DNA of 64,000 nt, taken from contig NZ_CP122961.1 in NCBI RefSeq assembly GCF_029854215.1, positions 1,736,001 through 1,800,000 of the forward strand. The letters run 5' to 3'. The stretch comes from Halomonas alkaliantarctica (GTDB taxonomy: Bacteria; Pseudomonadota; Gammaproteobacteria; Pseudomonadales; Halomonadaceae). Position numbers and translations under genes: made by a program. The notes below the pieces were generated by a model, which was not told the DNA's origin, searched no databases, and saw only the letters and a program-made list of their open reading frames with translations. Below, in pieces: positions 1 through 64,000 of the stretch (position 1 is the stretch's first letter; each line of letters opens with the position of its first letter).

Positions 1-751
1 TGATAAAGCGCTCGCCAAATACCCACTGGGGAGATAGCACCGCTTGACGGGTCGTCTGCTCTTTTTGTCGTTGTCGCTGGCGCCACTCCAAGGCTATTTT
101 GCTCCAGTCTTCCGTGTGTTCAAGTCGAAAACCGGCTGTTTCCAGCAATCCAGTCAGCTCGGCAAGGGGCATTAGATGGGAATGCTCGGAAGAGGCTGCC
201 CATGGTACTGGATAGAGAAGTTGCGCCACGTTAGGGCCGCTGACCACTTCATGCATGACTACTTGCCCGCCAGGACACAGCACGCGGTGGCTTTCAGCGA
301 TGACTTTGGCGGCATCTGGCATATTCATCAGGCTGTGTTGAAACAGCACAGCATCAAAGCTGTTATCGGCAAAGGGCAGCGCGCTCGCGTTACCGGTTAC
401 CCAGGTTAGAGGTATCGAGTCAGGCTGGTTTACCCGCGAGCTCAGCGATTTATTTAGCGCACAGAAACCGTGGGTAATGTCCAACCCGGTCATCCTAAAG
501 CCAAGTGAGGCCCCCTGGCGCATCAGCCCACCTAGCCCAGCGCCAATATCCAGTACCTTGCGGTGGGTGTCAGGCTTGAGCCGTTCAAGCAGCCGAATGG
601 AGGCCGCTACGCCACCGATATGCAACTGATCCAAGGGGGCCAGTTGATGCAGCGTGGGGCCAGCAGGGTAGTGGGCATCTATCTGCGCCAGTACCTCATC
701 AGCGCGCAGGGCACGCTGATAGTGGTCAATTAAAGGGTTAAAGGGAGCCAT
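1..751 (-). CDS. Class I SAM-dependent methyltransferase (3' end beyond window)
   Basis: This is a methyltransferase of the UbiE/type-11 kind. Its reading frame stays open from an ATG at 751 to the window edge, so the C-terminus is missing; 250 codons are visible. The SAM-binding motif I is clear at about residues 67-75 (LDIGAGLGG), followed by an acidic strand end (TGLDITHG) and a motif-IV-like segment (DNSFDAVLFQHSLMNMP). The acceptor substrate cannot be read from the sequence. It begins 3 bases after the stop of the acyl-CoA ligase gene, so it is probably the last or a late gene of the liu transcript. Its link to leucine breakdown is positional only. Confidence 0.85.
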   Translation of the reverse strand, partial: MAPFNPLIDHYQRALRADEVLAQIDAHYPAGPTLHQLAPLDQLHIGGVAASIRLLERLKPDTHRKVLDIGAGLGGLMRQGASLGFRMTGLDITHGFCALNKSLSSRVNQPDSIPLTWVTGNASALPFADNSFDAVLFQHSLMNMPDAAKVIAESHRVLCPGGQVVMHEVVSGPNVAQLLYPVPWAASSEHSHLMPLAELTGLLETAGFRLEHTEDWSKIALEWRQRQRQKEQTTRQAVLSPQWVFGERFI

Positions 752-754
752 TGC

Positions 755-2458
755 TTATGACTCTTGATCCAAACCTAGCTCCTGAATGGAAATTTCGCGC
801 ATTTTGAATTTTTGAATTTTGCCGGTGACGGTCATCGGGAATTCGTCAACGAACTTGAAGTAGCGCGGAATTTTGAAGTGGGTAATTTTGCCTTTGCAGT
901 ACTCGCGTAGCTCTTCACCAGTGACTTCGTCCGCAGTGCTATTGAGTTTTACCCAGGCAATCAGCTCTTCACCGTACTTCTTATCCGGTACGCCGGTGAC
1001 CTGTACTTCTGAAATCGACGGGTGGGCATAAAGGAACTCTTCAATTTCCTTGGGATAAACGTTTTCGCCGCCGCGAATGACCATGTCTTTAATGCGCCCC
1101 ACGATCTGGATGTAGCCCTCTTCATCCATGGTGGCTAGGTCGCCGGTGTGCATCCAGCCCGCTTCATCAATGGCTTCAGCGGTGGCTTTATCGTTGTTCC
1201 AGTACTTCAGCATTACGCTATAGCCACGGGTACACAGCTCGCCAATTTCACCGCGGGGGATAATGCCGCCGTTACCGGGGTCGACGATTTTATTTTCCAG
1301 ATGCGGTTGAGTGCGACCTACGGTGGAAACACGCTTCTCAATGCTGTCGTCGGCGCCCGTCTGGGTAGAGACCGGGCTGGTTTCCGTCATGCCGTAGGCG
1401 ATCTGCACGCCCTTCATGTTCATCTTGCTGATGACCTGTTTCATGATTTCCGCAGGGCAGATAGAGCCCGCCATAATGCCGGTGCGTAGGGAGGAGAGAT
1501 CGGTGCCGGGGAAATCAGGATGATCAAGCTCGGCGATAAACATGGTGGGCACGCCGTAAAGCGCGGTGGCTTTCTGCTCGTGCACCGCTTTAAGTACTTT
1601 GCCGGGATCGAAGCCCTCATCCGGGTAAATCATGGTGGCGCCGTGGGTCATACAGCCCAGGTTGCCCATGACCATACCAAAACAGTGGTAAAGCGGTACT
1701 GGAATCACCAAACGGTCTTCGCTGGTAAAGCCCATGCTTTCCGCCACGAAGAAGCCGTTGTTGAGAATGTTATGGTGGGAAAGCGTCGCGCCTTTAGGGA
1801 AGCCCGTGGTGCCAGAGGTGTACTGAATATTGATCGCGTCATCAAACTGCAGCGTTGCTTGCAAGTCCTCAACGTCGGTTTGGCTAACCTTGCTGGCTTC
1901 TTGCATCAGGTCAGACCAGCGCCACATGCCGCTCAGCTTTTCGCTGCTTAAATTAATAATGCACTCAAGGTCGGGGAGCTTTTGCGAGTTCAGCTCACCT
2001 TCGTTACTGGCGTTTAATTCGGGTGCCAGTTCATACAGCATGGCGCTGTAGTCGGAGCTTTTGAAGCTATTGGCGGTGACCAGAAAACGCGCGCCGGATT
2101 GGTTGAGCGCGTACTCAAGTTCATGGGTACGGTAAGAGGGATTAATGTTGACCAGAATGGCGCCAATTTTGGCGGTAGCAAACTGCGTTAACGTCCATTC
2201 GCTGCAGTTGGGAGCCCAAATGGCCACTCGATCGCCTTTATTGACGCCGATGGAGAGCAGCGCACGGGCACAGCGATTGACCTCTTCCTGGAGCTGGCGA
2301 TAGCTCCAGTGAATGTTTTGGTGCAATACAATCAGCGCATCGTTATCAGCGTATTGCGTCGCGATTTGGTCAAATTTATCGCCGATCGTCATGCCCAGAA
2401 GCGGCTTTTTCGCCATGCTGCTGGAGTAGCTGGGTTGGGTAAGAGCAGGTGATGCCAT
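755..2458 (-). CDS. AMP-binding acyl-CoA synthetase of the liu cluster
   Basis: A 567-residue member of the ANL superfamily (ATP + carboxylate + CoA to acyl-CoA + AMP + PPi). The P-loop [10 protein letters not shown] starts at residue 214, the YGMTETSP motif, the HTGDLA hinge aspartate region, the [16 protein letters not shown] segment and the C-terminal catalytic lysine in TVTGKIQK are all present, so it should be active. It follows the HMG-CoA lyase gene by about 85 bases on the same strand. From this context it may activate isovalerate, 3-methylcrotonate or acetoacetate, or act on medium-chain acids; the sequence does not decide. Translation could also begin at the internal Met 15 (MAKKPLLG), 42 bases downstream. 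Confidence 0.9.
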
Positions 2459-2543
2459 GGTGTATCTCTCCGATATTTTTCTTGTCCGAACGGGAAGGCA
2501 GGGGATAACTCGCTGCTTTTAATTTTTATTATTCACGTTTTAT

Positions 2544-3449
2544 TTAACGTCTAGAGCCTTTTGCCAGGGCCACCTTGGAGCCGGGCTTGCGGCCTAGCTC
2601 GTGGGTGATCCAGTAGCCGGTATCTATCACCGCCTGCAGGTCGATGCCCGTTTCAATCTCTAGCCCTTCCAGCAGGTAGAGCACGTCTTCGGTGGCTACA
2701 TTGCCGGAGGCACCTTTGGCATAGGGGCAGCCGCCAAGCCCCGCGGTAGCGGCGTCGATAACGCTAACGCCTTCTTCTAGGACGGCATAAAGATTGGCTA
2801 GCGCCATGCCGTAGGTGTCGTGGAAGTGGACGGCCAGAAACTCAATGGGCACCTGTTGGCGCGTCGTCTCAATCATGCGCTTAGCCGCCAGCGGCGTACC
2901 CACGCCAATGGTGTCGCCCAGAGAGACTTCGTAGCAGCCCATTTCATAAAGCGCCTTGGCCACTTCAGCCACTTTGGCGGGAGCGATTTCGCCTTCATAG
3001 GGGCAGCCCAATACGCACGAAACGTAGCCGCGCACGCGCACGCCAGCATCCCCCGCGCGCTTTAGCACCGGCTCGAAGCGTGCCAGTGACTCGGCAATCG
3101 AACAGTTGATGTTTTTTTGCGAGAAGGCTTCAGAAGCGGCACCAAATACCGCAACCTCTTCAACACCCACGGTTAGGGCGTTTTCAAGCCCCTTTAGATT
3201 GGGCGTTAGTGCCGAATAGACCACGCCAGGCTGGCGTTTAATGCCACCCATCACCTCAATGGCATCGCCCATTTGCGGCACCCATTTAGGTGACACAAAG
3301 CTGGCGGATTCAATATGCGTGATACCCGCTTTAGCAAGCCGCTCGATCAGAGCAATTTTAGTCCCGGTGGGCACGATGTCCCCCGGCTCATTCTGCAGGC
3401 CGTCACGGGGAGCCATTTCAAACAGCTTAACGGAAATAGGTAATGGCAT
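2544..3449 (-). CDS. liuE: Hydroxymethylglutaryl-CoA lyase
   Basis: Cleaves (S)-HMG-CoA to acetyl-CoA and acetoacetate, the final step of leucine catabolism. The 301 residues are the usual bacterial length. Diagnostic motifs are visible: APRDGLQNE near residue 13 (catalytic Arg/Asp), the metal-binding [12 protein letters not shown] around residue 210, and [12 protein letters not shown] near residue 240, which carries the active-site loop cysteine. It starts 9 bases downstream of the liuD stop with a GGAG box in front of the ATG, so it is translated from the same message as liuD. No oddities. Confidence 0.96.
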
Positions 3450-3458
3450 CGGAGACTC

Positions 3459-5513
3459 CTATTCGTTGGCCGAAAAGTCGAGCAATATGGCACCTTGGCT
3501 CACGGTGTCGCCGGCCTGGAAGTGAAACGTCTCCACGCTGCCATCGGCGGGGGCGTTCATGGTGTGCTCCATTTTCATGGCTTCCATCACCATCAGCGGC
3601 ATGCCTTTTTCGACGACAGCGCCAGGCTCCACTAGCAGGGCAACCACTGTGCCGTTCATGGGGGCAGTGAGGGTCGACTCCGCTTCGTGGTGGCCGTGGT
3701 CGATGGCATCAATGCGCCGCCAGAATAAACGGGTTTCGCCGCTTGGGTCGGCCATGACCACTACATGGCCATCGCGGCGTGCCTGCAGGCGGCGACGGTG
3801 ACCATTCAAGGTAACGGCGACTGCATCGCCAGTAAGCGGCTGCAGACTGGCAGTTAGCGTTTCATCGCCAATGGTGAGGTTCCACAGCGATTCACCCGCG
3901 CTGCGTTTACCTTCAACGATCACTACCGCTTCATCGCTATCGGGCGCTTGCGCACTTGCCGGGTCGCAGAGCGCAATACGAATGGTGTGCGGCGCGTTGA
4001 GGCGGAAGCCGTCGTGTCGATCCCAGGGCGAGTCGCTTTCGCACTCCTGGGCAAGTTGATGCAGGCCAATCAGCGCGGCGCTGGCGTAGGCCTCCATGCT
4101 GTGAGTACGTGGAGCAAACAGCGTCGCTTCGTTGCGCTCGATAAAGCGGGTATCCAGCTCCACGTTCTTAAAGCCGGGATGCGTTGCCAGGCGCATTAGG
4201 AAGGCGCGGTTAGTCACCACGCCCTGTACATCCAGCGCCGCCAAGGCACGGTTAAGCGTAGCCAGCGCCGCATCGCGGTCGGCACCGTGAACGATCAGCT
4301 TGGCGAGCATGGGGTCGTAGTGCATTGACACCGTATCGCCGCTCTCTACACCGCTATCAAGGCGAACTTGATCGCCGCTTAGGCCAGCGCCTTCTAAGTC
4401 GAGTGCGAAGCGGGTGAGCAGGCCGGTGGCGGGTAGAAAATCCTGATCCGGGTCTTCGGCGTAAATACGCGCTTCAAAGCTATGCCCGGTAATCGTCAGA
4501 TCGTCTTGGGTGCAAGGGAGCGGCTCGCCCATGGCCACGCGTAGCTGCCACTCGACCAGATCCTGGCCGGTGATCATCTCGGTGACCGGGTGCTCGACCT
4601 GAAGACGGGTATTCATCTCCATGAAGTAGAACGAGCCATCAAGGTCTAGCAGAAACTCGACGGTGCCTGCGCCCACGTAGCCAATCTCCTGGGCGGCGCG
4701 TATGGCGGCATCACCCATGGCGCTGCGCAGCTCCGACGTCATGCCGGGGGCGGGGGCTTCTTCGATTACTTTTTGATGGCGGCGCTGAACGCTGCAATCA
4801 CGCTCGAACAGATAAACGCCGTTGCCGTGGCGGTCGCAAAATACCTGGACTTCCACATGGCGCGGCTGCACCAGATACTTCTCGATCAGCATGCGGTCGT
4901 CGCCGAAGGCGGCTTTTGATTCACGGCGGCAGCCGTCTAGCGCGGCCTGAAAACCATCGCCTGATTCAACAACGCGCATGCCTTTGCCGCCGCCACCCGC
5001 GCTGGCTTTGAGCATCACCGGGTAGCCAATTTTGTCGGCTTCACTGCGCAGCAGGACGTCGTCCTGATCATCGCCGTGATAGCCCGGCACCAGCGGCACG
5101 CCCGCATTGGCCATGCGCGCTTTGGCGGCGGATTTGTCACCCATGGCGGCAATCGCCGAGGCAGGCGGGCCGACAAAGGTAATGCCCGCTTCTTCAAGGG
5201 CTCTGACGAAGGTGCCGTTTTCGGAAAGAAAGCCGTAGCCGGGGTGAATAGCGCCAGTGCCCGTACGCTTGGCGGCTTCGATCACCGCATCGATATTCAG
5301 ATAGCTTTCCCGCGCGGCGGCAGGGCCTAGGCGCACGGCCTCGTCGGCTTCACGTACGTGGCGTGCGCTGGCATCGGCATCAGAATAAACCGCGACGGTT
5401 TTCAGGCCCATACGGCGGGCCGTACGCATCACCCGGCAGGCAATTTCACCGCGGTTGGCGACCAGCAGAGTGTCAAAAGGCGTCGTGCGAGCGGCTTTTT
5501 CGTGTTTTTTCAT
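3459..5513 (-). CDS. liuD: Methylcrotonyl-CoA carboxylase biotin-carrying (alpha) subunit
   Basis: ATP-dependent biotin carboxylase plus biotin carrier in one 684-residue chain; with the beta subunit it converts 3-methylcrotonyl-CoA to 3-methylglutaconyl-CoA. The N-terminal biotin carboxylase domain begins DTLLVANRGEIACRVMRTA, contains the ATP-grasp glycine loop KASAGGGGKGM and the MNTRLQVEHPVTEM motif. The C-terminal biotinyl domain has VMEAMKMEHT with the biotinylated lysine at about 647. The ATG overlaps the liuC stop by four bases (ATGA), typical of translational coupling. It could be confused with propionyl- or acetyl-CoA carboxylase alpha chains, but the liuA/liuB/liuE neighbours identify it. 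Confidence 0.96.
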   Translation of the reverse strand: MKKHEKAARTTPFDTLLVANRGEIACRVMRTARRMGLKTVAVYSDADASARHVREADEAVRLGPAAARESYLNIDAVIEAAKRTGTGAIHPGYGFLSENGTFVRALEEAGITFVGPPASAIAAMGDKSAAKARMANAGVPLVPGYHGDDQDDVLLRSEADKIGYPVMLKASAGGGGKGMRVVESGDGFQAALDGCRRESKAAFGDDRMLIEKYLVQPRHVEVQVFCDRHGNGVYLFERDCSVQRRHQKVIEEAPAPGMTSELRSAMGDAAIRAAQEIGYVGAGTVEFLLDLDGSFYFMEMNTRLQVEHPVTEMITGQDLVEWQLRVAMGEPLPCTQDDLTITGHSFEARIYAEDPDQDFLPATGLLTRFALDLEGAGLSGDQVRLDSGVESGDTVSMHYDPMLAKLIVHGADRDAALATLNRALAALDVQGVVTNRAFLMRLATHPGFKNVELDTRFIERNEATLFAPRTHSMEAYASAALIGLHQLAQECESDSPWDRHDGFRLNAPHTIRIALCDPASAQAPDSDEAVVIVEGKRSAGESLWNLTIGDETLTASLQPLTGDAVAVTLNGHRRRLQARRDGHVVVMADPSGETRLFWRRIDAIDHGHHEAESTLTAPMNGTVVALLVEPGAVVEKGMPLMVMEAMKMEHTMNAPADGSVETFHFQAGDTVSQGAILLDFSANE

Positions 5514-6334
5514 GAGCGACGCTCCGAAGCGTGGGGTGTGTTATTAGAATCGGCCCAGGCGGGGCGGCGCTTTTCAAAGAAACTGGATAAACCCTCTTGC
5601 CCTTCTTGGCTTACTCGCAGCTTGGCGATCACCTGACAGGTATGTTCGCGGGTGGCGTCACTGTCAGGCGCTTGAGCAACCTTGGCCATTAGCGCCTTGG
5701 TGGCGCGCTGGGCTTGGGGTGAGCCGGCTAACAGAGTGGCCAGCATGGCGTCCACTTCGTCGTCTAGCTTATCGTGCTCCACCACCAAATGGACTAAACC
5801 CAGCGCGAGCGCTATTTCGGCGTCCATTACTTCGGCGGTTAACGCATAGCGGCGCATCTGGCGCTCGCCCAGGGCCCGCTGCACGTAGGGGCTGATGACC
5901 GCGGGCGATAAGCCGATTTTGACTTCCGAAAGGCAGAATTTGGCTTTGCCCGAGGCGATCACCACATCGCAGCAAGCGGCCAAGCCCACTGCGCCCCCAA
6001 AGGCGGCGCCTTGAACACGGCAAACCGTGGGGCAGGGCAGCGTATCCAGGCCATGCATCAGCGAGGCAAGCTTACGGGAATCGGCGAGGTTATCTTCCAG
6101 GTCGTAATCGACCATGCGCTTCATCCAGTTCAGATCGGCACCCGCAGAGAAACTCTTGCCTTCGGAACCCAGCACCACGACGCGCACATCACCCGCCTCA
6201 GCAAGGGTGTGAAGCTGCTCTAGGTGTGCGTTCAGTTCAGCGATCAGGCTGTCGTCAAAAGCGTTATGCACCTCGGGACGGTTTAAGGTCAGGCGCGCGA
6301 CACCCTCTTCTATCATCAGCGTTGAGTAAGCCAT
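5510..6334 (-). CDS. liuC: Methylglutaconyl-CoA hydratase
   Basis: Crotonase-fold enzyme hydrating 3-methylglutaconyl-CoA to HMG-CoA. The CoA/oxyanion segments SFSAGADLNWMKRM and GAAFGGAVGLAACCDVV are present, followed by FCLSEVKIGLSPAVISPYV, whose glutamate is the expected catalytic residue. I place the start at 6334 (MAYSTLMIEE), which has a GGGG-rich ribosome site and leaves 13 bases after liuB; an upstream ATG at 6391 would overlap liuB and adds a non-homologous basic leader. That gives 274 residues. The stop overlaps the liuD start by four bases. Confidence 0.93.
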   Translation of the reverse strand: MAYSTLMIEEGVARLTLNRPEVHNAFDDSLIAELNAHLEQLHTLAEAGDVRVVVLGSEGKSFSAGADLNWMKRMVDYDLEDNLADSRKLASLMHGLDTLPCPTVCRVQGAAFGGAVGLAACCDVVIASGKAKFCLSEVKIGLSPAVISPYVQRALGERQMRRYALTAEVMDAEIALALGLVHLVVEHDKLDDEVDAMLATLLAGSPQAQRATKALMAKVAQAPDSDATREHTCQVIAKLRVSQEGQEGLSSFFEKRRPAWADSNNTPHASERRS

Positions 6335-6347
6335 GGTGATTGCCCCT

Positions 6348-7955
6348 TTACATCCGGAACACGCCGAAGCGCGTCTCTTCAATTTCTGCATTCATTGCGG
6401 CAGCTAATGAAAGCCCCAACACATCACGGGTTTGCAGCGGATCGATCACGCCGTCGTCCCACAAGCGAGCGCTGGCGTAATAGGGGTGGCCTTGATGCTC
6501 GTACTGCTCGCGGGTGGGCTGCTTGAAGGCCTCTTCTTCCTCTTTGCTCCACTCGCGGCCTTCGCGTTCGTGCTGCTCGCGCTTAACCTGGGCCAGAACA
6601 CCCGCCGCCTGTTCGCCGCCCATGACGGAAATACGCGCATTGGGCCACATAAACAGCAGGTTGGGGTCGTAGGCGCGGCCACACATACCGTAGTTTCCGG
6701 CGCCGAAGCTGCCGCCAATCAGCACGGTGTATTTGGGCACCTTGGCGCAGGCCACGGCGGTGACCAGCTTGGCGCCGTGTTTGGCGATGCCTTCGTGCTC
6801 GTACTTGGAGCCGACCATAAAGCCGGTGATGTTCTGGAGAAAAATCAATGGAATCTTGCGTTGGGCGCAGAGCTCGATAAAGTGTGCTCCTTTCACGGCA
6901 CTTTCGGAAAACAGCACGCCGTTGTTGGCCACGATCCCCACCGGGTAGCCATGGATATGCGCAAAGCCAGTGACCAGGGTTTCACCGTAGTAGCGCTTGA
7001 ACTCGTCGAAATCGGAGTCGTCGACGATGCGGCCAATGACTTCGCGCACGTCGTAGGGCTTTTTCAGGTCGGTGCCGACAATCCCATACAGCTCCGCAGG
7101 GTCGAGTTTGGGTGGCTTGGGCGCCTGCATGGCGAGCTTGCCACGTTTTTGCCAGTTCAGCCGCGACACACAGGCGCGGGCAAGCTGCAGCGCGTGGGCG
7201 TCGTTTTCCGCGTAGTGGTCGGCCACGCCGCTGACTTTGGCGTGAACATCTGCACCGCCTAAATCTTCTGCGCTAATGCTTTCACCGGTGGCGGCTTTTA
7301 CCAAGGGCGGGCCACCCAGGAAAATCGTGCCCTGCTCTTTAACGATGATCGACTCATCCGCCATGGCAGGCACGTATGCGCCGCCTGCGGTGCAGGAACC
7401 CATCACCACGGCAATTTGCGGAATGCCTTCGGCAGACATGGTCGCCTGGTTATAGAAGATGCGCCCGAAGTGATCGCGGTCGGGGAATACTTCATCCTGG
7501 CGGGGCAGGAAAGCACCGCCGGAATCGACCAAATAAATGCACGGCAGGCGATGCTTACGGGCGATCTCCTGGGCGCGAATATGTTTTTTCACAGTGAGCG
7601 GGAAGTAGGTGCCACCTTTTACCGTGGCGTCGTTAGCGACGATCACGCACTCCACTCCGGAAACCCGACCGATACCGGTGACCACACCAGCAGCGGGGAT
7701 CTCGCTATCGTATATGTTGTGCGCCGCCAGGGCGGAGAACTCTAAAAACGGCGAACCTTCATCGATCAAGTGATCGATGCGGTCGCGGACAAACAGCTTG
7801 CCCCGGCTTTCGTGGCGCTCGCGGGCTTTGCTGCCTCCACCTTGGGCGACGGCGGCGGTTAGCTCACGCAGTTTGTTCACTTCACCCAGCATAGAGGCTT
7901 CATTGGCTTGAAACACCTCGCTGCGCGGATTGACCTGGCTATTCACAGTGCTCAT
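6348..7955 (-). CDS. liuB: Methylcrotonyl-CoA carboxylase carboxyltransferase (beta) subunit
   Basis: 535-residue acyl-CoA carboxyltransferase, partner of LiuD. The N-terminal crotonase-like half has [19 protein letters not shown] and the [16 protein letters not shown] segment; the C-terminal half has [25 protein letters not shown] and the [18 protein letters not shown] block that is typical of methylcrotonyl- rather than propionyl-CoA carboxylase. It lies 11 bases after liuA and 13 before liuC. Normal full length; no missing key segment. Confidence 0.96.
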
Positions 7956-7966
7956 GGCGCGGCCTT

Positions 7967-9136
7967 TTATTTGGTTTCAGTAAACAGTTCGCGGCCAATT
8001 AGCATTCGCCGAATCTCGCTGGTACCCGCGCCGATCTCATACAGCTTGGCATCGCGCAGCAGGCGCCCTGTGGGATATTCGTTGATGTAGCCATTGCCGC
8101 CGAGCAGTTGAATGGAGTCCAGCGCCACCTGCGTGGCCTTTTCGGCACAGTAGAGAATGACGCCAGCAGCATCTTTGCGCGAGGTCTGGCCCCGGTCGCA
8201 GGCACCGGCGACGGCGTATAAATAAGCGCGGCAGGCATTCAGGGTGGTGTACATATCCGCCACTTTGCCTTGCACCAGTTGGAATTCACCAATCGACTGA
8301 TTGAACTGCTTGCGCTCATGGATATAGGGCATCACCACATCCATAGCGGCCTGCATAATGCCGATCGGGCCAGCGGCCAGTACGGTACGCTCGTAGTCCA
8401 GCCCGCTCATGAGGACACGTACGCCTTTGCCTTCCCCACCGAGAATGTTGTCAGCGGGAACCGCGCAGTCCTGAAATACCAATTCACAGGTGTTGGAACC
8501 GCGCATGCCCAGCTTGTCGAGCTTCTGGGCGGTGGAGAAACCGGGCATACCCTTTTCGATAATAAAGGCGGTAATGCCTTTTGAACCTGCTTCGGGGTCG
8601 GTCTTGGCGTAGACCACCAGCACGTCAGCATCGGGACCGTTGGTGATCCACATTTTATTGCCGTTAAGGATGTAGTGGTCGCCATTTTGCTTGGCGCGCA
8701 GCTGCATTGAGACCACATCAGAGCCTGCGCCGGGTTCCGACATCGCTAAAGCGCCCACGTGGTCGCCGCTGATCAGCTTAGGCAAATACTTGGCTTTCTG
8801 TTCAGAAGTGGCGTTGATCTTGATCTGGTTAACACACAGATTGGAGTGGGCGCCGTAAGAGAGCGCTACCGATGCGCTGGCCCGAGAGATCTCTTCCATG
8901 GCGATACAGTGAGCGAGGTAGCCCATACCGCTGCCGCCATCCTCTTCAGAAACGGTAATGCCCAGCAGCCCCATATCGCCAAACTTCTTCCACAAATCGT
9001 TAGGGAACTCGTTGTTGCGGTCGATTTCGGCAGCGCGTGGGGCAATCTCGCTGGCCGCAAAGGCGTTGACCTGCTCACGCAGCATGTTGAGCTCGTCATC
9101 GAGGCCAAAATTAAGTTCTGAGTAGTGTGAAAACAT
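7967..9136 (-). CDS. liuA: Isovaleryl-CoA dehydrogenase
   Basis: Flavin acyl-CoA dehydrogenase that oxidises isovaleryl-CoA to 3-methylcrotonyl-CoA and passes electrons to ETF. Family landmarks are [34 protein letters not shown], the glutamate in [13 protein letters not shown] that acts as catalytic base in isovaleryl-CoA dehydrogenases, and the C-terminal [16 protein letters not shown] and [17 protein letters not shown] choose the ATG at 9136 (MFSHYSEL), preceded by AGGTGA at good spacing, rather than the in-frame TTG at 9142. That gives 389 residues. It lies about 87 bases downstream of liuR on the same strand. Confidence 0.95.
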
Positions 9137-9223
9137 GGTCAATCACCTGTTGCAGATTTTTGTATTAGCTTGTGTTAGCTATTTGTGGCGGCGAGTCGCG
9201 CTGGCGCTATATCGCACGACGAG

Positions 9224-9691
9224 TCAATGCATGGTGGCGGAGGAGGCGGCAGAGGCTTTATCGGACGAACCTGCATGCTCCTCTTCGTCCTGTTTCTCTT
9301 GGGGCTCTTTTTCGAGTAGTTCTTCGAGCGCCTGGCGGCAGCGGATTTCAGCGCTCTCAAGCTCAAGCTGAACCATGGTGATGTCTTTCATTTGTTGATC
9401 TAGCGCTGCACGGCGCTCGCCTATTTTGCTAAGCATTAGATGCAGCTGCTTTTTACTGCCACTGCGGGTTTCGTCCCAGAGCTCGAATAGCTCGCGAATT
9501 TCAGCCAGCGAAAACCCCAGCCGCTTGCCGCGAATGGTTAACTTGAGCCGCACACGATCTTTGCTGCTATATACCCGGGTTTGACCGCGACGGGTGGGAT
9601 GAAGCAACTCCTGATCTTCATAAAAGCGGATGCTGCGGGTGGTTAAATCAAACTCGCTGGCCAGTTCACTGATCGAGTAAGTTTTGCTCAT
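9224..9691 (-). CDS. liuR: MerR-family transcriptional regulator LiuR
   Basis: A 155-residue MerR-type regulator. The N-terminal winged helix reads SISELASEFDLTTRSIRFYEDQELL followed by RRGQTRVYSSKDRVRLKLTIRGKRLGFSL, both standard for the family; a long helix follows and the tail is acidic and Ser/Ala rich. It has no cysteine cluster of the metal-sensing type. LiuR proteins control leucine/isovalerate catabolism in Gamma- and Betaproteobacteria, and this gene heads the liu genes. A perfect 16-bp palindrome lies about 80 bases upstream of its start, consistent with autoregulation. Confidence 0.92.
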   Translation of the reverse strand: MSKTYSISELASEFDLTTRSIRFYEDQELLHPTRRGQTRVYSSKDRVRLKLTIRGKRLGFSLAEIRELFELWDETRSGSKKQLHLMLSKIGERRAALDQQMKDITMVQLELESAEIRCRQALEELLEKEPQEKQDEEEHAGSSDKASAASSATMH

Positions 9692-9766
9692 AGTGACGTT
9701 CTCTCACAAAGTCGTTGTTCCCAATATATGACGCCCATGGAACACTGCCATCGAGGCTAAAACAAG

Positions 9767-9782
9767 TTTACGTTAACGTAAA
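9767..9782. promoter_or_regulatory. Palindromic operator, candidate LiuR site upstream of liuR
   Basis: TTTACGTTAACGTAAA is a perfect 16-bp inverted repeat in the liuR/transporter intergenic region. Related sequences occur at 9934-9949 and 15027-15042. MerR proteins bind such palindromes between -35 and -10 elements; assignment to LiuR is by position and by the general resemblance to described LiuR motifs. Confidence 0.7.
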
Positions 9783-9933
9783 GCAATAGTTGTTAGCGGT
9801 TGAAAAGCGTTGAAATAATCTAAGTAGCTGATATTTATGTTTTAGATGCGTTTGTTAATTCACGGAAAAATCATCAATAGACCAAAGTTGTAATTGTATT
9901 GCCATAGCTAGAGTTGCTAGTTTGCACATACAC

Positions 9934-9949
9934 CTTACGTTCAGGTAAG
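9934..9949. promoter_or_regulatory. Second candidate LiuR site, in front of the ABC transporter
   Basis: CTTACGTTCAGGTAAG matches the palindrome at 9767 in 12 of 16 positions and is itself part of a longer inverted repeat, CCTTAC-N6-GTAAGG, at 9933-9950. It ends about 68 bases before the first transporter gene, the right place for transcriptional control of the uptake operon. Confidence 0.5.
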
Positions 9950-10017
9950 GCGGCGGCAGGCGTTTCTGCGTTACCTGTAAAGCTTTAGCACAACAACAAT
10001 AAGAGGCTTGCCACTCT

Positions 10018-10824
10018 ATGAGTGCAAACGATGTCCTTCAGGGACCTGTCCTCGAAACCCGAGGGCTGACCAAAGAGTTTCGCGGCTTTACTGCTGTGGA
10101 CGACGTCAATCTTCAGGTACAGGAAGGGCACATTCACGCACTGATTGGCCCCAATGGCGCTGGTAAAACCACGGTGTTTAATCTGCTGACCAAGTTTTTG
10201 CCGCCTACCCATGGCGACATTTTGTACCGCGGCAAGTCGATTACCAGTAAAAAATCCAACGAAATTGCCCAGTTAGGATTAGTGCGCTCATTTCAGATTT
10301 CTGCCGTCTTTGCTCATATGACGGCGTTGGAGAATGTGCGGGTAGCGCTACAGCGAAAACTGGGCACCTCGTTTCATTTCTGGAAGTCAGAGAAATCCCT
10401 GGACCACCTCAATGAGCGTGCGCTTGAACTACTGGAAGAAGTGGGGCTGCGTGAGTACGCCGATACGCTAACGGTAGAGATGCCCTACGGGCGTAAACGA
10501 GCGCTTGAACTGGCCACCACGCTAGCGCTTGATCCCACCATGATGCTGCTGGATGAGCCTACTCAAGGTATGGGCGCGGAAGACGTTGACCGCATCGTGG
10601 CGCTGATTAAGCGCGTATCCCAAGGACGTACTGTATTAATGGTGGAGCATAACCTAAGCGTTGTTAGCCGCCTGTGTGATCGCATCACCGTGTTGGCGCG
10701 AGGCGCTGTCTTGGCCGAGGGCGATTACGATGCTGTCTCTCGGAACCCATTGGTACGCGAAGCCTATATGGGCAGCGACGCCGCGGAAGAGGATGGTTCT
10801 GAAAAAGAGGGAGCTGCCGTATGA
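10018..10824 (+). CDS. livG: Branched-chain-type ABC transporter ATPase 1 (LivG-like)
   Basis: 268-residue ATPase of the hydrophobic amino acid uptake (HAAT) class. Walker A is GPNGAGKTT at about residue 44, Walker B is MMLLDEPTQGM, and the H-loop is in MLMVEH-like VLMVEHNLSVV. The usual LSGG signature is replaced by MPYGRKRALELA, as is common in LivG-type subunits where YGxQR/K stands in for LSGGQ. It is the first gene of a five-gene transporter operon and its stop overlaps the next start by four bases. The location between leucine and valine degradation genes points to branched-chain amino acids or their acids as substrate. Confidence 0.88.
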   Translation: MSANDVLQGPVLETRGLTKEFRGFTAVDDVNLQVQEGHIHALIGPNGAGKTTVFNLLTKFLPPTHGDILYRGKSITSKKSNEIAQLGLVRSFQISAVFAHMTALENVRVALQRKLGTSFHFWKSEKSLDHLNERALELLEEVGLREYADTLTVEMPYGRKRALELATTLALDPTMMLLDEPTQGMGAEDVDRIVALIKRVSQGRTVLMVEHNLSVVSRLCDRITVLARGAVLAEGDYDAVSRNPLVREAYMGSDAAEEDGSEKEGAAV

Positions 10825-11564
10825 ATATCGCTGAAGCCCAAGCGCCGGTTGAAAACACGCAAAGCCTGGAAATGCTGCGGGTGCAGGATCTACACGCCTT
10901 TTATGGCGAGTCGCACATCCTGCACGGCGTCAATTTTGATGTGAAGCGTGGCGAGCTGGTAACGCTGCTGGGGCGCAACGGCGCCGGGCGTAGCACTACA
11001 TTGAAATCGATAATGAACATGGTGGGGCGCAGAACGGGTTCTATTGTGATTAACGGTAATGAAACACTGCGCATGAAGCCGCACCATATTCCGCGTCTAG
11101 GGGTGGGTTACTGCCCGGAAGAGCGCGGTATTTTTGCCAGCTTGGATGTGCATGAAAATCTCTTGTTGCCGCCAACGGTTCGCTCCGGCGGTATGAGTCT
11201 CGACGAAATCTACGCCATGTTTCCAAACCTCTATGAGCGGCGTAGAAGCCAGGGCACGCGGCTTTCCGGAGGGGAGCAGCAGATGCTAGCCATGGCGCGT
11301 ATCTTGCGCACAGGAGCGCGAATGCTGCTGCTCGATGAAATCACTGAGGGGCTTGCCCCCGTCATTGTGCAGAAACTTGCCGAAGTGCTGGTTCAACTAA
11401 AAGAGCGCGGTATGACCATCGTGCTTGTGGAGCAGAACTTTCGCTTTGCGGCGCCGCTTGCGGATCGCCACTTCGTGATGGATCACGGTCAGATAGTCGA
11501 AGAAATCAGCGCCGCGCAGCTACCATCGCGCCGGGAACACCTCAACTCAATGCTAGGGGTATAG
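10821..11564 (+). CDS. livF: Branched-chain-type ABC transporter ATPase 2 (LivF-like), Arg in Walker A
   Basis: 247-residue LivF-type ATPase. The signature LSGGEQQMLAMARIL and Walker B MLLLDEITEGLAP are intact, and the switch histidine position is VEQNF, normal for LivF. Walker A reads GRNGAGRSTT: the lysine that contacts ATP phosphates is arginine (codon cgt). The same substitution is, as far as I recall, seen in a subset of LivF relatives, so the protein may still work, perhaps with an asymmetric ATP cycle. Walker B also has Ile where Pro is usual. It is coupled to livG by a four-base overlap. Confidence 0.88.
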   Translation: MNIAEAQAPVENTQSLEMLRVQDLHAFYGESHILHGVNFDVKRGELVTLLGRNGAGRSTTLKSIMNMVGRRTGSIVINGNETLRMKPHHIPRLGVGYCPEERGIFASLDVHENLLLPPTVRSGGMSLDEIYAMFPNLYERRRSQGTRLSGGEQQMLAMARILRTGARMLLLDEITEGLAPVIVQKLAEVLVQLKERGMTIVLVEQNFRFAAPLADRHFVMDHGQIVEEISAAQLPSRREHLNSMLGV

Positions 11565-11667
11565 CGCACCGATAGACGCTCACCATCGCAAGAAAGCAAT
11601 CGATGCTTAGTACGTCGTTATATAACAACTACACAACAACAAAGGCCTCAAGGGCCCGGAGACGAAC

Positions 11668-12891
11668 ATGACCTTTATGAAAAAAACGCTGACTGCCAGT
11701 ATCGCCGTTGCGGCAGCTTCAAGCCTCGCTATTTCCACCGCCCAGGCGGATATGAGCGATGGTGAAGTCCGCATTGGTTACCTGGCCGATATGTCCGGTA
11801 CTTATCGCGACCTCGCTGGCCCAGGCGGCTTGACCGCCATGGAGATGGCGGTAGCCGATTTTGGCGGCAGCGTAAATGGCGCGCCCATCGTTATTTCCAG
11901 TGCGGATGATCGCAATAGCGCTGACGTCGGCGCTAATACCGTGCGGGGCTGGATCGACCAGGACAACGTCGATATGGTGGGCGGTCTTGTCGCGTCTTCC
12001 GTGTCCATTGCGGTGACCAACGTGCTGGAAGAGAACAACGGCCTGGGTATCGTTTCCGGCTCGGCGGCTTCTAGTATTACCAACGAACACTGCACCCCAA
12101 ACCATATTCACTGGGTGTACGACACCTATCCGCTCGCTAACGGTACCGCTAAAGCAGTCGTAGATCAGGGCGGCGATAGCTGGTTTATGCTGACCGCGGA
12201 CTATGCTTTCGGCCACGCCCTGGAAGCCGATGTAACCAGCGTTGTCGAAGCTAATGGTGGTGAAATTGTGGGCGGCGTTCGTCATCCATTCCCGACTAAC
12301 GACTTCTCGTCGTACATTCTCCAGGCGCAAGGTTCCGGCGCGAAAATTGTAGGCTTGGCGAATGCCGGTGCCGACACCGTTAACGCGATCACCACGGCCA
12401 GCCAGTTTGGCTTGACTCAATCCGGCCAGCAGCTAGCAGGTCTGTTGATTTTCTTGAATGACGTGCACGCCCTTGGTCTGGAAGCCACCCAGAACCTGCT
12501 GCTAACTACCGGTTGGTACTGGGATATGGATGAGCAGTCCCGCGAATGGGCGCAGCGCTACTTTGATGAAGTTGGCCGCATGCCGACCATGGTTCAAGCG
12601 GGCATTTACTCCAGCACCATGCACTACCTGAAAGCCGTTGAAGCCGCTGGCACCGACGACCCGGAAACGGTGCGCGCGCAAATGGCCGAGATGCCTATTG
12701 AAGACTTCTTTGCCCGCAACGGCTCCATTCGTGAAGATGGCCGCATGATCCACGATATGTACCTCGCCCAGGTGAAAACGCCGGATGAGTCCACCGGCGA
12801 GTGGGATCTTTACGAAATCCTCAGCACCATTCCCGCCGAAGAAGCCTACCGCCCGCTATCTGAAAGCCAGTGCAAATTGGTGCAAAACTGA
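11668..12891 (+). CDS. Periplasmic substrate-binding protein of the Liv-type transporter
   Basis: 407-residue type-I periplasmic binding protein (Peripla_BP_6 class). The first ~27 residues form a signal peptide (MKKTLTASIAVAAASSLAIS then a TAQA cleavage site). The mature part starts VRIGYLADMSGTYRDLAGPG, the usual strand-turn that begins HAAT binding proteins. A GGAGAC box precedes the ATG at 11668; the second Met four codons later is less well placed. It is unusual in sitting third in the operon, between the ATPases and the permeases. A strong hairpin follows it. Ligand is inferred from context as a branched-chain amino acid or related compound. Confidence 0.88.
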   Translation: MTFMKKTLTASIAVAAASSLAISTAQADMSDGEVRIGYLADMSGTYRDLAGPGGLTAMEMAVADFGGSVNGAPIVISSADDRNSADVGANTVRGWIDQDNVDMVGGLVASSVSIAVTNVLEENNGLGIVSGSAASSITNEHCTPNHIHWVYDTYPLANGTAKAVVDQGGDSWFMLTADYAFGHALEADVTSVVEANGGEIVGGVRHPFPTNDFSSYILQAQGSGAKIVGLANAGADTVNAITTASQFGLTQSGQQLAGLLIFLNDVHALGLEATQNLLLTTGWYWDMDEQSREWAQRYFDEVGRMPTMVQAGIYSSTMHYLKAVEAAGTDDPETVRAQMAEMPIEDFFARNGSIREDGRMIHDMYLAQVKTPDESTGEWDLYEILSTIPAEEAYRPLSESQCKLVQN

Positions 12892-12940
12892 TTTCCAGGC
12901 TGGCTTGGAACCGATGGCAATCTCAAGTGACGTGTAGAAC

Positions 12941-12967
12941 CGGTTGGCGGCAAGTTGCCGCCAACCG
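12941..12967 (+). other. Intercistronic hairpin between binding protein and permease genes
   Basis: Perfect 13-bp arms CGGTTGGCGGCAA / TTGCCGCCAACCG around a single base, about 50 bases after the binding-protein stop and 25 before the permease start. It has no long T tract, so partial termination or 3' end protection is more likely than full termination. Such hairpins often let the binding protein be made in excess over the membrane subunits. Confidence 0.7.
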
Positions 12968-12991
12968 TTTGACGGCGAGGAGAGTCGTATC

Positions 12992-13879
12992 ATGATGATG
13001 ATATTCGGCGTGCCAATGGCCGTCTTCATGGGCCAGCTAACGCTGGGTCTTGTGAATGGCGCCTTTTACGCACTGCTTAGCCTGGGCCTGGCGGTCATCT
13101 TCGGTCTGTTGAAGATCGTCAACTTTGCCCATGGGGCGCAATACATGCTGGGAGCCTTCGCCGCGCTGTTAGGCTTTCGTTATTTGGGTATTAATTACTG
13201 GCTGGCGCTGTTTTTAGTGCCGCTAGTCGTCGGTGGTTTTGGTGTGCTGCTGGAGCGCTTCTTGCTGCGCCGTATTGCCCATTTAGACCACCTCTACGGG
13301 CTGTTGTTAACCTTTGGTTTAGCGCTGATTTTTGAGGGCACGCTGGTCAACTTCTTCGGTGTTTCAGGGGCGCGCTACGCTACGCCGGAAATTTTTCAGG
13401 GAGGTTTGAACCTGGGCTTTATGTTCCTACCCACTTACCGCGCCTGGGTGCTGGTGGCGGCGCTGGCGATGTGCCTGTTTACCTGGTTTATGATCGAGCG
13501 TACGCGGTTGGGGGCTTACCTGCGCGCGGGTACTGAAAACTCGCAGCTGATGCAGGCGTTTGGCGTTAATGTGCCGCTGCTGATAACGCTCACCTATGGG
13601 TTTGGGGTGGGTCTGGCAGCCTTTGCCGGTGTGTTGGCAGCGCCGCTCTATCCGGTATCGCCGACCATGGGTTCAAGCTTGCTGATCGTGGTGTTTGCAG
13701 TGGTAGTGATTGGCGGTATGGGCTCGATTCTAGGCGCTATTATTACCGGTCTCGGTATGGGCATTATCGAAGGGCTGACCAAGGTCTACTATCCGGAAGC
13801 CGCTAATACAGTGATCTTTCTTGTCATGATCCTCGTGCTCATGTTGCGCCCCGTTGGGCTGTTCGGTAAGGAGGCATAA
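12992..13879 (+). CDS. livH: Branched-chain-type ABC transporter permease 1 (LivH-like)
   Basis: 295-residue inner-membrane permease with about eight hydrophobic helices. LivH landmarks are GLVNGAFYALLSLGLAVIFG, KIVNFAHGAQYMLGAF, and the cytoplasmic EAA-like loop around MQAFGVNVPLLITLTYGFGVG. I place the start at the ATG triplet at 12992 (MMMIFGVP), where GGCGAGGAGAG gives a strong ribosome site; an upstream start at 12944 would translate through the hairpin and has no homology. It ends two bases before livM. Confidence 0.9.
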   Translation: MMMIFGVPMAVFMGQLTLGLVNGAFYALLSLGLAVIFGLLKIVNFAHGAQYMLGAFAALLGFRYLGINYWLALFLVPLVVGGFGVLLERFLLRRIAHLDHLYGLLLTFGLALIFEGTLVNFFGVSGARYATPEIFQGGLNLGFMFLPTYRAWVLVAALAMCLFTWFMIERTRLGAYLRAGTENSQLMQAFGVNVPLLITLTYGFGVGLAAFAGVLAAPLYPVSPTMGSSLLIVVFAVVVIGGMGSILGAIITGLGMGIIEGLTKVYYPEAANTVIFLVMILVLMLRPVGLFGKEA

Positions 13880-13881
13880 GC

Positions 13882-14874
13882 ATGACGGAATCTCAAACAA
13901 TCGCGTCACCATCCGCGGTACTGGAACGCCAGAAGCGGGCGAAGTTTCGCCGCACCATGTTCTATCTGGCGCTGATTGTAGTGGGGCTGATAGCGCCGTT
14001 TTTAGCCTACCCCGTATTCCTAATGAAAGTGCTCTGTTTTGCGCTGTTTGCCTGTGCGTTTAACCTACTGCTTGGCTATGCGGGTCTGTTGTCTTTCGGC
14101 CATGCGGCATTCTTGGCCACCGGTGGCTACGTCACCGGCTACCTGTTGGCAAGCTACCCAGGATTAACCCCGGAGCTGGGCATTATCGCCGGTACTTTGC
14201 TAGCAACCCTGCTAGGGGTGCTGTTTGGGGTGCTTTCCATTCGTCGGCAGGGCATCTATTTTGCCATGGTGACGCTGGCGATCGCCCAACTGGTCTACTT
14301 CATGTTTGTGCAGTCGCCGTTTACCGGCGGTGAAGATGGCTTGCATGGCGTGCCCCGCGGCGAGCTGTTTGGTTTTATCAGCCTCAGTAGCAACCTAGCG
14401 ATGTACTACTTCGTGTTCGCGATTTTTATCTTTGGCTTCGCGCTTATCCAGCGCACGGTGCACTCGCCGTTTGGCCAAGTGCTAAAAGCGATTCGTGAAA
14501 ACGAGCCCCGCGCGGTATCGCTGGGCTACAACGCCGATGCTTACAAACTTGTGGCGTTTGTCATCTCTGCAGGTTTAGCAGGCTTGGCAGGTTCGACCAA
14601 GACAGTGGTCTTCCAGCTGGCCTCGCTGACCGATGCGCATTGGCACATGTCGGGTGAGGTGATTTTGATGACCCTGCTGGGCGGCGTGGGCACCTTACTG
14701 GGTCCTTTAATGGGCGCAGGTATTGTCGTCAGCCTGCAGCACATCCTGGCGCAGTCGCCGCTGGGGAATTGGGTAAGCGTTATCCTTGGCATCATTTTTG
14801 TGGTCTGTGTAATCAGTTTCCGTAGCGGCATAGTCGGTGAGCTGGACAAGATGTATCGCAAAAACTTTAAGTAA
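13882..14874 (+). CDS. livM: Branched-chain-type ABC transporter permease 2 (LivM-like)
   Basis: 330-residue permease with LivM landmarks CAFNLLLGYAGLLSFGHAAF near the N-terminus, RRQGIYFAMVTLAIAQLVYF, and SPFGQVLKAIRENEPRAVSLGY, the ATPase-contacting loop. A perfect AAGGAGG box lies within the last codons of livH, 6 bases from the ATG. The operon is closed by a factor-independent terminator at 14928. Confidence 0.92.
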   Translation: MTESQTIASPSAVLERQKRAKFRRTMFYLALIVVGLIAPFLAYPVFLMKVLCFALFACAFNLLLGYAGLLSFGHAAFLATGGYVTGYLLASYPGLTPELGIIAGTLLATLLGVLFGVLSIRRQGIYFAMVTLAIAQLVYFMFVQSPFTGGEDGLHGVPRGELFGFISLSSNLAMYYFVFAIFIFGFALIQRTVHSPFGQVLKAIRENEPRAVSLGYNADAYKLVAFVISAGLAGLAGSTKTVVFQLASLTDAHWHMSGEVILMTLLGGVGTLLGPLMGAGIVVSLQHILAQSPLGNWVSVILGIIFVVCVISFRSGIVGELDKMYRKNFK

Positions 14875-14927
14875 ACGCTTTCTATAGCAGCACTCTCTCT
14901 GTCCCGTACTTATAAATACTTTCTGTT

Positions 14928-14951
14928 GGGCGCCGTTTGGCGCCCTTTTTT
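14928..14951 (+). terminator. Rho-independent terminator after livM
   Basis: GGGCGCC-GTTT-GGCGCCC followed by a run of T. The stem is GC rich with seven perfect pairs and a four-base loop, 53 bases downstream of the livM stop. Confidence 0.92.
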
Positions 14952-15026
14952 CCATCTAACCGTTGAACACCTACACCTAAGGTCGCAAGCACTAGCTGGT
15001 TGCTTGTGGTCGGGTAAATAGATAAG

Positions 15027-15042
15027 TTAACGTAAACGTCAA
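15027..15042. promoter_or_regulatory. Third candidate LiuR site, in front of the valine operon
   Basis: On the minus strand this reads TTGACGTTTACGTTAA, identical in 13 of 16 positions to the palindrome at 9767. It ends 47 bases before the isobutyryl-CoA dehydrogenase start. Its presence would tie valine breakdown to the leucine regulator. Confidence 0.6.
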
Positions 15043-15089
15043 TTACAACGACAACAGCCAGTGTGTACGCACATTTGCGGAGATACGCC

Positions 15090-16244
15090 ATGAATTTTGA
15101 GCTCAATGAAGACCAAGTCGCCTTTGCCGATATGGCGCGGGCGTTTGCCCAAAATGAGCTAGAGCCCCACGCCGCCGAGTGGGATCAAACCTCGTTTTTC
15201 CCTGTGGATGTGATTCGCAAAGCGGGTGAACTGGGCTTCTGTTCGCTTTATGCGCCGGAAAGCGTGGGCGGGTTGGGTCTTTCGCGGTTGGATGCCAGCA
15301 TCATTTTCGAGCAGCTCTCCATGGGCTGCACCTCTACTACCGCCTATCTGACCATTCACAACATGGTCACCTGGATGCTGGCAGACTTTGGCACGCCGGA
15401 AGCGGTAGAGCAGTGGGGCGCAAGATTGGCCACCGGCGAGCTGCTGGGCTCTTACTGTTTAACCGAACCCAACTCGGGCTCTGATGCCGCCTCGCTTAAA
15501 ACCACCGCCAAGCGCGATGGCGACGACTATGTCATCAATGGCAGCAAAATGTTTATATCCGGCGCTGGCAGCACCGATTTTCTGGTGGTAATGGCGCGCA
15601 CTGGTGGAGAGGGTGCCAGCGGCGTCTCGGCGTTTGCAGTGGATGCCAAGAGTGACGGTATCAGCTACGGGCGTAAGGAAGAGAAGATGGGCTGGAACAG
15701 TCAGCCAACCCGCATGATCACCTTTGAAGACGTTCGGGTACCCGCCAATCATCTATTAGGCAACGAGGGCGACGGTTTTAAAATCGCCATGAAGGGCCTC
15801 GACGGTGGGCGGATCAACATTGCTACCTGCTCTATCGGCACCGCCCAACAGGCGATCAACAAAGCGCGCGAATATATGCTCGAGCGTAAACAGTTTGGTA
15901 AACGCTTAGCCGAGTTTCAGGCGCTGCAATTCCGCTTGGCCGATATGGTCACCGAGTTGGTCGCTGCACGGCAGCTGGTGCGTATGGCCGCAACCAAGCT
16001 GGATGCAGGCCACGCCGACGCACCCACCTACTGTGCCATGGCCAAACGCTTTGCAACCGATGTGGGCTTCAAGGTGTGCGACGAAGCGCTTCAACTTTAC
16101 GGCGGCAACGGCTATATCAAGGAGTACCCCATGGAGCGCTATGTGCGCGATACCCGGGTACACCGGATACTGGAAGGTACCAATGAAATCATGCGGCTGA
16201 TCATCTCCCGCCGGGTACTGGCAGATGGCGCCACCGAGCTGTAA
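15090..16244 (+). CDS. Isobutyryl-CoA dehydrogenase (acyl-CoA dehydrogenase)
   Basis: 384-residue flavin acyl-CoA dehydrogenase. Motifs: CLTEPNSGSDAASLKTTA, KMFISGAGSTDFLVVMART, LDGGRINIATCSIGTAQQAI and the C-terminal LYGGNGYIKEYPMERYVRD plus EGTNEIMRLIISR. The GSDAASL and EGTNEIM forms and the next two genes (3-hydroxyisobutyryl-CoA hydrolase and 3-hydroxyisobutyrate dehydrogenase) mark it as the valine-pathway enzyme making methacrylyl-CoA. Start chosen at 15090 (MNFELNED) behind a CGGAGA box; the frame is open for nine more codons upstream. A different short/branched-chain specificity is possible. Confidence 0.88.
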   Translation: MNFELNEDQVAFADMARAFAQNELEPHAAEWDQTSFFPVDVIRKAGELGFCSLYAPESVGGLGLSRLDASIIFEQLSMGCTSTTAYLTIHNMVTWMLADFGTPEAVEQWGARLATGELLGSYCLTEPNSGSDAASLKTTAKRDGDDYVINGSKMFISGAGSTDFLVVMARTGGEGASGVSAFAVDAKSDGISYGRKEEKMGWNSQPTRMITFEDVRVPANHLLGNEGDGFKIAMKGLDGGRINIATCSIGTAQQAINKAREYMLERKQFGKRLAEFQALQFRLADMVTELVAARQLVRMAATKLDAGHADAPTYCAMAKRFATDVGFKVCDEALQLYGGNGYIKEYPMERYVRDTRVHRILEGTNEIMRLIISRRVLADGATEL

Positions 16245-16261
16245 GCGAATAAGGAATACCA

Positions 16262-17377
16262 ATGAGCAGCGTACTGTTTACAGAACACCCCACCCAAGAT
16301 GGCCACGTTATTGCCGAGGTTAAGCTCAATGCCGAGCGCTCGCTCAACGCCTTGACGCTTGAAATGTGTGAAGAGATGTTGCCCCGCTTGCGCGCTTGGG
16401 CCACCGACGAGCGGGTGGTGGCGGTTGTGCTGGATAGCGCAGGCGAAAAAGCCTTTTGTGCCGGTGGCGACGTGGTGAATCTGTATAAAACGATTACCGG
16501 CGAGGGCGACCCCAGCTTTCCGGAGCGCTTTTTCGAAACCGAGTATCGGCTCGATTTCCTCTTGCACACCTACCCCAAGCCGGTGATCTGCTGGGGCAAT
16601 GGCATTGTGATGGGCGGCGGCATGGGGCTGTTAAGCGCCAGCAGCCACCGCGTTGTGACCGAAACTTCGCGGCTGGCAATGCCCGAAGTCACTATCGGCC
16701 TCTACCCAGATGTGGGCGCCAGCTGGTTTTTGAACCGCCTGCCCAACGGCGCGGGGCGCTTTTTAGCCATGACCGGCTGCCAGATCAATGCGCCAGATGC
16801 CGTACACCTTGGCCTGGCTGACCGCTGTATCGCCAGCCACCACCGTGATGCCCTGTTGCAGCAGCTGACTGACGCACACTGGGGCGCCGGTGATAACACC
16901 GATGCCAACGGTGTGGTTAATCGCATCATGCGTGAGCTTGAGCAAACTTCGCAGCCTGTATTCGCCGAGTTGGAAGCGCCCGTTTACCAGCACTCACCAT
17001 TGATTCGTGAGTTGATGGATCACGACAGCGTGGAGCAGATTGTCGCCGCTATTACGGCGGTAAAAAGCGACAATAAGTGGTTTAGCAAAGCGCAGAAAAC
17101 GCTCGCCCACGGCAGCCCGGTGTCGGTCAAATTGATCGATGAGCAGCTAAAGCGCGCTAAACATATGTCGCTGGCGGAAGTGTTCCAGTCCGAAATGGCG
17201 CTGTCAGTACAGTGCTGCCGCCACCGCGAGTTTCCCGAAGGCGTACGTGCGCTGTTGGTTGATAAAGATGGTCAGCCAGCGTGGACTTACCCGGATGTGG
17301 CCTCGGTGGAAGAGAGTTTTATCAACGAACTGTTGTCCTCTCCCTGGTCGCAAAATCCTCTCTCGGATCTGCGCTAA
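16262..17377 (+). CDS. 3-Hydroxyisobutyryl-CoA hydrolase (crotonase family)
   Basis: 371-residue crotonase-fold thioesterase that releases 3-hydroxyisobutyrate from its CoA ester in valine catabolism. It is longer than hydratases (about 260-290 residues), as this subfamily is. The oxyanion segments AFCAGGDVVNLYK and GIVMGGGMGLLSASSHRVV and the subfamily motif MPEVTIGLYPDVGASWFLNRLP are all present. It begins 17 bases after the dehydrogenase with AAGGAA in front of the ATG. Generic annotation pipelines often call these enoyl-CoA hydratase. Confidence 0.9.
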   Translation: MSSVLFTEHPTQDGHVIAEVKLNAERSLNALTLEMCEEMLPRLRAWATDERVVAVVLDSAGEKAFCAGGDVVNLYKTITGEGDPSFPERFFETEYRLDFLLHTYPKPVICWGNGIVMGGGMGLLSASSHRVVTETSRLAMPEVTIGLYPDVGASWFLNRLPNGAGRFLAMTGCQINAPDAVHLGLADRCIASHHRDALLQQLTDAHWGAGDNTDANGVVNRIMRELEQTSQPVFAELEAPVYQHSPLIRELMDHDSVEQIVAAITAVKSDNKWFSKAQKTLAHGSPVSVKLIDEQLKRAKHMSLAEVFQSEMALSVQCCRHREFPEGVRALLVDKDGQPAWTYPDVASVEESFINELLSSPWSQNPLSDLR

Positions 17378-17413
17378 CTTAATTTTCCAAACACGCTAAC
17401 AAGGACAATAAAG

Positions 17414-18310
17414 ATGACGACTGTAGCTTTTATCGGTTTAGGTAATATGGGTGGCCCAATGGCCGCCAACTTAGCAAAAGCGGGTTTTAACGTTCGCGCC
17501 TTTGATCTTTCTGAAGAGGCACTGGAGACCGCCAAATCCAATGGCTGCGAAGTGGCTTTTTCCGCCCAAGAAGCCGCCACCGGTGCGGATTATGTCATCT
17601 CCATGTTACCAGCAGGTAAGCACGTGCGCGGGCTCTACGTAGAGGGTGATACACCGCTTTTTGAAGTGATCAAAAAAAGTGCGTTGGTGATCGACTGCTC
17701 CACCATTGATGCCGACACCGCGCGTAGCGTTGCCGCTGAAGGCGAGAAGCTGGGTATCGGCTTCGTGGATGCACCGGTTTCCGGCGGGGTTGGCGGCGCC
17801 CAGGCGGGCACGCTGACGTTTATCGTCGGCGGCTCAGAAGCCCAGTTCGAACAGGCCAGGCTGGTGCTGGACGTAATGGGCAAAAATATCTTTCACGCCG
17901 GTGACCACGGCGCGGGGCAGGTAGCCAAGGTATGCAACAACATGCTGCTGTCTATTTTGATGGCGGGCACCTGCGAAGCGATCAATATGGGCGTCAAAAA
18001 TGGCCTGGACCCCGCGGTGCTGTCTGAAATCATGAAGCAGAGCTCCGGCGGTAACTGGGCGTTGAATGTGTACAACCCCTACCCAGGCGTAATGGAAAAT
18101 GCACCGGCCTCCAAAGATTATCAGGGTGGTTTCCAAGTCGACCTGATGATCAAAGACCTTGGCCTTGCCATGGATGTCAGCCAGCAAAGCGCCTCCGCGG
18201 TACCCATGGGCTCAGCCGCTCGCTCACTGTTCACCCTGCATAAAGCCAAAGGCAACGGTAAACTCGACTTCTCAAGCCTGATGCAATTTTACCAGGATAA
18301 AGAGGGTTAG
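17414..18310 (+). CDS. mmsB: 3-Hydroxyisobutyrate dehydrogenase
   Basis: 298-residue NAD-dependent beta-hydroxyacid dehydrogenase giving methylmalonate semialdehyde. The Rossmann start FIGLGNMGGPMAANLAKAG, the substrate motif VDAPVSGGVGGAQAGTL and the catalytic lysine in GQVAKVCNNMLL are visible. AAGGAC precedes the ATG and 36 bases separate it from the hydrolase gene. The next enzyme of the pathway (methylmalonate semialdehyde dehydrogenase, mmsA) and the methacrylyl-CoA hydratase are not in this window. Confidence 0.94.
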   Translation: MTTVAFIGLGNMGGPMAANLAKAGFNVRAFDLSEEALETAKSNGCEVAFSAQEAATGADYVISMLPAGKHVRGLYVEGDTPLFEVIKKSALVIDCSTIDADTARSVAAEGEKLGIGFVDAPVSGGVGGAQAGTLTFIVGGSEAQFEQARLVLDVMGKNIFHAGDHGAGQVAKVCNNMLLSILMAGTCEAINMGVKNGLDPAVLSEIMKQSSGGNWALNVYNPYPGVMENAPASKDYQGGFQVDLMIKDLGLAMDVSQQSASAVPMGSAARSLFTLHKAKGNGKLDFSSLMQFYQDKEG

Positions 18311-18372
18311 TCGTAAATGGTAAATGGAGAGAATTGAAAGGATTTTGTAGAGCGTGGTAATGCGTTTCGCGA

Positions 18373-18393
18373 TAGGGCGGTTCCGCCGCCCTA
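18373..18393 (+). terminator. Hairpin after mmsB
   Basis: TAGGGCGG-TTCCG-CCGCCCTA, eight perfect pairs, 60 bases downstream of the mmsB stop. It lacks a clear T run, so termination is likely but not certain. Confidence 0.5.
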
Positions 18394-18459
18394 GCTTGTC
18401 TCTGACTATAAGGGCGGGCAAACTCAACTTCCTCTCTGTGCGCAAACAAAAGGATTACC

Positions 18460-19086
18460 ATGATTACGCTTTGGGGCCGCAACAACTCCACCAACGTCAA
18501 AAAAGTGCGCTGGGCGCTAGAAGAGCTGGAACTGCCTTTTGAGCAAATCCAGGCCGGTCTTCAGCACGGGGTTAACAACACTCCGGACTACCTGGCCATG
18601 AACCCCAATGGCCTGGTGCCGCTACTTAAAGACGATGCCACTGATAGTCTATTGTGGGAGTCCAACGCCATTATTCGCTACTTGGCCGCCCAGTATGGCC
18701 AGAGCAAACTATGGATTGAAGAACCCGCCAAGCGCGCGCAAATGGAAAAGTGGATGGAGTGGGCCAACAGTACACTGACACCAAATCATCGCAAAATATT
18801 GATGGGGTTTGTCAGAACACCGCCCGAAAAGCGCGATAACGCCGCCATCGAAGCAGCGGTTAAAGAGAGCGAAGCACTCTTTGCAATAATGGATAACGCG
18901 CTGGCAGATCAGGCCTGGTTTTCCGGCGAGGCCTTTGGGCTGGCCGACATCGCCCTCGCGCCTTTCGTTTACAACATGCTCAACAGCGGCCTAACCTGGC
19001 AAACCCATTCCAACCTGGAACGCTGGTACCAACAGCTTACCGAAATACCCAGCTTCCAAAAGGTCGTGATGATCCCGGTGACTTAA
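18460..19086 (+). CDS. Glutathione S-transferase family protein
   Basis: 208 residues with the two GST domains. The thioredoxin-like N-terminal domain reads [21 protein letters not shown] and contains the cis-Pro and glutathione-binding segment NGLVPLLKD, then [11 protein letters not shown], where Glu-Ser contact the gamma-glutamyl group. The C-terminal helical domain contains [20 protein letters not shown], the N-capping box. The physiological substrate is unknown. An AAAGGA box precedes the ATG. Its stop codon overlaps the convergent reductase stop within TTAA. Confidence 0.9.
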
Positions 19087-20012
19087 CGGTTAAAACTCTC
19101 TTCCAACGTCGCTAGCTCATCATCCAGCCCCCGCAGCTCCTCGCACGCTAACCCGTGGCGCTGGGCGCTCTCAATCAATGGCCCTAAAATCGCCCCGCGC
19201 TCGGTGGGGCGTCTGGCCTCCACGTCCTGCAACATCGAGGCCTTGTTGTTCGCGGTGTTCTCCACTACTTGCCAAACCAACGCCAGCCATGCTTCTTCTC
19301 CCTGACCGATGTTGGGTGGCGTAATACCCTCGGCAAGCATAATCGCTGCAACTTCCTTTACCACGGCTATCACACGCCCCGCATAAGCTTCACCGCGTAG
19401 CTCACCATTACGAACGCCATGTAACGCCACCAGTGGGTTAATCGCCGCGTTCACCGCCAGCTTTTGCCACAGGCGTTGGCGAATATCAGCCACCTGGGTG
19501 GCGGCAAGCCCAGCTTGGGTTAATGTCTGCGCCAGTGCTTCTGCCAACTCGTCGTGCTGGTTATTCAAATCGCCGACAAAGGTATGTCCGCGCCCGGCAT
19601 GTACCACGCTATCATCACCGCTTAGGTAAGCCCCATCAGTCGTTGTTGCGCATAACACCGGCCCTGGCCACGTCTGGGTAATACGCGGCTGCGCCAAAAA
19701 ACCGTTTTGCCACAGCACCAGCGGAGTAGAGGAGGGAATCGCGTTAGCAATACCTTCAAGCGCCGCCTCAGCGGCCATTGCTTTAGTGGTGATATGCAAA
19801 AAGGCAGGGGGCTCATGCGTTTCAGAAGCCAGTTGGGCAACTGTAAGTATATTAAGAAACTGCGCCCGCAGTTCACCTTCGGGCGTGGTGAGTGCTTGCC
19901 GCTCTGGTAGCGCTCGGCGACCTATTAGCGTGGTGGCTGCTAGGGGTGAGAGCGAATGGGCCAATAGGCGGCCAATGGCACCAGGGCCGAGTATCCAATG
20001 GGAAGCCATCAT
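19083..20012 (-). CDS. Ketopantoate reductase-family protein (PanE-like)
   Basis: 309-residue NADPH-dependent 2-dehydropantoate 2-reductase family member. The N-terminal dinucleotide fold is [20 protein letters not shown], a GxGAIG variant; the catalytic-lysine helix is [24 protein letters not shown]. Family members reduce 2-dehydropantoate for coenzyme A synthesis, but many paralogues have other substrates, so the symbol panE is withheld. Translation starts at ATG 20012 with GGAG upstream. A fragment resembling its first 28 codons occurs 0.8 kb away at 20800. Confidence 0.85.
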
Positions 20013-20310
20013 TGAGTGCGTTACTCCTCAGTGGTATTGGCACCAAGCATACCGTGTTCACTTATGCTGGGTAAGATGACAAAGGCCAGTAGAACGCTTT
20101 GCTACTTTGCTGTCTCGCAAAAAAGGGAGGTATGCTTTTTTTCTAAAAGTGAGCCTGCATTAAAACTGAAAGGCTAAAGCGGAAAGTAAAAGTTTAAAGT
20201 TGCTATAGGTGATGAAGTTGTTCGCTTATTAACATCGGTGCCTAGACAATGTCGAGTTTTCGATATTAGGCTTGGCAGGGCACCGTAGTACTTGATTAGC
20301 TAGGCGTTGA

Positions 20311-20427
20311 TTAATTTCCTAGCACATTGGTCTCGCTTTTCTTTGTTGATTTTGCAGCTTTCTTTTCTTTTGCCGTTAAAAGTGGTTTCTTCTTGGTATT
20401 CTTTTTACTGTCTTGCCCTTTGCTCAT
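20311..20427 (-). CDS. Small lysine-rich protein
   Basis: A 38-residue, strongly basic protein beginning MSKGQDSKKNTKKKPLLTAK and ending in SKKSETNVLGN. I chose the ATG at 20427 because AAGGTAA lies just upstream; the frame is open further (to 20517) but that extension has no ribosome site and a different composition. Similar short K-rich proteins are widespread in proteobacteria without known function, as I recall. Nucleic-acid binding is plausible from charge alone. Confidence 0.55.
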   Translation of the reverse strand: MSKGQDSKKNTKKKPLLTAKEKKAAKSTKKSETNVLGN

Positions 20428-20527
20428 GATATTTACCTTTATTAATCCACAGATTGACCAAAATGGAGCTGCATAAAGCCAGCTTTTGAGAGTTGATATT
20501 AGCGCACAAATCGTCACTGCGCATTGT

Positions 20528-20799
20528 TATAATGATTACCCTACTAAAAATAAATGAAAGAAATTGTTGAACCGGAAAGTTACCCGGCCACATCAGAAAT
20601 GCTGATCGATAAAGTTCGATTCTGCGCATAAAAAAGTCTGGACATAAATTGCTTTCAAGTAAGAGTAGGTTGTTGATTTTCCAAATGAATAATCACTTTT
20701 TTCTCATAGCCAAATGTTAGTGAATCTCAACCGAAAAGTAGTGCATAAGGTTTAGAGCTATTTCATGAGCATGGTATGAGCAATTCGAATATTTTGCGT
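20528..20799. other. Intergenic stretch without recognised genes
   Basis: AT-rich spacer between the small lysine-rich gene and the panE fragment. I see no convincing coding frame, RNA gene or strong hairpin. Confidence 0.5.
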
Positions 20800-20877
20800 G
20801 GTAAGCAGTAGTGCCGAAAGCGAATACGCAGGCAAGCGGCCAATGGCGCCAGGGGCGGTAATCCAGTGTGAGGCCAT
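20800..20877 (-). pseudogene. Fragment of a second PanE-like gene (5' end only)
   Basis: On the minus strand the first codons read MASHWITAPGAIGRLPAYSL, nearly the start of the intact reductase at 19083-20012 ([20 protein letters not shown]). DNA similarity extends over roughly 75 bases (for example GCGGCCAATGGC in both) and then stops. The rest of the gene is absent, so this is a relic of a duplicated or diverged copy. Confidence 0.75.
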
Positions 20878-21008
20878 TATGAGCGTTTTGATCTTGGTGA
20901 TGGCAAAAAAACAGAATGATAGAAACCTTATTAAACGGCTAGTGGAATACTCCACCCTTCGTAAAGCTTATGCTAACTTAGCGTTAACCACTTGCTAGGA
21001 AGCGCCCC

Positions 21009-21635
21009 ATGTCTATTGAAATCTGGTTTGCCTTTGCTCTCGCATCCGTGGCCTTGCTCGCGATTCCTGGGCCGACGATATTAACCGTGGTCAGCTACTC
21101 CATTGCCCAGGGTAGGCGCGCCAATATTCCGCTTGTCGCTGCGGTGGCCTTGGGTGATTCAACGGCTCTGCTTTTTTCATTACTTGGCCTGGGGGCGGTG
21201 TTAGCTACCTCGGCCTTTTGGTTCACGGTTATCAAATGGATAGGCGGTTTATACCTGCTCTATATGGGCATAAAGCTGTTGCGTGCTGGCATATCGTCGG
21301 TGCAGCCGGTCACACCGGCCGTATCAGGTTCTCGCTGGAAGCTCTTCACCAATACCTACCTCGTTACAGCGCTCAACCCGAAGGGCATTATCTTCTTCGT
21401 CGCTTTTTTACCGCAATTCGTCAGCCCGAACGCCGATGCAGGGCAGCAGCTGTGGATTCTTGCCGTCACGTTCGTGGCCTTGGCAACGCTGAATGCCACT
21501 CTCTACGCCGTGTTCGCGTCATCGGTGCGCAAGATGCTTACATCGCGGCGTGCCCAGCGACGCTTTAACTTGGTTGGCGGGACGTTACTCTCTTCAGCGG
21601 GTGTCTGGGCACTACTGGCTAAGCGGCCCGTGTAA
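21009..21635 (+). CDS. LysE/RhtB-family amino-acid exporter
   Basis: 208-residue inner-membrane protein with about six helices. The family hallmark AIPGPTILTVVSYSIAQGRRA lies near the N-terminus, then GGLYLLYMGIKLLRAG and LNPKGIIFFVAFLPQFV. These carriers export amino acids or derivatives such as homoserine, threonine or leucine; the substrate here is not determinable. AGGA precedes the ATG. The next gene, a small methyltransferase, follows after 53 bases and may be co-transcribed. Confidence 0.9.
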   Translation: MSIEIWFAFALASVALLAIPGPTILTVVSYSIAQGRRANIPLVAAVALGDSTALLFSLLGLGAVLATSAFWFTVIKWIGGLYLLYMGIKLLRAGISSVQPVTPAVSGSRWKLFTNTYLVTALNPKGIIFFVAFLPQFVSPNADAGQQLWILAVTFVALATLNATLYAVFASSVRKMLTSRRAQRRFNLVGGTLLSSAGVWALLAKRPV

Positions 21636-21688
21636 GCAAAAGCCGGTAAATTTGATTATGAGAACGTTGTTCGTATCGGGAGACAACT

Positions 21689-22279
21689 GTGAGTGAACCC
21701 CTTCAAAAGCTGCTGACGGAACTGGAGCACTTTGGCCAACAAAACGATGCCGCCATTTCTGAACGCCCACGAAGAGTGCTGAATATCACCCGTGATACGG
21801 GGGAGTTTCTATCGGTGCTTGTTCAAGCAACCAACGCGCAGCGAGTGCTGGAAATTGGCACCTCGAACGGCTACTCCACCTTGTTGCTAGCCCAGGCGGC
21901 GCAGTTGATTGGTGGGCACGTTACTACGGTTGAACTTTCCGAATACAAGCTTGAGATGGCCGCGTGGAATTTTGAGCGCTCGGGCCTCTCTGATGTCATC
22001 ACCCAGCATCGAGGGGAGGCGGGTGGTCTGCTTGAGAGGCTGGACGACGCCTGTTTTGATCTGGTCTTTTTAGACTCGAAACGCTCTGATTATGTGCACT
22101 GGTGGCCGAATATCCAGCGCGTTTTACGGGTAGGCGGGCTTCTTGTGGTGGATAACGCCACTTCCCATGCGGATGAAATGGCTGCCTTTATAGCGCTGGT
22201 ATCGGACGATCCCAATTTCACCACCTGCACCGTTCCCGTCGGTAATGGCGAGTTTCTAGCAACGCGAGCCGGGGATTGA
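21689..22279 (+). CDS. O-methyltransferase-like SAM-dependent methyltransferase
   Basis: 196 residues starting at a GTG codon (MSEPLQKLL) behind CGGGAGAC. Motif I is RVLEIGTSNGYSTLLLA, followed by HVTTVELSEYKLEMAAWNF and FDLVFLDSKRSDYVHWWP, the arrangement of the class that includes catechol and caffeoyl-CoA O-methyltransferases (methyltransf_3/24). The substrate is unknown. Position after a LysE exporter hints at a shared small-molecule role but does not show it. Confidence 0.85.
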   Translation: MSEPLQKLLTELEHFGQQNDAAISERPRRVLNITRDTGEFLSVLVQATNAQRVLEIGTSNGYSTLLLAQAAQLIGGHVTTVELSEYKLEMAAWNFERSGLSDVITQHRGEAGGLLERLDDACFDLVFLDSKRSDYVHWWPNIQRVLRVGGLLVVDNATSHADEMAAFIALVSDDPNFTTCTVPVGNGEFLATRAGD

Positions 22280-22395
22280 AGGGCTGCCACCCTCACGGTT
22301 TGGCTTAGCCAGAAGGCACACTAGCTGCCCCTTAAGCGGTGGCTGAATTCGCTGCTCGATAAACGTAACTCATCAGAACATAAACGGAAATAACC

Positions 22396-22887
22396 ATGAT
22401 CAGAGATGCCGTAAAGGGCGATTCAGAAGCCATAGCGCATATTTATAATAACTACATTGAAAATACCGCTATCTCATTCGAAGAAACGCCAGTATCAGGT
22501 AGCGATATCGAGCGTAGGCTAGAGAGTGTTCAGGGAGCGGGTTTACCCTGGATGGTGGCAATGGAAGATGATGCTGTGGTGGGTTATGCCTACGCGACTA
22601 AATGGAAGGAGAGAAGCGCCTACCGATTTTCAGTCGAAGCCAGCGTTTATCTTTCCAACCAGATGCGCGGTAGGGGCTTAGGCGCAAAACTGTATGAAAC
22701 TATCTTTGCCAAGCTCAAAGAGGGCGGGATTCATACGGTGATTGGCGGCATTACGCTTCCCAATCCCGCCAGTGTCGCACTTCATGAAAAAATGGGCATG
22801 AGAAAAGTAGCCCATTTTGAAAAGGTAGGCTTCAAGTTCGACCAGTGGCATGACGTAGGCTACTGGCAGCTAAACTTGAATAGCTGA
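22396..22887 (+). CDS. GNAT acetyltransferase, phosphinothricin/methionine sulfoximine type
   Basis: 163-residue GNAT enzyme. MIRDAVKGDSEAIAHIYNNY and the following SFEETPVS resemble the PAT/Bar/YncA subgroup, which acetylates L-phosphinothricin, methionine sulfoximine or related amino acids. The acetyl-CoA loop is NQMRGRGLGAKLYE and the late motif is PNPASVALHEKMGMRKVAHF. ATG 22396 has a weak GGAAA site. Stand-alone gene; the spacer downstream is almost 0.5 kb and ends in the cassette region. Confidence 0.88.
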   Translation: MIRDAVKGDSEAIAHIYNNYIENTAISFEETPVSGSDIERRLESVQGAGLPWMVAMEDDAVVGYAYATKWKERSAYRFSVEASVYLSNQMRGRGLGAKLYETIFAKLKEGGIHTVIGGITLPNPASVALHEKMGMRKVAHFEKVGFKFDQWHDVGYWQLNLNS

Positions 22888-23273
22888 TCGTAACTCACGC
22901 CTGTCTATGGGGCTCTCAAACATCGGCTCTGAAAACACCCCGCGTTCCCAGCCCGACTTGTGCGTTGGGGGCAATGGTGAGAAAGCCGTTTTCTGGGCGA
23001 CTAATTACTAATGACGGCAGTCAGCATAGTCTGGTAGCGTTGAGGCTAAGAAAATTTGGCCAATTACATGCTGATTGAATAAGACTAAACGCAGTCTATT
23101 ACTGCTATGAGGCGCCTTGCTAGGAGCCCGCTTTCGACCTAAAGCGGCCCTTCCGGCGAAAGCGGCATGCTGTTTCAGATGTTATACAGCCAGCACAATA
23201 ATCTATGCTATGCTGACTTTTTATACTTAATTTATTTTAATTTCAATGGGATAGATCATGAATAAAGGGCTGT
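22888..23273. other. Intergenic stretch upstream of the cassette-like region
   Basis: No convincing frame. Contains a short inverted sequence around 23131-23165 (CGCTTTCGACCTAAAGCGG) reminiscent of degenerate intergenic repeats seen elsewhere in this window near 30375, 33793 and 35484 (GGCCGAT-containing). No promoter I would defend. Confidence 0.45.
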
Positions 23274-23313
23274 ATAACCTGAATGAACGCGCCGGCGGGT
23301 TCATTCAGGTTAT
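23274..23313. repeat. Long perfect inverted repeat (15-bp arms)
   Basis: Arms ATAACCTGAATGAAC and GTTCATTCAGGTTAT enclose a 10-base GC-only centre (GCGCCGGCGG). It lies 48 bases upstream of the nuclease-like pseudogene. There is no T run. The outer ends AAC/GTT resemble integron core half-sites, so it may mark the upstream edge of the cassette, but it lacks the bulges of a real attC. Confidence 0.8.
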
Positions 23314-23360
23314 GTAGAGGGGGGTATAATCATGGTTATATTCATTAAACAGAGTCATAT

Positions 23361-24301
23361 ATGTCCATTCTAGATTTTAAAGAGATTCCAATGCCTCATA
23401 AAAGTGGAGGAGAGCAAAATAAGTTTGAATTATTCGCCAGAGACTTTTTGAAGTAATTGGGTATGAAATTCACTCAACTCCTGGAAGAGGTGCTGACGGA
23501 GATAAAGATTTAATTTTTAATCGAGACTCGAAAAGGTATTGCTAATAATACAGAAGTTAGATGGTTAGTGAGCTGTAAGCATAAAGCACACCCATGTTCA
23601 TCTGTGTCAAAAACTAATGAACCTGAAATATCTGATTCATTGAGAGCACACAAATGTACAGGATTCATAGGCTTTTACTCTACGCTACCATCATCAGGTC
23701 TAGTTACAAAAGTTGAAAGCATTCAAGAAATCGAACATCAGTTTTTGACTCGTCAAAAATAGAGCAAGCTCTACTGACGAATCCTAAATGTCTCGATTTA
23801 GCAAAGAGATATTTTCCCGAATCATTCAAAAGTTGGGCAGATGAAAATCCAAAGCCCGCACAAATTTTTTCAGATCATGAATCATTTAAGTGCCACCTTT
23901 GTAATTCTGTTTTGGATTTTGATAATCGAAGAATTGTTACTTCATGGGGGAAGTATGAAGAAACAGATGAAGGTTTAGTTAAGAAAATTAGAAATCAATA
24001 TGTGTGTTGTGGTGGTGATTGTGACCGCACTTTATCCAAACGTTTTTTCACTGATGGATATGTAGACGCTTGGGCTGAACTTAGAGACTACTTTACTCCC
24101 ACCTTGTATTTGAAAGCGGTTATGGCCTTTTGTAACGAACTGAATGACCCTAAAATCCAATATAGTGAAGAGATATTCGACCAAGAAAAAGAGATTTTAA
24201 TTAAAGCTTATCCTTATGTGTGTCGTAATTTAACTCAACGCGAAGTGGAAAATGTAAGGAGTTTGGCAATGTTGCCCCAATTCTTGGGAGGGCTAGGCTA
24301 A
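23361..24301 (+). pseudogene. Frameshifted restriction-endonuclease-like (Mrr-type) gene in a cassette
   Basis: Reading across three single-base shifts gives one continuous protein of about 313 residues. The shifts are at a T5 run (23445-23449, one T short), an A4 run (23531-23534, one A too many) and a T5 run (23742-23746, one T short). The start is MSILDFKEIPMPHKSGGEQ. The N-terminal part has a GADGDKDLIF block followed by VRWLVSCKHKAH, the D...xxK layout of Mrr-like PD-(D/E)xK nucleases, then a CTGFIGFYSTLPSSGL segment. The C-terminal part has KCHLCNS and CCGGDC, a possible zinc site. DNA is much more AT rich than its neighbours. It ends 5 bases before an attC-like site. Decay is likely, but homopolymer sequencing error would also explain all three shifts. 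Confidence 0.8.
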
Positions 24302-24306
24302 CGTGA

Positions 24307-24405
24307 ATATAACAAGTCGTTTAAAAGGACAAAAAATAGTTGGCTTTTGCTCCTTAGTCGATAATTTTAGCCAACAATTTTTTGCCTCTTAATGTGGCGT
24401 TAGGT
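24307..24405 (+). repeat. attC-like integron recombination site
   Basis: The element starts ATAACAAGTCGTTTAAAAGG and ends CCTCTTAATGTGGCGTTAGGT. GTTAGGT (24399-24405) fits the core GTTRRRY and pairs through GTT with AAC at 24311. The outer stem TTAAAAGG/CCTCTTAA has one mismatch. The inner arms 24331-24345 (AAAAAATAGTTGGCT) and 24369-24383 (AGCCAACAATTTTTT) pair at 14 of 15 positions. Position directly after a stop codon, size of 99 bp and imperfect hairpin are all as in cassette attC sites. No integrase gene is present in the window. Confidence 0.82.
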
Positions 24406-24842
24406 TTGCAGTAGGCTGATGACAGGCGAAGGTTCTCTGAGGTGCATGTCGCGCAGAGTGTGCACGAACCGCAGACGCTGAGGATGGCGCTTCAGATTCC
24501 CGGCTTCATGTCGCGGGGCTGTTCTCAAAGGTAAACGGCGGCTAGACTTTGAAACTCCGGTACGAATATTCGAGGGCGGAATTGTATACTCAAGGTTTAT
24601 CGAAAATAGCTTATTCAAAACATCCGGCTCAAACCCTGAATGCGATCATCCTTAAAGCCACTTGTAGAAACGAGCCCCTCTTAAACAATTTGGCTGAAGT
24701 CAGCTTGAAAACTAGATTGAACTGTAGGTTTCAAGCAGGCGCACTGCGACTATACAAAGCTAATTGAGGCACTAACCAAAAATTAGGATGAAGTGTACTT
24801 TCTTTCGGTTGGCAATATTAATGACAACCAATCTTGTCGTTA
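24406..24842. other. Intergenic stretch after the attC-like site
   Basis: Two short open frames exist (24400-24618 minus, 24549-24767 plus), but neither has a ribosome site or recognisable product. GC content changes abruptly near 24405, consistent with the cassette edge. Nothing else recognised. Confidence 0.5.
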
Positions 24843-25331
24843 CTAAAGAGAAACACTTGCTAATTTTTCGTATCGGAAGATGCACTCCATCTCGCAAGTA
24901 CCATTTGCAGGCAGTCCTGCGACACCAATGGCGGTACGAACGAACTGGCAATCGCTCCCTAAGACTTCTTCGCATAGGGTCGAAGCAGCATCCAGGGCTC
25001 TCGAGTGCGCTGTAAATGCGTCCGAAGCATTCAGAAAACCTCGCATCTGTAATAGCCCTACGATTCTACCTCGCTCGGGAAGGACCGAAGCCGCCGCGAC
25101 TAGGCAGCGACCGGCGCATAATTCTGCTGCCCGTATCGCGCTGGCGATTTCTTTATCATCGACTAGGCGTCCGCTCAATACTCCACCGTCAAATCGCGAC
25201 AGCTGTCCAGCAGTATAGATAAGGTCGCCGGAAATTTGTGCTGGCATGTAGCGTCCCTGAGCAACTGGCACACACATGTCGTATCCTAGCTCTCTTAGTC
25301 GTTGTATCATCTGTTCGCGTGACACTTTCAT
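24843..25331 (-). CDS. RidA/YjgF-family protein
   Basis: 162 residues from ATG 25331 (MKVSREQMIQRLREL); a TTG 45 bases upstream would extend it into the phzF-like gene. The family core is visible: IYTAGQLSRFDGGVLSG, then CAGRCLVAAASVLPERGRIVGLLQMRGFLN, and the C-terminal VRTAIGVAGLPANGTCEMECIF. It belongs to the longer RidA subgroup (about 150-160 residues) usually fused to catabolic operons rather than the 128-residue housekeeping RidA. Family members hydrolyse reactive enamine/imine intermediates or act as deaminases. It is the last gene of the TRAP transporter operon, 11 bases after the phzF-like stop. Confidence 0.88.
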   Translation of the reverse strand: MKVSREQMIQRLRELGYDMCVPVAQGRYMPAQISGDLIYTAGQLSRFDGGVLSGRLVDDKEIASAIRAAELCAGRCLVAAASVLPERGRIVGLLQMRGFLNASDAFTAHSRALDAASTLCEEVLGSDCQFVRTAIGVAGLPANGTCEMECIFRYEKLASVSL

Positions 25332-25342
25332 ATTTGCGGCGC

Positions 25343-26185
25343 CTAGTCTAGAGTGCAAATCCCTGAGATCCAGCAAGTCTTTTCACTTGCGTTTATGTAT
25401 ACCCCTATTTCGGAGGGGCGTCCCATCGTTTCGCCTTGCCGGACCCGCACGAGACCAGAGTCAGCCAGCAAGCTGCTGCTTTGACTTAGGGCACAGGCAA
25501 GAGCAGCTGCTGCAATACCGGTCGCTGCATCTTCGGGATATCCGGAATTGTTGGGAAACTGTCGCGCATGGAAAAGCCATGGAGCATCGCCCTTGGCAAA
25601 TGGATAGAGCCCCGTCGTTTCCAGCTTCTGGCAAAGAGGTCCAATTGCAGCCCAGTCTGGCTTTAGGTTCTGCAAGTCTGCGACCGATTTCAGCTCCACG
25701 ACGGTTTTCACGCGACTGGTCTTCGCATTCGCGACGAAACCGATGGTGCCTGGGGCTATCTGTAGCACTCTGGCTATGTCTTGTAGGTTCGTGTCAGACA
25801 GAACTTGAACCTCTCCCCAAGGTTGCGAGATTGAAATTGCTTCTGGAGCGCGTGAAACCTTGGCCGTGACTAAGCCAGAGGGCGTCTCGATTCTAAGCAC
25901 TTCCACTCTGGGTAGGCGTCCAATTTCGCGCAGGATCCAAAGCGCGCCGATAGTCGCGTGACCGCACATGGACATCTCATGTTCAGGAACAAAGAAGCGC
26001 AGGCGAAGATGGTTTTCGGAGCTTTCTGGGCGTAGGACATATGCGCTCTCGAAGCCTTGGGCCTTCGTCTCTGCAAGCATCAAAGCAGAGGACATGGAGT
26101 CTGCATCAAGCCATATCGGTGCCGGATTACCACCTCCTGAACCAGCAGTAAAAACGGACGGCAGATACATGGTGGGCGAGGTCAT
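25343..26185 (-). CDS. PhzF-family isomerase/epimerase-like protein
   Basis: 280 residues with the diaminopimelate-epimerase-like double fold of the PhzF family. Visible motifs are VFTAGSGGGNPAPIWLDADS, the glutamate-bearing GFESAYVLRP (general base position), FFVPEHEMSMCGHATIGALWIL and GYPEDAATGIAAAALACAL in the second half. Known PhzF relatives isomerise dihydro-hydroxyanthranilate, or dehydrate/epimerise hydroxyproline-like amino acids. Its ATG shares one base with the TRAP permease stop (TAATG), implying translational coupling, so its substrate is probably what the transporter imports. Confidence 0.88.
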   Translation of the reverse strand: MTSPTMYLPSVFTAGSGGGNPAPIWLDADSMSSALMLAETKAQGFESAYVLRPESSENHLRLRFFVPEHEMSMCGHATIGALWILREIGRLPRVEVLRIETPSGLVTAKVSRAPEAISISQPWGEVQVLSDTNLQDIARVLQIAPGTIGFVANAKTSRVKTVVELKSVADLQNLKPDWAAIGPLCQKLETTGLYPFAKGDAPWLFHARQFPNNSGYPEDAATGIAAAALACALSQSSSLLADSGLVRVRQGETMGRPSEIGVYINASEKTCWISGICTLD

Positions 26186-28056
26186 TATTTAATCCTTTTC
26201 GTTGCGTTGAAGGAAGTTATGTCACGTTGTGCCAGGCGGTTATGGATTAGCACGAGACAAACGACAGCAACACCGGCCAACTGTGCCGAGGGTTCAGGCC
26301 AGAGAATGCAGCCGGCGCACAGCGCTAGAACAGTGCGGGACGTTGCTCCCAACCGGCCGAAGGCTTGGCCGGTTCCGACCATCGCAATGGTGGCTAGGGC
26401 AGCCAGTCCGCTAGCAGTTCCTATGAGCGCTTGGTTTGCGCCTTGATCGAAAAGCAAGCCATGGTAGACGAACAGTAGCGGCATAATGTAAAGACCCTTG
26501 CCCATAAGCATGGCCTTTAAACCTGTCCTTGACGGACTTCCTCCCGATATGCTGGCGGCAGCATAGGCGGCGAGGCAGACCGGGGGCGTCAGCAGCGAAT
26601 CCTGGCTAAGCCAGAACATGGCCATATGTGCGGCGACGGGCGAGACTCCGAGCGAGATTAGCGCCTGTGCCCCAAAGCTTGCCACGATGATGTAGGAAGC
26701 CGTAACCGGCAATCCCATACCTAGGAACAGCGAGATGACGGCAAGAAGCGCGATAATCAATAGGGAATTGGCCTGCCCGAGCATATTCAGCGACTGTGCC
26801 ATCGCCACGACCAGACCGGAGGTCTCTACACAGGTTACGATGATACCCGCGCAGATCAAGACAGCGGCAGTCGGCAGCAATGTTCGAAACGTCTCACGGC
26901 AAATACTTGGGATCTGTTTCAACCCAATACGGTGTGGCCCGAACCAGCTACATACGACAACTGCTGCGCAAGCCCATCCGGCCGCATAGACTGGAGAGTA
27001 GCTGGCAATCAGCATACCGATCAGCAGCAGTATTGGCCCGAGAAATGACAACCCCTCGGTAATGTTCATTCGAGGTGCATCTCCATCAGGCTGTGCTTGT
27101 CGATCCAGCAGGCCTTCGCGTTTCAGTTCGAGATGGACTGTGAAGGATATCGATAGGAAATAAAGCAGTGCAGGTATGATCGCGATCATCACTAGTTCGC
27201 TGTAGGGCACCCCTGTCCAATCCGCCATAATGAAGATGCCAGCACCCATTACCGGCGGTATGAGTTGAGATCCGGTCGATGCGGCAGCCTCCACTGCACC
27301 TGCGCTCTCTTTCGAAAGCCCGGAGCGTTTCATAATCGGGATTGTCAGCGTTCCTGTTCCGGCGACATTGGCGACGGCGCTTCCGCTAACAGTGCCCATA
27401 ATTGCGCTGGAGAGCACAGCTACATGCGCTGATCCTCCAGGAATGCGCCGCATCAGGCGGATGGCACCCGAAATGATGAACTGGGTCGCACCCGCGGAAC
27501 GCATCAGGGTACTGAGCAGCACGAACATGAAGATGATCGTGGCCGAAATAGTGGTTGTTGATCCTAGCAGTGCCCCGTCCTGCCAGAACATACGATAGCT
27601 CATTCGGTAGGGAGTCAGACCGCTGAAGAAGAACATCCCATCGAACAGCCGTCCCAGACCTAAGACATAGATCCCCGTAACGGTGGCGATTAGAGGGATT
27701 ACCCAGCCTGCAAGGTAATAGGCCAAAGCTAGCACTGATGCAACAGCCGTAGCGGCCATGACCTGATCCATTAGGTTCAGGCCGTACCTAGCGAAGACTT
27801 GGTCGACATTGAGCAGGAAATAGACACCTGTCACAGCTCCCGCGATCGCCGCAAGCAACAACAAGATTCCGGCGATACGGGAGCGGCTTTCCAGCGCGAG
27901 CTGGCCAAAACCTAGCGCGAGGATTGTCGACAGGTGCCAGGCATTAATCGTGGAATCGGATGTTGGGATGAAGATAATGAGTGTGAGGTGCAGGACCACC
28001 GCGGCGCAGGCTAAGGTCGTCCACACCTTCCGGCCGTATTGGGTGAGGGATATCAT
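26185..28056 (-). CDS. TRAP transporter fused permease (DctQM type)
   Basis: 623-residue inner-membrane protein with many helices. The first ~120 residues correspond to the small DctQ-like part, the rest to DctM, with typical segments SALMGTVSGSAVANVAGTGTLTIP-like (SSAIMGTVSGSAVANVAGTG), MKRSGLSKESAGAVEAAASTG, and GMGLPVTASYIIVASFGAQAL. Fused permeases pair with TAXI binding proteins, which is the next gene upstream. Import is driven by an ion gradient, usually sodium, which would suit a halophile. Substrate unknown, presumably an organic or amino acid acted on by the PhzF and RidA partners. Confidence 0.9.
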   Translation of the reverse strand: MISLTQYGRKVWTTLACAAVVLHLTLIIFIPTSDSTINAWHLSTILALGFGQLALESRSRIAGILLLLAAIAGAVTGVYFLLNVDQVFARYGLNLMDQVMAATAVASVLALAYYLAGWVIPLIATVTGIYVLGLGRLFDGMFFFSGLTPYRMSYRMFWQDGALLGSTTTISATIIFMFVLLSTLMRSAGATQFIISGAIRLMRRIPGGSAHVAVLSSAIMGTVSGSAVANVAGTGTLTIPIMKRSGLSKESAGAVEAAASTGSQLIPPVMGAGIFIMADWTGVPYSELVMIAIIPALLYFLSISFTVHLELKREGLLDRQAQPDGDAPRMNITEGLSFLGPILLLIGMLIASYSPVYAAGWACAAVVVCSWFGPHRIGLKQIPSICRETFRTLLPTAAVLICAGIIVTCVETSGLVVAMAQSLNMLGQANSLLIIALLAVISLFLGMGLPVTASYIIVASFGAQALISLGVSPVAAHMAMFWLSQDSLLTPPVCLAAYAAASISGGSPSRTGLKAMLMGKGLYIMPLLFVYHGLLFDQGANQALIGTASGLAALATIAMVGTGQAFGRLGATSRTVLALCAGCILWPEPSAQLAGVAVVCLVLIHNRLAQRDITSFNATKRIK

Positions 28057-28129
28057 AGGATAAGCTCTTATTGGTATTCGGAGGGGCGACTATCTGTATG
28101 GAGAGGTCGCCTTGGACGTCGTTTAAGGT

Positions 28130-29119
28130 TTAGTTCTGCAGACGATCCGGGATCGTGATGCCTTGTTCTGCGTAGAACCTTTCCGATCCGGGGTGCAGTG
28201 GCACTGGAAGACCGTCAAGCGCTGTATCGAGGCTAATAACCTTGGCGGCGCTGCTAGCAGCGTGAAGCACGTCGAGATTTTCGAATATCGATTTGGTCAT
28301 TGCATAGACCACCTCTTCGGGCACATCGGCATGCACGGCGAGAAAATTCGGTTGCATGATTGTTTGGATCGCCTTGTTCTGATTCGGATATGTCCCCGCC
28401 GGGATCTCGACCCTTGCAAACAGGCCGTCCGTAGCCTCCGATATCTGCTCCACCTGATCATCTGTCACTTCGAGGATGACGGTGTCCTTGGCTGAGGTGG
28501 AAAAGATTTGTGAAACTGCAGGCGTAGGAATGCCACCTGCTGCGCTCATGCCCGCTATTCGCCCGTTCTGGAAAGCTTCCGCCGCGGCGTTGTATTGCAT
28601 GTTAGTAACTGAGAAGGCATTTTCGGGGTCTATGTCGACGGCTTCTAACAACAGTCGGGTTGTACCTTCGGTGCCCGAGTTACGCGGCCCGATCGAGAAG
28701 GCACCCCCGAGCTCCGCCATATCCGACAAGGTGCCGGTTTTAGCGTAGTCCTTGTGGATGACAAACTGGTCGTAATCAGGCCAGAGTGACATGATTGAAC
28801 GCAGTCCCTCGACTGGCGGTCGCCCTTCGCGCAGGCCTATGCCACGGTAGCCGTCTCGTCCGTAGATGCCGAACATGATCGCGACCTGTGCTTCGTCGCG
28901 CGCGATCAACTCAATATTTTCGGCTGATCCACCAGTAGTGATCGGCGACATCCGCACCGACTGATCGGCGAGCTGTTCGGATACAAGCGTGGATAAGGCA
29001 ACACCTACTGGGTAGTAGGTTCCACCAGAAGACCCTGTGGCCAGAGTAAGATTCTGTGCCTCGACATCTACTGCGAAAGATGTGGAAAGCAGGACCGCTG
29101 TTAACGCAAAATATTTCAT
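28130..29119 (-). CDS. TAXI-family TRAP transporter solute-binding protein
   Basis: 329 residues with an N-terminal signal peptide (MKYFALTAVLLSTSFAVDVEA). The mature protein opens LTLATGSSGGTYYPVGVALSTLV, the hallmark of TAXI binding proteins (GGTYYPVG), and continues with IARDEAQVAIMFG and SIGPRNSGTEGTTRLLLEAV. It sits 73 bases before the fused permease and 79 bases after the AraC gene, all on the minus strand. TAXI ligands are poorly known (glutamate/glutamine-like or dicarboxylates), so no specificity is assigned. Confidence 0.92.
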   Translation of the reverse strand: MKYFALTAVLLSTSFAVDVEAQNLTLATGSSGGTYYPVGVALSTLVSEQLADQSVRMSPITTGGSAENIELIARDEAQVAIMFGIYGRDGYRGIGLREGRPPVEGLRSIMSLWPDYDQFVIHKDYAKTGTLSDMAELGGAFSIGPRNSGTEGTTRLLLEAVDIDPENAFSVTNMQYNAAAEAFQNGRIAGMSAAGGIPTPAVSQIFSTSAKDTVILEVTDDQVEQISEATDGLFARVEIPAGTYPNQNKAIQTIMQPNFLAVHADVPEEVVYAMTKSIFENLDVLHAASSAAKVISLDTALDGLPVPLHPGSERFYAEQGITIPDRLQN

Positions 29120-29198
29120 ATAAAGTTCTCTCGGTTATTTGTTTGATTTAGAGAAGACTTTACTAAAATACTTTGGCTTGTGATTTGCTCGGCGGGCC

Positions 29199-30023
29199 TT
29201 AACTTTGTGCCGATCGGGCCATTCGAATTTCACGGGGTGTGCAGCCGAGATGACGTCTGAAAGCGCGCGTGAAACTCGACGCGTTTTCGAAACCTACCTC
29301 AAGCGCGATTAACTGAATTGATAAATCGGTGCTCGATAGCAGTCGCTTTGCTTCCCTAAAGCGCAATTTAAGATGTATTTCTCCGATTGAATACCCAGTG
29401 TGTTCCCGAAAAAGCCGAGTAAGGTGTCTTCGTGAAATCCCTAACTTACTCGATAGCAGATCTAGATCAACGTCCATGCTGAGGTCCTCTGTTAAAGAGT
29501 TAATTACTGCATGAGCGATATGTCGGCCATGCTCAGCAACAAGCGATGTCCCTGTATCTCTAGAAATAATGCTGCGTGCAAGGCAGTCTTGGATCAGGAT
29601 GTCCGCAATATCAGAGCACTTATTTGCCAGGTTACCGGATTTGTTATCCAGGTTACGTTCTAGAACACCGAGAAGTACTGTCGCGTCTTTACTGAGTTGC
29701 CAAACTCCGCTTCTCGTATGTTTGCTTCCTAGACCCGAGTGTTTCAACAGATATTCTTCGAAGTCTTTGTGCAAATAAATTGCAATATGTCGTTGTTTTT
29801 GTGTAATGGACAAAGTTTTGTGGCAGATCCCAGCAGGAATAATAAGAACGTTGCTTTGCATCGTCCAACGGTGAGTATCAAACTCGTCGGCCGCTACTTT
29901 GAATGTGCCCCATGTAGGAAAAAGGAGCATCGTATGGTCCTCATGGCTATGCAGTCCCATCTGGTAACTAGGAATGGTTTCAAGTATCGAGTGAAGCCTC
30001 TCGACGTTGCTGAGATCGACCAT
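29199..30023 (-). CDS. AraC-family transcriptional regulator
   Basis: 274 residues. The N-terminal half is a cupin-like effector domain (YQMGLHSHEDHTMLLFPTWG). The C-terminal ~100 residues hold two helix-turn-helix units: MDVDLDLLSSKLGISRRHLTRLFREHTG and STDLSIQLIALEVGFENASSFTRAFRRHLGCTPREIR. It has AGGAGC before the ATG at 30023. It heads the TRAP/PhzF/RidA genes on the same strand and is the likely local activator. No AraC half-sites could be assigned by eye. Confidence 0.9.
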   Translation of the reverse strand: MVDLSNVERLHSILETIPSYQMGLHSHEDHTMLLFPTWGTFKVAADEFDTHRWTMQSNVLIIPAGICHKTLSITQKQRHIAIYLHKDFEEYLLKHSGLGSKHTRSGVWQLSKDATVLLGVLERNLDNKSGNLANKCSDIADILIQDCLARSIISRDTGTSLVAEHGRHIAHAVINSLTEDLSMDVDLDLLSSKLGISRRHLTRLFREHTGYSIGEIHLKLRFREAKRLLSSTDLSIQLIALEVGFENASSFTRAFRRHLGCTPREIRMARSAQS

Positions 30024-30660
30024 GTGAGCTCCTGACTATTCATTTCAGATATGACTTATATACCTAGGCTTATCCGCATACTCATGCCAAAAGTGGCAGT
30101 ATGCTAAGCCTCGTAAGGGTGTAAAACGATCACATTTACCTTCAGACAATATGCCACGCAGGGCTGCATACACAGCGAATCAAGCGTCATCTCTCAGTTA
30201 TACACCAGTCTGCTTCACTAGGTTCGAAGTCACCGTGAATCGCCCCGAAATTTTAGACAACACCTGGCCTTATGTTTGCAGTGTAAGGGGATCCCCAGAT
30301 TGGTGAATTAAAGTGTTTAAATAAGAATTTTATCTAATCATAAGCCTAAATCAGCTTTAACTAATTGTCTGCTTCTGGCCGATAAGCGACGGCCTGAAAT
30401 AGGTCTTCGTTTATTCTCATCAAACTTCTGTTTGTTCTGCCATCGATAGTGGAAAGGTGAATGACTGAGTGGCAAAGGGTGCCGTTCCTAGGTGTACGAT
30501 AAAGGCACTGTCGACCAACTAAGAAACCATGAGGGAGAGCACACCGATGGCCATGGGCTAGGTTTGGCGCCACAGGGGCAGTCCCAGTGATAGGGGGGAC
30601 ATCTGGGTGTTCACAAAGTCTCCAGGGTATGACAATCCCGGGGATAGTACGTCAAATCAC
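30024..30660. other. Long intergenic stretch, probable gene debris
   Basis: About 640 bases with no defensible gene. A minus-strand frame at 30361-30573 (70 codons) lacks a ribosome site. One copy of a 25-bp repeat, ATCAAACTTCTGTTTGTTCT plus GCCAT, is at 30419-30443 and its partner at 35529. The text around 30374 (CTTCTGGCCGATAAGCGAC) is like other degenerate repeats in the window. Confidence 0.5.
30419..30443 (+). repeat. 25-bp direct repeat, copy 1
   Basis: Identical to 35529-35553 at 24 of 25 bases, same orientation. Each copy is also preceded by a GGCCGAT-containing sequence. The two copies bracket a 5.1-kb segment. Confidence 0.7.
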
Positions 30661-30668
30661 GACGAGGC

Positions 30669-32546
30669 TCAGCTCGACAGCCCTTCGTGACCAGGCACGA
30701 AACCGCCCAGCAGTCGTTCGATTTCTTTGGCAGGCATCGGACGGTAGAAGAAGAAACCCTGGATGAGGTCGCAATGCATTTCGCGAAGCAATGACAACTG
30801 TTCGGCGTTCTCGACGCCCTCTGCCACCACTTCGAGTCCCAATCGATGACCGATGAAGATGGCACCCTCCAAAATCGCCCGATCCTTCGGCTGTGTGGGA
30901 GCGTCGTGGATGAAGGAGCGATCAATCTTCAGGGCGGTGACTGGAAAGTGTTTGAGATAGCTCAGGGAGGAGTAACCGGTTCCGAAGTCGTCGATAGCAA
31001 TGCGAATACCGCGATGATAGAGGCGCCACAGATCCTCGAGGACGGTCTCCTCGGCTTCTATCAGGACATTCTCGGTTAATTCGATGCCGATATCCTGCGG
31101 ACTTAGGCCGAGTCGCTGCAGCGTGTCCTCGAAGCTCTTGAGGGCTTCGGGCCGTAGCAGTTGACGACCCGATACATTGATATCGATGCGGTGCTCATGA
31201 AATCCCTTGGCACGCCATTCCACCTGCTGGCGGCAAGCCTCTTCGATGACCCAGTCGCCCAGACGATGGATCACACCGGTGCGCTCGGCCAGCGGGATAA
31301 ACTCGGCAGGCGAGATTGGCGGGCCTTCGGCAGGCTCCCAGCGTAGTAAGGCCTCGAGATTCTCTATTCGCCCACTGGCCGCCGAGACCTGGGGCTGGTA
31401 GTGGAGGGAGAATTCACCGTTATCCATGGCTTCCTCGAGCCGCGCCGAGAGATAGTGCTGGCGAACCAGCTCATCATGGAGCTTCTGTTGGAAGAAACGT
31501 ACAGCACCCCGACCATCCAGTTTGGCACGATTCTTGGCAACATCGGCATTACGGATCAATTCGCGTGACGATTCACCATTCTCGGGAAAGAGGGCCACAC
31601 CCAGGCAGGCCGTGACCTGACACTCCCGGCCATCCAGGACGAAAGGTTCCCGAAAGACATTCTGGACATGACGCACGACCCGTCTGGCATCGGGGGCTAA
31701 GTGGACGCCGGGAAAGGCCAGCACGAATTCATCGCTAGAGACACGGGACACCAGGTCAGTGACTCGCTGGCACTCTCTCAGTCGCCGAGTCAGCTCAATG
31801 AGTAGGTGATCGCCCTGATCATAGCCAAGGGCATCATTGATCTCGACGAAGTGATCAATGTCCAGGTAGATGGTTGTCAGGCCATTGCCCAGGCGTCGAC
31901 AGGAATCCAGCAGACTGTCCAGGTCGACCTCGAATGTTTGGCGGTTAGGGAGATGGGTGAGGCTGTCGAAACGGGTGGCGAATTCCAGGTCGCGGTGGGC
32001 GCGCTTTTGGTCGGAAAGATCGACATCCACGCAGAACAACAGGGGGGAGTCGGTATGCTCATTGAGCATCAGATGCTGCGAAAAGACCGATACCAGTTCA
32101 CCGGTTTTGTGCTTGAGCTGGAGTTCATCGGCGGGTATATCGACCCCATCTTTGATCCAGGCATCATGCGCCTGGATCACCCCGTCACGCATGAAAGCAG
32201 GAATGATCAGATCTTCCAGTAACTGTCCCTGGGCTTCCTCAGCGGTATAACCATAGAGACGAGTGCTTCCCTCATTCCAGTAAATCACTCGCCGATCACG
32301 ATCATAACCCTGAACCGCCACCTTCGGCAGACTCTCCAGCAGGGCGCGGAATCGCTGCTCACTCTCCAGATATTGGCGACGTACTAACTCGACTTCTTCC
32401 CTGCTGGCATTATGCGAATCAATGCCATTAGTTGAAGGTGTCTTTGACGCCTTCAACACGAGCGCACCGGAAAACTCCCTGCGGTTCTTCTTCAGGCGTT
32501 CCGGATCTCTGTGATGTCGGAAATCGCTGGCAGCCATGGGGTCCAC
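30669..32546 (-). CDS. PAS-GGDEF-EAL c-di-GMP phosphodiesterase
   Basis: 625 residues. A PAS domain spans about 60-180 (RALLESLPKVAVQGYDRDRR, YWNEGSTRLYGYTAEEAQG). The GGDEF domain (about 190-355) has RVSSDEF at 268-274 in place of GGDEF, so it should not make c-di-GMP. The EAL domain has EALLRW at 398-403, ELTENVLIEAEE, IDDFGTGYSSLSYLK and EVVAEGVE, all needed for hydrolysis. No membrane segments or signal peptide: a cytosolic sensor phosphodiesterase. The start is either GTG 32546 or ATG 32537; neither has a strong ribosome site. It is divergent from the dioxygenase gene. Confidence 0.92.
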   Translation of the reverse strand: MDPMAASDFRHHRDPERLKKNRREFSGALVLKASKTPSTNGIDSHNASREEVELVRRQYLESEQRFRALLESLPKVAVQGYDRDRRVIYWNEGSTRLYGYTAEEAQGQLLEDLIIPAFMRDGVIQAHDAWIKDGVDIPADELQLKHKTGELVSVFSQHLMLNEHTDSPLLFCVDVDLSDQKRAHRDLEFATRFDSLTHLPNRQTFEVDLDSLLDSCRRLGNGLTTIYLDIDHFVEINDALGYDQGDHLLIELTRRLRECQRVTDLVSRVSSDEFVLAFPGVHLAPDARRVVRHVQNVFREPFVLDGRECQVTACLGVALFPENGESSRELIRNADVAKNRAKLDGRGAVRFFQQKLHDELVRQHYLSARLEEAMDNGEFSLHYQPQVSAASGRIENLEALLRWEPAEGPPISPAEFIPLAERTGVIHRLGDWVIEEACRQQVEWRAKGFHEHRIDINVSGRQLLRPEALKSFEDTLQRLGLSPQDIGIELTENVLIEAEETVLEDLWRLYHRGIRIAIDDFGTGYSSLSYLKHFPVTALKIDRSFIHDAPTQPKDRAILEGAIFIGHRLGLEVVAEGVENAEQLSLLREMHCDLIQGFFFYRPMPAKEIERLLGGFVPGHEGLSS

Positions 32547-32600
32547 TTAAACTATCAAAAGCCATCATAGGGGCAACAATAGGCACTTTGTTGTGATTAT

Positions 32601-32615
32601 CCTACACCTTGTAGG
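32601..32615. promoter_or_regulatory. Inverted repeat between phosphodiesterase and dioxygenase genes
   Basis: CCTACA-CCT-TGTAGG, with a further CCTACA half-site at 32622. Lies in the divergent intergenic region about 55 bases from the phosphodiesterase start. A regulator site is plausible; the protein is unknown. Confidence 0.4.
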
Positions 32616-32792
32616 AGATAACCTACACATATACGTCATCAAAGGTCTGATCCCGTTTTCAACAAAATCACTATTTTTTTAGTACATTTCTTTGACATAT
32701 TGTTGCAAATCTTTTCATTTTCCTCCTGTTGACCGTTGTGTTTACACCGGCAACACCGGGCAAATCCGCCCAGTTAACAGGAGAATACCAAC

Positions 32793-33587
32793 ATGAAACT
32801 GGATACACTCAAGCAGGGTTTCGACCTCGCCTCCATGCCTGCCAATTCACTCGCCGATTATTGGAATCCGGGAGTGACAGAGGCGCTGAGGCATCAGGAT
32901 TGGGCGAAAACCAGTATTCGGGAACGCATCGATCTGACCGCCTGGCAGGGGTTTACCACTGACCTGCCGCGCGATCCCTACGTTAACCAGCGATGGAAGC
33001 GGATGTCATGGCTCTCCCTGAATGATCAGGGCGATGTCGAGGATATGGGCCAATGCCCCATGGCCCAAGGGGGGGCTTTCAACGACGCGGAAAGCATGGC
33101 GGATCGCCTGCGGTACTATGATCCGCTGACTCGGGAATTCATGGTACGCCCCGATGTGAAGGCCTTTGTTCGCGCCTGGGCAAGTCTGTGGAGTATTGGT
33201 GTGCACGAACCCATTCTAATGCAGATCACCGGGGTTCGCGGAGAAGGCAGCATCGACCCTCTTCAGGGACAGGGAATTCATGCCGATGGCTGCAAGGCCC
33301 TAAGCATTCTGGTCATCAATCGGGAAAACGTGGCGGGCGGCGAAAACCACCTCTACGCAGACAAGGCTGGCACGCAACCCTTGGTCGATATCACCCTGAA
33401 TCCAGGTGATATCCTTCATCTGAACGATGACCGGATATTCCACAGTGTCGACGGGATCGAGCAGCTCGACAGCGAGGCACCCTTCGAGCGATTCATTATC
33501 ATCATCAACAGCCGCTTCGTGGACGACTTCCAGAACCGTGTGTTGCGTCGCCACTTCCCGGAAGCGGTCCTCAATGAGAGCTCCTGA
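32793..33587 (+). CDS. 2-oxoglutarate/Fe(II) dioxygenase, amino-acid-hydroxylase-like
   Basis: 264 residues that I recognise as the family containing L-isoleucine 4-hydroxylase (2OG-Fe_dioxy family). The iron facial triad is H163-A-D165 (in GQGIHADGCKALSILVINR) and H217 (in DDRIFHSVDGIE), with R233 (FERFIIII) to bind the 2-oxoglutarate carboxylate. The N-terminal ~60 residues are variable. Known members hydroxylate free aliphatic amino acids such as Ile, Leu, Met or Thr; the substrate here is not predictable. Strong ribosome site ACAGGAGA before ATG 32793. Monocistronic, closed by a terminator at 33622. Confidence 0.82.
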   Translation: MKLDTLKQGFDLASMPANSLADYWNPGVTEALRHQDWAKTSIRERIDLTAWQGFTTDLPRDPYVNQRWKRMSWLSLNDQGDVEDMGQCPMAQGGAFNDAESMADRLRYYDPLTREFMVRPDVKAFVRAWASLWSIGVHEPILMQITGVRGEGSIDPLQGQGIHADGCKALSILVINRENVAGGENHLYADKAGTQPLVDITLNPGDILHLNDDRIFHSVDGIEQLDSEAPFERFIIIINSRFVDDFQNRVLRRHFPEAVLNESS

Positions 33588-33621
33588 CACTCTCGGTACA
33601 TTGAGAACCTAGCAACACCCA

Positions 33622-33642
33622 CGCCCCCGAACTCCGGGGGCG
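33622..33642 (+). terminator. Terminator hairpin after the dioxygenase gene
   Basis: CGCCCCCG-AACTC-CGGGGGCG, eight perfect GC-rich pairs, 35 bases after the stop, followed by TCTTGGTT, a weak T tract. Confidence 0.8.
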
Positions 33643-33650
33643 TCTTGGTT

Positions 33651-34305
33651 GTGCGCCAGGGATGGTGCGTAGCGCCTGATACAGCGTGTCCGCAAGATCT
33701 TCAAGCTTGCAGAGAGCGCAACATCCGACGAAAGCTCGAAGAGCGGGTTCCGGCCAGCACAGCGCTCCGCTCCGCATTATGTCAGAGTCGCCTAAAAGAC
33801 CGCTTTTGGCCGATAGGTGACTTTAGCCCGCCCGGAACGCGGAGTGTCCCAGCTCCTATAAGTTGCCGTTGAGGAGCTATGAGGAGGCCACGCAATAACA
33901 CTTGAATTGTGCCGCACACATACAACGTATTGGGCAAGGCTCCAAAACAGCCGGAATTACGCAGAACAAGTTAGCTAACAAACAGGACTTTTTATTGTAT
34001 GGACTCGTCATTGGCATAAAGCTCGCCGTATCGAGCCAGTATTGTGATCATGGCCCGTCAGAGGTTCCACATTGATCACTCAGGGAGCTCAAAAGCAAAA
34101 CATCGATTGGTTTTATCATTGCGTAATATCATAAATCGACTGACGCGTTTTATGACGATCCTAATCATTACTGTACGGGATCAAACACGGCAATAGTCGT
34201 AGTTAAGCTTTACTGTTTTTCTAAAAACATCGATTTGGCAATTTTTTGAGTGGCTTTTCTTTCTATACTTTGGAGATATAACGCCTACACCCTAGCGGAG
34301 GCCCC
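33651..34305. other. Long intergenic stretch
   Basis: About 650 bases. The first 240 bases are GC rich and may be gene remnant (short frames both ways, none recognised), including CCGCTTTTGGCCGATAGGTG near 33793. The last 300 bases become AT rich before the secreted orphan gene. No promoter could be fixed with confidence. Confidence 0.45.
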
Positions 34306-35403
34306 ATGCAAATTAAACTCTTGTTTGTTGAGATGAATAAGGGACTCGCCACATACTGCGCCGCTACCTTACTGCCTCTGTTAGCTTTTTTGTTCTCTTC
34401 CAACTCGCTAGCCATTGGTTTGGACTCATCAGACATTTTGCCTGACTGCTCAAGTGAATATCACTTTGAAACAGAGCGAGACTCATGTGGGATAGCTCAT
34501 CTTTATGTCACTAAACGTTTTATGGAAAGCTGTAGAGCTACGCAGCAAAGAATATTTGACAATTCGATTCCCAGGAAAGACGGTTGCGACTTGCGTACAC
34601 GTCCCAACATTGTCGTCTTGGAGTTTGATACTGAGTCTTCAGATGACCTAGAGAATTTCGTCAATAATCGCAATCCTACACATTTTTTCTCCGCTTTACG
34701 GCTGACCATTGTTAACAAGATGCGGGACTTTGACCCCAATACAGGCCGACCCAGTGGGGACCCATTTACCCTCAGAGTCGACAGCCGCTTGGCAGATGAC
34801 CCAAGTCGCATCAGACCACCTACCGCTCTGCTAACACCAGATGAAACGCCTAATTGGATGCACGGCAAAGCTCAGGAGTTCTATGACACGGCACTACCGT
34901 CATACACTGCGGCTGCCGAAGAATTGCAGACACAAAATGCGATTGCCCAGCACCGTAGGGATACGCATCGACCCTCAAGAGAAGAGAAAATCATGAGTGC
35001 GCTGCAAGCTCAAATGGACGAGTCATTTAGAACCCTCGATGCAATGGGCGAACAATGTAAGACCTATCGGCGTGATAACGATTCTTTTGCTGCTTTGATG
35101 TGTTTATTTTCTGGCGGTGGAACTATGAATTCCAGAACGGGTAATGTGGAAGTCACCTCGGTCACGATAGACCACTGTATGATTGCCGATGAGGGTAACG
35201 TTTTATGTCGATATCGCGCCGATGCAACAATGACTGGTTCTGGAATGATGCAGCAAATTGCCTCCGTGTTTAATACTAGTACTCTTTTTAATGGCTGGAC
35301 TTGGACATCCTTCAGAATCAGTGGCGATAGTTGGCATGTTGAGAGAACTTATGACAGATGTACTAAAACTGATAGAGGCTACTCATGTAGTTACTATCAG
35401 TAG
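34306..35403 (+). CDS. Secreted protein of unknown function, cysteine-containing
   Basis: 365 residues that I do not recognise. The N-terminus has a hydrophobic stretch (TYCAATLLPLLAFLFSSNSLA) fitting a signal peptide. The mature protein has about a dozen cysteines spread over its length (for example LPDCSSEYHF, RDSCGIAHL, CDLRTRP, EQCKTYRR, DHCMIAD, VLCRYRAD, DRCTKTD), suggesting a disulfide-bonded periplasmic or exported protein. A central region is rich in charged and Pro residues; the last ~80 residues look like beta strands. GGAGG precedes the ATG. Base composition is more AT rich than the flanks and the gene stands alone, so recent acquisition is possible. Confidence 0.65.
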   Translation: MQIKLLFVEMNKGLATYCAATLLPLLAFLFSSNSLAIGLDSSDILPDCSSEYHFETERDSCGIAHLYVTKRFMESCRATQQRIFDNSIPRKDGCDLRTRPNIVVLEFDTESSDDLENFVNNRNPTHFFSALRLTIVNKMRDFDPNTGRPSGDPFTLRVDSRLADDPSRIRPPTALLTPDETPNWMHGKAQEFYDTALPSYTAAAEELQTQNAIAQHRRDTHRPSREEKIMSALQAQMDESFRTLDAMGEQCKTYRRDNDSFAALMCLFSGGGTMNSRTGNVEVTSVTIDHCMIADEGNVLCRYRADATMTGSGMMQQIASVFNTSTLFNGWTWTSFRISGDSWHVERTYDRCTKTDRGYSCSYYQ

Positions 35404-35690
35404 GCTTTTATTCCATTGGCGATGACTATGTGTTGAGTTTGGAGACACACACATTCGATAAGCTTTGCAGGATATGTGCGATTTTGGCCGATTTCGACAC
35501 GGACTAACATCGGCCGACTTTTGTCAATATCAAACTTCTGTCTGTTCTGCCATTTGCAGGCGTCATCTACCGTATCGTTCAAAGCACAGACAATCGTGCA
35601 GGAATGCTACGTGGTAAGGGTAGTTTGTGCAGTGGATGGGGAGACTAGCCGACCCTTGCGGGCCGGCTGTGTCGGGGAAGGTCCCTAAGA
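35404..35690. other. Intergenic stretch with repeat copy 2
   Basis: Contains the second 25-bp repeat (35529-35553) and a short inverted sequence TTTTGGCCGAT...ATCGGCCGACTTTT at 35484-35524. No coding frame defended. Confidence 0.5.
35529..35553 (+). repeat. 25-bp direct repeat, copy 2
   Basis: ATCAAACTTCTGTCTGTTCT plus GCCAT, one mismatch to the copy at 30419-30443, same orientation. Confidence 0.7.
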
Positions 35691-36224
35691 TCAGCGAGCT
35701 ATGCGGGTACTGGCATCGGTAAAGCCGGAAAGCGAAATATCCAGGTCCATGCGTTCACCGCGTGGATCAATCATGCTGAGGGTTGCCGTACTGCCACTGC
35801 GGAGTTGCTGCAGCATCGACGCTTGAATGGGCGCGTCAGCACGGCACCCTTGCTCTTGGCAGACCTGATAGGGGAACTGTATTGGCTCACCGTTATCCAC
35901 ACTCAATTGCAAGCCCGCGGCCAGACGTACTCCCAACGGCACGAAGAAGCTCATCACGGGGTCATCGATCTGGGGCGGATAGTCGAGAATCACCTGCATC
36001 AAGGGCTGGTTGCTGCCAGGTTGAGTGATCAGTTGCGACATCGCACAAGGGGTCGGACCCCCGGCATTACGCTGGCAACGAACCTCCCAGTCCTGGAACG
36101 ACTCGGTGGTGACATTATTACCGGAAGCCGCCCCCGGTTGTTGTTGGCTGAAGGCATTGGTAGACAACACCAAGATCGATAATAGCCCTATCTTGCATAG
36201 GTTTTTAGTAAGATTGTGCGGCAT
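35691..36224 (-). CDS. IalB-family (invasion-associated locus B) periplasmic protein
   Basis: 177 residues. A signal peptide (GLLSILVLSTNAFSQQ) is followed by the family signature FQDWEVRCQRN, then PCAMSQLI, FFVPLGVRLAAGLQLSVDNG and CQEQGCRADAPI. The four cysteines are in the conserved positions for two disulfides. IalB proteins were named for Bartonella invasion, but relatives are common in free-living marine bacteria, where their role is unknown. AGGAGG lies in front of the ATG. Monocistronic. Confidence 0.88.
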   Translation of the reverse strand: MPHNLTKNLCKIGLLSILVLSTNAFSQQQPGAASGNNVTTESFQDWEVRCQRNAGGPTPCAMSQLITQPGSNQPLMQVILDYPPQIDDPVMSFFVPLGVRLAAGLQLSVDNGEPIQFPYQVCQEQGCRADAPIQASMLQQLRSGSTATLSMIDPRGERMDLDISLSGFTDASTRIAR

Positions 36225-36351
36225 TGGCGTAACCTCCTGTTGATTCGTTGATGGTGGATAATAACACTCACCATGCCTGCTTGTTCGCTTGAGGTCGAGC
36301 CCCTTGGTTTACGAAAGGGTAGTTGGGCGGCTCAACTCCGCTTGAACCGGT

Positions 36352-37107
36352 TTATTCGGTATCCGACAAGCTCTCTTCCATCTCTACCTGTCCGCGTCGC
36401 TGCATCCAGCGCATCACGATCCAGCACAGCGCTGCCCAGCTCGCCCCTGCTGTCCAGCCGGCAAGTACATCGGTCGGCCAATGGACGCCAAGATAAACGC
36501 GGCTCATGCCCACTAACAGCGTCAGCAATATCGCCAGTATCAGAAGGTAAGCCTTCAGCCTCAGCGCGGGCTGAACGAGGTTGAGTAGCGCAGCCAGGGT
36601 GAGGTAGGTCACGGCAGACATCATTGAGTGGCCGCTGGGAAAGCTCGCGGTGTAGACCATGGCTTCATGAGGCACGAGATCCGGGCGAGGGCGATCAAAG
36701 CCCATCTTCAACACGGTACTGAGTAGTATGCCGCCGGGCACTGCAATTGAGGCAAAGAGGGCGGCTCGATAGCGTCTGGCAAGTAACAAGTAACCCAGAG
36801 CGCCTAGCGTGATGAGGACCAGCACGCCGACACCGCCAAGCGCGGTAAAGTCCCGCCCCATTTCTTCGACCCAGCCCGGCCCGATTGGGTCGCTAAGATC
36901 CGCGGGGTTGCGAAGGGCGAGCAGCAGGCTCTCATCGACGCTCTGGGTGTCCCCCTCGGTGACTTCGTCGGCCAGTGCGACGAACCCCCAAACCCCGCCA
37001 GAAAGTACCGCGACGCATAACAGCATCGCTAGCTCGTAGCGGCCGAGCCGAGCCAGCAAGGAAACGCTATGGCGTCCAACCTGTCTAATTTTTCCATCGT
37101 GCTTCAT
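36352..37107 (-). CDS. PAP2-family membrane phosphatase
   Basis: 251 residues from ATG 37107 (AAAGGAG upstream; a TTG two codons earlier is less likely). The three phosphatase motifs are present: KMGFDRPRPD, SFPSGHSMMSA and SRVYLGVHWPTDVLAGW. Around them lie about six hydrophobic helices. Likely substrates are undecaprenyl pyrophosphate or phosphatidic/phosphatidylglycerol phosphate at the outer face of the inner membrane. Alone on its strand between the IalB gene and a regulator remnant. Confidence 0.9.
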   Translation of the reverse strand: MKHDGKIRQVGRHSVSLLARLGRYELAMLLCVAVLSGGVWGFVALADEVTEGDTQSVDESLLLALRNPADLSDPIGPGWVEEMGRDFTALGGVGVLVLITLGALGYLLLARRYRAALFASIAVPGGILLSTVLKMGFDRPRPDLVPHEAMVYTASFPSGHSMMSAVTYLTLAALLNLVQPALRLKAYLLILAILLTLLVGMSRVYLGVHWPTDVLAGWTAGASWAALCWIVMRWMQRRGQVEMEESLSDTE

Positions 37108-37169
37108 TGGCAACTCCTTTGCTTTGATCCTGAATTCAACTAATAAATGATACGCAACGCCGGTTCAAA

Positions 37170-37301
37170 GTGATTAGCGACGCGCTGGGAATGAGCCCGG
37201 TACACGTGAGTCGGACCTTCTCGATGCTGCCTAAAAGGGGGCCGGTGATCCGAGAACGCCAGCACGTGAAGTTGCCCGAACCGGGGCATTGGCGCGGCTA
37301 G
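37170..37301 (+). pseudogene. Remnant of a Crp/Fnr-family regulator (C-terminal HTH)
   Basis: A 43-codon in-frame stretch ending in TAG reads ISDALGMSPVHVSRTFSMLP, the recognition helix-turn-helix of Crp/Fnr regulators (compare the family form LGLTxVHVNRTLxxLR), followed by KRGPVIRERQHVKLP. No effector domain or start lies upstream, where the intact PAP2 gene begins on the other strand. This is the tail of a lost gene. Confidence 0.7.
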
Positions 37302-37387
37302 TCTAATTCAATAACAGCTACATCGATGAGCTATTATCTCCCTCATCTTCTGAACTATTAAGAGCGAGCCCATAAGCAGGATGGCTA

Positions 37388-37807
37388 TTACATTCGCTCT
37401 ATAAGCCGCAAAACCTCATGGTTTTGGGTCTTGGCGTTGGCATAGTAGATCGCTTGCATGAGCAGGTTGTCGGCGTCGTTGATGGCGATAGGGCTTGGCA
37501 CCAATAACGTAATGAGGTCGCGTCCAAGCTCATCAACATCAACTTCCACCGTGATGGCAGATTGTTGGCTGCTGGGCTGGCGAATAGCGTCGCGCAAATC
37601 CGTTAGGCTTCGCAGCGTGGTCAACAACCCAGTGACCACAATGGGGTCCGGCGTATAGTCAACGTCAGTCGGGGGATGATCATCCATCCCTAACGGGGGC
37701 AGCCCTCCATTCATCCGGGTTGCCGCTTCACGATATACGGCAATGGCCGTGTCGACGGCCTGGACAAACAACTGGCTATCGTCTGCGTTTAACGTTATTT
37801 GGGTCAT
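37388..37807 (-). CDS. Conserved-looking protein of unknown function
   Basis: 139 residues from ATG 37807 (AAGGTG upstream; GTG at 37816 is the alternative). No motif recognised. The protein is acidic, mostly helical by composition, with a proline-rich loop near residue 45 (GLPPLGMDDHPPTDVDYTPDP). No signal peptide or membrane helix. It stands alone on the minus strand between the Crp remnant and a coiled-coil gene. Confidence 0.6.
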   Translation of the reverse strand: MTQITLNADDSQLFVQAVDTAIAVYREAATRMNGGLPPLGMDDHPPTDVDYTPDPIVVTGLLTTLRSLTDLRDAIRQPSSQQSAITVEVDVDELGRDLITLLVPSPIAINDADNLLMQAIYYANAKTQNHEVLRLIERM

Positions 37808-37816
37808 GCGTCGCAC

Positions 37817-38139
37817 CTTTATTCAGCTTAGGGTGGTCCGGCAAGGTCAGACGTTCCTAGGAGGGTAGTCCCTAGACGGAACTTTGTCGCTACACTGCGT
37901 TGCTTGCTACTCCACTCGCAAGTCTAGTCGTGGTTACGTCACTGCATCGACCGATCTGAAAGGACTATTGCACATGCTAAGGCCAGTTATGCCAGTGACA
38001 TTGCATTTGTGCGACTGAACCCCTCCTAGCCGAATTGGCAACTTTCCTGCATATTAACAATGGGTCGGATGACTTCCCGCTGGCATACATACGTTAGCCA
38101 CCATAATAGCGATAGCGCTTAAGCAAGAGGGTTGCACCA
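37817..38139. other. Intergenic stretch
   Basis: An imperfect hairpin GTTCC-TAGG...CCTA-GACGGAAC occurs around 37851-37881. No gene seen. An AGAGGG box at the right end serves the next CDS. Confidence 0.4.
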
Positions 38140-38832
38140 ATGACAGGGACTAATAAGCCATCAACGTTGGGACTGTTACGCGATAACCGCGTAAAGGTGA
38201 TCTTGGTCATCGCGATTATTGCCGTGGTCTGGGCCGTGGTGGCACAGACCATTGCTGGGTCGCGTCAAGACAATTTGGAAGCACTCGAAACGCAACTGGC
38301 TGAAACCGAGCGTGAGCATCAGCAGATTCAGGCGCAGATGTCCGAGGTTGAAGCGGCGGAGCTGGACTTGGCAACATTGCAGCAGAGGATGAATGCCCTT
38401 GAGGCTGAACAAGCCGAGGCGGAAGCCGCGCTTGCTTCAACGCGCGCAGACATTGCCAATGCTGAAGAGGATTTGTCCGCGTTACGCGGTGAGAGTGAAA
38501 CCCGCGAGGAAGAAGTGGAAGCCCTCAATGAGCAGATAGACGAACGAGAGAGCCGCCTTGAAGAGCTGAATCAGACCTACGCCGAGGTAGAAAAAGAGAA
38601 AGAAGAGGCAGAAGCCGCCCGTGATGCTGCTCAACAGTCTCGTCAAGACGCAGAAGACGCACGCAGTGAGGCTGAAGCAAACCTTGAAGCGCTCAACACC
38701 GAGATTGAAGAGGCCAATTCCCAGCTTGCCGCAGTGGGTGAACAGGTAAGTGATTTAGAAGAAACGCGTGATGCGCTCACCATTGAAATCAACTCGCTCA
38801 GAGTGATGCGCGACGAAGCGCAAACGCCTTAA
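38140..38832 (+). CDS. Membrane-anchored coiled-coil protein
   Basis: 230 residues. One transmembrane helix near the N-terminus (VILVIAIIAVVWAVVAQTIAG, about 20-40) is followed by a nearly continuous Glu/Ala/Gln-rich coiled coil to the C-terminus (for example LEALETQLAETEREHQQ, EEANSQLAAVGEQVSDLEE). The topology is N-in with a long periplasmic rod. Function unknown; such proteins often span the periplasm or organise envelope complexes. The frame continues in register for 23 more codons after the TAA stop before a TAG at 38902, and the extension (LELRTELDDDRLFAAYDNN) looks like protein, so the stop may be a recent truncation. Confidence 0.75.
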   Translation: MTGTNKPSTLGLLRDNRVKVILVIAIIAVVWAVVAQTIAGSRQDNLEALETQLAETEREHQQIQAQMSEVEAAELDLATLQQRMNALEAEQAEAEAALASTRADIANAEEDLSALRGESETREEEVEALNEQIDERESRLEELNQTYAEVEKEKEEAEAARDAAQQSRQDAEDARSEAEANLEALNTEIEEANSQLAAVGEQVSDLEETRDALTIEINSLRVMRDEAQTP

Positions 38833-38986
38833 GGCTCGCTAGAGCTTCGTACCGAGTTGGATGATGATCGCCTGTTTGCGGCCTACGATAACAACCGGCG
38901 CTAGCGTTGATGAGCGCGACAAGCGCTATGGCTGCGAAGCGTCTTACACTCTACTGAACGTTTCTTAATCCAGGCGATACTATCCG

Positions 38987-39784
38987 ATGCATCGGCGATT
39001 TCTGTTACCTCTTTATCTCTTGGGCTTGCTGGTCTCGCTGGCTGGCTGCGGGGAAACGCCCACCGGGCGCTCCCAGCTGGCATTAGTGCCGAACTCGCTA
39101 ATGGCTGACATGGGGGAAGATACCTTTAATCAGCTACGCAATAGTCAGCCGCTCAATCGCGATACGCAGGCTAATCAATTGGTCCAGTGCGTGACCGAAA
39201 AAGTGGTGGCTGGCGCTGAGGAAAGTTACCCAGGGCTCGCTTTCCCCGAGCGCTGGGAAGTGGTCGTATTTGAAGATGCTTCCCCCAATGCGTTTGCTCT
39301 GCCCGGTGGACGCATCGGGGTGCATAGCGGCCTACTGCGAGTGGCTGAGACGCCAGCCCAGCTAGCGGCGGTGATTGGGCACGAGGTGGGGCATGTGTTG
39401 GCGGACCATGGCAATGAGCGGCTTACCCAGCAACTTGGCATTAAAGCCGTGTTATTGGTGGTGGGGTTATTAGGGGAAGAGGAGTTTGGCAACCAGCAAT
39501 TGATGCAGGCCTTGGGTATTGGTGCCCAGTTGGGCATTAGCCTGCCTTTCAGCCGTACCCATGAGGAAGAGGCCGATTTGATGGGCCTCGAGATTATGGC
39601 CCGTGCGGGATTTGACCCGCAGCAGAGCGTGACCCTGTGGCGCAACATGGCTGCTGCCGGTGGTAGTCAGCCGCCTGAATTTCTCTCTACGCACCCCGCC
39701 CATGACTCTCGCATTCGCGCATTACAGCAAGGGTTGGAAAAGGCCACGACCACCTATCGCACGGTAACGCCTGCGGAATGTTGA
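38987..39784 (+). CDS. M48-family metalloprotease lipoprotein
   Basis: 265 residues. A lipoprotein signal (LLGLLVSLAGCGETP) gives a mature N-terminal cysteine. The zinc site is IGHEVGHVLADHG (HExxH) with the third ligand in THEEEADLMGLEIMARAGF, and the upstream ANAFALPGGRIGVHSGLL is the family's substrate groove region. This is the LoiP/BepA/YggG-like outer-membrane quality-control protease group without the TPR domain. No clear operon partner; DUF2784 gene follows after 77 bases. Confidence 0.93.
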   Translation: MHRRFLLPLYLLGLLVSLAGCGETPTGRSQLALVPNSLMADMGEDTFNQLRNSQPLNRDTQANQLVQCVTEKVVAGAEESYPGLAFPERWEVVVFEDASPNAFALPGGRIGVHSGLLRVAETPAQLAAVIGHEVGHVLADHGNERLTQQLGIKAVLLVVGLLGEEEFGNQQLMQALGIGAQLGISLPFSRTHEEEADLMGLEIMARAGFDPQQSVTLWRNMAAAGGSQPPEFLSTHPAHDSRIRALQQGLEKATTTYRTVTPAEC

Positions 39785-39861
39785 GGTGAGTGGCATCTCG
39801 TTGCTGATAAAATAACGAGAATTGCCACGGTACACGCTCCGACGGTAGGTGATCGCTCCCG

Positions 39862-40263
39862 ATGCCCCCATCTCTGCTCATCCTGCTCGCCGACGCACTC
39901 TTAATTCTCCACGTACTGTTTGTGGCCTTCGTGGTATTGGGCTTATTCGCTGTGTATGTGGGCTATTTCCTGAACTGGCAGTGGGTGCGCAATCGAGCGT
40001 TCCGCATCGTGCACCTGTGTGCCATTGGCTATGTGGTGGTTCAGGCCTGGTTGGGCGTGGTTTGCCCGTTAACCAACTGGGAAATGGCGCTAAGGGCTAA
40101 GGCGGGAACCGCTACCTATTCGGGCTCGTTTATTCAGCATTGGCTGCAGAGCCTGCTTTATTACAGCGCTCCTGAGTGGGTGTTTATCGTGGTTTACACC
40201 CTGTTCGGCACCTTAGTGTTGGCAAGCTGGTTTGTGGTGAAGCCTCGTCAGCGCGCTCCCTAG
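39862..40263 (+). CDS. DUF2784-family membrane protein
   Basis: 133 residues with about four membrane helices. The pattern LLADALLILHVLFVAFVVLG, RNRAFRIVHLCAIGYVVVQAWLGVVCPLTNWE and the terminal PEWVFIVVYTLFGTLVLASW fit the DUF2784 family, whose function is unknown. AGGTGA precedes the ATG. Confidence 0.85.
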   Translation: MPPSLLILLADALLILHVLFVAFVVLGLFAVYVGYFLNWQWVRNRAFRIVHLCAIGYVVVQAWLGVVCPLTNWEMALRAKAGTATYSGSFIQHWLQSLLYYSAPEWVFIVVYTLFGTLVLASWFVVKPRQRAP

Positions 40264-40315
40264 AATAGGGTGTGTACTAAACTTGGCATAACTTACCGTG
40301 ATTGGGAGCAAACCC

Positions 40316-41692
40316 ATGCGGCACCTATACCTGATGCGCCACGCCAAGGCCAAACAGCCCAGCGGTGATATGACCGATCATGAACGGCCACTACGGAAGC
40401 GAGGTAAGCATCAGGCCGCTGCCATGGCGCCTGTACTTCATCGCTGGCAGGCGTTGGAAGGGGAGGTTTACGTCAGCACGGCGGTTCGCACCAGGAAGAC
40501 CTTCGATAAGAACCTAAAGCAGCTACCTGAAGCTAATTTGGCCAAACATGTTCACTTCGATAAAGCCCTTTACACCTTCGATGGCGAAGCGCTACTGGCG
40601 TGGCTCAAAACTCTGCCCAACAAGGCCAATAGCGTATTGGTGATTGGCCACAATCCCGCCTTGCTCGATCTAGCCCGTTGGCTCTGCGAAGAGGCACCTG
40701 ACGCGCTGCCGACCGGCAGCATGCTGCATTTCTCCCTGCCAAATACTCCGTGGGCAGCCATGGAGCGGGGCTGTGCTGAGTTAGTGGATAGCCTGACACC
40801 CAAGGAAGCCAGCTATCCATTTTTCCAGCGCCTTGATGCCCCGAAGCCGCCTGACAAGTGCAACGCTGAGACGGCCAACCATATTCGTAATCAGTTGGAG
40901 CAACAATATCTGACCGTCAGGGCTTTAGAGGCTGGGGTCATCGCGGGCGTCGATCCTGAATTTTTGCATCAGTACCGCGTTAATCTGCGCCGCAGCCGAG
41001 CCGTTGGCGAAGCGGTACTATCTACCACCAAGGTCCCTGGCCTTAAGAAGATGCTTAAGCGGCTCAAGCATCGAGCGAACGCCACCAGTGACCTCCGCGA
41101 CCTTGATGTGTTTCTGAAACACCTGAGCAAGTCTCCACCTCAGCTTTCAGCGCGCGCTCGCCAGGGCCTTAAGCAATGGCTACAGGGCTGTCGGCAGGAG
41201 CAGCATAAAGCACTGTGCCAGCAGCTAAACTCGCCGGAGTACGCCGAAGAGTTGCAGGGCTGGCAGACCTTTCTTGCTTCCAATGACTTTGGGAAGGCGC
41301 TCTCTAAGCTCACGCCAAAGCGTATCAATACGGTGTTGAGCGAGCGCATAGCTGGCCACGATAACGATCTGGCAGCCCTCTCGTTGGACGCCGGTGATAC
41401 TCCCTTTCATACGCTGCGCAAACGCGTAAAACGCATCCGCTACCTGGCCGATCTCAACCCAGCAACTACCCCGCTATTTCTATCCGAATTGAAGCGTCGC
41501 CAGAGCCTGCTTGGTAACTATCAAGACCTGTGTACGCGTCAGGCCTGGATTGAGGCCTTCGCTGAAAGCCTCGATAGCGATGCACAGCAGAAGCAGGAGT
41601 GCGAGGCATGGCGCGCCTCTATAGAGGTGAAGAAGCAGCGTCTTCGCGAAGATGTATTGGCGTTAACACCGCTGGCTGATGTTAAGACGTAA
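40316..41692 (+). CDS. SixA-like histidine phosphatase fused to a CHAD domain
   Basis: 458 residues from ATG 40316 behind GGGAGC (an ATG 18 bases earlier lacks homology). The first ~165 residues are a SixA-type phosphohistidine phosphatase: YLMRHAKAKQPSGDMTDHERPL with the phospho-accepting His, and SVLVIGHNPALLDLARWL with the second His. The last ~270 residues are a CHAD domain (EFLHQYRVNLRRSRAVGEAVL, TPFHTLRKRVKRIRYLADL), helical with conserved His/Arg/Lys that bind polyphosphate. The two are usually separate genes; the fusion suggests dephosphorylation linked to polyphosphate or to histidine phosphorelay control. Confidence 0.88.
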   Translation: MRHLYLMRHAKAKQPSGDMTDHERPLRKRGKHQAAAMAPVLHRWQALEGEVYVSTAVRTRKTFDKNLKQLPEANLAKHVHFDKALYTFDGEALLAWLKTLPNKANSVLVIGHNPALLDLARWLCEEAPDALPTGSMLHFSLPNTPWAAMERGCAELVDSLTPKEASYPFFQRLDAPKPPDKCNAETANHIRNQLEQQYLTVRALEAGVIAGVDPEFLHQYRVNLRRSRAVGEAVLSTTKVPGLKKMLKRLKHRANATSDLRDLDVFLKHLSKSPPQLSARARQGLKQWLQGCRQEQHKALCQQLNSPEYAEELQGWQTFLASNDFGKALSKLTPKRINTVLSERIAGHDNDLAALSLDAGDTPFHTLRKRVKRIRYLADLNPATTPLFLSELKRRQSLLGNYQDLCTRQAWIEAFAESLDSDAQQKQECEAWRASIEVKKQRLREDVLALTPLADVKT

Positions 41693-41875
41693 CCTTTAAG
41701 ACGTCACACGTATTGATTAATAGCCTAAACGGTTCGCAATCCATCTGGCGAAGCGCATTAGGTGAATTAAGCTGAAATCATGGGTGTGGCATAGTCAGGC
41801 ATGCTTTCTCTCGTATGGTGTCTATGATTCAGCTATCCCATATCGCTAAACAGCTAAACGAAAAGGAAGTCTACG

Positions 41876-43183
41876 ATGGCGAAAAAACCGATAGGTAATG
41901 GAAACGGCAGCACACCAGCGGGTGAGTCACTCGCCACTGTCTCATGTGGCATCGAAAAATTGCTATTGGCAGCCCTAGAGCGTGGCGGCAGTTGCCTGGA
42001 AACCGGGCGATTTCTGGTTAGCTATCGTGAGGGGCGAGTGGAAGAGGGGATTAAATACCTTAAAGCTCAGAACTTTCGCGTGGCCGATGCGCGGGACTTC
42101 ACTGACCAAGCCGTTAGCCTGGAGGATTCTGGTGACGCTGAGGCAATGGTATTTCCAGAGCTTGGCGTGGCCCTGGTAGGCGGCGATGCTCTACAGCAGC
42201 ACGGCCTTAGTGCGCTGGGTAAGGTCGCCGCGGATAGCCCCATCGAAATTATTGAGCCAGAGTATTTCGCCTTTTCTGAAAATTCTGAATATCTGCGGGG
42301 TTTTTTGCGGGCAGCCAGCACTATCGCCCGTGACCTGGGCGTTGAGCTGGATGAGGGCGAAGAGAACCTTGAAAAGGACGCCCTTCGGTCAACTTGGGGG
42401 TTAAACCGCTGCAAAGTGCCGCAAAGTAGCTGGAGCGGTGCGGGTATAAAAGTTGCCGTGTTGGATACCGGGATGGATCTAGGTCACCCGGATTTTGAGG
42501 GAAGGGAGCTCGTAACCCGCTCATTCGTCGGGGAGCCGGTTCAGGATATCAACGGCCACGGAACACACTGTATCGGCACGGCCTGTGGCCCCCAATCACC
42601 CGGCGGCAACACGCCCCGTTACGGGGTCGCGTATGAAGCGCAGGTCTTCGTCGGCAAGGTACTGACCAACTCGGGCAGCAGTACCGGGGCGGGTGTGCTC
42701 GCTGGCCTGAACTGGGCCATCGCCAACCGGTGTGAAGTAATCTCGATGTCGCTTGGCAGCCAGAGCCCTGTGCAGGCCGCTTACACCCATGCTGGTGAAG
42801 CGGCACTGCGTAATGGGTGCCTCGTTATCGCTGCGGCAGGTAATTCAGCAACCAATACAGGGGCGCCTGCCAACTCGCCTACCGTAATGTCGGTGGCATC
42901 TTTGGATCCGAACCTGAACCCCTCCAGCTTTTCCAATCATGGCAAGATTGAGATTGCCGCGCCTGGGCGCGATATTTTCTCCTCATGGCCCCGGCCCACT
43001 CGCCATAAGACGATTAGTGGCACCAGCATGGCGGCACCACATGTGGCAGGCTGCGCGGCACTGTGGGCGCAATCTGATGCCTCATTGAGGGGAAGGAAAC
43101 TCTGGGAGCAACTGGTGGCTTCGGTGCAAGAGCTGCCATCACCGGAATCCGACGTGGGAGCAGGGTTAGTGCAAGCTCCCTGA
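41876..43183 (+). CDS. S8-family subtilisin-like serine protease
   Basis: 435 residues. The triad is D197 (VAVLDTGMDLGHPDF), H228 (NGHGTHCIGTACG) and S384 (SGTSMAAPHVAGCAALW); N323 in AAGNSA forms the oxyanion hole. Residues about 45-135 resemble an I9-type inhibitory prodomain (RFLVSYREGRVEEGIKYLK ... SPIEIIEPEYFAF). There is no signal peptide, so it is either cytosolic or leaves by another route. AAGGAAG precedes the ATG. The next gene, 68 bases on, encodes a second small prodomain-like protein. Confidence 0.92.
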   Translation: MAKKPIGNGNGSTPAGESLATVSCGIEKLLLAALERGGSCLETGRFLVSYREGRVEEGIKYLKAQNFRVADARDFTDQAVSLEDSGDAEAMVFPELGVALVGGDALQQHGLSALGKVAADSPIEIIEPEYFAFSENSEYLRGFLRAASTIARDLGVELDEGEENLEKDALRSTWGLNRCKVPQSSWSGAGIKVAVLDTGMDLGHPDFEGRELVTRSFVGEPVQDINGHGTHCIGTACGPQSPGGNTPRYGVAYEAQVFVGKVLTNSGSSTGAGVLAGLNWAIANRCEVISMSLGSQSPVQAAYTHAGEAALRNGCLVIAAAGNSATNTGAPANSPTVMSVASLDPNLNPSSFSNHGKIEIAAPGRDIFSSWPRPTRHKTISGTSMAAPHVAGCAALWAQSDASLRGRKLWEQLVASVQELPSPESDVGAGLVQAP

Positions 43184-43251
43184 TGCTGGACGCGCGCTGG
43201 GCAGGCGCTCATTTCAGGCGTCCCCGTGCACTTACTATGGAGATATGCCAG

Positions 43252-43491
43252 ATGCCAACGGTAGCGCTATGGTTGATCACTATTTCCAGCGATCAACCAA
43301 TAAATGAAATGGCAACGCGCCTCAGCGCTGAAGGGTTAACCATCCAGGAGGTGCTGGAGGAGATTGGCTGTATTACCGGCTCGGCTGACGATGCCACGGC
43401 GGAACGGCTGAAAAAGATCAAAGGCGTAGTGGATATAGCGCCTGATATGCAGATCGATATGGGGCCACCGGGCTCTGAGGAAACTTGGTAA
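43252..43491 (+). CDS. Small prodomain-like protein paired with the subtilase
   Basis: 79 residues from ATG 43252, with GGAGAT 8 bases upstream; the frame is open to 43183 but the extension is not protein-like. The sequence INEMATRLSAEGLTIQEVLE, IGCITGSADD, RLKKIKGVVDIAPDMQIDM has the beta-alpha-beta-beta-alpha-beta rhythm of free-standing I9-like subtilase inhibitors/chaperones, which are often found just after S8 proteases and sometimes misnamed ketohydroxyglutarate aldolase. Likely role: fold and inhibit the upstream protease in trans. Confidence 0.72.
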   Translation: MPTVALWLITISSDQPINEMATRLSAEGLTIQEVLEEIGCITGSADDATAERLKKIKGVVDIAPDMQIDMGPPGSEETW

Positions 43492-43596
43492 GCACCATTA
43501 ATATTTCGCTCGGTGTTATGTGAATCATGGCTTCAATAGAGAAGTGACATGACGATCCCCGCTAAGAACACCATTTGGCGGTTTAACTAGGGCATT

Positions 43597-44841
43597 ATGA
43601 GCACTGCAACTCATATGTTACAGTATGTAAGTGCCCATTACCCGCGCCAGAAAAAATCTGATATCTCTGGTGGTGGGTGGCGTAAAGCTATCCAGTACCG
43701 GAAACAGATGATGAGAAAGCATGTACCAATACCTGCTGAATTGCGGGCCAATTTTCTTCTTAATCAATATTCCCTTTCGCGTCGACTTGGCTACTTGTTG
43801 TCCTGCGTTGTACTGGTGTTATTGCCCGTTTTTACCATTTTCGACGCGACACTAGTCAGTTATTCAAACGAGGGGTCAGTGTGTAAACATATTCTCCTAC
43901 GCTTGCCCACCGTCATTCTGGCAATCATCTTTCTGGTGCTCCACCACTATAAAACCCAGGGCTACTGGGCTTATCTGCTGCTGATGGCGTTGAATCTTTC
44001 CCTGGTGGGGATGATGGCTACCATGTTCGCTTTACACTATTCGGAGCAAGGCGTGCATCTTATCTATATTTCCCAGGGTCTCACCATGGGTATTATCGCC
44101 GTAGCGACGGCCACTGTTTTCGGTACTAGAGATCTGGCTATCATCTACGGCCTGCCTCTTCTGGCAGTAGTAATTTTTCTAGCTTTTACAGGCAGCACGT
44201 TTCCCGATAACCCCATTCATTTAATCTTCATTCCTACTGCCATGGGCATAGGCGCAGTCATTGCGACTATGCTGCACCAGGAACAACTGCGTACTTTTAT
44301 GGCCAGCCAGCAGCTTGAGCATAATGCGTTGACTGACGCGCTGACCGACTTGCCTAACCGCCGCTCCATGCAAACACAGCTTCAAGCAGAGTGGAGCCGC
44401 GCTAAACGCGACAAGCGGTGCTTTGCTGTGTTGATGGCCGATCTGGATCACTTCAAAGCTGTTAATGACCAGTATGGCCATGAGATAGGTGATGAGGTGC
44501 TCACTATCCTTGCCAGCCGGTTCACCGCCACCCTTCGCGGTGGAGATTGGGTCGCCCGTTGGGGCGGAGAAGAATTCCTGCTGCTAGTGTCTGACGCCAC
44601 CACAACGAGCGCTCTGGCGGTAGCAGAAAAGGTACGTCGATCAGTGGCTGAACCAGTCTTTGCCACCTCTGCAGGTAACTTGGCGATTACAGTGAGCCTT
44701 GGGGTGGCGCTTCACCGTCAGAATGAGAGCATTGACGAAGTTATCAGCCGCGCCGATAAGGCGCTTTATCGTGCCAAGCAAGAAGGGCGTAACCGAGCGG
44801 TGTTAGCAGAAGGCCATAAAGGTGCGGATATCCTGGGCTAG
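43597..44841 (+). CDS. Membrane-bound diguanylate cyclase
   Basis: 414 residues. A region of five to six hydrophobic helices (about 55-225) precedes a complete GGDEF domain: LTDLPNRRSMQTQLQ, ADLDHFKAVNDQYGHEIGDEVL and WVARWGGEEFLLLVSDA with an active GGEEF. An inhibitory RxxD is not obvious. It makes c-di-GMP at the inner membrane in response to an unknown signal. The ribosome site is weak (AGGG) at ATG 43597; an internal Met at residue 38 is possible. Confidence 0.9.
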   Translation: MSTATHMLQYVSAHYPRQKKSDISGGGWRKAIQYRKQMMRKHVPIPAELRANFLLNQYSLSRRLGYLLSCVVLVLLPVFTIFDATLVSYSNEGSVCKHILLRLPTVILAIIFLVLHHYKTQGYWAYLLLMALNLSLVGMMATMFALHYSEQGVHLIYISQGLTMGIIAVATATVFGTRDLAIIYGLPLLAVVIFLAFTGSTFPDNPIHLIFIPTAMGIGAVIATMLHQEQLRTFMASQQLEHNALTDALTDLPNRRSMQTQLQAEWSRAKRDKRCFAVLMADLDHFKAVNDQYGHEIGDEVLTILASRFTATLRGGDWVARWGGEEFLLLVSDATTTSALAVAEKVRRSVAEPVFATSAGNLAITVSLGVALHRQNESIDEVISRADKALYRAKQEGRNRAVLAEGHKGADILG

Positions 44842-44894
44842 CGATCTCCGCACTAAACAAAAGACAGTTTAGATCTAGGTTATTGAATCGTTTA

Positions 44895-45596
44895 TTAGGC
44901 CGATTCGGCTACTGCCTCCTGCATTAATACCTCTTGTAAGTCAGCAACCAGAGCTTCAACCTTACCTAACGCCTCGACAACGGAAGTCTCCAATACCTCG
45001 CCGCCCACTTCTTGGCCTTCGATAGCTATGTAGTGAAGGCGGGTAATGCCGATAAAACCAAGTGCTGTGGCCAGATTTGGCTCCAAGTGATTCATATGGG
45101 CCATCTCTCCACCGGGGTCAAAGCCTATGCCGCCTCTGGCTGTAAGAATAATCGCATGCCTTGGCCGATCATCCAGTTTTGGAATGAAAGGATCGGTCGG
45201 GTTGCTCTCATCAATATCCACTGTTCGGCCAGCGCGCACTACTTGGTCGATCCACGCCTTAAGGGCGGCAGGCATACCGAAGTTGTATAGCGGCGTTCCG
45301 ATTACCACAATATCAGCAGCAATTAGCTCATCAACTAGCTGATTGCTTTCTGCAAGCGCGTCCTTCATCCAGGGTTCTAGGCTCAACTCGGGTGTGAAAG
45401 CAGACGCAATCCAGTCGTGGTTGATAATCGACGGCGGGTTTTGACCTATGTCGCGATAGGTAACCGTGTCTTGCGGCCGGCCTGATTGCCACTGGCTGAC
45501 AAACTGATAGGTTAAATGGCGACTATGCGAACCGTGGTTATCTGTGCCAGCAATGCCGGGGCGGGCGCTAGCGTCTATATGCAGGATGTGTGTCAT
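44895..45596 (-). CDS. azoR: FMN-dependent NADH-azoreductase/quinone reductase
   Basis: 233-residue flavodoxin-fold protein of the AcpD/AzoR family. ILHIDASARPGIAG with the following HSRHLTYQF is the FMN phosphate loop, GTPLYNFGMPAALKAWIDQVVRAG is the highly conserved flavin and dimer segment, and LTARGGIGF the second FMN loop. It reduces quinones and azo compounds with NADH. AGGAGG lies 6 bases before the ATG. It is divergent from a LysR gene and a shared palindrome (45611) lies 14 bases upstream, so induction by that regulator is likely. Confidence 0.92.
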   Translation of the reverse strand: MTHILHIDASARPGIAGTDNHGSHSRHLTYQFVSQWQSGRPQDTVTYRDIGQNPPSIINHDWIASAFTPELSLEPWMKDALAESNQLVDELIAADIVVIGTPLYNFGMPAALKAWIDQVVRAGRTVDIDESNPTDPFIPKLDDRPRHAIILTARGGIGFDPGGEMAHMNHLEPNLATALGFIGITRLHYIAIEGQEVGGEVLETSVVEALGKVEALVADLQEVLMQEAVAESA

Positions 45597-45610
45597 GGTG
45601 ACCTCCTAAT

Positions 45611-45625
45611 ATGAGTTTAACTCAT
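45611..45625. promoter_or_regulatory. LysR-type palindrome in the azoR promoter region
   Basis: ATGAGTT-T-AACTCAT, a perfect 15-mer palindrome with the T-N11-A spacing typical of LysR sites. A related ATGAG-N5-CTCAT is at 45699. Confidence 0.65.
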
Positions 45626-45698
45626 CTATGATTAACAACAGGCTTAGCTTAGACTGTGCCTTTAAGCCTAAACAAACGATCTTTTCTTGCCGCTATAG

Positions 45699-45713
45699 AT
45701 GAGTAGATCTCAT
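45699..45713. promoter_or_regulatory. Second LysR-type palindrome, next to the regulator start
   Basis: ATGAGTAGATCTCAT shares the outer ATGAG/CTCAT arms with 45611-45625 and ends two bases before the LysR ATG, suggesting autorepression. Confidence 0.6.
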
Positions 45714-45715
45714 TC

Positions 45716-46621
45716 ATGAACCATCGCCGATTACCCTCTCTTTCGTCACTTCGCGCTTTTGAAGCGGCTGCCCGCCACGAAAGCGCAAAGCAGGCCGCAC
45801 AAGAGTTGTCGGTCACCGCTACCGCTATTAGCCACCAAGTCCGAGCACTCGAAGAGGCGCTGGGTGTCTCGCTTTTTTTGCGTAAACCCCGTCAATTGGA
45901 GCTGACACCTCAGGGCCGGGAGCTACAACAGGTGTTGGAAACAGCCTTTGATAGCATCAGCAGTGTCGTCGAGCGGCTAAGCGCTGTACCTGTTCGCCAA
46001 ACCGTTACACTCTCTACAACGCCAGCTGTTGCGGTACGCTGGTTGCTGCCCTGGGTGTGTATTCTGCGTGACTCTCATCCGGGTATTGATCTACGTATTC
46101 ATGCTTCTCATGAGCCGGTAGCGCTGGACGGGGTAACGGCAGATATTGCCATTCGCTATGGCGATGGCCGCTGGCCGGGGCTAATGGCTGAGAAACTGTT
46201 TGATAACACCTTCATCCCTACCTGCAGTCCTCAACTTGGATTGCATGAGGTAAGCCAGCTAACGTCACACTCACTGATTCACTTTCACCCGCAGGAGTCT
46301 GTAGCTGCACCCATAAACTGGGCTTTATGGCAAAGGCAAGCAAAAGTGACTGGGCTGGACGTGAGTGCCGGGCTGGTATTTTCTGACGAGACCCACGCTA
46401 TTTCGGCCGCTGTAGGTGAGCAGGGTGTGGCGCTGATGAGCCGCCAGTTGATTCAGGATGAGTTGGAAGAGGGGCGTTTGGTACAGCCCTTTGGCCCGGA
46501 GCTCGAAGGCAAACCGTTCTTTCTGGTCTACCCCGAAAGTCGACGGCATGATCCGACAGTTCTGGCTATACGCGATTGGGTGTTGGCTGTGCCTGGCGGG
46601 CTATGTACGTTATCTCATTAA
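45716..46621 (+). CDS. LysR-family regulator (GcvA-like)
   Basis: 301 residues. The N-terminal HTH reads LPSLSSLRAFEAAARHESAKQAAQELSVTATAISHQVRALEE, the form found in GcvA-type LysR proteins, then LFLRKPRQLELTPQGRELQ. The C-terminal effector domain has SLIHFHPQES and ISAAVGEQGVALMSRQLIQDEL. No Shine-Dalgarno is visible before the ATG; the palindrome at 45699 occupies that space. Probably controls the divergent azoR gene. Confidence 0.9.
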   Translation: MNHRRLPSLSSLRAFEAAARHESAKQAAQELSVTATAISHQVRALEEALGVSLFLRKPRQLELTPQGRELQQVLETAFDSISSVVERLSAVPVRQTVTLSTTPAVAVRWLLPWVCILRDSHPGIDLRIHASHEPVALDGVTADIAIRYGDGRWPGLMAEKLFDNTFIPTCSPQLGLHEVSQLTSHSLIHFHPQESVAAPINWALWQRQAKVTGLDVSAGLVFSDETHAISAAVGEQGVALMSRQLIQDELEEGRLVQPFGPELEGKPFFLVYPESRRHDPTVLAIRDWVLAVPGGLCTLSH

Positions 46622-46794
46622 CAAAGCGTAAATAGCTTTATACCGTTATCTTGTGATTCATCATGGCTGGGTATTCTTGTGCTCCTAGCCGACACTGTGC
46701 GAATCAATGTTGGCAAAATGGTGATCAAAGCAAGGAGAGCTGTCCAGTTGTGGTCAGCGGTAACTTTTAATTAGCCACCTACAGGAGCGATTCG

Positions 46795-47310
46795 ATGGAA
46801 GTGATCAGCGATATCATCGTCGCCGAGTTTTCGGATTTTAATGACTTGAGCGAATTTGTTGTTGTGGTAGTTCGGCTATTGATAGCGGCCCTGCTGGGCG
46901 GGCTACTCGGACTCGAACGCGAACAAAGCGGTAAACCTGCCGGTATACGCACCCATATGCTGGTGTGTATGGGCGCGGCGTTATTTATCTTAATTCCTCA
47001 ACAAGCCGGTATTTCAGACTCGGAGATGAGCCGGGTTATTCAAGGCGTCATTGCAGGGATTGGCTTTCTTTGCGCCGGTACCATTATGACCGGCAATGAT
47101 AAACAAGGCGCAACAGGGCTAACCACAGCGGCAGGCATTTGGTTTACGGCTGCCATTGGTATAGCTGTTGGATTGGGCCGGGAGCAGACGGCGGTATTAT
47201 GTACAGGGTTAGCCTGGGTGGTACTTTATGTGGTGCCTTTCTTTTCACGTTCAATTAGTAAGAAAAAGTCAGTACGTTCAGAAACTAGGGAAGATAACCC
47301 GAGAATTTGA
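46795..47310 (+). CDS. MgtC/SapB-family membrane protein
   Basis: 171 residues with four membrane helices. Family hallmarks: LLGGLLGLEREQSGKPAGIRTHMLVCMGAALF, GVIAGIGFLCAGTIM and GLTTAAGIWFTAAIGIAVGLG. The short form (no C-terminal cytosolic domain) is the common environmental type; MgtC itself affects magnesium and ATP-synthase physiology, but this subgroup is uncharacterised. AGGAG precedes the ATG. Confidence 0.9.
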   Translation: MEVISDIIVAEFSDFNDLSEFVVVVVRLLIAALLGGLLGLEREQSGKPAGIRTHMLVCMGAALFILIPQQAGISDSEMSRVIQGVIAGIGFLCAGTIMTGNDKQGATGLTTAAGIWFTAAIGIAVGLGREQTAVLCTGLAWVVLYVVPFFSRSISKKKSVRSETREDNPRI

Positions 47311-47415
47311 TGAGATCCGGCTACAAAGCACTCGTTGGCTCGACTGAGTAAAGCGTTAGACTTACTGGTAAAAGTGGTCTTTTCGGCGACAGTTATGCGG
47401 CCAAGTGGAAGCCGC

Positions 47416-49341
47416 TCATTTTTGGCTGGATCTTTTCCTTCTTACCCCACTGCTTTTTGTCTTGCTATAACTCTTCCTTGTCTTACTCGTACGCTTGGCC
47501 GGGCCGCCGGCCTCACCCTGGGCGCTTTGCAGGCTCTGCCTGAGCTTGGCTGCATCGCTGTGAGTGAGCAAGCCGTGTAAATCATCCAATAGCGCCTGCT
47601 GAAACGCGCCTGGGTCGTCTTGCTGTTCGGAAATCGCTCGCAGGCGCTGTTCCCAAAGCGCGGTGCGTTCAGGCGTGCTTACGGCACTGGGCAGGGCGGC
47701 GATCAGTGCGCTTCCCAGCTTGGTGGCACGCAGGGCTTTTTGCTGGCGCACCAGGTAGCCGCGCTGTACCAGGGTTTCGATAATGCCTGCGCGGGTGGCT
47801 TCGGTGCCCAGGCCGTCGGTGTCGCGTAGAGTTCGGCGAACATTGGGGTCATCCACATAACGTCCAATGTTCATCATCGCCTTGATCAGGCTGGCGTCGG
47901 TGAAAGGCTCTGGCGGGCGGGTTTCCTTCTCCTCTACGCCTGCGCCCATCGCCTGGCAGGGCTCGCCTTGGGTCAGCGGCGGCAGCGGTGGTGTCTCGTC
48001 GCGGGTTGTGAATAGCGGTTTCCAGCCGGGGTCCAGAATGCTTTGACCCCGGGCGCGGAAGGCCTCATTGAGCAGAGTAAACTCCGCTTTTACTTCGAAG
48101 GTGCGCAGCGGGCGGTAAAACTGCGCCATCACGTTGCGCACGATCAATCTGAACACATGGCCTTCGGTTGCGGAGAGCTGGCTGAAATCAGCGGGCTTGC
48201 CGGTAGGGGCGATGGCGTGGTGGGCACCGACCTGCTTATCGTTCCACGCCTTGGAGCGCAGCGTGAAGTCCGCGCCCTTTAGCCACTGCTGAAGTGCATC
48301 ATCGTTTTGGCAGGCGCTGGTTAAGCTACGTTGAGCAAGCTGAAGGTGCTCTTCCGGCAGGTAGCGGCAGTCCGATCGCGGGTAGGTGATCAGTTTGTGG
48401 CGCTCATATAGCCGTTGGCAAATATCCAACACCATCTGCGCGGAAAGCCCGTGGCGGCGGGCGGCGTCTACCTGCAGGGCCGATAGCGAGTAGGGTAGCG
48501 GCGGCGCTTGGCGTTTTTCCTGCTGGTCGAGCTTGGTCAGGCGCCCTGATGCGCCGGGTAACTGAGCCGCCAGTTCATCGGCGGGCCTGTGGTCAATCAA
48601 GCGGCCTTGATCATCAAGGGGTTGGTGCTCTTTGGGTGCCCACCAGGCGCGCAGTTGGCCCTGGGCAACCTTGAGATCCACCCACAGCGGGTAGAATGGA
48701 TGGGGTTTGAAATCCCGAATGGCGTTATCGCGGCGTACGATCAGCCCCAGCACCGGGGTTTGCACACGGCCGACAGAAAGCACGCCGTCATGGCCCGCTT
48801 GACGGCCGGTGAGTGTCCAGGCGCGGGTTAGGTTAATGCCGTACAACCAGTCGGCGCGGGAGCGAGCCTGGGCCGCTTGAAACAGCGGCTGGTATTCGTT
48901 GTTGGAGTGTAGCTTGGCAAGCGCCCGGCTTACTGCAGGTTTATTAAGGTCGCTGATCAGCAGCCGCTGTACCGGGCCGCGATACTTCATGTACTCGATC
49001 ACTTCCTGTACCAGCAGTTGGCCCTCGCGGTCAGGGTCACCCGCGTGAACCACATCCGTTGCTTGTTTGATCAGCTTGCGAATCACAGCCAACTGGCCCC
49101 GTGCCTTGGGGCGCGGCATCAGTTTCCACTGCTGCGGCACGATAGGCAGTCGGTCAAGCCGCCACTGTTTGTCGGCGGGGTCGTAAGCTTCCGGCGGCGC
49201 TTGCTCTAATAAGTGCCCCAGGCACCAGGTGACAGTGGTGTCGCCACACACCATGGCGCCATCCTGGCGTTTGCTAGTGCCTGGTAACGCCTCGGCAATG
49301 GCTTGGGCGAGGCTGGGTTTTTCGGCAATTATCAGGCGCAT
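47416..49341 (-). CDS. topB: DNA topoisomerase III
   Basis: 641 residues from ATG 49341 (MRLIIAEKPSLAQAIAEALP); the frame is open 17 codons further without homology. The Toprim domain has the EKPSLA start and HAGDPDREGQLLVQEV (DxD metal site). The active-site tyrosine is in LITYPRSDCRYLPEEH. The segment LIKAMMNIGRYVDDPNVRRTLRDTDGLGTEATRAGIIETLVQRGY is also typical. The C-terminus is a short Lys/Ser-rich tail rather than zinc fingers. Type IA decatenase acting in replication and recombination. Confidence 0.95.
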   Translation of the reverse strand: MRLIIAEKPSLAQAIAEALPGTSKRQDGAMVCGDTTVTWCLGHLLEQAPPEAYDPADKQWRLDRLPIVPQQWKLMPRPKARGQLAVIRKLIKQATDVVHAGDPDREGQLLVQEVIEYMKYRGPVQRLLISDLNKPAVSRALAKLHSNNEYQPLFQAAQARSRADWLYGINLTRAWTLTGRQAGHDGVLSVGRVQTPVLGLIVRRDNAIRDFKPHPFYPLWVDLKVAQGQLRAWWAPKEHQPLDDQGRLIDHRPADELAAQLPGASGRLTKLDQQEKRQAPPLPYSLSALQVDAARRHGLSAQMVLDICQRLYERHKLITYPRSDCRYLPEEHLQLAQRSLTSACQNDDALQQWLKGADFTLRSKAWNDKQVGAHHAIAPTGKPADFSQLSATEGHVFRLIVRNVMAQFYRPLRTFEVKAEFTLLNEAFRARGQSILDPGWKPLFTTRDETPPLPPLTQGEPCQAMGAGVEEKETRPPEPFTDASLIKAMMNIGRYVDDPNVRRTLRDTDGLGTEATRAGIIETLVQRGYLVRQQKALRATKLGSALIAALPSAVSTPERTALWEQRLRAISEQQDDPGAFQQALLDDLHGLLTHSDAAKLRQSLQSAQGEAGGPAKRTSKTRKSYSKTKSSGVRRKRSSQK

Positions 49342-49532
49342 AGCAGCGAAGCCTTCATCGTATCCTTGGATGACGCCTATGGTAGCAGACACATTGATCT
49401 ATATAGAGCAAGGAGTCGCAGGGGGGTGTATAGTGATGCTAACTATTTCCAAAGCATTTTTATTGTATATGTTTTGTATAGATTAATTCTGCTTAGTTAA
49501 GTGGTGGGCTGAGTAACCAGGGGAGACATCAA

Positions 49533-50771
49533 ATGCGTGATCGCGGCAGAACACGGCGTTTAATGGGATTGGGTGCGCGCACCGGTGGGGCGCTGCTGAA
49601 AACCCGCTTAGGCGGCCAAGCGGATTGGCGTGCCCTGGGTGAAGCCTTGTTTGAGGGGCTTTCAGAGCTTAAAGGCCCGGCCATGAAGCTTGCCCAAATC
49701 ATGTCCCAGTGGGATGACTTGCTGCCTCCCGATCTCGCTGAGGAACTTGCCCGCCTGCAGCGGCAAGCAGAGCCGATGCCCTGGCCGCGTATTCACGAAG
49801 CGCTGATTCAGCAATATGGCGACATTGACCACTATTTCAGCACAGTCGAGGAGCGACCCTTTGCCAGCGCCTCTATGGGCCAGGTTCACCGCGCGACCAC
49901 CCACGAGGGCGAAACGGTCGTACTCAAGGTGCAGTACCCCGGCCTTGCCGAGGTATTGGAGAGCGATTTGATCCAGGTACGGCGCATTATGCGTTTAGGC
50001 CGCTGGTTTAAAGTGCCCCAGGCGCGGTTGGATGCCTTGTTTGAAGAGCTCGCCGAAAGCCTGCGTGGGGAGCTGGATTACCACGCCGAAGCCGATGCCC
50101 TGGCCCGCTACCGCGAGCGTTATAAGGATGACCCGCGGCTCGTGATTCCCGAGCCTTTGCCAGCGCTTTCAGGCCCTCACGTGCTGGCGATGCGCTACGT
50201 GGAAGGTACACCGATGCGCGAATTAGTCGATGCAGATGATGCGACATGCCAGGGCATTGCCGAGACGCTAGCGGACTGGATTACCCAAGAACTGTTTACC
50301 TATGGCGAGCTGCACGCCGACCCCCATGCGGGGAATTTCGCTGCTGATGCCCAAGGCCGGCTGGTGATCTACGATTTAGGTGCGGTAATAGCAGTACCCG
50401 ATGCGCGCTTGAAAGCAATGATGCAACTGCTGGATGCCACCTTGAAGCAGGACCCTATGGGGATGGATGAAGCGCTGATGCAAATGGGCGGCCGCCAGGG
50501 GCAGGGCGCGCCGCTATCGCTCTATCGTGAATCCGCTGAATGTATCGCGCCACTGTTTGAACCGGGGGAGCAGGATTTCAGCGATGTACGGGTGCACCGC
50601 CGCTTACGCGAGCTAACCCCTAAGGTGTGGGCAGCGATGGATCGCCTGCAGCCCCCCGCAGATACGCTGCTGCTCTCCCGGGCGCTGAACGGTCACTACT
50701 GGAATTTAGTGCGTATAGGGGCGCGGTTGGACATGCACGAGCGAACCCGACCTTTGCTTAAATGGGCATAA
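49533..50771 (+). CDS. ABC1/ADCK (UbiB-like) atypical kinase
   Basis: 412 residues. The KxGQ-type motif is GPAMKLAQIMSQWDDLLPP (Gly replaced by Ala), the A-rich loop is FASASMGQVHRATT, the nucleotide-binding Lys is in VVLKVQYPG, the catalytic loop is GELHADPHAGNF and the metal site VIYDLG. Unlike UbiB it lacks C-terminal membrane helices. UbiB relatives promote ubiquinone synthesis as ATPases; this soluble AarF-type paralogue has no assigned substrate. GGGGAGA precedes the ATG. Confidence 0.88.
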   Translation: MRDRGRTRRLMGLGARTGGALLKTRLGGQADWRALGEALFEGLSELKGPAMKLAQIMSQWDDLLPPDLAEELARLQRQAEPMPWPRIHEALIQQYGDIDHYFSTVEERPFASASMGQVHRATTHEGETVVLKVQYPGLAEVLESDLIQVRRIMRLGRWFKVPQARLDALFEELAESLRGELDYHAEADALARYRERYKDDPRLVIPEPLPALSGPHVLAMRYVEGTPMRELVDADDATCQGIAETLADWITQELFTYGELHADPHAGNFAADAQGRLVIYDLGAVIAVPDARLKAMMQLLDATLKQDPMGMDEALMQMGGRQGQGAPLSLYRESAECIAPLFEPGEQDFSDVRVHRRLRELTPKVWAAMDRLQPPADTLLLSRALNGHYWNLVRIGARLDMHERTRPLLKWA

Positions 50772-50783
50772 GCGAGTAATTGC

Positions 50784-51377
50784 CTAGCGGAGGGGCTTTA
50801 GCCAAAATACCATTGGCTTATGGCTTTCCGTCTGCTCGCCAATATCTCGCCAAGCGAAGGTGGTGGCTAGCTCGCCGTGGCGCTGGTAGCCATGGGCGTT
50901 CCAGAAACCGTGAAGCGATTGGTAGTCGGCAGGCTTAGATGGATGATCAACTGGCCGCTCTACCGCACAGAAAGCCGCTAAATCAAACCCCTCTCGTTCG
51001 GCGTGGGCTTCTCGCTCGGCCAAAAAGCGTTTACCCGTTCCGCTGCCGCGGTAGCTGTGGAGTAACACGGATTCTCCATAATAGAAGACGCGCTCGGGCT
51101 TGATACCGTTGGTCTCAAACGGCTGGCGGAATTCGTCTACTTCATCCTGAAGAGGCTGTCCAGTGGCGGCCCCCACCAGTTCTTCTCCGTCGAAGGCCAG
51201 GACGAACAAGCTATTCGGGTTCTCTGCATAGCGACCTAAATAATCCGCTTCGTAGCTGAGTTCGCCATCGTAGAGGTAGGGGAAATCGTGGAATACCCGA
51301 ATGCGAAGGCGGGCAAGCGCTGGCAAATGGGGGGATATCGCCTGACCTTGGCAGAGAATAACTGTCAGTTCGCTCAT
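50784..51377 (-). CDS. GNAT-family acetyltransferase
   Basis: 197 residues. The acetyl-CoA loop is SYRGSGTGKRFLAEREAHAE and the preceding strand is FYYGESVLLHS. The N-terminal part (LRIRVFHDFPYLYDGELSYE) and FWNAHGYQRHGELATTFAWRDIG at the C-terminus resemble a GNAT subgroup of unknown substrate. GGAG precedes the ATG. It is convergent with the ABC1 kinase gene, 12 bases between the stops. Confidence 0.85.
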   Translation of the reverse strand: MSELTVILCQGQAISPHLPALARLRIRVFHDFPYLYDGELSYEADYLGRYAENPNSLFVLAFDGEELVGAATGQPLQDEVDEFRQPFETNGIKPERVFYYGESVLLHSYRGSGTGKRFLAEREAHAEREGFDLAAFCAVERPVDHPSKPADYQSLHGFWNAHGYQRHGELATTFAWRDIGEQTESHKPMVFWLKPLR

Positions 51378-51522
51378 TGCATCGCTCCAGCCGATTCAAA
51401 CGCTGCATGGTTCGCTCAAATCGCTGTACTTTAGCAAGCCCCTACGGTTGTCGCCAATCCTCTCTGCGGGAACCCTTAGGGTCATGCTAAACTATGCCGC
51501 TTTTAACACAGTGGAGACGGCA

Positions 51523-53340
51523 ATGCTGGCGGTATGGGTCGATCAGCTGCTGGGATTTGCCTCCGGGGCACTCTCGGCAATCAGGCAACAAGAACACTAT
51601 CCGGATTTTATGACCTGGGTGCGCGCCAAAGGCGCGGATTCCTTTGAAGGCGATGTGGCCATGGCCCAGGCGCTGGCGCCGGTGCTTTGGTCGCAAACCC
51701 CGCTGGAGAGGCTCGACTTTGCCTGTGAGCCTCTCGCCACGCCGGGTCGTAATGAACCTTGCTGGTGCGACTCCGGGCGCAAATTCAAACAGTGCTGCTA
51801 CCAGGTTGAGTTTCCTACCGAGATTCCCGATCAGATGATGTGGATGCTCTCGCTACGCGAATGGAAGGGCGCCACCCTGAAGGCCGCACTGGAAAGCCAA
51901 CAGGCACCAGCTCAAGCGCTCCTGGAAGCCGGGCTGATTGCCGCTGAAAGTGGCCAGACGGGCCGCGCTATGCAAATCCTTGAATCGCTGTTCGATGGCA
52001 GCGATTGGTCACGGCTGCCCGAACAGGCCGAACCCGCCTTTGAAATCCTGCTGGATATTTACCAAGAGCGCGGCTTTAGCCGTAAACGCGCCGACCTGCT
52101 TGATGATGTGATGGAGCGCGGGCCGCTGTTCTTACGCGGCGTGGCTCTTGAGCGTTTATGCCTGATGCACCTGGATAACGATGACCTGGATAGTGCCCGC
52201 GGTGCCTTTGTAAAGGCCCAGCAGGCGCTACCCGATTCGCCCACGTTGGCCTACATTGAGGCCATGCTGTTACTGCATGAAGGCCACGAACAGGAAGCCA
52301 AAGAGCGCGCCAACTTCTGGTATCGCCGCCTGGTTCGCCAGGGTGAGCTGGATGAAGATCAGTTGGATTTCTTAGCCGCGCTGGCGGATAACCCCGGCGC
52401 GACGCTTGCTGACCAGCTGCTCAGCGCGGAAGAGGATCTTGCCACGCCGCTGGTGTCTCTTCAGGCACTGCTGGCCGCGTTGCCTACCGCCCCCAAAATC
52501 GATGTAAGCGCCGACCCTGAAAGCGGCCGATTGCTCTATAACACCAGTGCTCGTGAAGCGACGCTGTTTGCCGCCTGGCATGAGCAGTTTCAGGTGCTGG
52601 TGGATGAAGATGTGGCGCTGGGCTTCCGCGATGACCCCTGGGGCAACGCCATAGAGTGGATGTCAGCACTCTGCGCGCATCCCGAGTGGTTGGACGCCCC
52701 GCAGGTAGTGCAAGACTTAACCTTGGCGCTCACCAGCCGCTTTGGCAGCCTGCCGTGGATGGCCCCAACCCTGCTGGAGCCACTGGCGCTGCGCCTCTCG
52801 CGCTGGTTGGAACAAGCCCGAGCAGAAGGCAACGGCAATCTGTGCTGGGACGATGCCAACAACGCCATGCTGCTACGCACGGGGCTAGCGCTTGTAGTCG
52901 GTATGGAGCGCGGCGCGCGTCAGCACTCCAGGGAGCTCGCCGAAGAGCTACTGCTGATCGACCAGGAAGATAGCTTGGGCCTGCGCGAGCTGGTGCTTGA
53001 TCAACTGCTGCGTGATGATCGCAACGAAGAAGCGCTGGCGTTAGCCGAAGAGAGTGACGACGACGGCTCGCTGGTGCTCGGACTGCTAATGGGCAAAACC
53101 CTGGCGCTTTATCGATTGGAGCAGCGTGAAGCGGCTGAGACCGCGCTTGGCGATGTGCTTGGCCATAACCGCTATGCGCTAGAGCTGATTTGTGCCGAAA
53201 ATCCCCGACCCTCCATGCCCCACCCAGATGGCCAGGTTGACCCTGGCTCCCGGGCGGAAGCGTGGCAGTACCGCACCTTGATGCGCGATCAGTGGCGCAC
53301 TACACCAGGGGCGTTGGAGTGGTTGGAAGCCCACCGCTAG
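51523..53340 (+). CDS. SEC-C motif protein with TPR-like helical repeats
   Basis: 605 residues from ATG 51523 behind GGAGAC; the frame is open 25 codons upstream. A SEC-C zinc motif (CxCx8CC) lies at C80, C82, C91, C92 in NEPCWCDSGRKFKQCC. The remainder is helical, with TPR-like pairs such as GLIAAESGQTGRAMQILESL, LDSARGAFVKAQQALPDSPT and EALALAEESDDDGSLVLG. SEC-C motifs bind zinc and, in SecA, SecB and ribosomes. Here the protein may be a chaperone-like adaptor; no direct evidence. Confidence 0.8.
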   Translation: MLAVWVDQLLGFASGALSAIRQQEHYPDFMTWVRAKGADSFEGDVAMAQALAPVLWSQTPLERLDFACEPLATPGRNEPCWCDSGRKFKQCCYQVEFPTEIPDQMMWMLSLREWKGATLKAALESQQAPAQALLEAGLIAAESGQTGRAMQILESLFDGSDWSRLPEQAEPAFEILLDIYQERGFSRKRADLLDDVMERGPLFLRGVALERLCLMHLDNDDLDSARGAFVKAQQALPDSPTLAYIEAMLLLHEGHEQEAKERANFWYRRLVRQGELDEDQLDFLAALADNPGATLADQLLSAEEDLATPLVSLQALLAALPTAPKIDVSADPESGRLLYNTSAREATLFAAWHEQFQVLVDEDVALGFRDDPWGNAIEWMSALCAHPEWLDAPQVVQDLTLALTSRFGSLPWMAPTLLEPLALRLSRWLEQARAEGNGNLCWDDANNAMLLRTGLALVVGMERGARQHSRELAEELLLIDQEDSLGLRELVLDQLLRDDRNEEALALAEESDDDGSLVLGLLMGKTLALYRLEQREAAETALGDVLGHNRYALELICAENPRPSMPHPDGQVDPGSRAEAWQYRTLMRDQWRTTPGALEWLEAHR

Positions 53341-53366
53341 TCTAAACCTTCACTCGGCTAATCCTT

Positions 53367-53388
53367 CAAGCCTGTTTAAGCAGGCTTG
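53367..53388. terminator. Convergent hairpin between SEC-C and ampG genes
   Basis: CAAGCCTG-TTTAAG-CAGGCTTG, eight perfect pairs, overlapping the last codons of the AmpG gene. No T tract; it may slow transcription from both sides. Confidence 0.45.
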
Positions 53389-54737
53389 GGGGTTGGCACT
53401 AGTTCTTTATCTCGGCTAATCCAGACCGCTAAAACAATCGCTGGCACACCCAGCAATGTGGCGATAACGAAAAAGCTCGGGTAGCCCTGCGCGGTAACTA
53501 CCAGCCCGCCAAACCCGCTTAAAAATTTTCCCGGCAACGTCATTAATGATGAAAACAGCGCGTACTGCGTGGCCGTGTAGGCGCGTGATGTTAGGCTGGA
53601 GAGAAAGGCGATAAACACCGCGCTGGCTAAGCCGTTGGCGAGATTATCGCCGATGATCGTGATCACCAGCATGGGCAGCTGATTACCCACCACGGCAAGC
53701 ACTGCAAACAGCAGGTTAGTCACCATCACCAACCCCGCGCCGAAAATCAGCAGTGGGCCGATGCCGTAGCGTGCTACGCATAGCCCGCCTAACATCCCAC
53801 CCGTAATGCTCATCGCAATGCCAAATATATTGGTCACGTTAGCAATCTCTGCGAGCGAAAAGCCCAGGTCGATATACAGCGGATTGGCCATGGAGGCCAT
53901 GGCTAAATCGCTGATTCTAAATACGGCAATAAACATCAAAATCCACAGCGCCTTCACCCCATAGCGTCTAAAGAAATCGGTAAAAGGGCAGACGAGCGCA
54001 CCAATGCTCCAGGCTCCCAGGCGGCGTAATAGTTTGGGTTTGCCCCGGCTGGCACGAATAAACGCCCGCACCTTAGGTTCGTGGATAAGTTGAATAGAGA
54101 GCGAGGCGCGCTTTGGCTCGGGGCGTAGCAGCACGGTAAGTACGCCAATGCCCATTAGTGCCGCCATGCTCATATACGCCACATCCCAAGAGGCAGACGC
54201 TGCGATATACAGCGCGCCGGCACCGGCGGCAAGTAAGCCACCGCGATAGCCAATAATATAGGTGGAGGCCATGGCGGCCTGAACATCGTCATCGGCGGAC
54301 TCAATACGGTAGGCGTCGATAGCAATATCCTGCGTCGCGGAGCCAAACGCCACTAGCAGTGCAAAGAGAGCCACCCAGCCGAGGTTACCCACTGGGCTCA
54401 AGCCAGCAAGCCCCACCAGCCCCGCGGCAATCATGCTTTGGGCTAGTAGCATCCAGCCGCGGCGCTGACCAAAGGTGCGGGTCAACAGCGGTAGTGCCAA
54501 CCGGTCCACCACCGGTGCCCAGAAAAACTTGATCGAGTAGAGCATGCCGATCCAGGCAAAAAAGCCAATCGCCGCGACCTCAACACCATCGCTGCGCAGC
54601 CAGGCCGAAAGCGTTGAGAATACCAGCAGAAATGGTAAGCCTGCGGAAAACCCCAAAAACAGCATGGTAATAACGGGCGCACGACAATAAACAGCCAGCG
54701 CAGCAAGCCAACTGCGCTGGGGGGTGGGGCTTAACAT
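53376..54737 (-). CDS. ampG: AmpG-family muropeptide permease
   Basis: 453-residue MFS-type protein with about 12-14 helices. AmpG features are the first helix region LFLGFSAGLPFLLVFSTLSAWLR, the loop FFAWIGMLYSIKFFWAPVVDRL, and SATQDIAIDAYRIE. AmpG imports anhydromuropeptides from the periplasm for cell-wall recycling, and signals AmpC induction in many species. AGGAG precedes the ATG. The divergent neighbour is an FKBP isomerase. Confidence 0.9.
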   Translation of the reverse strand: MLSPTPQRSWLAALAVYCRAPVITMLFLGFSAGLPFLLVFSTLSAWLRSDGVEVAAIGFFAWIGMLYSIKFFWAPVVDRLALPLLTRTFGQRRGWMLLAQSMIAAGLVGLAGLSPVGNLGWVALFALLVAFGSATQDIAIDAYRIESADDDVQAAMASTYIIGYRGGLLAAGAGALYIAASASWDVAYMSMAALMGIGVLTVLLRPEPKRASLSIQLIHEPKVRAFIRASRGKPKLLRRLGAWSIGALVCPFTDFFRRYGVKALWILMFIAVFRISDLAMASMANPLYIDLGFSLAEIANVTNIFGIAMSITGGMLGGLCVARYGIGPLLIFGAGLVMVTNLLFAVLAVVGNQLPMLVITIIGDNLANGLASAVFIAFLSSLTSRAYTATQYALFSSLMTLPGKFLSGFGGLVVTAQGYPSFFVIATLLGVPAIVLAVWISRDKELVPTPKPA

Positions 54738-54851
54738 TAAACGCTACTCCTAGTGGAAAGACGCTGGCAACGGCCAAGTGATAAACTGAAGCAGTGTTCT
54801 ATCACAAAAGTACTATCACAAAACCGACAGCTTACCGGAGAGGAGTTTTCC

Positions 54852-55370
54852 ATGTCGATTACGGCGCATCAGGTCGTTACCTTGCACTATGTTCTTAGCG
54901 ATGTGCTCAACGATGGCAGCAAGCAGGTATTGGACGACTCCCAGGCGCGCAATAAGCCGCTCGAGTACTTGCATGGCCACGACAATATCGTGCCAGGGTT
55001 GGAGAGTGCATTAGCGGGTCAAACGGCTGGGGCCGAGCTGAGCGTTCAACTCATGCCCGCCGATGCCTACGGTGTACGCAATGAAGCCCTGGTTCAAGAA
55101 GTCAGCCGCGGCTCGTTTGGTAACGCCGAGTTGGAACCGGGCAGCCGCTTTCAAACCGAAGGTGAAGCCGGGCCGCAAATCGTCACGGTTCTGGAAGTCG
55201 ATGGCGACCGTGTTACCGTCGATACCAACCACCCCCTGGCGGGGCGCACGCTTAACTATAAAGTGACCATTTTAGACGTGCGCGAAGCTACCCGTGCAGA
55301 ATTAGCCAAAGGCCACCCGCTGCCACCGGGCACCGAACACAGCAAAGTCGAAGACCGCAAGGTGCTGTAG
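54852..55370 (+). CDS. FKBP-type peptidyl-prolyl isomerase (SlyD-like)
   Basis: 172 residues from ATG 54852 behind a GGAGAGGAG box. VVTLHYVLSDVLNDGSKQV, then PLEYLHGHDNIVPGLESALAGQTAGAEL is the FKBP core, followed by the IF domain region and NHPLAGRTLNYKVTILDVREA. The short C-terminus lacks the His-rich nickel tail of E. coli SlyD. Probable cytosolic chaperone/isomerase. Confidence 0.9.
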   Translation: MSITAHQVVTLHYVLSDVLNDGSKQVLDDSQARNKPLEYLHGHDNIVPGLESALAGQTAGAELSVQLMPADAYGVRNEALVQEVSRGSFGNAELEPGSRFQTEGEAGPQIVTVLEVDGDRVTVDTNHPLAGRTLNYKVTILDVREATRAELAKGHPLPPGTEHSKVEDRKVL

Positions 55371-55389
55371 CGTTAATAGCATTCAAAAA

Positions 55390-55403
55390 TTGATCGGTAT
55401 CAA
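55390..55403. promoter_or_regulatory. Anr/FNR box (distal)
   Basis: TTGAT-CGGT-ATCAA is a perfect match to the FNR/Anr consensus TTGAT-N4-ATCAA. It lies 123 bases upstream of a 40-codon membrane-protein gene and 20 bases after the FKBP stop. Confidence 0.8.
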
Positions 55404-55439
55404 TTTCCTCTTCAACCACTTTCCCCCGCCTGCCGTAAC

Positions 55440-55453
55440 TTGACCCAGGTCAG
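55440..55453. promoter_or_regulatory. Second FNR-like box (proximal)
   Basis: TTGAC-CCAG-GTCAG resembles an FNR/Anr site with changes in both halves. Its centre is about 41 bases upstream of the position expected for a start site from the -10-like TAGTAT at 55476, the usual activating position. Confidence 0.55.
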
Positions 55454-55512
55454 CATTCTTCCGCCGTTGAGTAGCTAGTATGGGCGCATACACCACGGCG
55501 GGAGGATTCAGC

Positions 55513-55635
55513 ATGTATTGGGATGACACAATTATCTTCGGCTTAGCCACCGTCGCGTTAGTAATCGCATTTATGGTGGGTTGGGTGGGCTTCGTGATTC
55601 GCGATCATCTTCGTAAAGATAAGCGCAAGAAGTAG
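55513..55635 (+). CDS. 40-residue single-span membrane protein, CcoM-like
   Basis: A short gene with a strong GGGAGG ribosome site 8 bases from its ATG. The product begins MYWDDTIIFGLATVALVIAF, continues as one membrane helix, and ends in a basic tail (DHLRKDKRKK). Length, charge layout and the opening acidic pair followed by a helix resemble CcoM, the small cbb3-oxidase assembly/stability subunit of Pseudomonas. The perfect Anr box upstream fits a microaerobic respiration role. No oxidase genes are in the window, so the identity is a proposal. A strong terminator follows. Confidence 0.7.
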   Translation: MYWDDTIIFGLATVALVIAFMVGWVGFVIRDHLRKDKRKK

Positions 55636-55712
55636 CTTTCCCAGTTCATGTAAACCTTGTCAGGGGAGGGGGTTTGCTAGCTTAGTTTTACTAGCTTAGT
55701 AAGCCTCCTGTT

Positions 55713-55741
55713 GCCAGCCCATTTTGGGCTGGCTTTTTTTT
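55713..55741 (+). terminator. Rho-independent terminator after the small membrane protein
   Basis: GCCAGCCC-ATTTT-GGGCTGGC followed by eight T. Textbook intrinsic terminator, 78 bases after the stop. Confidence 0.95.
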
Positions 55742-55981
55742 GAAATCTAATAAGCGAGTGAGTTGAAAGTACATAGGTTGTGTTGAGGAGCAAGGCAAGG
55801 CTGCCCTGGTAACGTCCGCTGGATGAATGAACAGACCAGGAAGCTATGCCATCAACACAGTGGCCTTACACCGCCGCCCATGGGCGCGACATGGCGATCG
55901 AGACGTTGAAAACTTGCGCGAGTTCAACGTCTGGATCTGGATGATTCGTAGCATAGAGGCGAAGTGGTGATGGCTGACAGG
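55742..55981. other. Intergenic stretch with an inverted repeat
   Basis: Contains AGACGTTGAA (55901) and TTCAACGTCT (55923) around a 12-base loop, 50 bases downstream of the globin gene on its strand. May be the operon end. Nothing else recognised. Confidence 0.4.
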
Positions 55982-56455
55982 TTACTGAAGACGCATAACG
56001 TCTTCGTACATAGGGGCGAGTCGGCCCAATAGCTCATTCCGCGCGCCAAGGGCAATACCTTCCTCCTGCATAGCAGCGTCGAGATGTTCCACTAAGCGAT
56101 TAAAATGCACATCCGTCAGGCCCATATGTTGATGAGCACGATCCATCGGCGGGCCTTCATAGCGGCAGGGGCCGTTGCTCACATCACACAGCTGGCTGGC
56201 TAGCGACGCGGCAAATAAATCGATGTTTGTATTAGTAAAAAACACCACTACCTCGGGGTCATCCGCAATCCGGTATAAGAGATTCTCGACCACGGTATCG
56301 ATAGTGTTCTGACCGCCAAGCCGTTCGTAAAGCGTTGTATTTGTTGATTGAGTTACTGATTGATAAGCGCAGCCTGTGAGCGAAAATGCCACCGCTATAA
56401 AGGTAAACGCTATTAAAGAACGGCGTGTACGATCGTGTTTGCGTGAAAAGCTCAT
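55982..56455 (-). CDS. Group I truncated hemoglobin with lipoprotein signal
   Basis: 157 residues from ATG 56455, 10 bases after the DUF3034 stop; a longer frame overlaps that gene and is rejected. A lipobox (IAVAFSLTGCAYQ) makes the mature protein a lipoprotein, unusual because most truncated globins are cytosolic. The globin part starts TTLYERLGGQNTIDTVVENLLYRI; FFTNTNIDLFAASLASQLCDV and AHQHMGLTDVHFNRLVEHL supply the CD/E and F helices, with the proximal heme histidine in the latter. It may bind oxygen or nitric oxide in the periplasm. Last gene of the c-di-GMP-linked operon. Confidence 0.88.
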   Translation of the reverse strand: MSFSRKHDRTRRSLIAFTFIAVAFSLTGCAYQSVTQSTNTTLYERLGGQNTIDTVVENLLYRIADDPEVVVFFTNTNIDLFAASLASQLCDVSNGPCRYEGPPMDRAHQHMGLTDVHFNRLVEHLDAAMQEEGIALGARNELLGRLAPMYEDVMRLQ

Positions 56456-56465
56456 GGCGCCCCGC

Positions 56466-57344
56466 TTAAAAAGCTGCTTGAAGTGAAAGATAGCCGCCGC
56501 GTTGAGAGGGTAGACCGGCAATATCGCCCAAGTCTAACCAAGCGCCTGTGAGTGATAAGTGCTTATTAAAGAAGTAGGCAGTGTAGAAGCTTTGCCAATC
56601 ATCCTCTTCAGATACGCTTAGGTTATCGGGTTTCTGACGATACTCGGCGCCGACAATCCATTGCGGGGTAATAAAAACGCCCACGCCGCCCTCGGCTACC
56701 CACGAACGGCTATCCTTATCGCCGCCAAAACCGAGTAGGCCGCCCTGGTTGGCGTCTGTATTGCGCAGGGTGGCGTTGAGCAGCACATTGCGCCCAGCAA
56801 AAGCACTAAACAGCAGTTTGCTGGCGCTTAGGTACACATCGGTGCCGCTTGTTTCATTGGCGCCGAGGGCAGTGGGAATGGTGCCATCAACCAGCCGTTT
56901 ATGTTGTATTCCAACACTCCAAATGCCCCACGGGTGATAGAGCACATCGCCGAGTAAGCGCACCTTGGCGCCGTAAATATCCTGTCCTAGCTCGCCACCC
57001 AGAGTATCCAAATCAAGCGTTTGACGTGCCACAGAGACTTCAACACGATCATAAATATTCAGGCTGGCGCCGGTCACCGTTAGTCGATAATCGTCCACCC
57101 ATGCACGGGTAGCGGCGGCCGTGATGCCAATTTCCTGTTCGCTAGCGGTGCTTGAAAGCACAGCCCAAGGCGATAAACCGCCTCCCGCGGCCCCTTCAAT
57201 GGCACTCACGCCACCGGTTCCTAGAATACGGCTACCGGCAAAAGAGGGCGCGGCCGAAAACGCTAAACAGAGCGCTAGACTGGTGAAAAGGGCGTGCCGA
57301 AAGAGCCTGCTGGGCGGTGCAAAGAGGAATTGCAATAACATCAT
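56466..57344 (-). CDS. DUF3034-family outer-membrane-type protein
   Basis: 292 residues with an N-terminal signal peptide (SLALCLAFSAAPSFAGSRIL). The mature part opens GTGGVSAIEGAAGGGLSPWAVL and is made of alternating strands ending in aromatic residues (YLSLQAAF at the C-terminus), the composition of a beta-barrel porin-like protein. DUF3034 proteins are found beside EAL proteins and truncated globins; function unknown. Its ATG overlaps the EAL gene's TGA by four bases. Confidence 0.85.
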   Translation of the reverse strand: MMLLQFLFAPPSRLFRHALFTSLALCLAFSAAPSFAGSRILGTGGVSAIEGAAGGGLSPWAVLSSTASEQEIGITAAATRAWVDDYRLTVTGASLNIYDRVEVSVARQTLDLDTLGGELGQDIYGAKVRLLGDVLYHPWGIWSVGIQHKRLVDGTIPTALGANETSGTDVYLSASKLLFSAFAGRNVLLNATLRNTDANQGGLLGFGGDKDSRSWVAEGGVGVFITPQWIVGAEYRQKPDNLSVSEEDDWQSFYTAYFFNKHLSLTGAWLDLGDIAGLPSQRGGYLSLQAAF

Positions 57345-59710
57345 GGCTTTCTCTGGAGAGTCTTTAGCAGGGAAGACATTGGGTGTGGCAATGACAGCGA
57401 CGTAAAACTATCCAACCAAGCGGGGAGCTCGTCAGCAGGCATCGGTTTAGCAATCCAATACCCCTGTAAATAGTCGCAGCCGAGCTTGCTCAGCAGTTCG
57501 GCGCTGGCGCGATTCTCAACTCCCTCGGCCACTAAGCGCAGGCCCAGACTATGGCCCATTTCGATGGTCGAGCTGACAATGGTTAAGTCATCTTTTTGGG
57601 AATCAATTGCCAACACAAAAGACTTATCGATCTTTAGCTCATCCACGGGTAGGCGTTTGATTTGCGCCAGGGAGGAGTAGCCGGTGCCGTAATCGTCAAT
57701 TGCGATACGCAGCCCCAATTGGTTGATTTCCGTTAGGGTGGCCATAGCGGCATCAACGTCCTGCATAACGGCACTTTCAGTGACTTCGATACTCAGCCGG
57801 CCAGGGGCAAGGCGATAGCGTTCAAGTAAACTAGCCAAATAAGTCGCTAATTGGCGATCCATCACATCACTGGAGGAGAGATTGACGGCCACCGATAGGT
57901 GGTAACCCCGCTGCTGCCAGGCATGCAGTTGAGCGCAGACATTGGCCAACATCCAGTGGCTAAGCATGCCGATACTTCCCGAGCGCTCGGCCAGGCTAAT
58001 AAATTCATCGGGTGGTACAAAGCCCAGCGAGGGGTGACGCCAGCGCATTAACGCTTCGCACTGATCGACACGGCCGTTACGTGTGTCTACTTTGGGCTGG
58101 TAGGCCATCCACAGCTCACCGTTGCCTACCGCGTCCTGTAGATCGCGAATCAATGTGAGCTGGCGCAGATGGTGCTCATCCTGGCCCTCCAGGTAGCGTT
58201 GGTGTAGGTGTCGGTGGCGGCGCGCCATGTCCAGTGCTATATCTGATCGCCGCAGCAGCAGTTGCGGGCTGTCGCCATGGTCGGGGTAGTTGGTTTCACC
58301 GGCTGAAAGTGAGGGGGTGATGGGAGATTTATCAAGATCGATCGGGTGGTGCAGCGTCGTGAACAGACGGGTTCGCCAGGCAAAGTCGCTTCTTGACTGC
58401 TTGACCAGAAGTAGCAGCTCGTCACTATCAAGACGGTAGGCAGTGCTCCCAGTGTCATCAAAATGCTGCAAACGCTTGGCCAGTGTGACCAGTACATGAT
58501 CCCCCAGCGCGTAGCCGAAGGTGTCGTTAATGTCGCGAAAGTTATTAATCGCAAGCCGCAGCAGGGTAAATGGCTCGCCGCGTTGAATCAAAAGGCTAAT
58601 ATCTTCCTGGGCACTGATGCGATTGGGTAGGTCGGTGAGTAAATCGTGACGGGACTGATGATGAAGTGTGGCCTCGCGCTGAGCGATGCCCTCCTGCATG
58701 GCGAGTAGTGTCGACGCCAAAAGGCCGGTTTCGCTGCGCTCGCTACCCATCGGTAATTCTGTAAAACGCTCGCCGCGCCCAATGCGCTGCGCCGCCTGCG
58801 ATAGCTCCATTAACGGTTTGCTCATGCTCCGTGCACTCCACATGGCGATGAGCACGGTAAATAGCAGAATCAGGGCAATGATTCCCAGCAGTTGCCACTG
58901 CAGTGAGCGGTAAGCGCCGAGTAGCTCGTTGCGGGATATTTGGAGTAGTGCATAGGTGTGATTACTATCGCCGGAATTGAGTTGGCTTGCATAGGAGAGA
59001 TACTCCGCATCCGGTGTCATCTGGCTGTGTAAGGAGTATTCGCCATTGATTAACTCATTACCTCGCCCGCTCATTAACTCTTGAGCTAACTGCTCATCAT
59101 GAGTGCTTTCAAGGTAGCTGATCTCACTGCTATCAAGAAAGTTAACAATGCTAATATCCAGCCCCGTTAATGCGTTAACCTCCTGCGTCACCGACTCATT
59201 AATTAAAAAGCCCATGCCGACCCAGCCGATTAGATTGGGGGCACGAACGGGCAGCAGCGCAAACACATAAGGCTGACCGTCGGCGATGACGACGCTAACC
59301 GCTTCGCCCTCTTGGCGAGCCCGGTCGAATAGCTGCGGGAAAGGCATCGGGCTATTTTGCGCGTGATGGCTGCTGGCTAAAATATGGCCATCTAGGTCGC
59401 TAAGTAACACGATGTCTGCCTTGGCTCGATCACCATGGTTGGCCAGGACAGAGTAGAGCGTCTCGGTGTCCTGGGTGGAAACGGCGCTTTTAAAACCGAA
59501 GTCGTGAGCGAGGATAGCGACATTATTGGCTAACTGCTCACCGCGCGCCTCCAGCAGTTGTTCCAATACCTTGGCGCCCACTTCTAAACGTTGGGAGCCT
59601 TTTGCAATGACGTCGTTTTGGGTCGCGCGAAGAAACGCTACCCCGGTGGCGAGTTGCGAGACAATCACCACTGTCAGTAGTACGAGCATCAGGCGCGTTC
59701 TAAAGCGCAT
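57341..59710 (-). CDS. Membrane GGDEF/EAL receptor, probable c-di-GMP phosphodiesterase
   Basis: 789 residues. A first membrane helix (MLVLLTVVIVSQLATGVAFL), a ~250-residue periplasmic sensor with Cache-like features (DIVLLSDLDGHILASSHHA, AGWVGMGFLI-like NLIGWVGMGFLINES), a second helix around 275-295, then HAMP. The GGDEF domain is degenerate (YRLDSDELLLLV), whereas the EAL domain is intact (QCEALMRWRHP, VTESAVMQD, IDDYGTGYSSLAQIKRL, LVAEGVEN). It should therefore hydrolyse c-di-GMP. It is coupled to DUF3034 by a four-base overlap and follows the cupredoxin-like gene by 47 bases. Confidence 0.92.
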   Translation of the reverse strand: MRFRTRLMLVLLTVVIVSQLATGVAFLRATQNDVIAKGSQRLEVGAKVLEQLLEARGEQLANNVAILAHDFGFKSAVSTQDTETLYSVLANHGDRAKADIVLLSDLDGHILASSHHAQNSPMPFPQLFDRARQEGEAVSVVIADGQPYVFALLPVRAPNLIGWVGMGFLINESVTQEVNALTGLDISIVNFLDSSEISYLESTHDEQLAQELMSGRGNELINGEYSLHSQMTPDAEYLSYASQLNSGDSNHTYALLQISRNELLGAYRSLQWQLLGIIALILLFTVLIAMWSARSMSKPLMELSQAAQRIGRGERFTELPMGSERSETGLLASTLLAMQEGIAQREATLHHQSRHDLLTDLPNRISAQEDISLLIQRGEPFTLLRLAINNFRDINDTFGYALGDHVLVTLAKRLQHFDDTGSTAYRLDSDELLLLVKQSRSDFAWRTRLFTTLHHPIDLDKSPITPSLSAGETNYPDHGDSPQLLLRRSDIALDMARRHRHLHQRYLEGQDEHHLRQLTLIRDLQDAVGNGELWMAYQPKVDTRNGRVDQCEALMRWRHPSLGFVPPDEFISLAERSGSIGMLSHWMLANVCAQLHAWQQRGYHLSVAVNLSSSDVMDRQLATYLASLLERYRLAPGRLSIEVTESAVMQDVDAAMATLTEINQLGLRIAIDDYGTGYSSLAQIKRLPVDELKIDKSFVLAIDSQKDDLTIVSSTIEMGHSLGLRLVAEGVENRASAELLSKLGCDYLQGYWIAKPMPADELPAWLDSFTSLSLPHPMSSLLKTLQRKP

Positions 59711-59757
59711 AGCAACCTCACTAAGTGGCGGAACGCCATCTCCTGATTGTTAGGCAC

Positions 59758-60447
59758 TTAAGTGGCATCTTTAAAGCGTTGCTGCAGAGGTGTAAGGGTT
59801 GGCGCTGGCGGTGGCAGGGCGTTGAGTTCCAAGTTGACGTTCAGTTGGTCAGTATCGGTAATCATGCCTTCCCACCAGACTTGCTGGCTATTATCCAGAA
59901 GCGGGTGCCAAACGCGCACTCGGTGCTGACCAGCCGGTAGCGTCGGCAGGTTAAGCATGCCATCGACACCCGTTGTTGCTGCGAAAGGGGCGTCGCTGAC
60001 GACAATAAATGCCTGCATATGGTCGTGAATATTACACCCTAAAACGACAATGCCGGGTTGGTCGAATTGAACCGGTGGGGGCGTTTCTTGTCGGTAGAGA
60101 TTTAAATCAAAGGTTTTGGCCGGTGAAAAAGAGTAGACGTGATGACGGGTTGTATCTTGGTTGGGAAATGCCACGTAGCTGTGGGTAGGGACGGTTAGTA
60201 CCTTGGGGTGAAAGGCGGCCTCACGCTGATAGATGTTCTCTTTTTGAGGCGGACTGCTCACCGCCGAATCGTAGTAAACCTCAACGACTGCATCCTCAAG
60301 CGGTTGGCCATCAGCACTGCGGATGCTTATCTGTGCGGCGTTAGCAGTGGAGCCAAGTAGGGTTATTATCGCCAGTACCAATAGCGGGGCTGCGTATGCA
60401 CTGATAAAACCCATAAAAGGACGCTGTTGTCGTATTGGTTGTGGCAT
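59758..60447 (-). CDS. Cupredoxin-like periplasmic protein (methylamine-utilisation MauL type)
   Basis: 229 residues with a signal peptide (VLAIITLLGSTANAAQ). Segments TVPTHSYVAFPNQDTTRHHVYSF and PGIVVLGCNIHDHMQAFIVV resemble the copper-ligand regions of cupredoxins (His plus Cys-x-x-His). Such proteins are annotated as methylamine utilisation proteins, though no methylamine dehydrogenase genes are here. First gene of the operon with the EAL receptor; it may deliver or sense copper or a ligand for that receptor. The start has a weak ribosome site. Confidence 0.82.
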   Translation of the reverse strand: MPQPIRQQRPFMGFISAYAAPLLVLAIITLLGSTANAAQISIRSADGQPLEDAVVEVYYDSAVSSPPQKENIYQREAAFHPKVLTVPTHSYVAFPNQDTTRHHVYSFSPAKTFDLNLYRQETPPPVQFDQPGIVVLGCNIHDHMQAFIVVSDAPFAATTGVDGMLNLPTLPAGQHRVRVWHPLLDNSQQVWWEGMITDTDQLNVNLELNALPPPAPTLTPLQQRFKDAT

Positions 60448-60635
60448 CGAGTTCGGTATCCCGCATTAAGCTGACAAATTGTTAAGTTTAATAGTGGATG
60501 GATTGTGCAAGAAAGTCATGCGTTTGGCTTAACGGTAAGCCAACACTTTTACTTTCTCCTCAACCCTTAGCCAAGCACTGGCGCTGGCGACCAGGTTAGC
60601 TTGTACCGATGAGATGAGGTGAGAGGGTGCGTTGT

Positions 60636-61229
60636 TTAACGCAATGTTGGTTGGCGCCAAGTATTCCGCCAGGCGTGCATGACCCGCTCCGGGTACCAGG
60701 TTTCGCCCAAGCTGCCGTTATAGCGCGCTAGCGCGCGGGTAAAGTCGCCATTCTCGATAGCGAGGTAGTGCGCCAAAATGGTACAGCCATAGCGCAGGTT
60801 GCGCGGCGGGTAGGTTAAGTCGTCAATCGGTAGCCCAAGTTCGCTGACCCAAAAAGGCATGATTTGCATCAGGCCGACGGCGCCTGCCGAGGAGATAGCA
60901 TCCGCTTTGAAGGCACTTTCCACCTGAATCAGTGCTAACACCAAGTCAGGCGGCAAACCTGCCAGTCTGGCTTCTTGGTAGATACGTGTTAGCAGTGTCT
61001 GGCGCTGAGCCGCATCATCGATAAAGCGCGCTAGCGGCGTGTTCATGCGTTCACGCCACTGACGCGCTACCCACAGCTGTTGAGCCGTCTGATGCTGCTG
61101 ATTGGCAGAATCAAGCGTAGGCCGCAGCGTTTGAGGTAGCGTCTGAGCCGCAGCTGGGCTGGTCATTACTAGCCCAGCGCCGCTCAGCAATAGTCCGCTA
61201 AGCGTTACGGCCTTAGCTAGCTTTCTCAC
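60636..61229 (-). CDS. Lytic transglycosylase (SLT domain)
   Basis: 197 residues if started at GTG 61229, which gives a proper signal peptide ([20 protein letters not shown] ... SPAAAQT); an ATG at 61325 would lie inside proS and adds a non-homologous leader. The catalytic Glu is in [29 protein letters not shown], and [13 protein letters not shown] and [10 protein letters not shown] are the other SLT motifs. It cleaves peptidoglycan to anhydromuropeptides, the substrate of AmpG. The start overlaps the last 17 bases of proS, suggesting coupled translation. Confidence 0.9.
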
Positions 61230-62931
61230 GCAAAAAGTCGATAATTTGCTCCGCAGGCACCATGGTGGCTTCGCTATCCCGGCGTCCTTTATATTCCAAT
61301 TCACCGTTGTCCAGGCCTCGGTCACCGATTACCAGGCGATGAGGAACGCCCATCAGTTCCAAATCAGCAAACTTAACCCCGGGGCGGGTATCGCGGTCAT
61401 CCAGCAAGACATCTAAGCCTGCGGCCGTGAGCGCTTGGTAAAGACGCTCAGACTCTTCGCGAACGCGTTGGGATTTGTGCGCATTCATCGGCACCAGCGC
61501 CACCTGGAAGGGGGCAATGGCGTTGGGCCAAATAATGCCGGATTCGTCATGGTTCTGCTCAATGGCGGCAGCAACCACGCGAGTCACGCCGATGCCGTAG
61601 CATCCCATCCACGGGTGGCTGGTTTTGCCGTTGTCGCCGAGCACGTTGGCGTTCATCGCCTGAGAGTATTTTTGGCCAAGCTGGAAGACGTGACCGACTT
61701 CAATGCCGCGTTTGATAGACAGCGTGCCTTGGCCATCGGGAGACGGATCGCCTTCCACCACATTACGTAGATCGGCAACCTCAGGTAGGGCTACATCGCG
61801 CTCCCAGTTAATGCCGAAGTAGTGTTTGTGATCCACATTGGCACCGGCTCCGAAGTCGCTCATCAGCGCGACGCTGTGGTCAATAATCACCGGCATTTTC
61901 AAGCCCACCGGGCCGAGCGAACCGGGCCCAGCTCCCACCGCAGCGCGAATCTCCTCTTCGCTGCCCATGGTCAGCGGTGCAGCAACTTGAGATAGGTTTT
62001 CTGCTTTTACCTCGTTCAACTCGTGATCACCGCGAACCAGCAGCGCGATTAAACCGCCTTCTGCTGCGTGAACCATCAACGTTTTAACGGTTTTCTCTAT
62101 TGGTAGCCCAAACTGCTCCACCAATGCGGCGATGGTTTTGGCGTTAGGCGTATCTACCAGATGCATCTCTTGGGTAGGCGCTTCACGATGTATGTCGCTA
62201 CCCAGGGGAGCTGGCAGGGCTTCGGCCTTTTCCATGTTCGCAGCGTAGTCGGAGGAGGTGGAGAACACGATATCGTCTTCGCCCGAGTCGGCCAGCACGT
62301 GGAATTCATGGGAACCGGTGCCACCGATCGAGCCGTTGTCAGCAATAACGGGACGAAAGTTAAGCCCTAAACGCGTGAAAATGCGCGTGTAGGCATCGTA
62401 CATATCCTGGTAAGTCTGTTTCAGCGAAGCTTCATCCAGGTGAAAAGAGTAAGCGTCCTTCATGATGAACTCGCGGGAACGCATTACCCCAAAACGTGGG
62501 CGAATCTCGTCACGGAACTTGGTCTGAATCTGGTAGAAATTGACCGGCAGCTGTTTATAGCTGGCGATCTCTTTGCGGACCAGATCGGTAATGACTTCTT
62601 CATGGGTCGGACCGACGCAGTAGTCGCGCTCGTGGCGATCTTTCAGGCGTAACAGTTCAGGGCCATATTGCTCCCAACGGCCAGACTCCTGCCAAAGTTC
62701 TGCGGGCTGCACGGCGGGCATCAGTACTTCTTGAGCGCCTGCACGGTTCATCTCTTCGCGCACAATGGCTTCCACTTTGCGCAGGGTGCGCAGGCCAAGT
62801 GGCAGCCAAGTGTATAGCCCAGAGGTTAAGCGGCGAATCATGCCAGCGCGGAGCATTAGTTGATGACTAATGACTTCGGCGTCAGCTGGGGTTTCTTTGA
62901 GAGTGGCAATCAGTAATTGGCTGGCGCGCAT
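61213..62931 (-). CDS. proS: Prolyl-tRNA synthetase
   Basis: 572 residues from ATG 62931 ([20 protein letters not shown]), exactly the E. coli ProS length; the frame is open 34 codons upstream through a repetitive leader that is rejected as coding. Class II motifs: [27 protein letters not shown] (motif 2), [17 protein letters not shown] (motif 3). The editing insert (about 225-400) is present, with [12 protein letters not shown] and [15 protein letters not shown]. Catalyses Pro-tRNA formation. AAGGA lies 12 bases upstream of the ATG. Confidence 0.97.
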
Positions 62932-62952
62932 GGGCGTGAGCATTCCTTGGGT

Positions 62953-62991
62953 TTTTGAAAACAGGGGTTTTGAAAACTGTTTTTTGAAAAC
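62953..62991. repeat. Three copies of TTTTGAAAAC in the proS leader
   Basis: Copies at 62953-62962, 62968-62977 and 62982-62991, spaced 14-15 bases, between the start of proS and its likely promoter. Each is nearly palindromic. Could be regulator sites or simple local duplication. Confidence 0.75.
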
Positions 62992-63136
62992 TGGATTCTT
63001 GAGTAAGTGCTTGGAAGCGTTGAATGGGAACATTGTACGGCCTAGCGGTTAAAGCGGCAAAATAGTGCTTATGTTCAAATGATCTATGCTTTTGGATAGC
63101 TGTGCTAAACTGATCACGTTTTACGGCGCGTTATTA

Positions 63137-63169
63137 GTCGGTACAAAAAAATTGGTCGGTACAAAAAAA
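63137..63169. repeat. Tandem duplication GTCGGTACAAAAAAA x2
   Basis: Two identical 15-mers at 63137-63151 and 63155-63169, period 18, in the spacer upstream of the lipoprotein gene. Looks like a recent short duplication. Confidence 0.8.
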
Positions 63170-63224
63170 CAAGCGCAGTTTGCTATATAGACTGTCGTTA
63201 TTATTTCAGTTTGAGGGAACCTTC

Positions 63225-63662
63225 ATGCACCAAGCAGTTCGTCGCTGGTTGACTGGCGCCGTCATTGGCGCTTCCATCGTGTCACTGAGTGGTTGCGGTA
63301 CGCTTTTTCACCCAGAGCGTAAGGGCCAAATGAGCGGTGATATTGATCCGGTCATTGCTGTCGCTAATGGGGTTGGCTTGCTGTTCTTTATCGTACCCGG
63401 AGTGATCGCTTATGCCGTGGATTTCTCTAATGGCACCATCTATTTGCCGGGCCGCAACAACGCCTCATCAGTAGATGTTCACCACTTAGACGACGCTATG
63501 GATGTAGCCTCTCTGGAAAAACTGCTCTCTGAAACAGCCGGTCAGCCGGTGAGCCTAGAGAGCGAGTTGGTCATGATTGAAGAGATGAGTAGCCTGGATG
63601 AAGCGTTGGCTATGGTGCGCATGTCGGGCGTGCTAGACCAAGAAAAGCTTTCGGCGATGTAA
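63225..63662 (+). CDS. Small lipoprotein of unknown function
   Basis: 145 residues from ATG 63225 behind TGAGGGAA. The lipobox is SIVSLSGCGTLFHPERKGQ. A hydrophobic segment follows (GVGLLFFIVPGVIAYAVDFSNGTIYLPG), a pattern I know from YceK/YidQ-like small lipoproteins that carry a C-x...PGVIAFAVDFxxGTIYLP motif. The last 60 residues are acidic and helical. Function unknown. A terminator follows. Confidence 0.8.
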   Translation: MHQAVRRWLTGAVIGASIVSLSGCGTLFHPERKGQMSGDIDPVIAVANGVGLLFFIVPGVIAYAVDFSNGTIYLPGRNNASSVDVHHLDDAMDVASLEKLLSETAGQPVSLESELVMIEEMSSLDEALAMVRMSGVLDQEKLSAM

Positions 63663-63679
63663 CGCCCTATCGACCGCTA

Positions 63680-63716
63680 AAACCCAGCCGAGCGCTAAAC
63701 TTTGCTGGGTTTTTTT
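63680..63716 (+). terminator. Terminator after the lipoprotein gene
   Basis: AAACCCAGC and GCTGGGTTT arms with a 15-base loop and seven T following. It also faces the convergent amidase gene. Confidence 0.88.
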
Positions 63717-63730
63717 ATGCTGATCAGCTG

Positions 63731-64000
63731 TTAAGCATATTGTGCAGGGTTGGGCACGCTGGGAAAACGTGGTGGGTGTGCTTCCATGTAGGCGTGGCAG
63801 GCGCGCAGAACCCGCACATCATCAAATTTACCCCCCGCAAGCTGAAAACCTACCGGCAACCCGTTGTCGGTAAAACCGCAGGGTACCGATGCTGCAGGCT
63901 GCTGGCTGAGGTTGAACGGGTAGCTAAAGGGTGCCCACTCTTCCCAGTCCCGCATATCACTGCCCGGGGGAACTTCCTGGTTAATTTCAAACGGCGGAAT
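63731..64000 (-). CDS. Amidase-signature protein, C-terminal 89 residues only
   Basis: The gene enters from beyond the right edge; 89 codons and the stop are visible. PFSYPFNLSQQPAASVPCGF followed by NGLPVGFQLAGGKFDDVRVL is the standard C-terminal block of amidase-signature enzymes (GatA-like fold). The catalytic Ser-Ser-Lys part lies outside, so activity and substrate cannot be judged. Confidence 0.9.
   Translation of the reverse strand: MPPFEINQEVPPGSDMRDWEEWAPFSYPFNLSQQPAASVPCGFTDNGLPVGFQLAGGKFDDVRVLRACHAYMEAHPPRFPSVPNPAQYA

Follow-up and report, generated by a model that had tools for sequence, protein, structure and literature searches.

A frame-broken Mrr-type gene cassette joined to a dispersed attI-like platform without an integrase gene in Halomonas alkaliantarctica

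The cassette and its broken nuclease gene

The window (the whole 64,000-nucleotide stretch of chromosome analysed here) contains a single gene cassette that abuts a copy of a dispersed repeat (Table 1). The cassette closes with an attC site, whose R'' box is ATATAAC (24307–24313) and whose R' box is GTTAGGT (24399–24405); bases 24400–24405 of the latter belong to the downstream neighbour, being past the crossover. This site is the sole match in 64 kb of a home-made covariance model, R1 (24.6 bits, E 3.4e-4), whose training set consisted of 21 attCs of related genomes (chosen by eye from 36 strict attCs) with the window attC excluded. Nothing in the window reached the Rfam gathering score. The initial annotation, made from the letters alone, had proposed an attC element here and suggested a covariance search and a fold of the bottom strand as checks: the element came through the former with our home-made model, and the latter gave a long imperfect hairpin. 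At the other boundary, GTTATAT (23335–23341) is complementary to R'' at 7/7 positions. Because R'' exactly complements this heptamer, the cassette runs from crossover to crossover, starting just past the G of GTTATAT and 25 bases upstream of the start codon at 23361, where the annotation had placed its left edge. A boundary picked by eye at GTTATAC (23181) was dropped, as the repeat alignment puts the boundary at 23335.

Table 1 Features of the platform and cassette (window coordinates)
Feature	Position	Strand	Basis or remark
Left terminus of the platform subfamily lacking intI	23128..23181	+	20-copy alignment, consensus, genus copies
attI-like region, ending at crossover G 23335	23182..23335	+	Homology to the DNA between intI and first cassette of true integrons
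Palindrome within the attI-like region	23277..23310	.	12-bp arms 23277–23288 and 23299–23310
TATAAT box just before the crossover	23325..23330	+	43/61 platform copies
Gene cassette, crossover to crossover	23336..24399	+	Start GTTATAT pairs with R'' ATATAAC at every base
Mrr-type nuclease gene with three frame breaks	23361..24301	+	Last open piece 23744–24298
attC	24307..24405	+	Covariance model match, fold, closing rule

The cassette is AT-rich, as the annotation had it: between 23250 and 24499 the GC content of 500-bp windows is 0.34–0.42, compared with about 0.50–0.58 further out. Its cargo had been taken for one nuclease gene read from 23361; the region 23361–24301 is not one open frame, and is read instead as four pieces (23361–23453, 23447–23542, 23514–23759 and 23744–24298), with frame changes at or near T-runs at 23445, 23514 and 23742. 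No piece taken alone has a Pfam match. An intact homologue of 319 residues exists in a congener (genome G021, L049:4320–5279), sharing 50% identity with piece 23514–23759 and 39% with piece 23744–24298. The L049 protein matches Mrr_cat (PF04471) over residues 20–100 (E 3e-7) and has 1316 relatives at E ≤0.001; its gene is immediately preceded by a copy of the repeat that stands left of the window cassette, and its cassette leader differs. Judged by this homologue, the cargo was probably an Mrr-type restriction nuclease and is now, most likely, a pseudogene. The Mrr-like assignment of the annotation is thus supported by the PF04471 match of L049, but the locus holds no intact defence gene: among the Mrr_cat restriction endonucleases, L049 is an intact member whereas the window copy is broken. 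PADLOC assigned no family to L049, to the C-terminal piece in the window or to the cassette gene of locus L095, described below.

All three breaks lie at or near runs of five Ts, which are typical of long-read errors, and the nuclease could on this account be intact and active, its frame broken only by misassembly. Yet the 51 other open reading frames of at least 150 aa in the window, open over 82.5% of it, contain 134 homopolymers of five or more, which makes a general sequencing error unlikely and decay likelier; we consider an intact, active nuclease improbable.

A dispersed attI-like platform

The cassette is preceded by a dispersed repeat of about 200 bp (23135–23335), homologous to the region between intI and attI of true Halomonas and Vreelandella integrons. 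Searching the repeat consensus against intI loci with BLAST gave matches at 9/10, over 98–175 bp and at 63–74% identity, and the window sequence could also be aligned. In genome G024, for example, the attI (C9:274087–274182) lies just upstream of intI at 274313. Since the same DNA separates intI from the first cassette at true integrons, the repeat corresponds to an attI with a promoter-like box minus intI, and by sequence family and G|TT crossover we class it as an attI-like site. The description of the cassette as lying outside any integron platform therefore does not hold; it is joined exactly to a platform copy that has no intI.

The left end of the platform is hairpin-like (CCGCTTT-CGACCT-AAAGCGG) plus flank, and the repeat has a conserved left limit near 23135. 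In an alignment of 20 copies with the window, 19 have their left limit at or near CGACC, the remaining one (L050) comprising the right part alone; most end at TATAATCACTG|TTA, followed by various genes. The crossover reads CACT|GTT in 52/61 copies and CATG|GTT in the window. A search with the pattern AACAAGTCGTTTAAN{30,60}GGCGTT returned zero matches, the window itself included, its gap having been set too short. The TATAAT box is presumed to be part of a predicted cassette promoter, Pc; a sigma-70 scan listed no promoter at the TATAAT of the platform. The palindrome upstream of it was analysed in 50 of 59 distinct rows, nine out-of-register rows being excluded: 93.3% of cells are paired, against at most 45% when the arms are slid, and both sides have changed in 30 cells, where shuffles give 10.5. 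Two other, less clear measures gave five pairs with two-sided change against 3.1 (29 of 500 shuffles) and 15 pair types against 13.5 (88 of 500 shuffles). The palindrome thus appears to have been kept largely by two-sided changes, a pattern that would fit either a protein-binding palindrome or a hairpin. Further left, about 75 bp from the platform, lies a block of some 60 bp (22993–23057) that recurs elsewhere, adjoining platforms at L040, L046, L049, L095 and L097 and occurring also in G014 and G020.

The repeat consensus, whole or in part, is present in 60/82 genus genomes, our own included (E ≤1e-6), and in 89 of 201 genomes of the family, which were sampled from a larger group and comprise those of the genus. 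A strict core pattern, run for exact matches over a collection of 84,980 species, hit 26 stretches, all named Halomonas or Vreelandella, in keeping with the Halomonas-like chromosome that the annotation had recognized. Plasmid and phage records gave no match to the repeat of the window at E ≤1e-5. Copies are dispersed across the genus, with several per genome in some. In other Halomonadaceae genera the left end and the next 100–125 bp match, often without the part holding the attI palindrome, hinting from sequence at older platform subfamilies.

We examined 65 copies at loci selected from the match lists, a sample rather than every match. Within 2.5 kb upstream, 13/65 have an intI match (E ≤1e-20; some are fragments only) and 52/65 have none, a threshold at which very short remnants would escape detection. 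The copies divide into the subfamily of the window (35 copies with conserved ends, intI detected at 0) and right-part-only copies (30, with intI at 13). The 35 subfamily copies come from 21 genomes, 15 of which show no intI at E ≤1e-60; at that threshold intI is found in 21/82 genus genomes, broken genes included.

Most platforms are followed by attC sites, and the layout seen in the window recurs in many relatives. With R1 at E ≤0.1 (training attCs included), an attC lies within 3 kb downstream of 44/52 copies without intI and is absent from the other 8/52; split by group, the counts are 29/35 for the subfamily, 15/17 for other intI-less copies and 9/13 for intI-linked ones. Within 1.8 kb, an attC lies downstream and on the same strand for 47/65 copies, upstream for 1/65 and on the opposite strand for 0/65. 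The raw tally, with 115 attCs downstream (counting no more than four per copy), six upstream and none on the opposite strand, is biased towards downstream by design, because the loci examined hold more downstream than upstream DNA (median 6.0 kb against 2.4 kb). A strict closing rule, under which the first bases of the closing attC must be exactly complementary to those of the cassette, was applied to 61 copies, leaving out the 4/65 without a recognisable GTT. It holds for 36/61 copies and fails for 25/61; permuted starts pass at a mean of 3.2% and a maximum of 8.6% (20 permutations), and the reverse strand at 4/61. This rule replaced a first, looser criterion, which 54/61 copies satisfied but which also accepted 54–69% with permuted starts and 44/61 on the reverse strand.

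Some pieces retain the left part of the platform alone (L131, L132, L100, L134, L138, L139, L140 and others) and break off at or near internal GTTs, at about consensus position 53 or 81. These are possibly alternative insertion points or deletions. As 2/12 left-only copies ending at an internal GTT pass the strict closing rule, the case for cassette insertion there is weak.

Several subfamily loci share a right-end sequence, TTATATCAGAGACGCCTAAAAGGC.GCTCCTGGCCG, after their last attC. Among 113 attC ends, it is present at 10 of the 12 that begin TTATATC or TTATACCA, one of them diverged, and there are three variants in addition. The right-end core (≤3 mismatches) has 59 matches in 36/82 genomes, against 0 for a reversed-pattern control, and 11 of the 25 matches that were fetched stand directly after an attC. 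By eye, the reverse complement of the right end resembles the left end, so that the two look inverted (TTTCGACCCAAAGCGGCC / TTTCGGCCAGGAGCGGCC) and the unit has the appearance of a small element bounded by inverted, hairpin-like termini. Because the left end and, in relatives, the right end are conserved and share this inverted similarity, the platform subfamily has probably spread as a small mobile unit. We infer this mobility rather than observe it, since an empty platform, in which attI would adjoin the right end, turned up in 0 of 82 genomes at ≤1 mismatch, target-site duplications were not evident at the three end pairs inspected, and the window lacks the right end (0 matches). The left-end hairpin is also found at sites that have no platform. 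Tandem platforms are seen at L037:8566–8654 and L039:8530–8560, where a right end is followed by a short stretch and the next left end.

Chromosomal site, integrase genes and origin of the locus

To the left of the platform lies an acetyltransferase gene (22396–22887), which is present without a platform behind it in the five relatives whose DNA beyond this gene was inspected (G017, G008, G005, G003 and G004). G102 has a platform at the same chromosomal place with a different cassette (L095), encoding a 303-residue protein without a Pfam match. The comparison suggested by the annotation, which was to look for an empty site in relatives, thus had a twofold outcome: the site lacks a platform in five relatives but in a sixth is taken by a platform with another cassette. 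In G092, DNA related to 22377–23152 is followed about 1.4 kb further on by a left-only piece. Copies of the platform also lie within about 2 kb of a homologue of gene 19083–20012 in G004, G021, G003, G102, G089, G078 and G101.

A genome search found no integron-type integrase in the window, and the attI-like site there has no intI beside it. The absence of a nearby intI, as annotated, stands: the genome has just one integron-type integrase, some 600 kb distant and with a broken frame (L009:9439–10001 and L010:1–420, corresponding to C1:2359438–2360420), the other matches being generic and found in control genomes too. This broken intI is of another lineage, sharing 45–53% identity with four intact ones. 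It is accompanied by an attI of its own and by one good cassette (attC L009:8079–8150, minus strand, E 1.9e-18), which obeys the exact-complement rule (ACATAAC / GTTATGT).

Taken together, the locus is most probably a decayed single-cassette integron without an integrase, in which a stand-alone attI took up a cassette at G|TT (23335/23336) with IntI acting in trans. The starting point would have been a stand-alone attI with a promoter-like box, 23135–23335, one of the dispersed Halomonas/Vreelandella family, into which one circular gene cassette would have been inserted at G|TT by an attI × attC reaction. The integron integrase responsible may have been encoded at another place in the cell or by an integron formerly resident there; the platform would have supplied expression, and the Mrr-type cassette would have decayed after insertion. 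The donor enzyme was probably either an earlier resident or one that arrived with transferred DNA. It is probably not the present intI, because that gene is broken, stands at 45–53% identity and has an attI and cassette of its own.

The most serious rival holds that complete integrons lost intI on the spot and that the platform never moved without it. The 30 right-part-only copies do form a graded series, with a near full-length intI at four, a shorter piece at nine (L050, L107, L108, L110, L111, L120, L123, L124 and L125) and none at 17; the genome of the window retains a broken intI elsewhere, and broken intI genes are common generally, at over one third according to PMC2426708. What such decay explains poorly is the subfamily: 35 copies are without intI, and those that reach the left limit have one left end at the place where intI would be expected. 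Independent deletions would not give one breakpoint, so the common left end argues against loss in place, and a common right end occurs as well. On balance we think this course of events unlikely, though it remains the alternative to which we give most weight.

Two further explanations detach the repeat from attI, and both fare far worse. IntI could have used a random genomic GTT (attG) next to an unrelated repeat; reactions at attG are known (PMC12901181) and attI-like sites are described as frequent in genomes (PMC10127599), but one copy of the repeat after another stops at the crossover and gives way to various genes, and at true integrons intI is flanked by this very DNA. A chance insertion of this kind is accordingly hardly credible. 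Nor is it at all probable that the repeat is a promoter segment that travels with cassettes. In the copies listed it does immediately precede what looks like the start of a cassette gene. However, it is also fixed beside intI, and the closing R'' pairs with the bases to the right of the repeat rather than with its left end (36/61 copies), so that circular cassettes would exclude it.

Beyond the decayed single-cassette integron itself, we tentatively propose, at somewhat less than even weight, a family-wide reading. Halomonadaceae might carry satellite integrons—small, non-autonomous mobile platforms of ~240 bp, integrase-less and spread over the chromosome, which are filled in trans and provide each cell with numerous separate and expressed docking sites rather than a single array. 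The unit would consist of a hairpin-like left end, an attI with a cassette promoter and a hairpin-like right end.

Known integron systems and surroundings of the locus

Integron theory ties attI to intI, and pairs one platform with one array and a position-dependent promoter. The locus shares with sedentary chromosomal integrons (intI, attI, Pc and attC cassettes) an attI-like site, a TATAAT box, a canonical attC and the G|TT crossover, but differs from them in having no intI in cis and in belonging to a set of dispersed copies, several to a genome in some cases. SALIN is a category named alongside CALIN for attC sites without an integrase. The window resembles both in holding an attC cassette with no integrase nearby, whereas their definitions are without attI and an attI-like platform is attached here; IntegronFinder would probably file the window under CALIN/SALIN. 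PMC7923331 and PMC9668308 give CALIN as attC sites without an integrase.

Integron parts carried by non-autonomous ends are also found in the integron mobilization unit and in MITE-flanked class 1 integrons. Both reportedly carry class 1 integron pieces between two MITE copies. The integron mobilization unit is cited (Poirel 2009) in PMC11616780, and a MITE-flanked class 1 integron, plasmid-borne in that case, appears in PMC3934969; here, by contrast, a chromosomal attI lies between single hairpin-like inverted ends. Delta-attI-type gene cassettes (PMC12901181) likewise place attI copies away from intI, but in these the attI pieces replace attC at the 3' end of cassettes inside class 1/2 integrons, whereas in the window attI is upstream of the cassette and outside integrons. 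Secondary attI-like sites are called frequent in genomes, and are said to recombine, in a passage of PMC10127599 that cites another paper. That frequency makes a solitary attI-like site less surprising; the sites in that passage look scattered, while here ~200 bp of the intI–attI region are repeated with fixed ends and downstream attCs, and the passage does not describe such fixed-end platforms. Among the papers within our scope, which left out most subscription papers, none was recognisable as reporting dispersed attI copies without intI.

If dispersed integrase-less attI sites are real, not all cassettes outside integrons would be off-target accidents, and a genus could keep many first-position cassettes at once, restriction-type nucleases among them. 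They would also offer a testable explanation for part of the genomic loci with attC and no integrase, because the attI of non-clinical integrons may go unsearched: the survey of PMC7923331 searched attI of classes 1–3 only.

The surroundings of the locus show further irregularities. On the left, 20013–21008 is an AT-rich gap, its GC falling as low as 0.37, that contains no open reading frame of 150 aa; within it, 20818–20871 resembles the 5' part of gene 19083–20012, suggesting a partial duplication. On the right, 24406–30346 is unmatched in the relatives' loci compared and is probably a separate insertion; it holds a RidA-like gene (by Pfam) and, by reading, PhzF-like and TRAP-type transporter genes. 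Two short segments beyond it, 30347–30443 and 35509–35571, match DNA near platforms at L033, L034, L038, L042, L045, L102 and L131, and possibly mark an insertion hot spot.
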